Positions 1 through 34,084 of a DNA stretch of 34,084 bases are shown here, piece after piece. The notes beneath the pieces were generated by a model. It made no database searches and had not been told where the DNA came from. It saw only the letters and a program-made list of their open reading frames with translations. The stretch spans positions 1 through 34,084 of the IMG/VR virus record IMGVR_UViG_3300012922_000005; one strand, given 5' to 3'. The translations under genes were made by a program, and so were the position numbers. Origin of the DNA: a virus. Numbering within the stretch: the first letter of the stretch is position 1; each line of letters starts with the position of its first letter.

Positions 1-123
1 ATCCATGTCATCGCTTTCCCTTTGTCCTTGCAGCTTTGCTTTAAAAGATAAAACTAATTGATTCTATTAGTATTTCATCGAAATGTCATCGGAATCTCTG
101 ATAAGAGTTAAAGCACTTAAAAA
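1..123. repeat. Terminal direct repeat, left copy (circular junction)
   Basis: These 123 bases are identical to the last 123 bases of the window. The simplest reading is the overlap of a circular contig, giving a unit of 33,961 bp. A genuine packaged terminal repeat, as in T7-like phages, is the alternative. The copy holds the start codon of the small gene at 33824-33967 and a promoter-like sequence upstream of it, so the late operon reads across the junction on the circle. Confidence 0.9.
61..89 (-). promoter_or_regulatory. Candidate sigma70 late promoter (left copy)
   Basis: Read on the minus strand, the -35 box ATGACA (84-89) and the -10 box TAGAAT (61-66) are separated by exactly 17 bases, matching the consensus at 10 of 12 positions. 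On the circle it points into the gene starting at 33967 and so into the terminase and structural operon. The same site occurs in the right copy of the terminal repeat. This is a match by eye; no transcript data. Confidence 0.6.
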
Positions 124-125
124 CA

Positions 126-374
126 CTATTCCAAAAATAATTTCATTTCCTCTGTTCTGCTTCCATCTTCAAGATGAACATCCACAACGCTAAAGTCAGT
201 GTCGGTGCAAGGTTGATTATCCGCTTCATCATCATGATCATAAAAAAATACAGCTCTATTGCAATCACAAGCATAATTTCCATCTGACCACATGAATTCT
301 ATGAACTCATAATCATCTTTACACTTCCGTATCTCGCCAGTTTTGTTATTTTTAATGTATATTATGTAACTCAT
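126..374 (-). CDS. Small hypothetical phage protein (82 aa)
   Basis: An acidic 82-residue soluble protein of unknown function. The segment GNYACDCNRAVFF near residues 32-44, with two close cysteines, resembles a small-protein type often seen in phage accessory regions; I cannot assign a role. I chose the ATG at 374; an in-frame TTG lies one codon upstream. The start sits at the edge of an 11-base tandem repeat that also carries the weak ribosome-binding sequence. It is the last gene of the leftward accessory set, 120 bp from the circular junction. Confidence 0.6.
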   Translation of the reverse strand: MSYIIYIKNNKTGEIRKCKDDYEFIEFMWSDGNYACDCNRAVFFYDHDDEADNQPCTDTDFSVVDVHLEDGSRTEEMKLFLE

Positions 375-402
375 CAAATACCCATCAAATACCCATCAAA
401 TA
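372..402 (-). repeat. 11-bp tandem repeat across a translation start
   Basis: The unit CATCAAATACC occurs as 372-382, 383-393 and a partial 394-402. On the minus strand each unit carries GGTATTTGATG, so three ATG codons (at 374, 385 and 396) lie in three different frames. Loss or gain of a unit would change leader length and spacing. Only the first ATG opens the 82-residue frame. Confidence 0.8.
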
Positions 403-418
403 AAGATGCAACTCAAAA

Positions 419-610
419 TTACCATTTATAAGCATCTTTCACGCCAATTGTTAACAATAAAATATTTCCATTTATCCTTGAGTGGAATATTTCACCATCC
501 ACCCAAGTAACGCCTAAATCACAAGTCTCCGAATCAACCTGTATTTCCAAAATAGCGTCATCAGGGAATTGCTTTAAATGCTCTTGAAGTTCTTTATTTG
601 TAACTTTCAT
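419..610 (-). CDS. Small hypothetical protein (63 aa)
   Basis: A 63-residue acidic soluble protein. Its opening (MKVTNKELQEHLKQFPDDA, then a short strand) resembles a common phage/plasmid small-protein type that begins with a helix and an FPDDA turn followed by beta strands. No catalytic motif is visible and the role is unknown. It lies between two other unrecognised genes in the leftward set, with about 100 bp of non-coding sequence upstream that contains a 9-bp inverted repeat. Confidence 0.6.
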   Translation of the reverse strand: MKVTNKELQEHLKQFPDDAILEIQVDSETCDLGVTWVDGEIFHSRINGNILLLTIGVKDAYKW

Positions 611-682
611 ATCGTATTCCGTACAACGTTATATTATGTTATTCTTCTCGCTTGTATATGCACTAATTAACTCTCATTTCGC

Positions 683-706
683 TATCGATAATGCTCCTTA
701 TCGATA
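683..706. repeat. Inverted repeat with 9-bp arms
   Basis: TATCGATAA (683-691) and TTATCGATA (698-706) form a perfect stem with a 6-base loop. It lies just past the stop of the 75-aa gene at 713-940 (minus). On the minus strand there is no T-run after it and the loop contains AAGGAG, so it is not a convincing terminator. An operator is possible. On the plus strand a T5 run follows about ten bases later. Confidence 0.6.
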
Positions 707-712
707 ATAACT

Positions 713-940
713 CTATTTTTCCTCATTTCGAGTTTCATATTCTTTTACGCAATCCATAATCATGGCATATATTTTTAAATCTCCACTTTTTGTATCTTTT
801 CTATATTCATCTTGGTCAATGCTGAAAATTTTCCCCATAAAACCTAAATTATAATCTTCAGATGAACCGAAGCATGAGTCTTCATCAACAGCATATAAAT
901 TGGCAATAATCAACTCTAGAATAATTTGATCTTTAGTCAT
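713..940 (-). CDS. Hypothetical protein (75 aa)
   Basis: A 75-residue acidic protein, mostly helical by composition, with no recognised motif, signal peptide or membrane segment. Its ATG is preceded by AAAGGAATATAA, a reasonable ribosome-binding site. About 60 bp separates it from the next gene upstream and about 100 bp from the next downstream, so it may be transcribed separately. Function unknown. Confidence 0.6.
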   Translation of the reverse strand: MTKDQIILELIIANLYAVDEDSCFGSSEDYNLGFMGKIFSIDQDEYRKDTKSGDLKIYAMIMDCVKEYETRNEEK

Positions 941-1000
941 TTATATTCCTTTGATATCTAAAAATATTAACACTTACTCACTATCTAAAGATATAGAATT

Positions 1001-1195
1001 CTAGACCTTTAGATCTTCTCTATTATGTGGATTCGTAACAGCTAAAATATGCAATCTAAGTTTTTCTAAAACCCTATATGCCCCTCTAGCTTCCATCCAA
1101 TCATCATTATCTACGTCAGTAGATGATTTATTCATATATTCGAACAATGCAACGTTTTGTAAAGAAATCCATTTCAACACATCATCAATCTTCAT
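1001..1195 (-). CDS. Hypothetical protein (64 aa)
   Basis: A 64-residue, probably helical soluble protein (MKIDDVLKW...). Its ATG overlaps the 3' end of the upstream gene by 11 bases, which suggests translational coupling within the leftward set. No recognised domain and no assigned function. Confidence 0.6.
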   Translation of the reverse strand: MKIDDVLKWISLQNVALFEYMNKSSTDVDNDDWMEARGAYRVLEKLRLHILAVTNPHNREDLKV

Positions 1196-1430
1196 TTAAA
1201 ACCTTATCCGTTTCATAAATTCTCTTTTTACATTTTGAACATTTTAAAATAGGCTTATAATTCAGCTCTCCTGGTGACCATACACCTATTTTTTCCCATT
1301 TATGGAACATACAGACTTTAGCGACGTCATGATAAACCCATTTAAATAGTAATCTATTTATCTTAATAAATATTAGATAACCAAGGAAACAGACAAGGAC
1401 AAAAAATATATAAACAAAAATGTGGTCCAT
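1185..1430 (-). CDS. Membrane-anchored Cys-containing small protein (DUF1660-like)
   Basis: An 81-residue protein with one strongly hydrophobic N-terminal segment (about residues 3-25), a basic stretch, and a cytosolic tail containing CMFHKW and, about 20 residues later, CSKC. The C-x2-H ... C-x2-C spacing suggests a small zinc-binding knuckle like that of the phage DUF1660 proteins; that resemblance is my inference. I take the ATG at 1430; a GTG one codon upstream (1433) is better spaced from GAGG and could be used instead. Role unknown. Confidence 0.6.
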   Translation of the reverse strand: MDHIFVYIFFVLVCFLGYLIFIKINRLLFKWVYHDVAKVCMFHKWEKIGVWSPGELNYKPILKCSKCKKRIYETDKVLNED

Positions 1431-1444
1431 CACTAATTTTTCCT

Positions 1445-1627
1445 CTAATCATATTTTTGTTTTCTCAAAAATTGAACAATATGAGATTTAGTTATTCTTT
1501 CCATTTCTTTTATATTAGATTCTTTAGGCCATATAGATGCCTTATATCTCAATTCATAAAGAATAGATCTGATAATCTCTTCCATCAAATTTTGAGATTT
1601 TAATTTTATATCATCGTTTTCAATCAT
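1445..1627 (-). CDS. Hypothetical protein (60 aa)
   Basis: A 60-residue charged, helix-rich protein ending KQKYD. Its start overlaps the 3' end of the upstream gene by eight bases. No domain recognised. It is probably co-transcribed with the gene at 1620-1871 from the divergent promoter facing parA. Confidence 0.6.
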   Translation of the reverse strand: MIENDDIKLKSQNLMEEIIRSILYELRYKASIWPKESNIKEMERITKSHIVQFLRKQKYD

Positions 1628-1871
1628 CTTTGTAAGGCTTTCTTTCTTTAACAGCCTCAGATAATGGTATAAGCGGTCTATTGCCGGATGGCCGCTTCAT
1701 ATAATGTGCTGTGAGGGCAGCTAGACGCTCACTATAACGTAAGGATTCTTCGAATTGTTCAGCACTAGTAATAAGTCCGCTTAGCATAGGATCTGTAATA
1801 CCTTTTGACTCAAGCTCTGCTTTAGCTTTTTTGAGCGCCGTGTCTTGTAGAGTATAAATTGGTGTTTGCAT
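1620..1871 (-). CDS. Hypothetical protein divergent from parA (83 aa)
   Basis: An 83-residue soluble protein beginning MQTPIYTLQDTALKKAKAEL, helix-rich, with no recognised domain. I chose the ATG at 1871 because GGGG lies seven bases upstream; a longer frame from 1898 would run into the parA promoter. It heads the leftward accessory set and shares a 75-bp divergent control region with parA, so it may respond to the same regulator. It could be a maintenance or early accessory function, but nothing in the sequence proves this. Confidence 0.6.
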   Translation of the reverse strand: MQTPIYTLQDTALKKAKAELESKGITDPMLSGLITSAEQFEESLRYSERLAALTAHYMKRPSGNRPLIPLSEAVKERKPYKDD

Positions 1872-1884
1872 TTTAAACCCCTTA

Positions 1885-1913
1885 TTGCCGTAATGCATGC
1901 ATCCAAGTATACT
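1885..1913 (+). promoter_or_regulatory. Candidate parA promoter with palindromic operator
   Basis: TTGCCG (1885-1890) and TATACT (1908-1913) are separated by 17 bases, 33 bases ahead of the parA ATG. The spacer contains the perfect 10-bp palindrome ATGCATGCAT (1893-1902), well placed for an autorepressor; in ParA/RHH systems the RHH partner usually represses its own operon. Predicted by eye. Confidence 0.55.
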
Positions 1914-1934
1914 GTAAACCCATTAACCAAGCAA
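1906..1934 (-). promoter_or_regulatory. Candidate divergent promoter sharing the parA -10
   Basis: On the minus strand TATACT (1906-1911) lies 17 bases from TTGCTT (1929-1934). The self-complementary GTATAC core lets the two -10 boxes overlap almost completely, so one site may fire in both directions: to parA on the plus strand and to the gene at 1620-1871 on the minus strand. The -35 match is weak (3 of 6). Confidence 0.4.
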
Positions 1935-1946
1935 GCAGGTAGCTTA

Positions 1947-2618
1947 ATGAAAATAATCTCTTTTATGAATCATAAAGGTGGCGTTGGAAAAACAACGCTT
2001 ACAGTCAATTTGGCTCGCGGGATTCAAAATGATGATGAGCCAAAATATATGATGTTAGTTGATGCTGACAGACAGGGCTCTTTGAGGGATTGGTATGAAT
2101 CTATGAATAGTTGCGACATTTCAGGGATGCGAGTTATAGGTGCAGACAGATATCAAACGCTTATAGGAAGCGTGTCAGTTGCTCGAGAATGCATGAGTTC
2201 TTATATGATGGTTGATACCCCCGGGGATGTTCATCAAATGCATGGGGCTGCTATTTCTATTTCAGATTTGATTATTATTCCGGTTAGACCATCCCCTTAT
2301 GATGTTTGGTCAACTCAAGACACGATCACATTAGTAAAAACTTGCATGGTTTCCAACCCTAAATTGAAAGCTATGTTTATTCTTAATCAATGCATTCCAA
2401 ACTCTAACATCTGCTCAGAAGCAATTAGCGCACTTTCAGAGCATCCAGAAATTAGGCTAGCAACGAATGTAATCTCTCACAGACTGTCCTTTACAAAGAC
2501 TGCTAGCGAAGGAAAAACCGTCTTTGAAACAAGAGATAAGTTAGCAATTAATGAAGTCGTAAATATTACAAAAGAAATATTAAATTATTTATGGGGTCAC
2601 GATGACAATCAGCAATAG
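1947..2618 (+). CDS. parA: ParA-family partition ATPase
   Basis: A 223-residue P-loop ATPase of the ParA/MinD superfamily that would segregate the circular prophage to daughter cells by ATP-dependent binding to the nucleoid. The deviant Walker A KGGVGKTT is at residues 10-17, the A' motif MLVDAD at 36-41 and Walker B MMVDTPG at 87-93. It has no N-terminal HTH, which fits the small type Ib (ParF-like) class. I chose the ATG at 1947 (AGGT seven bases upstream); an in-frame extension to 1866 would run through the promoter. Its 3' end overlaps the RHH gene by 17 bases, so the two are translationally coupled. A ParA on a phage genome strongly suggests plasmid-like lysogeny. Confidence 0.92.
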   Translation: MKIISFMNHKGGVGKTTLTVNLARGIQNDDEPKYMMLVDADRQGSLRDWYESMNSCDISGMRVIGADRYQTLIGSVSVARECMSSYMMVDTPGDVHQMHGAAISISDLIIIPVRPSPYDVWSTQDTITLVKTCMVSNPKLKAMFILNQCIPNSNICSEAISALSEHPEIRLATNVISHRLSFTKTASEGKTVFETRDKLAINEVVNITKEILNYLWGHDDNQQ

Positions 2619-2817
2619 AACCCGGCAAACCTTTAACCCAGGATTACAGGAGGCTGTAAATACAGATTTACAGCAAAAACTTACCAAGGTTACCGTTCAA
2701 ATTCCAAAGGAAGATTATCAAAAATTCAGGGTAAAGGCTTTGCAGGAAAGAATTAATGTTTGTGATTTATTTCGAGAATGGGTTAAGGCGTATGTTGATA
2801 GACCGTCCAAGGAGTAA
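2602..2817 (+). CDS. Ribbon-helix-helix partition partner (ParG-like)
   Basis: A 71-residue protein with a flexible polar N-terminus (residues 1-27) followed by a predicted beta strand KVTVQIP and two helices (to about 66), the ribbon-helix-helix pattern of ParG-type centromere-binding proteins and autorepressors. It overlaps parA and has GGGG before its ATG. By family knowledge it would bind repeats upstream of parA, and its flexible N-terminus would stimulate ParA. I see only a single short palindrome there, not an obvious iteron array. Assignment is by size, pattern and position. Confidence 0.75.
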   Translation: MTISNRTRQTFNPGLQEAVNTDLQQKLTKVTVQIPKEDYQKFRVKALQERINVCDLFREWVKAYVDRPSKE

Positions 2818-2855
2818 GAAGCACCCGAACTGCTGGGCGCCATGTTTTGGTTAAA

Positions 2856-2930
2856 TGGCTCAGGTTGTCCTTATAAACTCTCTTTTGAAATTTGCACTCT
2901 CAAAAGAAGGAAAGTTTAAAAGCTGAGCCA
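2856..2930. terminator. 75-nt nested inverted repeat between convergent par and rep modules
   Basis: Three nested pairs: TGGCTCAG/CTGAGCCA (2856-2863 with 2923-2930), CTTATAAACT/AGTTTAAAAG (2870-2879 with 2913-2922, one mismatch) and TCTTTTGA/TCAAAAGA (2881-2888 with 2900-2907). Together they can fold into one long interrupted stem-loop. It is 38 bp after the RHH stop and 8 bp past the end of the leftward gene at 2939, so a bidirectional terminator is the conservative reading. A replication or partition site, or a structured RNA, is possible. There is no clear T-run on either side. Confidence 0.5.
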
Positions 2931-2938
2931 GGGATAGC

Positions 2939-3172
2939 TTAGCAAAAAGAATCATGATTTTCATCTCTCTTACTTATCTCACGCTCTACAACAAAGCTAA
3001 CTAAACCACATAATCTTTTGTTAAGTTCTTTGGTTTCTCGTTCAATCTCAAAATTAATAGAGTTAACAATCTTTGTAATGATACGTTGACGCTCTAATTC
3101 TTCAAGTCTGTCTTTTTCGGCTTGTGAGCGAAAAAGGCCACATATCTTGTTAGTTAAGTAATATTCCTTCAT
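2939..3172 (-). CDS. Hypothetical protein downstream of rep (77 aa)
   Basis: A 77-residue highly charged, probably helical protein (MKEYYLTNKICG...). I chose the ATG at 3172 because AGGAGA lies seven bases upstream; a longer frame from 3208 would run through the parS-like palindrome. It follows the rep-like gene in the same direction and may be co-transcribed with it. No domain recognised; a replication or copy-control accessory role is only a positional guess. Confidence 0.6.
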   Translation of the reverse strand: MKEYYLTNKICGLFRSQAEKDRLEELERQRIITKIVNSINFEIERETKELNKRLCGLVSFVVEREISKRDENHDSFC

Positions 3173-3191
3173 TGATGTCTCCTTTTCAATA

Positions 3192-3207
3192 TGTTGCACG
3201 TGGAACA
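3192..3207. promoter_or_regulatory. parS-like site (chromosomal ParB consensus)
   Basis: TGTTGCACGTGGAACA fits the widely conserved bacterial parS pattern TGTTNCACGTGNAACA at all 14 fixed positions. It lies between the rep stop and the start of the 77-aa gene, thus outside coding sequence. No ParB with a CTPase/HTH fold is encoded here (the local partner is RHH), so the likely reader would be the ParB of the host. I saw no second CACGTG palindrome in the window. Confidence 0.6.
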
Positions 3208-4125
3208 TTAATGTCTTAAACCTTCCTTCAAAGCTTTCAAAACTTTTAATCCATTCTCTAGATCATTTGTTGCGTCAATTTCTTGTTGCTTATATCTAGC
3301 TACAATCTCTTGAGCTGTTTCTATCGATCTCGCTTTAAAGTTAGTAGCGTAATCAACTTCTTTTTTCTTCAGTTCTTTTATTTCGTCTGTTGTGAAAGTC
3401 ATATTCCATGTTCCTTGTGATAAGCCTTTAACCATGGTGTAAACGAAGCCTATTTCATTTCTAGCTTCTTTTAGCCCTATCTGGGTAATAACATAGCAGG
3501 TTTGTATTTCTGTGAGCATCCAGGCCAAGCAGATTCGTTTAATCTCTGCTTCTGGATCGATTTTGAAGTCTTTTTCTTTTACAAATTTCTCAGAATTAAT
3601 GCGCTCTTTGTATTTAATCTTTCTAACTGGTGAAGATACATACTGAGTATAAGTAGAATTTAGATCTAGATTTGTAGAGAGTTTTATATTGTCAGACTCA
3701 ATGTCTGTTTTGACGGGTTTCAAATGTTGCATACATGACATTGTTGTTAAATAAGGGTTATGGCCAAAACCTTCCTTCTCATATAGGAGCGCTCCATCTT
3801 GTTTGTATCGCTTGTACCATCTCTCTATAGTTTTTGTGCTGATTCCGAGAGCTCTAGCTAAAGTGGCTTGGGTAACGCGCGAGAAGCAATCTTGATCTGT
3901 TCGTTTTAATATTTCATGCAATATAAGACGCCCGTTACCTTTATAACCATTCCTCTTTATGATCTCATTAATAACTTGGTGTCTTTGCTGCTTAAAACTT
4001 CCATATAATGGAATATACGCAATAGGTGTCGTATCCCAATAAGCATCAAAACTTTCTAGTGTATCTACATCGTTGTTAGAGGACTGGTTGACATGTGGCG
4101 TGCTATAATCGATACTTGCGAGCAT
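3208..4125 (-). CDS. Putative plasmid replication initiator (HTH)
   Basis: A 305-residue protein with a clear helix-turn-helix near residues 84-108 (VTQATLARALGISTKTIERW), a central polar linker and a lysine/glutamate-rich helical C-terminus. Size, HTH, position beside parA and the palindrome-rich 273-bp non-coding stretch upstream make a replication initiator the best guess. I cannot match it to a named Rep family from sequence alone; a HTH transcription regulator is the alternative. AAGGAAAG stands just before the ATG. The adjacent inverted repeats (4146-4194, 4223-4237) are candidate binding sites. Confidence 0.6.
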   Translation of the reverse strand: MLASIDYSTPHVNQSSNNDVDTLESFDAYWDTTPIAYIPLYGSFKQQRHQVINEIIKRNGYKGNGRLILHEILKRTDQDCFSRVTQATLARALGISTKTIERWYKRYKQDGALLYEKEGFGHNPYLTTMSCMQHLKPVKTDIESDNIKLSTNLDLNSTYTQYVSSPVRKIKYKERINSEKFVKEKDFKIDPEAEIKRICLAWMLTEIQTCYVITQIGLKEARNEIGFVYTMVKGLSQGTWNMTFTTDEIKELKKKEVDYATNFKARSIETAQEIVARYKQQEIDATNDLENGLKVLKALKEGLRH

Positions 4126-4398
4126 ATCTTTCCTTGAGAAAGTAGCTCGTGTTTTCTAAGTCAACTTTGGTCGGTCGGAAGTAGAAAGCACGAGTGAGAT
4201 TTAAATTGTTTTGACTATACTACGTTATTAATTAACGATCTAGTTTCTTTCTTATTCAGATAACATCAACCATATTTCCCATTTTTTAAAAATGATGTAT
4301 TCTAAATCTGCATTTGACTAACACTAAATGCGTTTCATTAGAGTTCCTGAATGGCTAGTTCGCCCCATCCTCAAGTGGGGCGAGTTGGTTGCAAAATG
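4126..4398. other. Palindrome-rich non-coding region, candidate oriV
   Basis: No convincing gene in 273 bp. It holds an imperfect inverted repeat CTCGTGTTTTCT / AGAAAGCACGAG (4146-4157 and 4183-4194, 11 of 12 paired), a palindrome CGTTATTAATTAACG (4223-4237), an AT palindrome CATTTTTTAAAAATG (4280-4294), an inverted GCATTT/AAATGC pair (4310-4315, 4326-4331) and a GC-rich hairpin CGCCCCA/TGGGGCG (4361-4367, 4376-4382). A 7-of-9 DnaA-box resemblance, TTATTCAGA, is at 4252. AT-rich palindromes next to a Rep-like gene are typical of a plasmid origin or rep operator; no tandem iterons are seen. On the minus strand TATAGT at about 4215 could be the -10 of rep. Confidence 0.45.
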
Positions 4399-4521
4399 TC
4401 ACCTACTCAACCTCTTCAACTTGAAAAATAATTGATAGGCCCCTATCAAAAATAACAATGATATACATCCAGATATAGCGCCGATGGAAATAATATCTAA
4501 CAGCATGTAATCACATCTCAT
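4399..4521 (-). CDS. Tiny membrane protein (40 aa)
   Basis: A 40-residue frame whose ATG overlaps the stop of the upstream gene (ATGA). It has one hydrophobic segment (about residues 9-32, IISIGAISGCISLLFL...) followed by a basic tail KLKRLSR, giving a predicted N-out/C-in single-pass topology. It is the last gene of the seven-gene overlapping operon. Whether it is translated is uncertain, but the overlap pattern matches its neighbours. An 18-bp palindrome lies inside it. Confidence 0.4.
   Translation of the reverse strand: MRCDYMLLDIISIGAISGCISLLFLIGAYQLFFKLKRLSR
4432..4449 (-). terminator. 18-bp palindrome, possible terminator or operator
   Basis: TTGATAGG-CC-CCTATCAA is a perfect palindrome. 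On the minus strand it is followed by TTATTTTT, so it may end the leftward operon coming from 5891. It lies inside the 40-aa frame, so either that frame is not used or the palindrome acts as an operator instead. Confidence 0.4.
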
Positions 4522-4745
4522 TTCTTATGCTCTACTATTTCAACTTCAAGCAAGTAGTGTTCGTCATATTCATCTTTCGCTTCTAATATAACTTTGTGAA
4601 TTGGAAAGTCTCTTAACTTCCAAAATGTATAGTTTCCATTCGGATGTTGAATATGAATGCCATCTCTAAGCGTGACTTTTACGCTTGCACTTACATCAAG
4701 AAAAGCCTCTATATCATTGCTTCGAATCGAGAAAGGCGCGCTCAT
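4518..4745 (-). CDS. Hypothetical protein (75 aa)
   Basis: A 75-residue soluble acidic protein with alternating strand-like segments (VKVTLRDGIHIQ, HYLLEVEIVE). It overlaps both neighbours by four bases (ATGA), so it is translated as part of the compact leftward operon. No recognised domain. Confidence 0.6.
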   Translation of the reverse strand: MSAPFSIRSNDIEAFLDVSASVKVTLRDGIHIQHPNGNYTFWKLRDFPIHKVILEAKDEYDEHYLLEVEIVEHKK

Positions 4746-5116
4746 TGTAAATTATCACTTGATTCAATTATCTTTTTAATTTTAAATCCCGGCCTCGACT
4801 TCCCATTTTCGAAAATATATTTACTCTCTTCAATTTTAGTAACCAATATCTTTATAAATTCATTATAATCAACATTCAATAGATTTTTCATTGTCACAAG
4901 ATAAGTCATAGCCAAAACATAGATAAATTCCCCCATATCTTTTTGTTCAGCAACAAGTTGATTCTTACCGGCCATTCCTAACCCATGTTCATGAAGATTT
5001 GTAATAACATCCCCTATGATGACCTTGTTGTCTCTAAAATGCGCAAAGCTAAATCCATTATCACCGCTTAATTTTAAAAGTTTTCTATATAATCTTTCAT
5101 GTTCATCTTTCATCAT
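4742..5116 (-). CDS. Hypothetical protein (124 aa)
   Basis: A 124-residue protein, N-terminally helical and charged, with a more hydrophobic middle (about residues 68-82, IYVLAMTYLVTM). It ends KIIESSDNLQ. I chose the ATG at 5116, nine bases after GAGG; another ATG at 5113 or 5125 is possible. It overlaps its upstream and downstream neighbours. No domain recognised; as the largest product of the microcin-like operon it could be an accessory or immunity factor, which is speculation. Confidence 0.6.
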   Translation of the reverse strand: MMKDEHERLYRKLLKLSGDNGFSFAHFRDNKVIIGDVITNLHEHGLGMAGKNQLVAEQKDMGEFIYVLAMTYLVTMKNLLNVDYNEFIKILVTKIEESKYIFENGKSRPGFKIKKIIESSDNLQ

Positions 5117-5297
5117 TTTTCGCATCCTCTGGAACTATAACGCCTCTATCTTCCATAATTTGTAACATTCTAATATTAAGCTCCATAGATTTTTTATTTA
5201 CTTCGAATTGTCTCTTGTCAGACTTGTTATACATAAATTCCCTAAATACAAACATAATGCATAATATAATGTATCCATAAATCCCATAATCACTCAT
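5103..5297 (-). CDS. Single-pass membrane protein (64 aa)
   Basis: A 64-residue protein with one N-terminal hydrophobic helix (about residues 4-20, YGIYGYIILCIMFVFREF) and a charged helical cytosolic tail. It lies directly after the double-glycine-leader peptide gene and overlaps the next gene. Size and topology would suit an immunity protein for a small membrane-active peptide, but no family match can be claimed. Confidence 0.55.
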   Translation of the reverse strand: MSDYGIYGYIILCIMFVFREFMYNKSDKRQFEVNKKSMELNIRMLQIMEDRGVIVPEDAKNDER

Positions 5298-5305
5298 AGT
5301 TAAGC

Positions 5306-5530
5306 CTATTGATTCTGAAACAATTCAGGGTGCATTATTTCTGCAATTCCTTGACCGCCCTCTTTGATAGTTGCGCCGCCCGCACCCGTAATTGCACCAG
5401 CCAAGGCCCCTGGAGGACCACCGACAAAGAACCCTACTATTGAGCCTATTAGGATAGAGCTTAAAAAATTAAAGAATTTTGGCTTTCCACCCGAAATTTC
5501 TAGAACTTCCATTTCACTAATTTCTCTCAT
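5306..5530 (-). CDS. Putative double-glycine-leader bacteriocin/microcin-like peptide
   Basis: A 74-residue precursor. Residues 1-15, MREISEMEVLEISGG, match the class II double-glycine leader pattern (hydrophobics at -4, -7, -12 and GG at -2/-1), as in the leaders of microcins V and L. Cleavage would release 59 residues: a short basic start (KPKFFNF), a hydrophobic helix, then a glycine-zipper-like stretch rich in G-x3-G spacing, and a polar tail HPELFQNQ without cysteine. The ATG at 5530 has GGAG six bases upstream; a TTG-initiated extension would spoil the leader. It overlaps a two-helix membrane gene upstream. No peptidase-type ABC exporter is in the window, so export would need the host. 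A glycine-zipper membrane protein with a chance GG is the alternative. Confidence 0.55.
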   Translation of the reverse strand: MREISEMEVLEISGGKPKFFNFLSSILIGSIVGFFVGGPPGALAGAITGAGGATIKEGGQGIAEIMHPELFQNQ

Positions 5531-5715
5531 TTGAATCTCCAAGTTGGTAATGAATCTCTCATAAAGTAAATAAATATAAAACTGAATAATGAACTAAAAA
5601 TAGCCATATTAAGAATATCGGCATCTCCGCCAATCAATCTATTAAATGTAAAGTAAAGGCTAAAATGTATTAAAAAAGTAATTAAGAAAAATAATCCTGA
5701 TTTTAAACTATTCAT
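5527..5715 (-). CDS. Two-helix membrane protein, candidate immunity protein (62 aa)
   Basis: A 62-residue hydrophobic protein with two predicted membrane helices (about residues 7-28 and 36-52) and a charged end (MRDSLPTWRFK). The ATG at 5715 has an excellent GGAGG five bases upstream; the in-frame ATG at 5727 lacks one. Its stop overlaps the start of the double-glycine peptide gene (ATGA). Small multi-helix membrane proteins next to class II bacteriocin genes usually give self-immunity, hence the guess. No family match. Confidence 0.55.
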   Translation of the reverse strand: MNSLKSGLFFLITFLIHFSLYFTFNRLIGGDADILNMAIFSSLFSFIFIYFMRDSLPTWRFK

Positions 5716-5891
5716 AATTTCCTCCATTCAATTAATGTCATTTTAGCTTTTGCTGCACATGCTACGTCAAACCATTCTGCTAATTTAATAGCATTGTCGT
5801 AAGCATCATCTTTAATATAATTATACTGTGATTCAGTCACCCTAATAGTAAATGCTTTTTCCTTAAATCTATTCTGTCTTTTCTTCGCCAT
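5712..5891 (-). CDS. Small basic RHH-like regulator (59 aa)
   Basis: A 59-residue protein: a lysine/arginine-rich N-terminus (MAKKRQNRFKEKA), the strand FTIRVTESQYNYIKDDA and a helix ending near AEWFDVA. This TIRVTE-type strand plus two helices resembles ribbon-helix-helix DNA-binding proteins and plasmid MobC-like accessory proteins. It is the first gene of the leftward operon and overlaps the next by four bases, so it is well placed to regulate its own divergent promoter region (5892-5963). Confidence 0.6.
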   Translation of the reverse strand: MAKKRQNRFKEKAFTIRVTESQYNYIKDDAYDNAIKLAEWFDVACAAKAKMTLIEWRKL

Positions 5892-5896
5892 ATGTA

Positions 5897-5925
5897 TTGC
5901 CTTTGCGTTTTGTTTGTAGTAAAAT
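5897..5925 (+). promoter_or_regulatory. Candidate early promoter of the recombination operon
   Basis: TTGCCT (5897-5902) and TAAAAT (5920-5925) are exactly 17 bases apart, 38 bases ahead of the first ATG of the rightward operon. The match is 9 of 12 to the sigma70 consensus. No equally good promoter is seen for the leftward operon in the same 72-bp gap. Confidence 0.55.
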
Positions 5926-5963
5926 TGTCTTGTTAGTCAGAGATTACACGAGGAACTATTGAA

Positions 5964-6110
5964 ATGCAACATGATGAATACTATTTCCCTGAACAGGATG
6001 ATATGCAACAATTTATAACATCGGATGAAGGCCGACGTTATGAAGAAGAAATGAGCGCTAGAGCTGATAAGATAATGAAAGGCGTTTTGGAATTAGGGTG
6101 GTTAAAATGA
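5964..6110 (+). CDS. Small hypothetical protein (48 aa)
   Basis: A 48-residue acidic, helix-rich protein (MQHDEYYFPEQDD...), first gene of the rightward early operon. AGGA is about ten bases upstream and its stop overlaps the next start (ATGA). No recognised domain. Confidence 0.55.
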   Translation: MQHDEYYFPEQDDMQQFITSDEGRRYEEEMSARADKIMKGVLELGWLK

Positions 6111-6409
6111 GTGAATTATCAGTAATACAGTCAACAGAAGAAGCTTTGAGGTTAATCTCAGAGCTTAAAAAAACTCGTAAAATGTTAAAAGATTTAAAAT
6201 CCCTTGAAGAAAAGCTTATTAGAAAGCTTGTTTCAGAGATGAAGAACCATGAAGTTTTGGTGAGCGAGGATGGTGAAGAATTGATAACTTATAAATTTAC
6301 ATCCGATGTAAGTTTCTTTGATTCAAAGCGGCTTTTGCTGGATAATCCTGAAATATATGAATCATATTTAGATAAGCGACCAGGCAGTAGAAGGTTTGTG
6401 ATAAAATGA
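6107..6409 (+). CDS. Coiled-coil protein resembling the tail domain of YqaJ-type exonucleases (100 aa)
   Basis: A 100-residue protein: an N-terminal coiled coil (about residues 8-48) and a C-terminal module with the pattern ITYKFTSDVSFFDSKRLL ... PEIYESYLDKRPGSRRFVIK. This pattern recalls the region after the nuclease domain in YqaJ-family phage exonucleases; the nuclease itself is absent. I chose the ATG at 6107, overlapping the previous stop; a GTG start at 6098 is also open. Its place two genes before Erf suggests a recombination helper. The resemblance is from memory of the family and needs a profile search. Confidence 0.6.
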   Translation: MSELSVIQSTEEALRLISELKKTRKMLKDLKSLEEKLIRKLVSEMKNHEVLVSEDGEELITYKFTSDVSFFDSKRLLLDNPEIYESYLDKRPGSRRFVIK

Positions 6410-6567
6410 AACCATACCTTATATTATTTGGAATTCCTTTTATTTACTGTTGCTTTCGTGAATATTTTGGATTTACTTCTAATAATTCCATTATTCCACT
6501 AGTTGCATATATTTATATAATTTTAGGTTTTTATTATCACCAGGGGCGAAAAAATGAAGCACAGTGA
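6406..6567 (+). CDS. Tiny two-helix membrane protein (53 aa)
   Basis: A 53-residue frame with two hydrophobic segments (about residues 3-16 and 29-45) separated by a polar loop. It overlaps both neighbours: its ATG lies on the previous stop and its end covers the first 14 bases of the Erf gene. Role unknown; translation is supported mainly by the overlap pattern. Confidence 0.4.
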   Translation: MKPYLILFGIPFIYCCFREYFGFTSNNSIIPLVAYIYIILGFYYHQGRKNEAQ

Positions 6568-7219
6568 GCAAATAAATGAATTAGCAAAAGCATTATCTGG
6601 CTTTCAATCTGAAGTAGTGGACGCTGATAAAGATAAAAAAGGCTATGGCTACAATTATGCAGATTTATCTCAAATACTTTCTATCATTAGGCCATTGCTT
6701 AGCAAACATGGATTAAGCTTCATGCAGCATGCCTCTAATCTTGATGATAAAATACTAGTGGAAACGATTGTGATGCATTCGTCAGGTCAATGGATATCTA
6801 GCGAGCTTGCGATGCAATTGGCGCAAGGTAAAGGTATGAACTCTGCACAGGCTGTTGGCTCAGTGATAACGTATGCTAGGCGATATGCTTTAACAGCTAT
6901 GTTCGGAATTGCTCAGCAAGATGATGATGCAAGTCAAAAACAAGAAACTAACAAACCAAAACTAGAAGCTGTAAAGCAAAAAACACCTGAGTTAAGTGAA
7001 ACAGTTACCTACATATATAATAACTTAGTTTTATTTCATGCTGATAATGACGTTTCAACGGCATATCATTACATAAAAGATATGGACGACTTAGACAAAA
7101 AGAAGCTTGCAAGGTTTGCGAGTGAAAAGAATCCTACGTTGTTAGTATGGATTAAAGAGATTAGCGCTAATCCTCCAAAGGATAGGCAAATCAAAGGCGC
7201 TGAGTATCTGGGTGTATAA
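6554..7219 (+). CDS. erf: ERF-family single-strand annealing recombinase
   Basis: A 221-residue protein of the Erf family, which anneals complementary single strands and promotes recombination and circularisation of phage DNA. The N-terminal part shows the family features: KALSGFQSEV near the start, GYNYADLSQI at about 32-41, and the signature GSVITYARRYALTAMFGIAQ at about 102-121 followed by DDDA. The C-terminal third is polar and variable, as usual. AGGGG is well placed before the ATG. It is followed directly (TAATG) by a small gene and, two genes on, by SSB, forming a recombination cassette without a recognisable exonuclease. Confidence 0.9.
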   Translation: MKHSEQINELAKALSGFQSEVVDADKDKKGYGYNYADLSQILSIIRPLLSKHGLSFMQHASNLDDKILVETIVMHSSGQWISSELAMQLAQGKGMNSAQAVGSVITYARRYALTAMFGIAQQDDDASQKQETNKPKLEAVKQKTPELSETVTYIYNNLVLFHADNDVSTAYHYIKDMDDLDKKKLARFASEKNPTLLVWIKEISANPPKDRQIKGAEYLGV

Positions 7220-7431
7220 TGACTAAGGACGAAAAAATAGAAAAACTTAGGCAGATAATCAATCGTTTGATATATAGCAACTGGAACTTAAACCATGAAG
7301 AAGATGAGGCATATCTGTCATATAATCCTAGAAGGATAGTGATAAGATGTAAGGATACTGAGAAATTATCAGAGATAAAAGCTAAATTTAAAAAAGCAAT
7401 ATGTGATATTGAAGGGATTGAGGATATATAA
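7219..7431 (+). CDS. Hypothetical protein (70 aa)
   Basis: A 70-residue charged soluble protein between erf and ssb. Its ATG overlaps the erf stop (TAATG), and its own stop overlaps the next ATG in the same way. Helix at the start, a strand RRIVIRC in the middle and a lysine-rich helix after it. No domain recognised; probably an accessory of the recombination cassette by position. Confidence 0.6.
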   Translation: MTKDEKIEKLRQIINRLIYSNWNLNHEEDEAYLSYNPRRIVIRCKDTEKLSEIKAKFKKAICDIEGIEDI

Positions 7432-7574
7432 TGAGATTGTTGATTCCCATTTTTTGGGCTGTAGTTATAATAGTGGGATTCTCTATTGCAGTTAATGTTA
7501 CAAAAATTATGCATGATGTTGAAGATATAAAAAGAATTGTAAAAAAAACAGAAAAGGAAACAAATAATGGCTAG
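7431..7574 (+). CDS. Tiny membrane-anchored coiled-coil protein (47 aa)
   Basis: A 47-residue frame with one N-terminal membrane helix (about residues 3-22, LLIPIFWAVVIIVGFSIAV) and a charged helical tail of alternating lysine and glutamate. It starts on the previous stop (TAATG) and its end overlaps the ssb start by eight bases. Topology suggests the tail faces the cytoplasm. Function unknown. Confidence 0.45.
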   Translation: MRLLIPIFWAVVIIVGFSIAVNVTKIMHDVEDIKRIVKKTEKETNNG

Positions 7575-7992
7575 AGGGCTCAATAAATGCATGATAATCG
7601 GGAACGTCGGGAATTCCGAGACACAAGAAGGTAAAACTAAGATTACTCGCCTTAGTGTTGCCACCTCTGAGAAGTGGAAAGACAAAGCAACAGGAGAGGA
7701 TAAAGAACTTACAGAATGGCACCGTTGCGTTTTATTTGGAAAGCTGGCAGAGATAGCTGAATCTTATGTAAAGAAGGGATCTAAAATCTATATCGAAGGT
7801 AAAATGAGAACCACTAAATATCAAGATAAGCAAGGAATCGATAGATGGTCAACAGATATAATTGTTAGTGAACTTCAATTATTAGACAAAAAAGAAGGTG
7901 GAAGCGCTAAGCCTCCAGCTGATGCTTATGACGATATGCCTAAACCTTTTGAGCGAAATAATGGTTTTGAAGACGAAATGATACCTTTTTAG
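7567..7992 (+). CDS. ssb: Single-stranded DNA-binding protein
   Basis: A 141-residue SSB with the OB-fold N-terminal domain (about residues 1-105) showing NKCMIIGNVG, TEWHRCVLFGKLAEIAESYVKKGSKIYIEGKMRT and the usual strand order, then a short polar linker and the acidic tip DEMIPF that binds partner proteins. It protects single strands during replication or recombination and probably cooperates with the Erf protein three genes upstream. The linker is short compared with cellular SSB, as is common in phages. Confidence 0.95.
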   Translation: MARGLNKCMIIGNVGNSETQEGKTKITRLSVATSEKWKDKATGEDKELTEWHRCVLFGKLAEIAESYVKKGSKIYIEGKMRTTKYQDKQGIDRWSTDIIVSELQLLDKKEGGSAKPPADAYDDMPKPFERNNGFEDEMIPF

Positions 7993-8000
7993 GATAATTA

Positions 8001-8309
8001 ATGAAAAAAAATGAATTAAAAAAACATTATTTAAATAAGATTAAAAATTCCTTAATTATGTTAGAACAGTCAATAAATGAATTATTTGACATAAATATTC
8101 AAAATGTTAATAACATTGTTGAGATAAAAGATTCTGGAATAATTGATTTTTATTCATTAAAAGACTTAAGACCATTAACAGGGATGTCTCGATCAAGCAT
8201 ATATTTAATGATGCAAAAAGGAACCTTTCCAAAACAAGTGCATCTTGGAGAGAGGCGCGTAGCATGGAAAAAAGAGGACATTCAAAAATGGATTAAGAAT
8301 AGGCAATAA
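8001..8309 (+). CDS. AlpA/excisionase-type HTH DNA-binding protein
   Basis: A 102-residue protein. The C-terminal half (about residues 50-102) has the AlpA signature: a start helix, LTGMSRSSIYLMMQKGTFPKQ, then HLGERRVAWKKEDIQKWI. AlpA-like proteins are small winged-helix regulators; some act as excisionases or activators of mobile-element genes. The N-terminal 48 residues form an extra lysine/asparagine-rich helical extension not typical of the family. As no integrase is present, a transcription regulator of lysogeny or late genes is likelier than an excisionase. Confidence 0.75.
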   Translation: MKKNELKKHYLNKIKNSLIMLEQSINELFDINIQNVNNIVEIKDSGIIDFYSLKDLRPLTGMSRSSIYLMMQKGTFPKQVHLGERRVAWKKEDIQKWIKNRQ

Positions 8310-8402
8310 ATGGATAAAGAGATTTTAATGTCTTTAGGGCTTATCATGGGGATGATAGTAATCGTTTATATATTCGGCGGCTTTAATCCCTTTCAGCCGT
8401 GA
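8310..8402 (+). CDS. Possible 30-aa membrane peptide
   Basis: A 30-residue frame that starts one base after the previous stop and consists mostly of one hydrophobic helix (IMGMIVIVYIFGG). Its end contains the hairpin of a candidate terminator. Such short membrane peptides occur in phages, but this could be chance. Confidence 0.3.
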   Translation: MDKEILMSLGLIMGMIVIVYIFGGFNPFQP

Positions 8403-8407
8403 TTTTT
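8377..8407 (+). terminator. Candidate intrinsic terminator of the early operon
   Basis: CGGCT (8378-8382) pairs with AGCCG (8395-8399), extendable by a G-T pair, and a T5 run follows at 8403-8407. It lies where the rightward operon meets the leftward late region, the expected place for termination. The stem is short. Confidence 0.45.
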
Positions 8408-8602
8408 ATCTATTTTATGTTTAGGTGATATAAACTCAACATCCTTTTCTGCTTGTTCTTGTGTAAAATGGAATTGTTGCTCTAAAGTATTTATTTCAAT
8501 TGATTCCATTTCTTCTTCTACGATATTGTCATCGCCCAGAAAATATACAGATGTCCATGAAATCATCACACAAGAAACTACTATTGCTATCACAATACCC
8601 AC
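8393..8602 (-). CDS. Single-pass membrane protein, lysis-cassette candidate (69 aa)
   Basis: A 69-residue protein starting with a membrane helix (about residues 1-20, GIVIAIVVSCVMISWTSVYF) and continuing into an acidic, helical tail. I prefer the GTG at 8602, with GGAG seven bases upstream; a longer TTG-initiated frame reaches 8626. It follows the lysozyme-like gene directly, so a holin, pinholin or inner-membrane spanin is plausible by position; the single helix and long soluble tail fit a spanin or regulator better than a classic holin. Not proven. Confidence 0.5.
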   Translation of the reverse strand: MGIVIAIVVSCVMISWTSVYFLGDDNIVEEEMESIEINTLEQQFHFTQEQAEKDVEFISPKHKIDKNHG

Positions 8603-8618
8603 TCTTTTTGCTCCATTA

Positions 8619-9089
8619 CTAAGCAACTTCTTCGCCTAATTCTTTGTAAATTTTAATTGTTCTTTCTATTGTTGCTTTTCCACCAGCATTATAATACTTA
8701 ACATAATATTCCGCTAATCTAGGGATATCATCTTCTCTAGGTAATGCTTGCGCTTCTCTTCTATAGACTATACGCGCAATTAATGTAGCATATCTGAGAT
8801 TATGCAGTAATGCGTCAGGACTAGGATGAACAGTATAAAAACAAGCAGATAAAATTCTCTCATTTAACTTCAAATTTAAAGGGTGATTAAGCGTATTAAT
8901 TATAGATTTTAAAGTTAATAGTTCAATTTGATAGATACCAAGCGCAGGCCCATCAATTTGTTTAAAAAATATTCCCTGTGTTTCCGCACATATTGTCATC
9001 ACAAGCAAATTTTCGGCAGCTTGTGACCACAAATCAGTAATTTGTAATACTGGTTTTATTATGTAATCACGAAGCTGCTTTATTAACAT
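8619..9089 (-). CDS. Putative phage endolysin (lysozyme/transglycosylase-like)
   Basis: A 156-residue protein. Residues 34-56 hold CAETQG, then GPALGIYQIE, the E-x2-G and G-(I/P)-(Y/F)-Q-(M/I)-E pattern of a goose-lysozyme/SLT-like phage family in which the first Glu (here E36) is the probable catalytic acid. The C-terminal part YATLIARIVYRR ... RLAEYYVKYYNAGGKATIE matches the same family as I remember it. There is no signal peptide, so it would need a holin. Its position at the end of the late region, followed by a membrane protein, fits a lysis cassette. A virion-associated muralytic enzyme is the alternative. Confidence 0.65.
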   Translation of the reverse strand: MLIKQLRDYIIKPVLQITDLWSQAAENLLVMTICAETQGIFFKQIDGPALGIYQIELLTLKSIINTLNHPLNLKLNERILSACFYTVHPSPDALLHNLRYATLIARIVYRREAQALPREDDIPRLAEYYVKYYNAGGKATIERTIKIYKELGEEVA

Positions 9090-9101
9090 AAATAAAGTTA
9101 A

Positions 9102-9392
9102 TCATCCGAATTTCTTTTCATGTACTAATTTATTGCCGCCTGCACCCATTGGACCTTGATCTAAAGGTACACCCTTTTCCAAAGAAGTAGGTTCATGTCC
9201 ATTTATGCCTGTATAAGCCATGACATGGCTGGCATAAAGCGTTCTCATGCCGTCTTCGTTCGGATTTTTAAATCCTATTTGATTGGTTATGGTTGGATTA
9301 ACTCCTTTTCTACTTTGGTAATAGGTTTTCTCGGTAGAAGGATGTGGATTAGGTTCGCCACTAGGGGATGTCATAGAAGGAAAATTTCTCAT
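9102..9392 (-). CDS. Hypothetical late protein (96 aa)
   Basis: A 96-residue, low-complexity polar protein rich in Gly, Pro, Asn and Ser, without membrane helix or recognised domain. It lies 9 bp downstream of another polar unknown and upstream of the endolysin-like gene. Composition suggests a disordered or virion-associated protein; function unknown. Confidence 0.55.
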   Translation of the reverse strand: MRNFPSMTSPSGEPNPHPSTEKTYYQSRKGVNPTITNQIGFKNPNEDGMRTLYASHVMAYTGINGHEPTSLEKGVPLDQGPMGAGGNKLVHEKKFG

Positions 9393-9401
9393 AATAATTC
9401 C

Positions 9402-9677
9402 TTAGTAATTTTTAAATGGACCATTGCGGACAACGCTATCCATATTGTTAGGAATGCCTCTTACATCAGTCCCGCTATCATAGATTGCGCCATGATTGCT
9501 TTTAGTTGGATCGTTGTAAATCTCATCTAAATTTTGAAATATCTTATCTTTAGTTTGCTTAGGAACATGATAACCCCTATTCTGATCGCCAGCGCCTCTT
9601 GGAAGTGGATCGCCAGTAAAACTATCTTTTCTAAATTCCTCATGCTTTGGTATTTGTTTAACCTTTGAAGTTTCCAT
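9402..9677 (-). CDS. Hypothetical late protein (91 aa)
   Basis: A 91-residue polar, glycine- and asparagine-rich protein with no recognised domain (METSKVKQIPKHEEFRKDS...). Two consecutive ATGs (9680, 9677) follow AAGGAG; I prefer the second for spacing. It overlaps the stop of the upstream small basic gene. Composition is similar to the gene at 9102-9392, and the two may belong to the same class of minor late proteins. Confidence 0.55.
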   Translation of the reverse strand: METSKVKQIPKHEEFRKDSFTGDPLPRGAGDQNRGYHVPKQTKDKIFQNLDEIYNDPTKSNHGAIYDSGTDVRGIPNNMDSVVRNGPFKNY

Positions 9678-9853
9678 CATTTCTCCTTCTTCCTGGCTTT
9701 GCCAGCTTGAGCCATTTTTTCCATCTTAGCGACACCATACTTTTTGATGCCTGCAGCTGCAGCTACAGCTGCAGGATTAGATGCACCTGAAGCTTTAGCG
9801 CTTTTCTCTACAGCTTTAAATCTAGCGCCACTACCCAATTTTGATTTACTCAT
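9677..9853 (-). CDS. Small basic Ala/Lys-rich protein (58 aa)
   Basis: A 58-residue protein (MSKSKLGSGARFKAVEKSAK...) rich in Ala, Lys and Gly, with a helical centre and the basic end KARKKEK. It overlaps its upstream neighbour by eight bases and its downstream neighbour by one to four. Similar tiny basic proteins sit near tail or lysis genes in many phages; their role is not known. Confidence 0.5.
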   Translation of the reverse strand: MSKSKLGSGARFKAVEKSAKASGASNPAAVAAAAGIKKYGVAKMEKMAQAGKARKKEK

Positions 9854-10037
9854 AGGATTTCATCTTATCTTTTGAACCCATTTTATTTCTATCGCCAGTA
9901 TGTCCTCCAACTGATTCTTTATTAAAATGAAACATTCCAAAATATTTATTCTTTCTGGATTCTTCTTCAGCTAAACGAGTTGGGCCAGCAACATGTTCGC
10001 CTGATAGTTGGTCTTGTCTTTCTTGTTCGCTATACAT
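9846..10037 (-). CDS. Small hypothetical protein (63 aa)
   Basis: A 63-residue very polar protein beginning MYSEQERQDQLSGEH. The ATG at 10037 follows GGGG with a seven-base gap and lies just past the stop of the upstream gene; a longer in-frame start at 10073 would run into that gene. No recognised domain. Confidence 0.55.
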   Translation of the reverse strand: MYSEQERQDQLSGEHVAGPTRLAEEESRKNKYFGMFHFNKESVGGHTGDRNKMGSKDKMKSYE

Positions 10038-10038
10038 T

Positions 10039-10176
10039 TTATTTCCCCTTTTTCTTAGCTTCACGTTGAACACTATAACCTATAGCTACAGCTTGCTTGA
10101 TAGGTTTGCCAGCGTCAATCTCTTTTTTAATATTAGATTGCTTTGCTGATTTACTTGATGATTTTTTTAACGGCAT
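10039..10176 (-). CDS. Small conserved phage protein of the KEIDAGKP-KQAVAI type (45 aa)
   Basis: A 45-residue basic protein. Its core SNIKKEIDAGKPIKQAVAIG is a pattern I recognise from many short phage and prophage proteins near structural genes, annotated only as hypothetical. It has a Ser/Lys-rich start, one helix and a basic end. It is too short for a catalytic role; DNA or virion binding is possible but unknown. Confidence 0.65.
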   Translation of the reverse strand: MPLKKSSSKSAKQSNIKKEIDAGKPIKQAVAIGYSVQREAKKKGK

Positions 10177-10185
10177 ATTTTATCC

Positions 10186-10869
10186 TTATTGTGCTTTTAA
10201 AAATACAATGCATGAAGCAGATGTATTATGCAGTTTTGATGTTAAAGATCCAACCGCCGGCAATGTTGAACTATAGGTAAAAGTTTGTGACCATCCACCT
10301 TGAAAATTCCCTGCTGCCCCTAGTTCTGAATTAGGTATACCTAATCCTCTTCCGCCTATATTTCTTCCTGTTGACTGCCCTTGTAAAGCAATAAAATTAG
10401 TTGTTGCAGAAGATGAAAAACCTAACCAATAAATTCCCGCTGCTAAAATTATTGGTGATGAAAAAGTATAAGAACCAAAAGTCGTAGTTGATGCAGTTAT
10501 ATTTGTACTATTAGAATTTGTTACTGGGGACCCAGTGGGCGCACCATTTCCGCTATCATTATAAATCCCCAAAACAAATGTGCCAGCAGCAACGGTACCA
10601 ACAAGCATTCCAATGTCAGTATAAGTTGTACTTTTTGTTACAAAAAAAGGTGTAAACCATAAAGTTCCTGTCGCCGTGCTCGTGCCAGCTGTCCCAACGG
10701 TATTAAGTCCGCAAAATATACTATTACTTGGATACCAATTACCACTTATTGCATTAAAAAAAGGACCATTTCCTGAAGGTATTCCAGCTCTTATTGCACT
10801 TAAGGTCGTTTGACCGATCAAGTTTGGCGGTGAAGCCGAAGTGTCAAAAATTTGTGTATAATCTGACAT
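10186..10869 (-). CDS. Tail-associated paralog 3 of 3 (227 aa)
   Basis: A 227-residue beta-rich protein, low in charge and rich in Ser, Thr, Gly and Asn. It shares with the two genes upstream the start MSDYT-IFD, LIGQTTLSAI, the block GNWYPS, the block FVTK-TTYTDIG, GIYNDSGN-APTGSP and the end TYSSTLPAVGSL...FLKAQ. The blocks are conserved while the connecting segments differ, as expected for surface-exposed virion proteins. Its ATG shares one base with the previous stop (TAATG). Probably an accessory tail or receptor-binding component; no enzyme motif. Confidence 0.7.
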   Translation of the reverse strand: MSDYTQIFDTSASPPNLIGQTTLSAIRAGIPSGNGPFFNAISGNWYPSNSIFCGLNTVGTAGTSTATGTLWFTPFFVTKSTTYTDIGMLVGTVAAGTFVLGIYNDSGNGAPTGSPVTNSNSTNITASTTTFGSYTFSSPIILAAGIYWLGFSSSATTNFIALQGQSTGRNIGGRGLGIPNSELGAAGNFQGGWSQTFTYSSTLPAVGSLTSKLHNTSASCIVFLKAQ

Positions 10870-11546
10870 TATTGCGCCTTCAAAAATATATATGCGTAAC
10901 CTGTACCATTTGCCGTTTGAGCCACTAAAGAACCGACGGCAGGCAATGTTGAACTATAGGTAAAAGTTTGCTTCCATCCCACTAGACAATCACCTAGATT
11001 AGAAGTGGTTGGGGTTGCATTTACGCCCATCCCAACGCCAGCACTTGGGCAATTGTTTGTCGGAGATGGCCCAACAGGAGCGAAAGTAGTTGAGATAGCA
11101 TAAGCAGGCCAATAAATACCAGGAGCTAAAGTTACAGGACTTGAAAATGTAAAAGATGTAAATGTATTTCCTCCAGCAGGAGTTAAATCTCCGCTATTTG
11201 TTCCTGCTATGGGAGAGCCTGTTGGAGCATTTGCACCACTATCATTATAAAGACCCAAAACAACCGTTCCTGTTGAGCTTACGGGCAAAATACCTATATC
11301 TGTATAAATAGTAGTTTTTGTTACATAAAAAGGAAAAAATCTTAATGAAGCCGCGCCAAAACTAGCATTAGAATGCAAACTTATGCTATAAAAAACTGAA
11401 CCGCTAGGATACCAATTCCCACTTATGGCGCCTACTCCAACTGTTCCATTAGAACTATTACTATTTTGAATTGCAGATAAAGTTGTTTGCCCAATTAACT
11501 TTGTTGGGCTTACTGTATCATCAAATAACCATGTATAATCTGACAT
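10869..11546 (-). CDS. Tail-associated paralog 2 of 3 (225 aa)
   Basis: The middle copy of the tandem triplication, 225 residues, with the same block order as its neighbours (MSDYT-LFD, LIGQTTLSAI, GNWYPSGS, FYVTKTTIYTDIG, GLYNDSGANAPTGSPI, YSSTLPAVGSL, FLKAQ). The variable parts, for example the region after TFSSPVTLAPGIYW, differ strongly from the other copies. It is linked to both neighbours by a TAATG stop/start overlap in an otherwise matching junction, consistent with gene duplication by unequal exchange followed by divergence. Confidence 0.7.
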   Translation of the reverse strand: MSDYTWLFDDTVSPTKLIGQTTLSAIQNSNSSNGTVGVGAISGNWYPSGSVFYSISLHSNASFGAASLRFFPFYVTKTTIYTDIGILPVSSTGTVVLGLYNDSGANAPTGSPIAGTNSGDLTPAGGNTFTSFTFSSPVTLAPGIYWPAYAISTTFAPVGPSPTNNCPSAGVGMGVNATPTTSNLGDCLVGWKQTFTYSSTLPAVGSLVAQTANGTGYAYIFLKAQ

Positions 11547-12232
11547 TATTGCGCCTTCAAATAAACATATTTATCGCCCGCAGATGCCGCCCCTGTTGCG
11601 GTTAGAGATCCCACGGATGGTAAAGTTGCACTATAAACAAAAGCTTGTGACCATCCCGCCTGAATAGTTTGGAGAAGTGTTATAGTCGGTGTACCTGGAA
11701 CACCTAAACCTCTTCCAAATATAGGATTTGCTGTTGCCCCATTTATAGTTGGACCAATTGAAGCATTAGTTGCAGAACATGAATAAGCACACCAATAGAC
11801 ACCTGGTATTAATTGTATTGGAGAAGAGAAAGTATATTTTGAAAGCGTAGAAGCTACATTTGTTATGCTAGTACTGTTTGAATTAGTTATTGGTGAACCC
11901 GTTGGCGCGCTATTTCCGCTATCATTATATAATCCCAGAACGATTGTTCCAGCAGCAGTCGATGAAATTAAAAATCCTATATCAGTATATGTTGTTGTCT
12001 TTGTCACGTAAAAAGGATGAAAATATAAAGTACCCGTTGCAACGGAATTAGTTATATCATCTAAAGAATAATTTCCATAATAACTGCCAGAGGGATACCA
12101 ATTTGTGCTTATTCCGCCAACACCAACTCCTCCACCACCACCGAATCCAGTAGTGATGGCCGATAATGTCGTTTGCCCTATCAAATTAATAGGGCTAACA
12201 GAATCATCGAAAATTTGAGTATAATCTGACAT
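11546..12232 (-). CDS. Tail-associated paralog 1 of 3 (228 aa)
   Basis: First copy of the triplicated family in transcription order, 228 residues. Shared blocks: MSDYTQIFDDS, LIGQTTLSAI, NWYPSGS, FYVTKTTTYTDIGF, VLGLYNDSGNSAPTGSPI, and an end in YLKAQ. It is glycine-rich near residue 30. No collagen or enzyme motif. It starts on the stop of the 206-aa gene (TAATG). Confidence 0.7.
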   Translation of the reverse strand: MSDYTQIFDDSVSPINLIGQTTLSAITTGFGGGGGVGVGGISTNWYPSGSYYGNYSLDDITNSVATGTLYFHPFYVTKTTTYTDIGFLISSTAAGTIVLGLYNDSGNSAPTGSPITNSNSTSITNVASTLSKYTFSSPIQLIPGVYWCAYSCSATNASIGPTINGATANPIFGRGLGVPGTPTITLLQTIQAGWSQAFVYSATLPSVGSLTATGAASAGDKYVYLKAQ

Positions 12233-12852
12233 TATTCTTCAGTCCAAATCCAATTAACTATAACACTAAGACCAGTAGGTAAAGCAGCGCCATTAAAGTT
12301 GACACATAAACCTTGTGCTGTTCCGCGTAATATGATAGGTGTACTAATTTCAAAGGGTGTTGTTCTGGCATACATATCCACTGAGCCCACACCATAAGAA
12401 ATTCCTGTAGCCAATATTGGACTATTCACGTTTTGTACACTGATATTACCTACTAAGCCCCCTGTTGTAGGATTTACTGTATAACTTACTACGCTCGCCG
12501 TTGCTGATGCACTATTGGCATCATAAGGCACAATAGTAGGGGCTGCAGAAGTACCACCACTATTTGCACTGGAACGTTTAACTAAATAAATTCTATTAAT
12601 TCCTGCAGTCGTTTGCGTAGTGGCAATCGACACACCCCAAACATAAATGGTTTTTGTGCCGCTTCCAAAAATGGTTGACATATCGGTAGGTGTGGCAGGA
12701 GGCGTAAATGGAGTAGTTGTTACGCCATAAGTGGCTTTAGATTGAAGTGTTAAAATTCTTCCATCAGTACCATAATCTGAAGTTCTACCTGCTTTACTTG
12801 TGGGATCAACAGTCCAGTTATCTGATGTTGCGCCCGATTTGATAACAGCCAT
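12232..12852 (-). CDS. Phage structural protein of the SGATSDNWTVDPTSKAGR type (206 aa)
   Basis: A 206-residue beta-rich protein. The start (MAVIKSGATSDNWTVDPTSK), the block FTPPATPTDMSTIFGSGTKTIYV, the block TTQTTAGINRIYLVKRSSAN and the end PTGLSVIVNWIWTEE match a widespread, poorly characterised phage virion-protein type. It sits between tail-fibre-like genes and the triplicated tail genes, so a tail or baseplate-associated role is likely. Function not known. Confidence 0.65.
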   Translation of the reverse strand: MAVIKSGATSDNWTVDPTSKAGRTSDYGTDGRILTLQSKATYGVTTTPFTPPATPTDMSTIFGSGTKTIYVWGVSIATTQTTAGINRIYLVKRSSANSGGTSAAPTIVPYDANSASATASVVSYTVNPTTGGLVGNISVQNVNSPILATGISYGVGSVDMYARTTPFEISTPIILRGTAQGLCVNFNGAALPTGLSVIVNWIWTEE

Positions 12853-12863
12853 TTTATATTTCC

Positions 12864-13787
12864 TTATTCATAAGAATAGTTTATTTTGAATTTATCAGCA
12901 ACATAACCCTCTAACGCTCTAGCATAAAGACTAAAACTTCCTGCAGCAGGAGTTGCAATTAAAGAAAATGTATCAAACTCTAATTCGTCATTATCTTTTC
13001 CTGTTGGTGTGTCTCCTGAAAGACAAATAACAATTCTAGAGGTTGCTGATACATTTGCGTCTGTTATTGAAAATGTCGCATCATTTACAGGAGTTGCACC
13101 AAAATCAATTTCAGTTTGTTTAAAGAATACGCCGATGCTTGATTGGCCAAATTGTGAAAACGTAATTGGATCTGTACCAATCGTTGTTACAGTTGCTGTT
13201 TCAATCCAAGCTGTATCTGCCAAAGTTGTTCCATTATTAACAATAATGAAATTACCAGGAAATATTTCACTAGGCGCTTGATCATAATCTGTTGCTCTCG
13301 TCAAAATCCAGGCTACAGCTCCAGATCCAACCGTACTAAGAACATAGATCCCGTTCTGGAAAGTAGAGGTTTGATTTTTAACTAATATTCTACTATTTAT
13401 TGGGGGTGATACACCATCAACTGAAAATGCAGCTAGCGAACCCGCATTTGTTAATGTTGCTCCGACGCCTGCTATTCCATTTAAATAAGTCGCATTTAAA
13501 TTTGCAGTAGTACCTGCATAAGCTGGAGTTTTTACATCAAATCCAGCTGCTATTGCATCTGCATATTGTTTTGTTACAGCATGTAAAGCATTTACTGGAT
13601 CGGCATTTAGAGTCAAAAACCCTGTCATTGTGCCGCCAGCAAGCTGAAGGAAAGGCAAAGATCCAACCGTTGCCTGCTTAGGAATATTTCCCGCCGCCGC
13701 GTCAGCTAAAGGCATGATATCTGAAGTAGTTGGCGTACCTTTAACTGTTAAGTTAGGAAAATTTATACTATTGCTATAAAAAGCCAT
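12864..13787 (-). CDS. Tail fibre-like protein (307 aa)
   Basis: A 307-residue modular protein. Residues 1-50 (MAFYSNSINFPNLTVKGTPT... NIPKQAT) are shared with the gene just upstream and probably attach to the tail. Then comes GGTMTGFLTLNADPVNALHAVTKQYAD, a common phage fibre linker, followed by the block ATYLNGIAGVGATLTNAG ... ILVKNQTSTFQNGIYVLSTVG ... WILTRATDYD, found in many tail-fibre and prophage proteins. The last 90 residues are a beta-rich tip. Likely an accessory fibre or receptor-binding protein. Confidence 0.75.
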   Translation of the reverse strand: MAFYSNSINFPNLTVKGTPTTSDIMPLADAAAGNIPKQATVGSLPFLQLAGGTMTGFLTLNADPVNALHAVTKQYADAIAAGFDVKTPAYAGTTANLNATYLNGIAGVGATLTNAGSLAAFSVDGVSPPINSRILVKNQTSTFQNGIYVLSTVGSGAVAWILTRATDYDQAPSEIFPGNFIIVNNGTTLADTAWIETATVTTIGTDPITFSQFGQSSIGVFFKQTEIDFGATPVNDATFSITDANVSATSRIVICLSGDTPTGKDNDELEFDTFSLIATPAAGSFSLYARALEGYVADKFKINYSYE

Positions 13788-13790
13788 ATA

Positions 13791-14288
13791 TTAAGTTCCT
13801 GCAAAGCTTCCCATTGTTTTAATTGCATTCCATACTAACCCGCCACTTACTGAATTAGCAACGAGCTCTATAGAGCAAAAAGTCTCTGCCGCGGTTAATG
13901 TTCCTGTCGTCGCAGTAGTTAAGTTACTAATTACTCGCATTTGCTGAGAAGCATTTGAAGCTAAAATAAACCCTGCAACCGCAGATTCACCACCTACTAT
14001 TTTTACAAAAGCACCTTGTGAAGATGTTCCCGCTGTTGGAAGTGTGAGTGTACATGCACCTCCAACATAGTTAACAAAATATTCTGTGTTAATAACCATT
14101 GATTGTGTTGCCGCCGTAACGTTAACAACATTTGTGCCAGCAGATGGAGCAAAAGGCAAACTTGATAAAGTTGCCTGTTTTGGAATATTTCCTGCCGCAC
14201 TATCTGCTAGCAATATAATATCAGCCCCAACAGGTGTTGATTTGTTGGTTAAGTTCGGAAAATTTAAACTATTTGAATAAAAAGCCAT
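13791..14288 (-). CDS. Short tail fibre-like protein (165 aa)
   Basis: A 165-residue protein made of two modules: residues 1-50 (MAFYSNSLNFPNLTNKSTPV... NIPKQAT), shared with the 307-aa protein downstream, and a C-terminal beta domain (from about VINTEYFVNYVGGACTLTLP) that resembles the C-terminal domain of the T7-like tail fibre encoded just upstream. It looks like a domain shuffle between its neighbours. Probably a minor fibre or fibre cap. Confidence 0.7.
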   Translation of the reverse strand: MAFYSNSLNFPNLTNKSTPVGADIILLADSAAGNIPKQATLSSLPFAPSAGTNVVNVTAATQSMVINTEYFVNYVGGACTLTLPTAGTSSQGAFVKIVGGESAVAGFILASNASQQMRVISNLTTATTGTLTAAETFCSIELVANSVSGGLVWNAIKTMGSFAGT

Positions 14289-14298
14289 GACAATATCC

Positions 14299-15180
14299 TT
14301 ACATTATAAAAAATGAACCATTCTCAGTAAGTGCCACCCAGCTCGTATTGGCAACATTACAAACTAGAAATAAACACGCCCCCGGTTGAGTCGAGGTAAC
14401 ACTCCCAAATGCTCCGGTTGTCGTAACGCCTCCAAGCAGTTGAATGTTTTGACTAGCATTTTGTGCTATCACAAATCCTCCAGGCCCCATTCCGTAAACA
14501 ATTATTACATCTCCTACCTTACTTAAAACCGGTAATGTATGCGTTATTGAAACCGCTCCATTACTAAAATAACCTGTATTAACGACTAATTGCGTTGGGA
14601 TAGTAACCGTTAACCATCCACCTATTAAATTTAAACCTTGCGCGGTATTAAATGGCATAGTAATAATATCATCAGGATTTACATTTAGTGCACCGCGCCC
14701 AACCCATACATGACCATCTGGTAGCATGGGTAATATTCTTTTTAATGGTCTTACAGTAGTTGATACTAATTCATCAAAATTATAATGCGGTGTAATATTT
14801 GCCCAATAGGTGTAAACCTGTTCAATCATCACCGTTAATTCATTTAACTGTTGATTCATAGCAACGGTAAAAGGATTTAAATCAGGAAATACACTTAGGC
14901 GGTCTATGGGTTCAGCACCTACAATGGTGATAATGTCACCTGATGTTGCTGGCACAGTAAGTATTATAGTTCCGCCAGCCTCAGCACCCACACCAGTAAC
15001 AGTATAATCGGCACCTAATGTAAGTAATTGCGTTGCATCGTCAGGAGTGTCACCTGAATTGTATTGATATACTTTTAGATAGGTTTCATCAAATACGGGA
15101 AACGAATACACAAATATAGTTTGCGCTGGCGCTGCTACTAGCTGGTCGCGTTCAAAATTACTGTTAATTGCAATGGACAT
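14299..15180 (-). CDS. Tail fibre with T7 gp17-like N-terminal domain
   Basis: A 293-residue protein. The N-terminal 165 residues (F-VYSFPVFDETYLKVY, LGADYTVTGVG, EPIDRLSVFPDLNPFTVAMNQQLNELTVMIEQ, RVL-LPMLPDG-like end) show the T7 gp17-type tail-binding domain that connects fibres to the tail. The C-terminal part (VNTGYFSNGAVSITHTLP...VIAQNASQNIQLLGG...) is a beta-sandwich-like receptor or cap domain shared with the 165-aa protein. At 293 residues it is much shorter than T7 gp17, so receptor specificity may lie in the downstream accessory fibre proteins. Confidence 0.85.
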   Translation of the reverse strand: MSIAINSNFERDQLVAAPAQTIFVYSFPVFDETYLKVYQYNSGDTPDDATQLLTLGADYTVTGVGAEAGGTIILTVPATSGDIITIVGAEPIDRLSVFPDLNPFTVAMNQQLNELTVMIEQVYTYWANITPHYNFDELVSTTVRPLKRILPMLPDGHVWVGRGALNVNPDDIITMPFNTAQGLNLIGGWLTVTIPTQLVVNTGYFSNGAVSITHTLPVLSKVGDVIIVYGMGPGGFVIAQNASQNIQLLGGVTTTGAFGSVTSTQPGACLFLVCNVANTSWVALTENGSFFIM

Positions 15181-15189
15181 TTTTAACCC

Positions 15190-18100
15190 TTAATCCTTTG
15201 GAGTAGCACCTAGTTCTTCGGCCACGCCTCTTGTCACTTGCTCGTTTAAATATCTCAGATAAAACAAATTTTGCAAAGGTATTAGCCGCAATATTTGTAA
15301 AGCATCTTTAGTCGTATAGTTACCTTCATCTTTAAACTTCCTAGCAATTGGATCTCCAATTGCAGTTCTCAACTCATCAGCGACACCAATTTCGGGACCA
15401 ACCCAATTTCCCAATATACCTCTAGTCTGATAGCGTGAAACAGTTTGGCCTGGTAAGTAGCCTTGCTTTTGAAACATGTTGATAGGTTCGCCCCAAAGAC
15501 CTAATATTGCGCCTCGGTCCATTCCTTCTCTAAATAATTTACCTGGGCTCAAATCTAAACTTTCACCTGTTGGATCTTTAGCCAAGCTATTCAGAATATA
15601 AGTCATTGCACCCGTGCTAATTAGCATCATCGTAGATATTAATACTTCATATTCTCTCTGGCCTATCTTTTGAATTCCTGACAATAACAACTTTTCATTA
15701 GCCGCTAGCATGTAATCTTTAAAATGGAATAATGTTTTTCCAATAGTTGAGTTATAAAATTCTGGCTGTTCTGCAACTGAAGAACGTAAATTCCCATGGG
15801 TTATATCTCTTTGCCAGGAATTAACAAATTCTTGATACGCTATAGCTCTTTCTTGAGAGTTAATATCCCATTCAGTATGATTTGAATAATAAGCGCCTCT
15901 ATCTTTACCACCCTTTTCTTTCCACATATCATAAATATGAGCTTCACTAGATTCAGATATACCAACCTTTCGTAATCTTTTGCGTGTCTTTTCGCTAATT
16001 TTTCCATGTTCAAGTTTATTTACTAGATTTCTAATAGTTCGAGAAATAGAAACATGACCGCCAACCGCTTTAGTAAAATCCCCTATTTGGCTTAAAAAAG
16101 TAATATTTCCAAAGCTAGTGGTAAAAAATTCAGCTGTGCTATGCCACCATTTTTGTTCAATAAGTAAATCATCATTATCATAGAATTTCTTTGCAATCAT
16201 TCCAGACTGTGTTTCTATGGCAAATCCAGCATCTTTAATGTCATTAATATTTCTTTTGATAGCTTGGTTTTTGCCACCTAATTGACGGGCAAATGGTATT
16301 AGCCAGTCTTCCATCCAAGAGAATACGCCTTGGCGAAAAGGAACCATAATTGGATCTGTTAGGCTAGAGATAGCGGCGCTTCCAAGCATGCGTTGTGAGT
16401 TGTATTCTCGTAATCGACGCATAAATTTGGCAAATCCAGGACCCCATAAATCTAAAGATTTACCCGCTATGGCATGTTGTTGGTCCCACAATGCGTTAAG
16501 ATTTTTTAGATCATTCCTCTTCTTCTTATCCCCAATATCTAAAGCTTCTTTTCCTGATTTTCCTTGTAGCATTTCATCATAATCAGCTTCAATATTTTTG
16601 AGATACCATTCTTTTAACTCGATTGGATCTTTAAAGCCTCGACTACGCGCTATCCTGTCGAATGCCATTGTGCTAGCCGTAGCGCCTGCATAATTATCTA
16701 ACATTCTCCAAATATCTTTGGATAGAAAATCACTTGCCGTTACAGTTGAGCCGTCAGACCTTGTTACGGTATAGTCATGTGGCATTGTTAAAAGTCTTGC
16801 CTGCAATGGATCGGGCTTTCCTCCAGCACCACCGCCGATCATAGGATTTAGGAATGATGAAACATCAGTGCCAGTAGTTCTGTAAAAAGTTTGCATTGCA
16901 GCGGCATGAAGTTCTAAAGGAGTTTTATTTCCTAATGGAACCCATCCACCGGGAGTTAGGTACTTTGGATCAATCTTTGAATAAAGCTTTTCTTTTCTCT
17001 TCTCTGCTAGCTTTTTATATTTGTCTAATCTTTCTTCTAGTTCAACTACACGCTTAAATCTATCGGACTTGATTCCTTTTCGTTTAGTCTTAATAAGCCC
17101 TAAGTCCGCCTCTATATCATTTCTTTTAATAAGTAAATCATCTAACCTTTTTTGAGACATATCTAGATTTTTGACTTTCTCAGGATTCTTTTTAAGTTGA
17201 GTAATTTCCTTGCGAAGGACTTTTATTTCATCATTTAAAAACTTTCTAGTATTTGATGCAGTTTGTCTATCCTGTTTTGATTTGACTAATACTTCACTCT
17301 TGGCTTTCTGAAAGGCTTTATAGTCTTTTGAATTAAGGATCCTTGAAAGATTTCTATTAGCCTTATCAAGTTCTTTTTGAGAAAATTCCATTTTGTTAAC
17401 TAATGGCCGCAATACATTCTGATTAGCTTGATAGTATTTATTTGTTTCATCATACCAATTGTATGAAAGTAATTTAAAACCTTCATGATTGCGGAATATT
17501 TCTTTTTGCAACCAATGGTGGGTGAAATAATTATCAAACTTTTGCTCAAGGAACTTTTTATCAAGCCTGCCCATCGCCACTAGCTCTTGTTTGGTTTCAG
17601 TAAGATATCTCTTAACTCTGCCAACTGCGCTATCAACCGCTGAATTTCCGCTTGGCTTGCCACTCTCCATAGAGAAGAACATTTTCTCGCTAAAGTCTTT
17701 TCGACCAAGACCAATACCTCTAGCCTCCTGGACGCGCGATCGAACCCCTGCAAAGTTTCCGCTGACACCTTGTTGCTCCATAAATATTTTATTGACATCA
17801 ATGGAAGTTGCCCTAGCTTTTCCACGCAGCTGGGTAATATGCTCATCAACTGCGATTTGAGTTGCTTTGTTTTTTTCTACGTTCTTGTTTAATAGCAGAG
17901 AGGTAGTAGCTAAATCTGTAGATGCAGCATTGGCCGATACAGATTCAGAATTTCTAAGTCTTCCCGCTGGACTGATATTCATCATTTTTCTAATAAAGGG
18001 TGGCAACGACGATACGACATCATCCCCTTTCATAGCTGCTCTTTCTTCTGGCATCATCGCAAACACTTGTGACCTGGGCGCTTTCGTAGGGGTGGGGTTA

Positions 18101-18876
18101 TCTCCGGCTAATATCTTATTTAACTGAGATTGAGCTTTATAGTAATTGTAATGATATACGCCTAATGGGATTGCAGGGCCAACAACACCACTTAGCAAGG
18201 AATTACCTAATACAGAATAAACGCTGTCTCTTAGCTCTCTTGTTAGCTGCGTTTGATGCATTAATACTTCTTGAGCTGTTCCCGCAATAGCGCCTTCATA
18301 GGCAGCCACGCCGCCAGCAATAGCCAACTGCTTGGCAGTTTGAGCTGCTTGCCCTGCCTTGGCGGCTATGTAAGCTTCTTTAGCTGATGTGGCGATTTTG
18401 GTGCCAGGGAAAGCCCAATTGATTGGATCAATAAACATCGTCGGTACAGACGCGCCTATATAAGTCCATGGAAAGTTAGCAATAAAATTTGTATTGTTCT
18501 TTTCGCGTCTTAATTTATTTGCGCTCTGGTCTATTTGGGCAGCATTAACATCATTAGCAAAGTAATAAGCATCTTCTTCATTAAGGAACTCATCTGGAAT
18601 ATGCTCTATAAAGTTAAAATTAGGAGTTGGCTTGCTTCCAGTTAGCATGTCTTCGCCTAACCTGTAAAGTAACCCAACAGTGCTATTCTCTACTAATGAG
18701 CTACCTAGCGCACCAAAACTAAATTCTGGCTCTGGTTGTGGCTTTAAGCCTTGTGTAAAGTTAAATCCAGAATGACCGCTTGCTGCATTGCTTGGCAGCT
18801 CATTGACATCCTTTTTAAGTTGATGTGGTTTTAAAGAGATCTCTTGTTCTGGTTGAGGTTGATTTAAAAGTGTCAT
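15190..18876 (-). CDS. Large internal virion / DNA-ejection protein (1228 aa)
   Basis: The largest protein, 1228 residues, in the place of T7 gp16. It has a polar N-terminus, an alanine/glycine-rich segment with hydrophobic stretches (about 160-240), a long coiled-coil region rich in Lys, Glu and Leu (about 500-640), and a helical C-terminus that includes a hydrophobic stretch MMLISTGAMTYILN. I see no transglycosylase motif at the N-terminus, unlike T7 gp16. In T7-like phages such proteins leave the capsid and form the channel for DNA across the envelope. Its ATG overlaps the stop of the 800-aa gene (ATGA). Confidence 0.75.
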   Translation of the reverse strand: MTLLNQPQPEQEISLKPHQLKKDVNELPSNAASGHSGFNFTQGLKPQPEPEFSFGALGSSLVENSTVGLLYRLGEDMLTGSKPTPNFNFIEHIPDEFLNEEDAYYFANDVNAAQIDQSANKLRREKNNTNFIANFPWTYIGASVPTMFIDPINWAFPGTKIATSAKEAYIAAKAGQAAQTAKQLAIAGGVAAYEGAIAGTAQEVLMHQTQLTRELRDSVYSVLGNSLLSGVVGPAIPLGVYHYNYYKAQSQLNKILAGDNPTPTKAPRSQVFAMMPEERAAMKGDDVVSSLPPFIRKMMNISPAGRLRNSESVSANAASTDLATTSLLLNKNVEKNKATQIAVDEHITQLRGKARATSIDVNKIFMEQQGVSGNFAGVRSRVQEARGIGLGRKDFSEKMFFSMESGKPSGNSAVDSAVGRVKRYLTETKQELVAMGRLDKKFLEQKFDNYFTHHWLQKEIFRNHEGFKLLSYNWYDETNKYYQANQNVLRPLVNKMEFSQKELDKANRNLSRILNSKDYKAFQKAKSEVLVKSKQDRQTASNTRKFLNDEIKVLRKEITQLKKNPEKVKNLDMSQKRLDDLLIKRNDIEADLGLIKTKRKGIKSDRFKRVVELEERLDKYKKLAEKRKEKLYSKIDPKYLTPGGWVPLGNKTPLELHAAAMQTFYRTTGTDVSSFLNPMIGGGAGGKPDPLQARLLTMPHDYTVTRSDGSTVTASDFLSKDIWRMLDNYAGATASTMAFDRIARSRGFKDPIELKEWYLKNIEADYDEMLQGKSGKEALDIGDKKKRNDLKNLNALWDQQHAIAGKSLDLWGPGFAKFMRRLREYNSQRMLGSAAISSLTDPIMVPFRQGVFSWMEDWLIPFARQLGGKNQAIKRNINDIKDAGFAIETQSGMIAKKFYDNDDLLIEQKWWHSTAEFFTTSFGNITFLSQIGDFTKAVGGHVSISRTIRNLVNKLEHGKISEKTRKRLRKVGISESSEAHIYDMWKEKGGKDRGAYYSNHTEWDINSQERAIAYQEFVNSWQRDITHGNLRSSVAEQPEFYNSTIGKTLFHFKDYMLAANEKLLLSGIQKIGQREYEVLISTMMLISTGAMTYILNSLAKDPTGESLDLSPGKLFREGMDRGAILGLWGEPINMFQKQGYLPGQTVSRYQTRGILGNWVGPEIGVADELRTAIGDPIARKFKDEGNYTTKDALQILRLIPLQNLFYLRYLNEQVTRGVAEELGATPKD

Positions 18877-21275
18877 GACTTTTTAACCTCCTCAGATAAG
18901 CGTCTTAATTTCTCTTGCTCAATGCGATGGGGTAATTCTTTCTTAGCTTTTTCAATATATTTTTCTTTGTTAACTTTATCTTTATTAACTCTCGATAAGA
19001 TACTAGAAAAACCATGCTTTGTTTTGTTTTGCTTTAACACATCTACTTCATAATCTTGCAACTTGCTACTTCTATATGCTCTACCTGAGCTCTTCTCAAC
19101 ATTGGCGTTATAGGCTTCTTCTTGCATGTTCTTAATTAAATTAGGCGTTAACTCATTAGGGCTATTGTAAGCCATCAAAGCATTCCCAACACTGTGTTGT
19201 ATCTTCCCGTTTGGCGCTAATACAGGGTTAGCTACCATTAGATTTTGAAGTCTGCCATCTTTCTCGAACATCACCATATATTGTGTTTGAGCAAAAGCAT
19301 TAGATTGATTGTAGTTTGGAGAGATAAAAAACACTTGCCTATCTACACCGTCAATCTTTAACCACCATTCTCCCTTGTCATACTTTCCTTTAAATAAATC
19401 CTCTTCAGAAAGCTGTGAAGGGAAGTCCGGCATTTTAGAAGATTTCTCTATTGAATAAGGCAATCTTCCAGGATTTTGCTCTGCATTTTTAATGACTTCA
19501 TTCAAATATTTGGAAGATTGATTGCGAACGATATTGCCAAAATCGTAAAACGGTAAGTTCTCAGGAGGGTTCCACACCACATCATTTTTGGGGGCGAACA
19601 TGGATTCACCGCCATTGTCTTTTAAATATTGAACCGCATTCTTAATAGCCTGCTTTTCATTTCCTGTTAACTTAAATTCTTTTTCAAGTTGCTTTTGAGC
19701 CGTTGCGTATAAGGTGGCACTTGGCTCTTTTAGCTTATTAGATACTTTGGTGCCAAATGCTTTCTTTACAATATCATTAGGTAAATTCGGATTGTCTTTT
19801 ATGAGATTCTTATATTCAAGATTTCTGTTTTCTTCCACCTGTGGATCAACATTCAGTATCGAATCTTTATAACGCTGAACAATTTCATTGGGCGTCATCG
19901 TCGTATTTTCTAAGTCATCTTGAACTGACTTTATAAATGCCTCATCTTTGGCGTTAAAACCTTTGACCGCTGCCTTATTCTTAGTTTCAACATAGTTATA
20001 AGCTTTGACCGCATTCAAGACATCATCTACATTTTGAGAATGCACCTTAGCGCTAACCTCATCTCTCCATTGTCTTATAGCAATCGGAACTTCAGCTGCT
20101 ATTGCTGCGCCAATCATCCACTCTGGACGCTGCGCCATTATCCTCTCGTTGGGAGTTTGCGCATTCTCTACATCTTGCGCTGCTTTTTCAGCTATAGCTT
20201 TCTTAGTGTCAATATAATAGTTGTCTAGTTTTTGAGTATCTTGCGCAATTAAAGCATTCGTATCGCTAGAACTAACTTGCTTGGCAATTTCAAAATTACT
20301 TTCTTGGCGTTTAATTTCTGTAGAATGCTTCTTTCTAAATTTTTCTAAAGCTTTAAATGCTTGCCATTCACTTAACGGGTAACCACTTTCACCTGCAGTT
20401 TCGATAAGCGCTTTTACTTCATTTTCGCTTTGTGGACCATAAGGTGAATTGATGGCTTCTACAATATCTCGATATCCCGCATTCGACACTTGCGTCATGG
20501 CGGCTTTATCTTGTGATGCGATACTAATTAATTCTTTTAAACCTTGATTCTTTTGGTCCTGCGTCATGCCTTCAGGAGGATTTTCCCAAAAGTCATTCAT
20601 AAATTGAGCAGCCGCTCTTTCTCCGCCTTTGGCAAAGGCAGCATTATAATCATGGCGAAGCTTGCCATTAATACCAGCCTGAAGCATTTCATCGAAGCCT
20701 TTAGCATAATCTAGTTGACTTAGATTTCCTGTTTCTACTAATTTCTTTCTAGCGGCATTAATACTTTCGAAAGTTTCATTAAAAGCTTCACTATCACCCT
20801 GGATAGCTAGTTCTTCTAATTGCTTTGAGCCTTGATAAAATAATGTAGCATCATTATCTTTAATAGCGCGCTTATTGGCATCTAAAACATGATTGTATAT
20901 TGCCTCGTCATCTTTAAAGGCTGATTTAGATAAAGCTATTTTTACATCATTAAAGTTTTCTCTACTAACGCCTTTTAATGTTCCTTCAATAATCCCGCTT
21001 TGTTCTGCTTTAAATTGCATTAAAGTCTGTTCATTTGCCTTTGGATTTTCTAATGACTTTCTTAATGAGGATGTCATTTGCTGTTGCGCTGACAAAATGC
21101 TTGATGCTTTTTCAATTTCTAAGGCGGTTTTTCTTTGTTCCACAAGGGTGGTCGCAGCTTGAGAGGCAATATTACCCGCAACCTGTCCTAAAATGGCATG
21201 ACCCTTTGCAAATCCACTGACATCAGGTGCGCCAGGCTGTCCAACTTGCCTTCCTAATGTTTTAAGCTCAGCCAT
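18873..21275 (-). CDS. Internal virion protein (gp15-like, 800 aa)
   Basis: An 800-residue, mostly alpha-helical, charged protein in the position of T7 gp15, between a short gp14-like gene and the giant gp16-like gene. It begins MAELKTLGRQVGQPGAPD and has long helical repeats with many Lys/Glu/Gln/Ala residues and a basic C-terminus. No signal peptide and no enzyme motif. By position and composition it is part of the ejected periplasmic channel. It overlaps both neighbours by one and four bases. Confidence 0.75.
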   Translation of the reverse strand: MAELKTLGRQVGQPGAPDVSGFAKGHAILGQVAGNIASQAATTLVEQRKTALEIEKASSILSAQQQMTSSLRKSLENPKANEQTLMQFKAEQSGIIEGTLKGVSRENFNDVKIALSKSAFKDDEAIYNHVLDANKRAIKDNDATLFYQGSKQLEELAIQGDSEAFNETFESINAARKKLVETGNLSQLDYAKGFDEMLQAGINGKLRHDYNAAFAKGGERAAAQFMNDFWENPPEGMTQDQKNQGLKELISIASQDKAAMTQVSNAGYRDIVEAINSPYGPQSENEVKALIETAGESGYPLSEWQAFKALEKFRKKHSTEIKRQESNFEIAKQVSSSDTNALIAQDTQKLDNYYIDTKKAIAEKAAQDVENAQTPNERIMAQRPEWMIGAAIAAEVPIAIRQWRDEVSAKVHSQNVDDVLNAVKAYNYVETKNKAAVKGFNAKDEAFIKSVQDDLENTTMTPNEIVQRYKDSILNVDPQVEENRNLEYKNLIKDNPNLPNDIVKKAFGTKVSNKLKEPSATLYATAQKQLEKEFKLTGNEKQAIKNAVQYLKDNGGESMFAPKNDVVWNPPENLPFYDFGNIVRNQSSKYLNEVIKNAEQNPGRLPYSIEKSSKMPDFPSQLSEEDLFKGKYDKGEWWLKIDGVDRQVFFISPNYNQSNAFAQTQYMVMFEKDGRLQNLMVANPVLAPNGKIQHSVGNALMAYNSPNELTPNLIKNMQEEAYNANVEKSSGRAYRSSKLQDYEVDVLKQNKTKHGFSSILSRVNKDKVNKEKYIEKAKKELPHRIEQEKLRRLSEEVKKS

Positions 21276-21694
21276 TATTTACCACCTTTAAACAAACCTA
21301 ATTGGCTTGCAAGTGTGGCTGCATTAACGATGGTATTTACATCGCCAGCCTGTCTTTTTGATCGACTTAAACTTTTATTTGCGTTTCCAGTAAGTTGAGC
21401 AAAGGTATCTTGTCTTCCTAAAGCTTGAATATCTGAGAAGTAATCGGCGGCAGCTTCAGAGGATATACCTCTAAAACCATGGACGCCCCCAAATCCCATA
21501 CCACTTAAAGCAACATTCATTGAGATATCTTTTTTATAGGCGCGCGTTCTTTCGTATGCTTGTTCAGCTGCTTGTAATCGTGCTTGCTCTGTTTCAAGTT
21601 TTATATTGGCTTGCTCTACTTTGGCGGCGCTTTTGTTTTTGCCACTTTGATAGAGTGTAGCTGCAAGAAATAATCCCACTGTGACTGGATCCAT
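21275..21694 (-). CDS. Internal virion protein (gp14-like, 139 aa)
   Basis: A 139-residue protein beginning MDPVTVGLFLAATLYQSGKN: a hydrophobic N-terminal helix, then a long amphipathic helix rich in Ala, Glu and Gln (about 25-60), a Gly-rich middle, and AATLASQLGLFKGGK at the end. This is the layout of T7 gp14-type small ejection proteins. I chose the ATG at 21694 (TAATG overlap with the nozzle gene, GGAGG upstream); a longer frame inside the nozzle gene is open but has no ribosome-binding site. Confidence 0.75.
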   Translation of the reverse strand: MDPVTVGLFLAATLYQSGKNKSAAKVEQANIKLETEQARLQAAEQAYERTRAYKKDISMNVALSGMGFGGVHGFRGISSEAAADYFSDIQALGRQDTFAQLTGNANKSLSRSKRQAGDVNTIVNAATLASQLGLFKGGK

Positions 21695-24186
21695 TATGGG
21701 CTTACCTCCACGGTATAACTCAATCCTAATATCATCATAGGGGCTGGATATGATTGAGAAATCGTAAAGACTTGTCTTGGATCCCAACCGCCAAATGTCG
21801 GTATCTTGTAATAACCCGTTTGAGGAATAGGTGTTAAATCTGTCATAAAACTTCCTGAAACAACTTGCGGTAAATTTTGTCCTTGCACAGTTATCCCTAA
21901 AGATTGATAAAAATCTATATATATATTTTCAACATGAGTCGGCTCATAAACGGAATAGCCATTTTGCATCAAAATAACAACAGGCATCGGAATGATAATG
22001 GGAATGTAATCTAAACCAACTGTTACACTTGCATTAAAAACTGTGATAGTAAATGTTCCTGTCGCTGAAACATAAAACGTACCTAATGGAAATCCATTAG
22101 CATAAACAAAGACATTTTGCCCGGCTAAATGTGTTACTCCTGAAACCAATCCAGCTCCATTAGAAGTTGTGGTGATTTGGGCGTCCATATAAACTGCAAA
22201 ATCTAATTTTTCTAAATAAATTCTGTTTGCTGTATTCACTAATGCGCTAGTAATAACCGGATTTGTTACAAGACCGGGATTATGACGTTGTATTCTTATC
22301 CAATATAAAGCAGGCAATCCATTAAGAACTCCAGCCAAACTTGCTGATTGGGATTTCCAATTATTAACTAAGCCTATATTCCATGTGATTGTTCCATTAA
22401 CATCAAAACCGGAAGTTGTATCACTTGTGGGAATAAAGGCAGCCCATTCGCCAGTATTAGTAAGATATTCAAACGTGGGGGCGATACTTGCACTTGCAGT
22501 TGTAGACATGCCGATGGTTAAAGCTGTAAAAGGTATTTCATTGCCGATTAGTAAATAATCTAAATCTGTAGCAAATACGGAAGCTCCTGCACCATTGATA
22601 GTAGAAGTTACTTCTCTAAAAGCACCAAATGTAGCATCTGCTGTCCAAGCCGCGTTAGGTAATCCGGCTACCGTTGCGCCAGTATTTACTTTTCTTCTGG
22701 TTAAAACCTTGGCCTGATTTGCAACAGCTCCCACATCGATGAAAGATCCCGTGGTTTGCGCTAACGTCCATGCTTTGATATTTTCAGCAGAAATGCTGTT
22801 ATAAGTAGCCATGGAACCATCGTTATTAACCAGCAGATAAAAACGACCATCAATATTATCGGGATCAAAAATATCCGCCCAGCGAGGCCCACGAATAAGT
22901 TGAGCACTAAGAATGCTAGCATTATCGATATTGTATCCTGTGTCTGGGATCTCGTAAGCCATAGACCATATAGTGTTTCCTGCTCTGTCAGCATACAAGA
23001 TTTGGTTATCTACTATAACCGCGTCCATGTTTCTAGAACCTTCAGAGCCTTGTGTGTTCACAAAAGCATTCGTTGGCGTCGTGGGAGTATCAATTAAGAT
23101 GCTTGTCGAGGCAGGCCCTTTGTTACCAATTAATATTAAAGATTTGCTTGAAAGAATATCGGTAATGGTATCGTTACCCATTACGCCGACTTCTACGCCC
23201 CAACTATCCGCTGGATTCGCTTCTGAATCATCAAAGTTATTGAATTCTCTCACTACACTTGCAAAGGCCGTCCCTGGCAAAGCAGGTGAGCCACCCAGCA
23301 CTAATCGGCTTTGGTAAAATGTTCCATGAGATGGCCAACCTCTATTTATTCCAGCAGGTGCGACACCAATTACGGCACCATTATTCCAAGCCCTTTCATA
23401 AAGAAAGACTTCATCGCCACGCGTTGCGACAGCTCCTGATACAAAATCTTCGATACTAAAACCTGTGGCAATTGTTCCGCCGGCATTTACAGAAGTTATT
23501 CTGAAAATACCTGAATCAAATATGAGCAGTCCATTCACATGATTTGATGTGAATACAGCAATACTTGCTGTGACAGTGGTTGCATGATTAGCGTTGGGCG
23601 TAAAGGTAACTGTTGAAGTATTATAAGGCGTTCCCGGTGTTGGCAATGTAGCAGGATCGTCTGTTGATACAAAGTCAAATGTAGGTAACCATACAAAGGG
23701 AATAGGTGTAATAGCCCAAAAAGGTGCTATTCCTGACGATAAAACATATAGTTCATGTGGTCTTACGGATTGATGAAGAATATAGATACTATCGTATCCT
23801 TTTACCCATCTTATTTCACGAATCATTGGTACCGTATAAGTCGCAGCTGGCGCACCAATTGTGGTTTGCAAGACACCATTTAAATAAATGTCAAATGCAA
23901 CGACTGCTCCAGCATCTGGCCTAATTATTATATCGTAAAAATTATTTCCAGCCCGCTCAAATTCTATTAATCTTACTTGTTCAATATCAGTTATAAATGC
24001 GGCGCCATTTTTAATGACTTGTTCGTAATCAGTTCCAAATCTTCTTTGAACGCCGCCTTGTGGTGTGGTTAGGACATTTCTTAATGCTCTGGCAGCTTTC
24101 CGATATCCATCGTAATCTACCTCAGCGATGAACTTTAGACCTAGTTCACCACTGGTAAACTTGTTCATTAAATATTTTGAACCCAT
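21694..24186 (-). CDS. Tail nozzle protein (tubular protein B-like)
   Basis: An 830-residue beta-rich protein in the place of T7 gp12. Family features seen: the start NKFTSGELGLKF, EVDYDGYRKAARALRNVLTTPQGGVQRRFGT, and later RGWPSHGTFYQSRLVLGG and the YADRAGNTIW block, all typical of the phage stabilisation/tail tubular B proteins that form the tube below the adaptor. Start MGSKYL overlaps the adaptor stop (TAATG); MNKFTSGEL six codons later is also possible. It provides the main tail tube and the attachment for fibres. Confidence 0.88.
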   Translation of the reverse strand: MGSKYLMNKFTSGELGLKFIAEVDYDGYRKAARALRNVLTTPQGGVQRRFGTDYEQVIKNGAAFITDIEQVRLIEFERAGNNFYDIIIRPDAGAVVAFDIYLNGVLQTTIGAPAATYTVPMIREIRWVKGYDSIYILHQSVRPHELYVLSSGIAPFWAITPIPFVWLPTFDFVSTDDPATLPTPGTPYNTSTVTFTPNANHATTVTASIAVFTSNHVNGLLIFDSGIFRITSVNAGGTIATGFSIEDFVSGAVATRGDEVFLYERAWNNGAVIGVAPAGINRGWPSHGTFYQSRLVLGGSPALPGTAFASVVREFNNFDDSEANPADSWGVEVGVMGNDTITDILSSKSLILIGNKGPASTSILIDTPTTPTNAFVNTQGSEGSRNMDAVIVDNQILYADRAGNTIWSMAYEIPDTGYNIDNASILSAQLIRGPRWADIFDPDNIDGRFYLLVNNDGSMATYNSISAENIKAWTLAQTTGSFIDVGAVANQAKVLTRRKVNTGATVAGLPNAAWTADATFGAFREVTSTINGAGASVFATDLDYLLIGNEIPFTALTIGMSTTASASIAPTFEYLTNTGEWAAFIPTSDTTSGFDVNGTITWNIGLVNNWKSQSASLAGVLNGLPALYWIRIQRHNPGLVTNPVITSALVNTANRIYLEKLDFAVYMDAQITTTSNGAGLVSGVTHLAGQNVFVYANGFPLGTFYVSATGTFTITVFNASVTVGLDYIPIIIPMPVVILMQNGYSVYEPTHVENIYIDFYQSLGITVQGQNLPQVVSGSFMTDLTPIPQTGYYKIPTFGGWDPRQVFTISQSYPAPMMILGLSYTVEVSP

Positions 24187-24824
24187 TACCAGCCAGCCAT
24201 TCCATTGTTAGTACCGTAGCCAGTTCCAGAAGAGCGTGCGCCAATCCAACGACTATTGGTGAGGCCTTCATTTGGACGACCTTGAGTATTTACGATCATG
24301 GCTTGTGAGCGCCATTTTGATAAATCTGCGTCGAGGTAGCTGATAATCTTTGGATCGTCAGTCACGCCAGGCGCTACAGTCCTAGCTAATAGGTAAGTGA
24401 AATAGAATATATAAGCAGGTGGTAAAAATGCAGGAGATACAACGGCTCTATATTGTATTTGCAATTGTTGACCACCTGATGGTGGTGGCATTGTTTGTCC
24501 GCTTGTCCAAATTTGTTCACCAAAGACTTCATAAGGAACGCCGGGCCATACTTGCCATATTGCAAGACAGTCTGGCGGTATTTGATAAGCTGCTGTATAC
24601 CATTTGAATCCTGGGTTAAGACCAGCTATTTGAGAAAGAACGGCTGCTTTTGTAGCAAAACGCCAATTAGGTGAACTCAAATCAGCTGCCATCAATCCAG
24701 CATAAATAGAATGCATGGCTTGTGCTGCAGGACCTCCAGCATCAATAGATTGAATGACTGGATAGCCTAGCAATACTAAGGCATCTGAAATTATTTGAGT
24801 TTCGTTATAGGCAATTCCTGGCAT
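24186..24824 (-). CDS. Tail adaptor protein (tubular protein A-like)
   Basis: A 212-residue protein in the place of T7 gp11. The start (NETQIISDALVLLGYPVIQSID), SPNWRFATKAAVLSQ and the block WYTAAYQIPPDCLAIWQVWP fit the adaptor/gatekeeper family that sits between portal and nozzle. The ATG at 24824 has GGAG five bases upstream; an in-frame TTG lies one codon earlier. It is the first gene after the terminator that follows the collagen-like gene. Confidence 0.85.
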   Translation of the reverse strand: MPGIAYNETQIISDALVLLGYPVIQSIDAGGPAAQAMHSIYAGLMAADLSSPNWRFATKAAVLSQIAGLNPGFKWYTAAYQIPPDCLAIWQVWPGVPYEVFGEQIWTSGQTMPPPSGGQQLQIQYRAVVSPAFLPPAYIFYFTYLLARTVAPGVTDDPKIISYLDADLSKWRSQAMIVNTQGRPNEGLTNSRWIGARSSGTGYGTNNGMAGW

Positions 24825-24835
24825 CAAAACTCCTT

Positions 24836-24874
24836 AAAAAAGGCGGCCTCCAAAATGGAGAAGTGGAAACCGCC
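24836..24874 (-). terminator. Intrinsic terminator after the collagen-like gene
   Basis: On the minus strand GGCGG (24870-24874) pairs with CCGCC (24842-24846), an inner stem CTCCA/TGGAG (24856-24860, 24848-24852) closes the loop, and a T6 run follows (24836-24841). It stands between the collagen-like gene and the tail genes, so it would lower tail-gene transcript relative to capsid transcript. Confidence 0.75.
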
Positions 24875-24881
24875 AAAGAGA

Positions 24882-25721
24882 CTAGGGATCTTTGAGTAAA
24901 GATATATTAATATCTGCACTTAAAGGAACTGCATTGCTACCAGCTGCGACTGTTCCAAGAAACAAAGGCGCATCACTTGTATTGCATAATTTAACAACAT
25001 CACCTGCATTTAGCAGAATAATTACTACACTAGTAGTTTGATTTGCGTGCTGTTCTGGACTAATCGTCATATCGCCAAATGTTGATGGAGGAATAATCAA
25101 ACCATTTACAAATAAGCTCATCGTCCATATTTTTAAAGGACTAAAAACAGGATTCAACGAACCAGATACGGCTTTATAAATTCGATACCACCCTTTCTTC
25201 AGGATTTTTATTTCGCCAGTGCTTGCAGCCAAGCTCACGTCAAATACAGCGGTTGCTACTTGTATATTTTCCAACAAAGCAGTGCCGCCTTCTAGGTTAA
25301 TACCAGGCGAAGCTATCAATGTTTGTGGAAGAACAGAATAAACTTCCATAAATTCTACTGGACAATGACATTCGCATTCGACACAATCACCTTTAGGGCC
25401 TTGCTCACCCTGTGGACCCTGTGTACCCTGTGGACCCATTTGACCTTGATTGCCAATTGGACCCTCATTTCCTTGTGGACCTTGAGGGCCAACATCACCA
25501 TGTGGACCCATAGGACCAGATTGTCCTGCTGAGCCTTGTGGACCCATTGGGCCAGCGGGACCAGGCGCACCTGTGGCTCCCGTAGAACCCATTGGACCAG
25601 ATGGTCCTCGTGGGCCTTCTCCGCCTGCATCACCTTTAGGACCCATCGGACCTACGGGACCAGTTTGACCCATAGGACCAGGACAACATTTACAACCATG
25701 ATCGTCTTGTTCGCCAACCAT
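24882..25721 (-). CDS. Collagen-like repeat protein with beta-rich C-terminal domain
   Basis: A 279-residue protein. Residues 15-113 are 33 uninterrupted Gly-X-Y triplets, expected to form a collagen-like triple helix. The repeat is flanked by cysteine clusters (C10, C12, C13; C113, C116, C118, C120) that could lock the trimer. The C-terminal 155 residues are beta-rich and look like a BclA/C1q-type trimer head. It is placed between the head fibre-like gene and the tail adaptor, so it is probably a head or tail fibre that binds surfaces. It has its own GGAGG, an upstream hairpin and a downstream terminator, like an inserted accessory gene. Confidence 0.88.
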
Positions 25722-25732
25722 AAAGCCTCCGA

Positions 25733-25753
25733 AACGGCTGTATAGCAGCCGTT
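25733..25753 (-). promoter_or_regulatory. Hairpin in the leader of the collagen-like gene
   Basis: AACGGCTG and CAGCCGTT form a perfect 8-bp stem with a 5-base loop, 3 bases ahead of the GGAGG of the collagen-like gene. No T-run follows on the minus strand, so it may be an RNA-processing or stability element or a weak terminator of the upstream gene. Confidence 0.55.
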
Positions 25754-25764
25754 GAATATTTAAA

Positions 25765-26583
25765 TTACGCTGTCAAAATTCTATATGCCACGTTGATTTT
25801 CCACGTACCATCACCCGTAGTGAATGCACCGGTTTTATTAGACATATATAAACCTTTATTAACTGTCGTAGATTGAGCAATAGCTGTAATTCCATTTGCA
25901 GGACGTACAATACTAGATGCTGCTAATCCTGTTATGGTAGCTGCCGCGGTATCTTGTGTAGCTAATACGCCAGCGCCATTGACGGTAGAATCAAATTGCA
26001 GATTCACCACGCCACCTGCAGCATATTGAGCGGCAACAAAAGCCATGTCATACCAAACATTGTCGACTTGATAAATTAGACCAGCCCCGGGCGCTGCTAA
26101 AATTAATTTTGGTGCAGCATACATACCATTCCATTCAGCTGCCGTCATAGCAACTTGAGCATATTGAATGGTATTTTTAGCTAATGAAAGGCTAGACAAT
26201 CCATTATCCTGTACTTGCGTATCAGTAATGGTGTCATTAGCCATTTTAGCACCAGTAACGGCTAAGTTGGCGATATTTGCAGTGCCTACTGCGCCAGCGC
26301 CTAATACCACATCAAAAACAGAAGATGTAATAGTTGGCAAAGTGTCAGTAACCAAAATATATGTATTTTGATCTGAAGCCACTACCCAAATGATATCGCC
26401 CGTCTTAATTATGGCATTACCAGCACTTAAACCATCTGCCGCAATATCATTAATTGAATCAAAGAATCCAGCAGTTGTAACTTGTGCAATAGTAGATAGT
26501 GAATCTGTATAAGCCCATTGACTGTTGATGCCAGGAGCAACACTTGCAGACCATCTTTCAAATTTAGTGTAATCAAAAGCCAT
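25765..26583 (-). CDS. Head fibre/decoration-like protein (272 aa)
   Basis: A 272-residue low-charge, beta-rich protein directly after the capsid gene. An N-terminal domain (about 1-95) is followed by [31 protein letters not shown], a fibre-type pseudo-repeat, and a C-terminal domain starting at about [26 protein letters not shown] and ending [15 protein letters not shown], which I recognise from phage virion proteins encoded beside capsid genes. Likely a capsid fibre or decoration protein. Exact role unproven. Confidence 0.7.
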
Positions 26584-26595
26584 GATAAGTCTCCT

Positions 26596-27429
26596 TTATA
26601 CGCTTTCGTCTATGTCGATTTTGACAATACCGAGATCGTCTACGGCGACGGCACCAGCTTTGATGCGACAATTGATTAACCAGCATTCATACAGACCTTG
26701 CCATTGCATGTCGGTTTTTTGTAAATCCGCCTCAGCATGACCTACAGCTTCCCAATTCCAAGCAAAGCAAGTACGAATAGCACCAGCTAATGGCAAACCA
26801 CCCTCTAGCATGTTTGGAATCAAAACGAATTTAACATTTTGAATCGTTGCGCCATCTAATCCAGAACCAGCGATAGGCTTATAGTTCACATAAAATTGTG
26901 AAGTTATTCTATCTTCAGCTAATAATTGACGTTGGCCAGCAGCAGAAATTGCACAAGTTACCATTCCACGACCTGCACTATTCTCAGCCAGGAATTCAAT
27001 CATTCGTTCAAACTTAACAAAGGTAAAACCTGTACCGCCTGCAGCAATCGTATTAGTCGTTGCTGAAGCATCTAGCGCATCAATACGCATTTGGTCACGA
27101 CGACGTTTAATCGCCTTCACGCAACCATCTGCAATTTCTCTTGCAGGTGCGAAATTGATATCTGTTTCTTCAAAGATATTAACGAAATCAGGCGCTGACC
27201 AAGGCTGCAAAGTACAAAGAACAGGCTCAAACACCATATTTAAAGGCGTTAATGCAGCTTGGGGTGCCTTTTGCGTGGCGACTATTTGGTTGGATTTTCT
27301 GAATTGTTCAACATTACCGATGACACCCGTTCTTTCACGAAACGTTCCATCTAGTAATCCACCCATGCTTTGAAATTTAGCATGAACATAGGCATCGTAT
27401 TCTATCTGTTTGACTAATGTGATATCCAT
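26596..27429 (-). CDS. Major capsid protein
   Basis: A 277-residue protein following the scaffold gene, the usual place of the major capsid protein in T7-like order. It begins MDITLVKQIEYDAYVHAKFQ and has the mixed alpha/beta pattern of an HK97-fold subunit, including AREIADGCVKAIKRRRDQMRIDAL, then a glycine-rich loop AAGGTGFTFVKF. It is shorter than T7 gp10A. It has GGAGG ten bases upstream and its own candidate promoter and a 148-bp leader, consistent with the need for high expression. Confidence 0.85.
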   Translation of the reverse strand: MDITLVKQIEYDAYVHAKFQSMGGLLDGTFRERTGVIGNVEQFRKSNQIVATQKAPQAALTPLNMVFEPVLCTLQPWSAPDFVNIFEETDINFAPAREIADGCVKAIKRRRDQMRIDALDASATTNTIAAGGTGFTFVKFERMIEFLAENSAGRGMVTCAISAAGQRQLLAEDRITSQFYVNYKPIAGSGLDGATIQNVKFVLIPNMLEGGLPLAGAIRTCFAWNWEAVGHAEADLQKTDMQWQGLYECWLINCRIKAGAVAVDDLGIVKIDIDESV

Positions 27430-27577
27430 CTTGGATAACCTCCAACTGATTAAAACTTTATAGCTCTTCTCAATTGGCGTTACTTAGGACGGTATTACTA
27501 GTATCGTCGGCCTATTCTTATGCAGTATCCGTTTAAGGGTGCACGTACAACTAATATACTCTTGCTAAATATGGCAA
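27430..27577 (-). other. Leader of the capsid gene
   Basis: The longest gap in the structural operon. It carries the candidate promoter described separately and, between it and the capsid ATG, an imperfect hairpin (GACGATA / TACCGTC, about 27490-27512). It may be a transcript-stabilising leader. No gene is seen in it. Confidence 0.45.
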
Positions 27578-27581
27578 TCAA
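27553..27581 (-). promoter_or_regulatory. Candidate promoter for the major capsid gene
   Basis: On the minus strand TTGATT (27576-27581, overlapping the end of the scaffold gene) and TATATT (27553-27558) are exactly 17 bases apart, matching the sigma70 consensus at 9 of 12 positions, with start about 117 bases ahead of the capsid ATG. Confidence 0.5.
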
Positions 27582-28294
27582 CCCCCACCTTCGCGTTGGA
27601 CGGCTCGACCCATTCGTGATGACCAATCTTTTTGATAAGTTTTATCTCTATCATATCGGTCGATATTTTTAGCAAGCTCGGTTCTTAGTTCGCTAACCGT
27701 TTCAACACTTCTTTGCGGGGTATTGGCAGTTGGAACCGTCGACATATGAGTGTGAGCCATTATTCTATTAAAAACTTTTAAATCATCTGCTGTTCTAACC
27801 CATTCGGATACAACTTCTCTTTCTTCAGGTTTAAAATAATCTTTTTGCCAGTTTTTAAATTCAACTAGCATTCTTTCGCCATCTTTGCCTAATGCTTTGA
27901 CTTGTTCGTCTAGATGAACTTGAGATTCTGCTTCGGTAGCGCTAGCTAAGCGTCCTAAAAATTTATTTAAACCCTCTTGGCTCATATTCATTTCTTTAGC
28001 AACACTTGTCATTTCTTTAACAAGGTGTTGATCGCCATCTAAATCCAAATCACCCAATTCATACGTATCTGGCGCTCCAGTAAATGCACCTAATTTTTTT
28101 TCAAGTTCTTGATAGGCTCTCCCTACGTCTGATACTTTCTTAAACTTAGAAGGCATCCATTCAGGCCTATCCCCTTGGCCGGGTGTATTATCATCCAAAT
28201 GCCATAAAGGTTCGGAGCTTGCTGGCGTTTCTGCTGGCTGAGTGTCGGCTGTGTGTGAAACGGTGGGCGCATAGGGATTAACATTTTCAGTCAT
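27578..28294 (-). CDS. Capsid assembly scaffolding protein
   Basis: A 238-residue acidic helical protein with a proline-rich N-terminus, then RPEWMPSKFKKVSDVGRAYQELEKKLGAF (about 44-72), the typical motif of T7-like scaffolds, and a basic C-terminal helix for capsid binding. It helps assemble procapsids and leaves before packaging. It lies between the portal-side genes and the capsid gene, as in T7, and overlaps the upstream gene by four bases. Confidence 0.88.
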   Translation of the reverse strand: MTENVNPYAPTVSHTADTQPAETPASSEPLWHLDDNTPGQGDRPEWMPSKFKKVSDVGRAYQELEKKLGAFTGAPDTYELGDLDLDGDQHLVKEMTSVAKEMNMSQEGLNKFLGRLASATEAESQVHLDEQVKALGKDGERMLVEFKNWQKDYFKPEEREVVSEWVRTADDLKVFNRIMAHTHMSTVPTANTPQRSVETVSELRTELAKNIDRYDRDKTYQKDWSSRMGRAVQREGGG

Positions 28295-28578
28295 ACGGGT
28301 TCCTTTTGTGCTGAATTTACAATAGCTCTTAATTTAATAATTAATCTATTCTCACCTTCTCTCATAAAACCATATCCTTCCACGCATCCAGCGGGAGAAA
28401 CAGGCTGTCTAACATATAAATCATCAAGGGTGTCTAAAAGTTGCATACCATGCGGCGTACAAAAAGTAGCAATGACTTGCTCTCTAAAACGTTGATCCAT
28501 TTGCTTTATAAATTTCTGGCTTTCTTCTTTTAGTTGCGCAGCATAAGGATTTATTCTTTGTTCAAATGGATTAATCAT
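28291..28578 (-). CDS. Bbp19-like small virion protein (95 aa)
   Basis: A 95-residue protein. The pattern FCTPHGMQLLDTLDDLYV ... EGENRLIIKLRAIV matches the Bbp19-type domain found in small proteins next to portal and scaffold genes in podoviruses. Function not known; a head-assembly role is likely by position. It overlaps the portal and the scaffold genes by four bases each. Confidence 0.7.
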   Translation of the reverse strand: MINPFEQRINPYAAQLKEESQKFIKQMDQRFREQVIATFCTPHGMQLLDTLDDLYVRQPVSPAGCVEGYGFMREGENRLIIKLRAIVNSAQKEPV

Positions 28579-30149
28579 GCAGCTTGTTGCCCTTCTTGCG
28601 CAGCTTGTTCTTCCATTTCAGCACGTTTCTCATTCATTACTTCAATAACCTCTTCAAGTTCACCCGTCGTTTTTACCATTTCTAAATTAACATTTAGTTT
28701 TTTAGCCGCCCAAGGTGATAACTTTTCAGTTTTATAGAATCCACTAGCCGCTTCAGGGCCATATAATCCTTGAATAAATTGAATGTGTTGTAACATTTCT
28801 AAAACTTCTTGTTGGCCTTGTGATGTCACCAATGGTGTATCAAATTGAATTTCGATAACTTCTCCATCAACTTCGATATCATCCCATATCCCTTTGCGCC
28901 TTAAGATATCAATGCATCGCTTAACAAAAGGTTGAAAGAATTCTTGTTGAATGCGAGCGTCTTGTGCTGAACGGTTTTCTTTATTACGTTGGTCACGCTT
29001 TAATATTTCTGTAGCAGTAGCTTTTGGATCGTCCATCGCTGGCAATGGATTAGTATGCATTATATTATTAATTTGGTCGCGTAGCTCATTTAGAATTAAC
29101 ATTGACCAATTGATATCGCCTGCAGCAGGAACGGCAGTTAATGGCCATGTTCCACTAGCTGTGGGCGCGCACGCAAGAATTGTATTTGGGATCATTTTGA
29201 AGTTATTTGGGTTGAAGACGCCATCTTCAAAGCCCATGTACATTGGAAGGGCTCTAAAGTTTGCTGATACAATTTCATCGTACAATGCTTGATTTATCGT
29301 ACCTGCGGCTGCAACCGCGTCCATTGCGGGCCCTCGACCGTATGTTTCTCCAGCGAGTTTTTTAACCCGCCACCCAACGAACGCTGATGTTCTGTCGGTT
29401 CGTTTATAGAGAATGGATTTTGTATCGGGATGGACAATCCGGTATTCCCACATGTCCTTATCATGGTCAAGATATAAGATCTCGTATAAGGTGATAAGCA
29501 CTTCATCGTCAGAATTCTCCGATAAATTAGTAGGCACTTGCATCTTAGGCCACATAACTTGTGCAGTAGTAAGTGGCATCTTTGACCAATCACGATAGTA
29601 TGCATCAAAAGTTCCATATGCACCTTCATCCGCATAAATACAATCAGGAGGATTTGATGCAAATATCCATGGACGTTTCTTGTCAGGTCCCTCATTAATA
29701 GTCATAAATCCTGTAGAAACTACAGCATCCATAAAACATTCATGCACTACTAATTGAAAATTAGATTTATGCAGGTGTTTAAAGAAAAGCTCAGTTCTTT
29801 TTTGAAGCTGTTTATCAACTTCTTCTTTTTTATCATCAGGTATTTCACTGCCTGATACGAAATTAAACCATGTCTTTCCTGCTGGACATAATGCATTAAC
29901 TATTTCATTTACCCATACATCAGTTGCATGCGCTAGCGTTAAATCAAATACATACCAAGCGATATCCATGCCTTCAATATTGAAAGTACCAGGATTCGCG
30001 CCAATGGGTCGCATATCAAAAACATTACGATTTGGTTGTGATAAACGATATGTCTTTTGAAAAAGACTACCCCACATTTGCTTTTTAGTTAAAGCAGCTT
30101 GTCGTCGCTTCATCAGCCACGCAACTTCTGAATCAGCCAATGGTTGCAC
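28575..30149 (-). CDS. Portal protein (head-tail connector)
   Basis: A 524-residue portal of the T7-like head-tail connector family. Family blocks seen: TLAHATDVWVNEIVNALCPAGKTWF, VGWRVKKLAGETYGRGPAMDAVAAAGTINQ, ATATEILKRDQRNKENRSAQDARIQQEFFQPFVKRCI, and an acidic, glutamine-rich C-terminal end. It forms the dodecameric ring at the packaging vertex to which terminase and adaptor bind. I prefer the GTG at 30149 (AGGG seven bases upstream), though a TTG-started frame to 30155 is open. It overlaps the small upstream gene. Confidence 0.92.
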   Translation of the reverse strand: MQPLADSEVAWLMKRRQAALTKKQMWGSLFQKTYRLSQPNRNVFDMRPIGANPGTFNIEGMDIAWYVFDLTLAHATDVWVNEIVNALCPAGKTWFNFVSGSEIPDDKKEEVDKQLQKRTELFFKHLHKSNFQLVVHECFMDAVVSTGFMTINEGPDKKRPWIFASNPPDCIYADEGAYGTFDAYYRDWSKMPLTTAQVMWPKMQVPTNLSENSDDEVLITLYEILYLDHDKDMWEYRIVHPDTKSILYKRTDRTSAFVGWRVKKLAGETYGRGPAMDAVAAAGTINQALYDEIVSANFRALPMYMGFEDGVFNPNNFKMIPNTILACAPTASGTWPLTAVPAAGDINWSMLILNELRDQINNIMHTNPLPAMDDPKATATEILKRDQRNKENRSAQDARIQQEFFQPFVKRCIDILRRKGIWDDIEVDGEVIEIQFDTPLVTSQGQQEVLEMLQHIQFIQGLYGPEAASGFYKTEKLSPWAAKKLNVNLEMVKTTGELEEVIEVMNEKRAEMEEQAAQEGQQAA

Positions 30150-30414
30150 TCCCAATCCCTTCTGCAGGTGATTCTTCTTGTCTTAATCTACTGGCAGACC
30201 GTCTTGAACGAAAACCTCGAGTTTTTATTTTCGCCGCTTTCTTTTGTTCTCGCTTAGTTTTTTCTTCTAATTCCGCTGTTTGACGTGCTGTCTCTTCAGC
30301 TTGCGCTTTAATTTCTTTTTTTTGCTGAGAAGCCGCATGATGTCCAGTAAATTTGCTGATAGGCCGCTGTATTTTTCGGCTAGCACTTCTTAGAAATTTC
30401 GAGAGCTTTGACAT
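30133..30414 (-). CDS. Small basic coiled-coil protein (93 aa)
   Basis: A 93-residue protein: a basic start (MSKLSKFLRSASRKIQRPISK), a Glu/Lys/Ala-rich helix (about 30-68) and an arginine/serine-rich end. Small basic proteins just ahead of the portal are common in podoviruses; a head or packaging accessory is possible. No domain recognised. It is separated from the upstream gene by a 56-bp gap without a clear promoter. Confidence 0.55.
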   Translation of the reverse strand: MSKLSKFLRSASRKIQRPISKFTGHHAASQQKKEIKAQAEETARQTAELEEKTKREQKKAAKIKTRGFRSRRSASRLRQEESPAEGIGSATIG

Positions 30415-30470
30415 AATTCACCTATATATCGATATGAAATATAATCTGATCGTCTTTATCCAAGGGCTTC

Positions 30471-30740
30471 TTATGCGCCCCCACTACTATCTTTATTACT
30501 TTTACTTCCAATATCTTTTCCGACAACACTATCACTCGCTGCTTCAACGTTTGAGACTGCATGTAATTCCCTTACCAGTTGTTTATTGGTTTGAATCCCA
30601 TCAGAAGCATAAAGACAGCGCCTACAGGTAAATGTCACAGCTTGCTGCCTTGCCGGCGAACACTTCCAATCGCTTACAATAAAATGATGATTACCAAGCT
30701 GGCATTCATCAGAAAGCTCAACTTTTTTGCGAATGCTCAT
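30471..30740 (-). CDS. Putative zinc-binding protein (89 aa)
   Basis: An 89-residue protein. Residues 13-42 contain C-x4-HH ... C-x11-C-x2-C (CQLGNHH, KCSPARQQ, CRRC), consistent with a small zinc ribbon. The rest is polar and ends in a Ser/Gly-rich tail. It overlaps the upstream 139-aa gene (ATGA). Role unknown. Confidence 0.55.
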   Translation of the reverse strand: MSIRKKVELSDECQLGNHHFIVSDWKCSPARQQAVTFTCRRCLYASDGIQTNKQLVRELHAVSNVEAASDSVVGKDIGSKSNKDSSGGA

Positions 30741-31156
30741 GATAAAATCCTGGGAACATAACTTGCGCTAATAATGCCCTTTTGTGCCATCTCTGCATTA
30801 GACATGGCGAAGGGACTAGCAGAACCGCCAGACAAATAACCAATAACTTGCGACATTCTTGGACCATTAATTATCTTTATCCAAGACCACGCAACTTTAT
30901 TTTTAGTTAATTTTAAGGTGTGCTTATCCATTTCATCATCAGGATTCAGGGGAATACGCTCGCCAATTTCACCAGATAAACCACCTACAACCGTATGAAA
31001 TGTAGGCCACATGTCATATCCAAGCTCAGCAATAAGCTGTTGTATTCTTAATTCTAATTGACCACGATTTTGATAGAAAAAGCCTTTGACGCCTACTGAT
31101 TCGGCAAGTTGTTTAGCTATTGAGTTACCTGGATGAAAATAAAAGACAGATGCCAT
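30737..31156 (-). CDS. Hypothetical protein after terminase (139 aa)
   Basis: A 139-residue soluble protein (MASVFYFHPGNSIAKQLAESVGVKGFF...) with no recognised domain. It is the first gene of the segment that follows the terminase, after a 128-bp gap with an inverted repeat and a promoter candidate. A virion or head-completion protein is possible by position. Confidence 0.6.
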   Translation of the reverse strand: MASVFYFHPGNSIAKQLAESVGVKGFFYQNRGQLELRIQQLIAELGYDMWPTFHTVVGGLSGEIGERIPLNPDDEMDKHTLKLTKNKVAWSWIKIINGPRMSQVIGYLSGGSASPFAMSNAEMAQKGIISASYVPRILS

Positions 31157-31206
31157 ATTAATCCTTTAAATATATACATTTCAGACATCATATGCTTAAT
31201 TTTAAA

Positions 31207-31236
31207 GTAATACAACTATATCAATAATGATGTCAA
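31207..31236 (-). promoter_or_regulatory. Candidate promoter after the terminase genes
   Basis: On the minus strand a perfect -35 box TTGACA (31231-31236) is followed after 18 bases by TATTAC (31207-31212), about 50 bases ahead of the 139-aa gene. The -35 box adjoins the arm of an inverted repeat, so the site may be controlled. Confidence 0.45.
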
Positions 31237-31275
31237 GGGCCAAATTTAGGGAGAAATTGTTTAAATTTTGGCCCT
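31236..31275. repeat. Inverted repeat between terL and the portal segment
   Basis: AGGGCCAAATTT (31236-31247) and AAATTTTGGCCCT (31263-31275) pair over 12 bp with one bulged base and a 15-base loop. It lies just after the terL stop. On the minus strand no T-run follows, so it could be an operator or an RNA-processing hairpin more readily than a classical terminator; on the plus strand a T5 run does follow. Confidence 0.6.
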
Positions 31276-31284
31276 CGATTTTTA

Positions 31285-32619
31285 TTACCAAATATGCGTT
31301 CCATATAAGTTAGCTATCTCAAATTGTTTCTTTAAGTTTCCTTCTTCAAATGCTTTTAGCCATCCTAGTGCTCCGGTTTGCAATGCATCAGCGCCATGAG
31401 TTGCGCTATTACGTTTTGGCTGTAATGAATAGACATTATCTTTTTCATTAAAATCACTTCGATATTCGGTGAGATGCTTTAAGCCAAGTCTGCAAGTTGG
31501 TTCATTAAAGTAAAGACGTGGGAATAAATGCCGTACACAATGTATGCCGTGTATTTTTCTAGCCGGTGCTGCCACTGTTCTAAACATAATGCCAAGTTCT
31601 CTTGCTTGGTCTCTCCTTGATTTTCCCGCAACCAATTCTCGAACTTCAATATCATGAGGCGCCCAATGAACCGCGTAACGACATCCCCATTTTAATTGTT
31701 TGGTTCTAATCATCTCAGCATAATGTGCCATGTTTTGTTCACGATTTTCATAATAATCTATCATCCATAATCGCTCATGATGATGTTGAAAAAACCATAT
31801 TGCGGTAGCATCATCGAATCCTAAATCCCAACACGTATAAACTGGATATGTAGCATCAAAAGGATAATTTCCAATTCTATTATCTTTTCTGGCTTGTGTT
31901 AATTGCTTTGAATAATAAGCGCCTCTAATGGCTGCATCCCATGAACCATAATACTCCTGAAGTATTAACTCTTCTGGCATGCCTGCATGGCGTTCGGCTT
32001 CAATATCTTGCTCGGTAATGATAGGAAGGCCAAATTCATCAACTGTATCGTTAATGGTTAAATTACTAACGAACCAGGTTGGATCATCAACGTGAGCATC
32101 ATAAAGCTCTTTGAAATGATTATATGCGCGTGGTGTACCTAAAAATTGCTGATAACCTTTATTTCTTGTTATCATTGGTCTAAAAGCATCTACAGCTGAA
32201 GGATTAGAATCTTGATATTCATCCCAGACCAAATAACAAAAATCCATACCAATAAGACGCTTGTAATTATCAGATCCAGACACATAAATAGTCGAACCAT
32301 TGGCCAATCTGATAATTTGTTCTGAATGATTAATATTAGCCACGAGCCTACTAGGGAACCTATCAATTAGCCTAACGCCGTCACTACCTATAGTTTGCCA
32401 AATAACGCGCCGGGATTGACCGATGGTCGGTAAGAAATATCCATAAATTCCCCTTCTTTGAATGGCTGCGCTACACATTAACATGAATGCTTCCATGCCT
32501 TTGCCGAATCGTCTATGCGCTACGCGAACAACATTTTTAATTTGTCTATTAAAATAAGCATCGAATAATGGTTTCTGTTGGGGGCGAAGTTTAACGTAAT
32601 CACTCAGTTTTAATATCAT
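31285..32619 (-). CDS. terL: Terminase large subunit
   Basis: A 444-residue packaging motor. The N-terminal ATPase shows an atypical Walker A HRRFGKG at about residues 35-41 and Walker B YLVWDEYQD at about 129-137; GTPRAYNHF follows as the coupling motif. The C-terminal nuclease shows CWDLGFDDATAIWF and a late HGADAL with the conserved acidic residues. It cuts and pumps phage DNA into the head. I chose the ATG at 32619; an open frame upstream to 32661 overlaps the small subunit more. It overlaps the small-terminase gene by 20 bases. Confidence 0.92.
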   Translation of the reverse strand: MILKLSDYVKLRPQQKPLFDAYFNRQIKNVVRVAHRRFGKGMEAFMLMCSAAIQRRGIYGYFLPTIGQSRRVIWQTIGSDGVRLIDRFPSRLVANINHSEQIIRLANGSTIYVSGSDNYKRLIGMDFCYLVWDEYQDSNPSAVDAFRPMITRNKGYQQFLGTPRAYNHFKELYDAHVDDPTWFVSNLTINDTVDEFGLPIITEQDIEAERHAGMPEELILQEYYGSWDAAIRGAYYSKQLTQARKDNRIGNYPFDATYPVYTCWDLGFDDATAIWFFQHHHERLWMIDYYENREQNMAHYAEMIRTKQLKWGCRYAVHWAPHDIEVRELVAGKSRRDQARELGIMFRTVAAPARKIHGIHCVRHLFPRLYFNEPTCRLGLKHLTEYRSDFNEKDNVYSLQPKRNSATHGADALQTGALGWLKAFEEGNLKKQFEIANLYGTHIW

Positions 32620-33070
32620 CTTCGCATTCCGCTTCTTCTGCATATGCGCTTGTTGGAACATTTTGAGAATGTGAAGCTTGTTTTTCTTCTAATGCACTTA
32701 CTCTATCTGTGAGCTCTTTATCAGAAGTGTGACCGAATCTGCCACCTGTATAATATTTATAAAGATTAGTATCAAATTTTGTGGTTCCACATTGGTGCTC
32801 ATTATGGATAACAAGATTATCCTTTGCTTCTTTTAACCACCAACCCTCAGCCCAATATTTTGCAGTTTTCTTAACTATTTTTGCAGTATCGTACTTTTCT
32901 ATCCAAGCATCGAAAGTATCTCGACAAATACGCTCATTTCTGCAAAATTCAGGGGTTGACCCACCATTATAGCAGTGCTCTAAATATCTATCAAAAACCT
33001 TACCATCGTATTTAGTAGTGGTTTTTTTATTAACGGTCTTTACAATTCCATCTCTATCATATTTAGGCAT
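32600..33070 (-). CDS. Terminase small subunit (putative)
   Basis: A 156-residue protein just ahead of terL. The N-terminal part has a likely helix-turn-helix (about residues 33-62, NGGSTPEFCRNERICRDTFDAWIEKYD), which would recognise the packaging site; a KTAKYWAEGWWLKEAKDNL helix follows, and the C-terminal part is acidic and coiled-coil-like, fitting TerL contact. AAGGAG stands before the ATG. Assignment is by motif and position. Confidence 0.75.
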   Translation of the reverse strand: MPKYDRDGIVKTVNKKTTTKYDGKVFDRYLEHCYNGGSTPEFCRNERICRDTFDAWIEKYDTAKIVKKTAKYWAEGWWLKEAKDNLVIHNEHQCGTTKFDTNLYKYYTGGRFGHTSDKELTDRVSALEEKQASHSQNVPTSAYAEEAECEDDIKTE

Positions 33071-33111
33071 GTCGACTCCTTTGCCCCCTAAAATATTAGA
33101 TTGTATACCAG

Positions 33112-33564
33112 CTATTCAACTATAATGTTAGGTAACACAGCATTTTCCATATATTCTTTGATAGCTGCCATTGCTTCATCTACAGCAAAACAAACGTTTA
33201 CTTTATATCCGCTGGCTTCTCGAATTTTAATTATTCGCTTTTGTTCTTTAGTTAATTTTCCGCCAGGCGCTTTAACTTCAACATAAAGACCGCCGTAAAC
33301 TTTGAATTCATTATCTATAACCGCACTATTAATTAAAGAAATGAAAATATCAAGTTCTCCTGCTAACACTCCCATTTTCTTTAATCTGGCTCCTTCTGAG
33401 CAATATTTTGAAGTTCCTTTTTTGGTCTGGATTATTTTGGTTTCTCTTTTTCCGCCATTGGCACTAGCTGACAAGCAATCTCTTAAATTTGGATATATAA
33501 GCCGAAACCATTGCACAATTGCCATTTGGATCAATTGCTCATGTTGTTTCTTTTTTACTTTCAT
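33112..33564 (-). CDS. VRR-NUC domain nuclease
   Basis: A 150-residue stand-alone VRR-NUC protein of the PD-(D/E)xK fold. Visible residues: the ANGGKR block at 35-40, an acidic site AGELDIFI (D72), the EVK core in GGLYVEVKAPGGKLTKEQ (E96, K98) and Q108, then the end helix YKVNVCFAVDEAMAAIKEYM. Stand-alone VRR-NUC proteins of phages act as structure-specific nucleases, with Holliday-junction cleavage shown for some. Just ahead of the terminase genes it probably clears branched DNA before packaging. Confidence 0.85.
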   Translation of the reverse strand: MKVKKKQHEQLIQMAIVQWFRLIYPNLRDCLSASANGGKRETKIIQTKKGTSKYCSEGARLKKMGVLAGELDIFISLINSAVIDNEFKVYGGLYVEVKAPGGKLTKEQKRIIKIREASGYKVNVCFAVDEAMAAIKEYMENAVLPNIIVE

Positions 33565-33827
33565 GCGTTAAACTCATGTATAGAAATTGACATGCCATAA
33601 TCCAAAAGCACGCTATCTAATGCGATCTTAAATGCTGCCTTAGCTTCTTGTAATGGTACATTTCTATGAATGGCTTTATAGAGCATCTGAGTAAAATCAT
33701 GCGATAAGCAAGTTGTAGCGTAAATTGCCTCCTCCGTTGTTTTGCATGAGCTAATTATTTCCGTGGTAAATTTAAATCTAAAAGAGGCTATCGCTTTATC
33801 AATCTTCTGTTGTCTTTCTATATTCAT
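33561..33827 (-). CDS. Hypothetical protein (88 aa)
   Basis: An 88-residue helical soluble protein (MNIERQQKIDKAIASFRFKF...) with no domain recognised. It overlaps the VRR-NUC gene and the small membrane gene upstream by four bases each, so it is part of the late operon. Function unknown. Confidence 0.6.
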   Translation of the reverse strand: MNIERQQKIDKAIASFRFKFTTEIISSCKTTEEAIYATTCLSHDFTQMLYKAIHRNVPLQEAKAAFKIALDSVLLDYGMSISIHEFNA

Positions 33828-33967
33828 TTGTCTTCCTTAACTATGACTCTATATTCTTCATTGCATTTCAAACAAGCTGGCCGCCAGCATGGCTGAGGAC
33901 ATGTTATCATGTAGCCGACTAAGCAACCAAGCAATCCGAGAAATATAACTAAATAAACCCTATCCAT
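33824..33967 (-). CDS. Small membrane protein with Cys cluster (47 aa)
   Basis: A 47-residue frame with one N-terminal membrane helix (about residues 4-22, VYLVIFLGLLGCLVGYMIT) and then CPQPCWRPACLKC, a cysteine-rich knuckle, before a charged tail. Its start codon lies inside the terminal repeat and its stop overlaps the next gene (ATGA). On the circle it is the first gene after the late promoter. Function unknown. Confidence 0.5.
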   Translation of the reverse strand: MDRVYLVIFLGLLGCLVGYMITCPQPCWRPACLKCNEEYRVIVKEDK

Positions 33968-34084
33968 GTCATCGCTTTCCCTTTGTCCTTGCAGCTTTGC
34001 TTTAAAAGATAAAACTAATTGATTCTATTAGTATTTCATCGAAATGTCATCGGAATCTCTGATAAGAGTTAAAGCACTTAAAAA
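33962..34084. repeat. Terminal direct repeat, right copy (circular junction)
   Basis: An exact copy of positions 1-123. It carries the start of the 47-aa gene and the late promoter on the minus strand. It is most likely the overlap of a circular assembly; a real terminal redundancy cannot be excluded. Confidence 0.9.
34022..34050 (-). promoter_or_regulatory. Candidate sigma70 late promoter (right copy)
   Basis: The same ATGACA (34045-34050), 17 bases and TAGAAT (34022-34027) as in the left repeat, here directly upstream of the 47-aa gene, VRR-NUC, terminase and the structural operon on the minus strand. Confidence 0.6.

Follow-up and report, generated by a model that had tools for sequence, protein, structure and literature searches.

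The 34,084-bp stretch of viral DNA analysed here (the window) encodes a short protein at positions 5306-5530, for which the original prediction, made from the letters alone, had proposed a microcin-like peptide with a double-glycine leader carried by a phage-plasmid, with an intracellular glycine-zipper protein as the alternative. The locus raises the question of whether this product leaves the cell as a bacteriocin, leaves it in some other role or stays within the membrane and, if it is exported, which exporter would serve.

Results

Structure of the putative precursor

The open reading frame lies on the minus strand, running from an ATG at 5530 to a stop at 5306 (74 aa; Table 1), and the plus strand over the same interval is broken by stops; coordinates and frame had been described correctly, and the strand had not been given. 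The ribosome-binding site that had been assigned to the leader start is present as a GGAG 6 nt before the ATG at 5530. This ATG shares the sequence ATGA with the TGA that ends the upstream gene, and an alternative in-frame TTG at 5542 would make the product merely four residues longer. The precursor consists of a leader, MREISEMEVLEISGG, followed by a 59-residue mature part, KPKFFNFLSSILIGSIVGFFVGGPPGALAGAITGAGGATIKEGGQGIAEIMHPELFQNQ, with cleavage expected after Gly15, and the full double-glycine pattern is found in the leader (I-12, S-11, E-8, V-7, I-4, G-2 and G-1). The mature part is, as had been described, glycine-rich and free of cysteine (20% Gly; pI 6.8), has six glycines at i+4 spacing (29, 33, 37, 41, 45 and 49) and is modelled as one helix across residues 16-66 (single-sequence AlphaFold2).

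The proposed check against microcin profiles gave a divided result, as precursor residues 2-51 match Pfam Bacteriocin_IIc (PF10439) with a marginal pass (27.8 bits versus a cut-off of 27.1), while the match to Pfam MccV (PF17508), for which the alignment begins at precursor residue 1, is weak and below cut-off (16.6 versus 27 bits). The Pfam search also returned a weak glycine-zipper family match for the precursor. There was no convincing match for the peptide in NCBIfam or PHROGs, and tblastn and pattern searches found no direct homologues among phage records, plasmid records or IMG/VR.

Table 1. Coordinates of the features discussed, in the window unless a related phage is named
Feature	Position	Strand	Basis
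ParA-family partition ATPase	1947-2618	+	NCBIfam ParA_partition E 3.9e-50; Pfam AAA_31 above cut-off
71-aa partner of ParA	2602-2817	+	Weak ribbon-helix-helix: ORF56/RHH_1 matches below cut-off
305-aa helix-turn-helix protein	3208-4125	-	HTH_23 above cut-off; weak PHROG replication-initiator matches
Three further small genes (127, 75 and 40 aa), same tightly packed block	4399-5125	-	ORFs
64-aa protein, 8 nt downstream of peptide gene	5103-5297	-	ORF; no family in Pfam, NCBIfam, PHROGs
Predicted precursor of double-glycine-leader peptide (74 aa)	5306-5530	-	ORF and RBS; Pfam Bacteriocin_IIc
59-residue mature part, predicted hydrophobic helix	5306-5485	-	Glycine spacing; single-sequence AlphaFold2
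15-residue predicted double-glycine leader MREISEMEVLEISGG	5486-5530	-	Leader rule; leader HMM rank first
66-aa two-helix membrane protein, candidate immunity	5527-5727	-	Hydrophobic stretches, AlphaFold2
Shine-Dalgarno GGAG, 6 nt 5' of peptide ATG	5537-5540	-	Direct sequence reading
59-aa small protein, first gene of block	5712-5891	-	Pfam NikA-like (ribbon-helix-helix) E 0.055, below cut-off
G001 leader-GG peptide: MKPLSIDEIRQIQGG then 52 residues	L006:16710-16913		
G005 leader-GG peptide: MRLMNKIEINEVSGG then 47 residues	L018:1839-2027		

Leader pattern and chance expectation

A strict leader rule was applied that combined a hydrophobic residue at -12, D/E/Q at -8, hydrophobic residues at -7 and -4, GG, a Shine-Dalgarno sequence, a start 12-26 codons before the end of the GG and a tail of 20-110 aa. 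There were exactly three matches in 1.0 Mb comprising the window and its podovirus relatives, namely the peptides of the window and of two phages of its clade (G001 and G005, below), and none in 2.04 Mb of Markov sequence or when 1.0 Mb of the real sequence was reversed. A further 0.83 Mb from terminase relatives added one distinct match, present twice, with a leader and tail that are not bacteriocin-like. A leader HMM derived from six chromosomal GG-peptide leaders ranked the peptides of the window and of the related phages G001 and G005 first to third among 11,688 frames (15.8, 14.9 and 12.3 bits; next 9.5). The ranking of the window and G001 peptides is in part circular, as most of the source loci were fetched with the profile of these two; that of the G005 peptide is independent of the profile. 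A class II microcin is expected to carry an N-terminal signal with GG or GA at its end and to have a mature peptide under 10 kDa; by the leader rule and the first rank in the HMM the precursor has such a signal, and its mature peptide is 5.96 kDa.

Leader peptides in related phages

Relatives of the window were found through portal and capsid searches of IMG/VR, and two near-complete genomes among them, G001 (34,200 bp) and G005 (33,239 bp), carry leader-GG peptides with divergent mature parts. The double-glycine leader, which had been claimed for the window peptide, is strengthened by the same leader pattern in these two phages. Similarity between the window and G001 peptides is above that of shuffles (mature-part score reached by 0.8%, full-length score by 0.1%), and the G005 mature part opens with a similar hydrophobic stretch that has no zipper inside it. 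The i+4 glycine run shrinks from six in the window to three in G001 and to two, outside the hydrophobic stretch, in G005, with the leader kept throughout. Against Bacteriocin_IIc the G001 peptide scores 18.2 bits, below cut-off, and the G005 peptide has no match. The three peptide genes occupy non-equivalent places in their genomes, as expected of cargo, and the relative G004 (30.4 kb, near-complete, possibly incomplete) has no convincing GG peptide even with a relaxed rule.

Chromosomal counterparts and C39 exporters

A profile built from the window and G001 peptides alone was run on 399 Pseudomonadota genomes, among which six matches begin at the leader and fall in short frames; matches to the zipper alone are mostly in long unrelated frames. 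Four of the six leader-inclusive matches have a C39-ABC exporter and a membrane-fusion protein no more than a few kb away; with G306 and G374 nearly identical, these four count as three distinct loci. The C39, ABC membrane and ATPase domains were confirmed by Pfam in two of those exporters. The G051 locus was the only leader-inclusive match in a second sample, drawn from the class of G306 (385 genomes). A further exporter-linked GG locus (L212), reached through the Pfam family rather than the phage profile, has hydrophobic ORFs of 67 and 89 aa between the peptide and the exporter. As a separate observation, a second GG-leader peptide occurs near a C39 exporter at L207:10276-10545 and L208:9034-9303 (both minus strand), and its mature part is very His- and Asn-rich (GHGHNNNHQHHNNN...), perhaps metal-binding.

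These distributions bear on the possibility that the window product is an intracellular or inner-membrane glycine-zipper protein (holin-like, a small membrane toxin or an envelope protein) in which the GG is coincidental. The hydrophobic helix with its long GxxxG run and the weak glycine-zipper match are what such a protein would have, and many small membrane proteins are encoded by phages, yet the relatives share the leader and not the zipper, the strict rule is unmatched in the control sequences, and the profile finds the zipper alone in long unrelated frames and the short leader-inclusive frames mostly at exporters; for a holin-like protein, moreover, probable lysis genes are located elsewhere (8393-9089). 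Homologues that keep the zipper and have lost the GG or the leader had been named in the original prediction as the outcome that would speak against a leader peptide, and the opposite was seen: the relatives retain the leader with a zipper that has shrunk or disappeared, the reverse of what an intracellular glycine-zipper protein predicts. An intracellular product is therefore distinctly unlikely, and the reading as an exported double-glycine peptide is well supported at the level of sequence.

A family search of the window found no C39 peptidase, ABC transporter or membrane-fusion family on the element itself, so that the exporter of the host would have to serve. A C39 domain is present in 147 of 299 sampled Pseudomonadota genomes, in some cases in frames too short for ABC exporters, and a C39 exporter in the host is plausible.

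The carrier element and its host

The window is a 34-kb podovirus-type element with PHROGs matches to a head protein, portal and terminase. An exact direct terminal repeat of 123 bp (1-123 and 33962-34084) suggests that the contig is circular, or else reflects an assembler overlap of 123 bp. The ParA_partition match reaches 170 bits, below the cut-off of 180, and the 305-aa helix-turn-helix protein is probably a replication initiator or regulator. The window also encodes ERF, SSB and an AlpA-type regulator, and no integrase families were detected in it. The label of phage-plasmid given originally fits this combination of virion genes, a ParA family member, a small ribbon-helix-helix-like partner, apparent circularity and no detected integrase.

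The portal has distant kin in podoviruses of Methylophilales, Pelagibacter and Vibrio, the best plasmid matches of ParA are at about 35-40% in mixed Pseudomonadota, and the terminase family is present in 20 of 399 Pseudomonadota genomes. A search of genome contigs with the major capsid protein gave no match, and the sole portal alignment match, a Magnetococcales contig considered as a host lead, was rejected as too distant (21% identity). PADLOC matches of the other window proteins are weak.

Several further features of these genomes were observed. A 156-aa protein of phrog_3108, a family without an assigned function, is conserved in G004 and G007; it is overlapped by a 77-aa membrane protein (8393-9089, minus strand), and the two probably form a lysis module. 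A collagen-like Gly-X-Y repeat protein (24882-25721, minus strand; Pfam Collagen) lies between the capsid and tail genes, has a C-terminal domain common to G001 and is probably a virion appendage. Three tandem paralogues of about 225-228 aa starting with MSDYT(Q/W)(I/L)FD (10186-12232, minus strand) are probably duplicated tail or receptor-binding proteins. In a related phage, a 197-aa ORF resembling, by eye, an HNH-type homing endonuclease (L003:2720-3313, minus strand) is inserted on the opposite strand beside the terminase gene.

Neighbouring genes and candidate immunity

The 66-aa protein encoded immediately upstream of the peptide has two hydrophobic stretches, is modelled as a helical hairpin (AlphaFold2, pLDDT 79) and has no family match in Pfam, NCBIfam or PHROGs; translationally coupled to the peptide, it is a candidate immunity protein. 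The 59-aa weakly NikA-like protein is a possible regulator, and a scan of 4300-6200 for promoters and terminators found sites no more numerous than in shuffles. G001 has a small hydrophobic ORF downstream of its peptide, coupled through ATGA, within which the G001 record ends, and G005 has a 53-aa two-helix ORF convergent on the peptide gene. No homology could be detected among the three immunity candidates (window, G001 and G005). As these differ from one another and the window genome has many small membrane proteins, a membrane-protein neighbour is weak evidence for immunity.

The same arrangement, in which an element resembling a plasmid has coupled genes for two small hydrophobic proteins, could also be expected of a conventional toxin-antitoxin pair, in which the peptide would be the toxin, the 66-aa membrane protein its partner, and the plasmid would be stabilised without export. 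Such a pair is highly unlikely here, since it leaves unexplained why the leader is conserved, with its GG in one fixed position, across three phages, and the two proteins match no toxin-antitoxin family in Pfam or NCBIfam.

Discussion

Class II microcins have a five-component definition, and only about ten have been verified experimentally, mostly from E. coli (PMC9746304). The window peptide is like those of the MccV type in its 15-residue leader ending in GG, its size below 10 kDa, its glycine-rich hydrophobic mature part, its Bacteriocin_IIc match above cut-off, its coupled small membrane protein and the lack of modification genes (no modification-enzyme families were found in the window), and is unlike them in that the C39 exporter and membrane-fusion protein are absent from the element and the carrier is a podovirus-type phage-plasmid. 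With such a precursor and a candidate immunity gene, the phage peptide may work like a class II microcin, in which case, under the five-component definition, the exporter, fusion protein and outer-membrane channel would have to come from the host.

Leader evidence supports export and not toxicity, and an exported double-glycine peptide could instead act on the envelope of its own carrier, by superinfection exclusion or an altered membrane, or serve as a signal between carriers. The mature parts of the phage peptides are divergent and not cationic, and the GG-leader Nap peptides of Neisseria take part in autolysis within the population that produces them (PMC11798529). The zipper-rich hydrophobic mature part and the Bacteriocin_IIc match nevertheless favour a membrane-active bacteriocin, and in the case of a signal the 59-aa hydrophobic chain would be long and no recognisable receptor/regulator pair adjoins the peptide gene (Pfam, NCBIfam, PHROGs). 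A non-killing role is accordingly considered unlikely.

The explanation considered probable is that the gene is a class II microcin-like cargo of a circular, ParA-bearing phage-plasmid, with host C39 export, membrane toxicity and phage-encoded immunity. In cells that retain the element, a host C39-peptidase ABC exporter would cut after Gly15 and, together with a membrane-fusion protein and an outer-membrane channel, would release the 59-residue glycine-zipper peptide. The peptide would most likely attack related cells without the element by inserting into their inner membrane, and the coupled 66-aa two-helix membrane protein would most likely shield the carrier, such that competitors would be killed and cells losing the element would be lost, a benefit akin to 'plasmid addiction'. 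We infer each of these steps, from host-dependent cleavage and export through membrane toxicity to immunity and the fitness benefit. More tentatively, a whole lineage of podovirus-type phage-plasmids may carry exchangeable leader-GG genes, with the warhead and immunity coming from the element and export from host C39 systems, by which rivals would be killed and loss of the element punished.

Phage-borne bacteriocins as such are already known. Sublancin (sunA) is a bacteriocin of the temperate Bacillus prophage SPβ with a leader cut during export and phage-encoded immunity, and has been proposed to stabilise the prophage (PMC6391423); the window peptide is likewise a leader-bearing, putative bacteriocin encoded by a phage, whereas sublancin is Gram-positive, glycosylated and accompanied by its own exporter, SunT, and modification genes. 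Telocins are bacteriocins of Klebsiella telomere phages (PMC12042878) and share with the present case phage-plasmid-type phages, different bacteriocins in related genomes and immunity partners (a candidate in the window), but they resemble pore-forming or peptidoglycan-degrading protein bacteriocins, whereas the window product would be a short leader-type peptide. The Nap peptides of Neisseria, for which a role in autolysis has been reported, are GG peptides on mobile DNA, and NapC resembles an Inoviridae phage protein (PMC11798529); they are similar in being Gram-negative-type GG peptides on mobile DNA with a candidate immunity gene nearby, while the nap island has its own C39 peptidase and channel and the window element has no exporter. 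A literature search returned no report of leader-GG peptides on exporter-less podovirus-type phage-plasmids. What appears to be new is the type of phage, its lack of an exporter and the fact that differing leader-GG peptides recur in one phage lineage.

If this reading is correct, phages would disseminate peptide weapons for secretion as inexpensive cargo of one or two genes that depends on host exporters. Viral metagenomes would then represent an untapped source of microcin-like peptides, which searches demanding an adjacent exporter would overlook.
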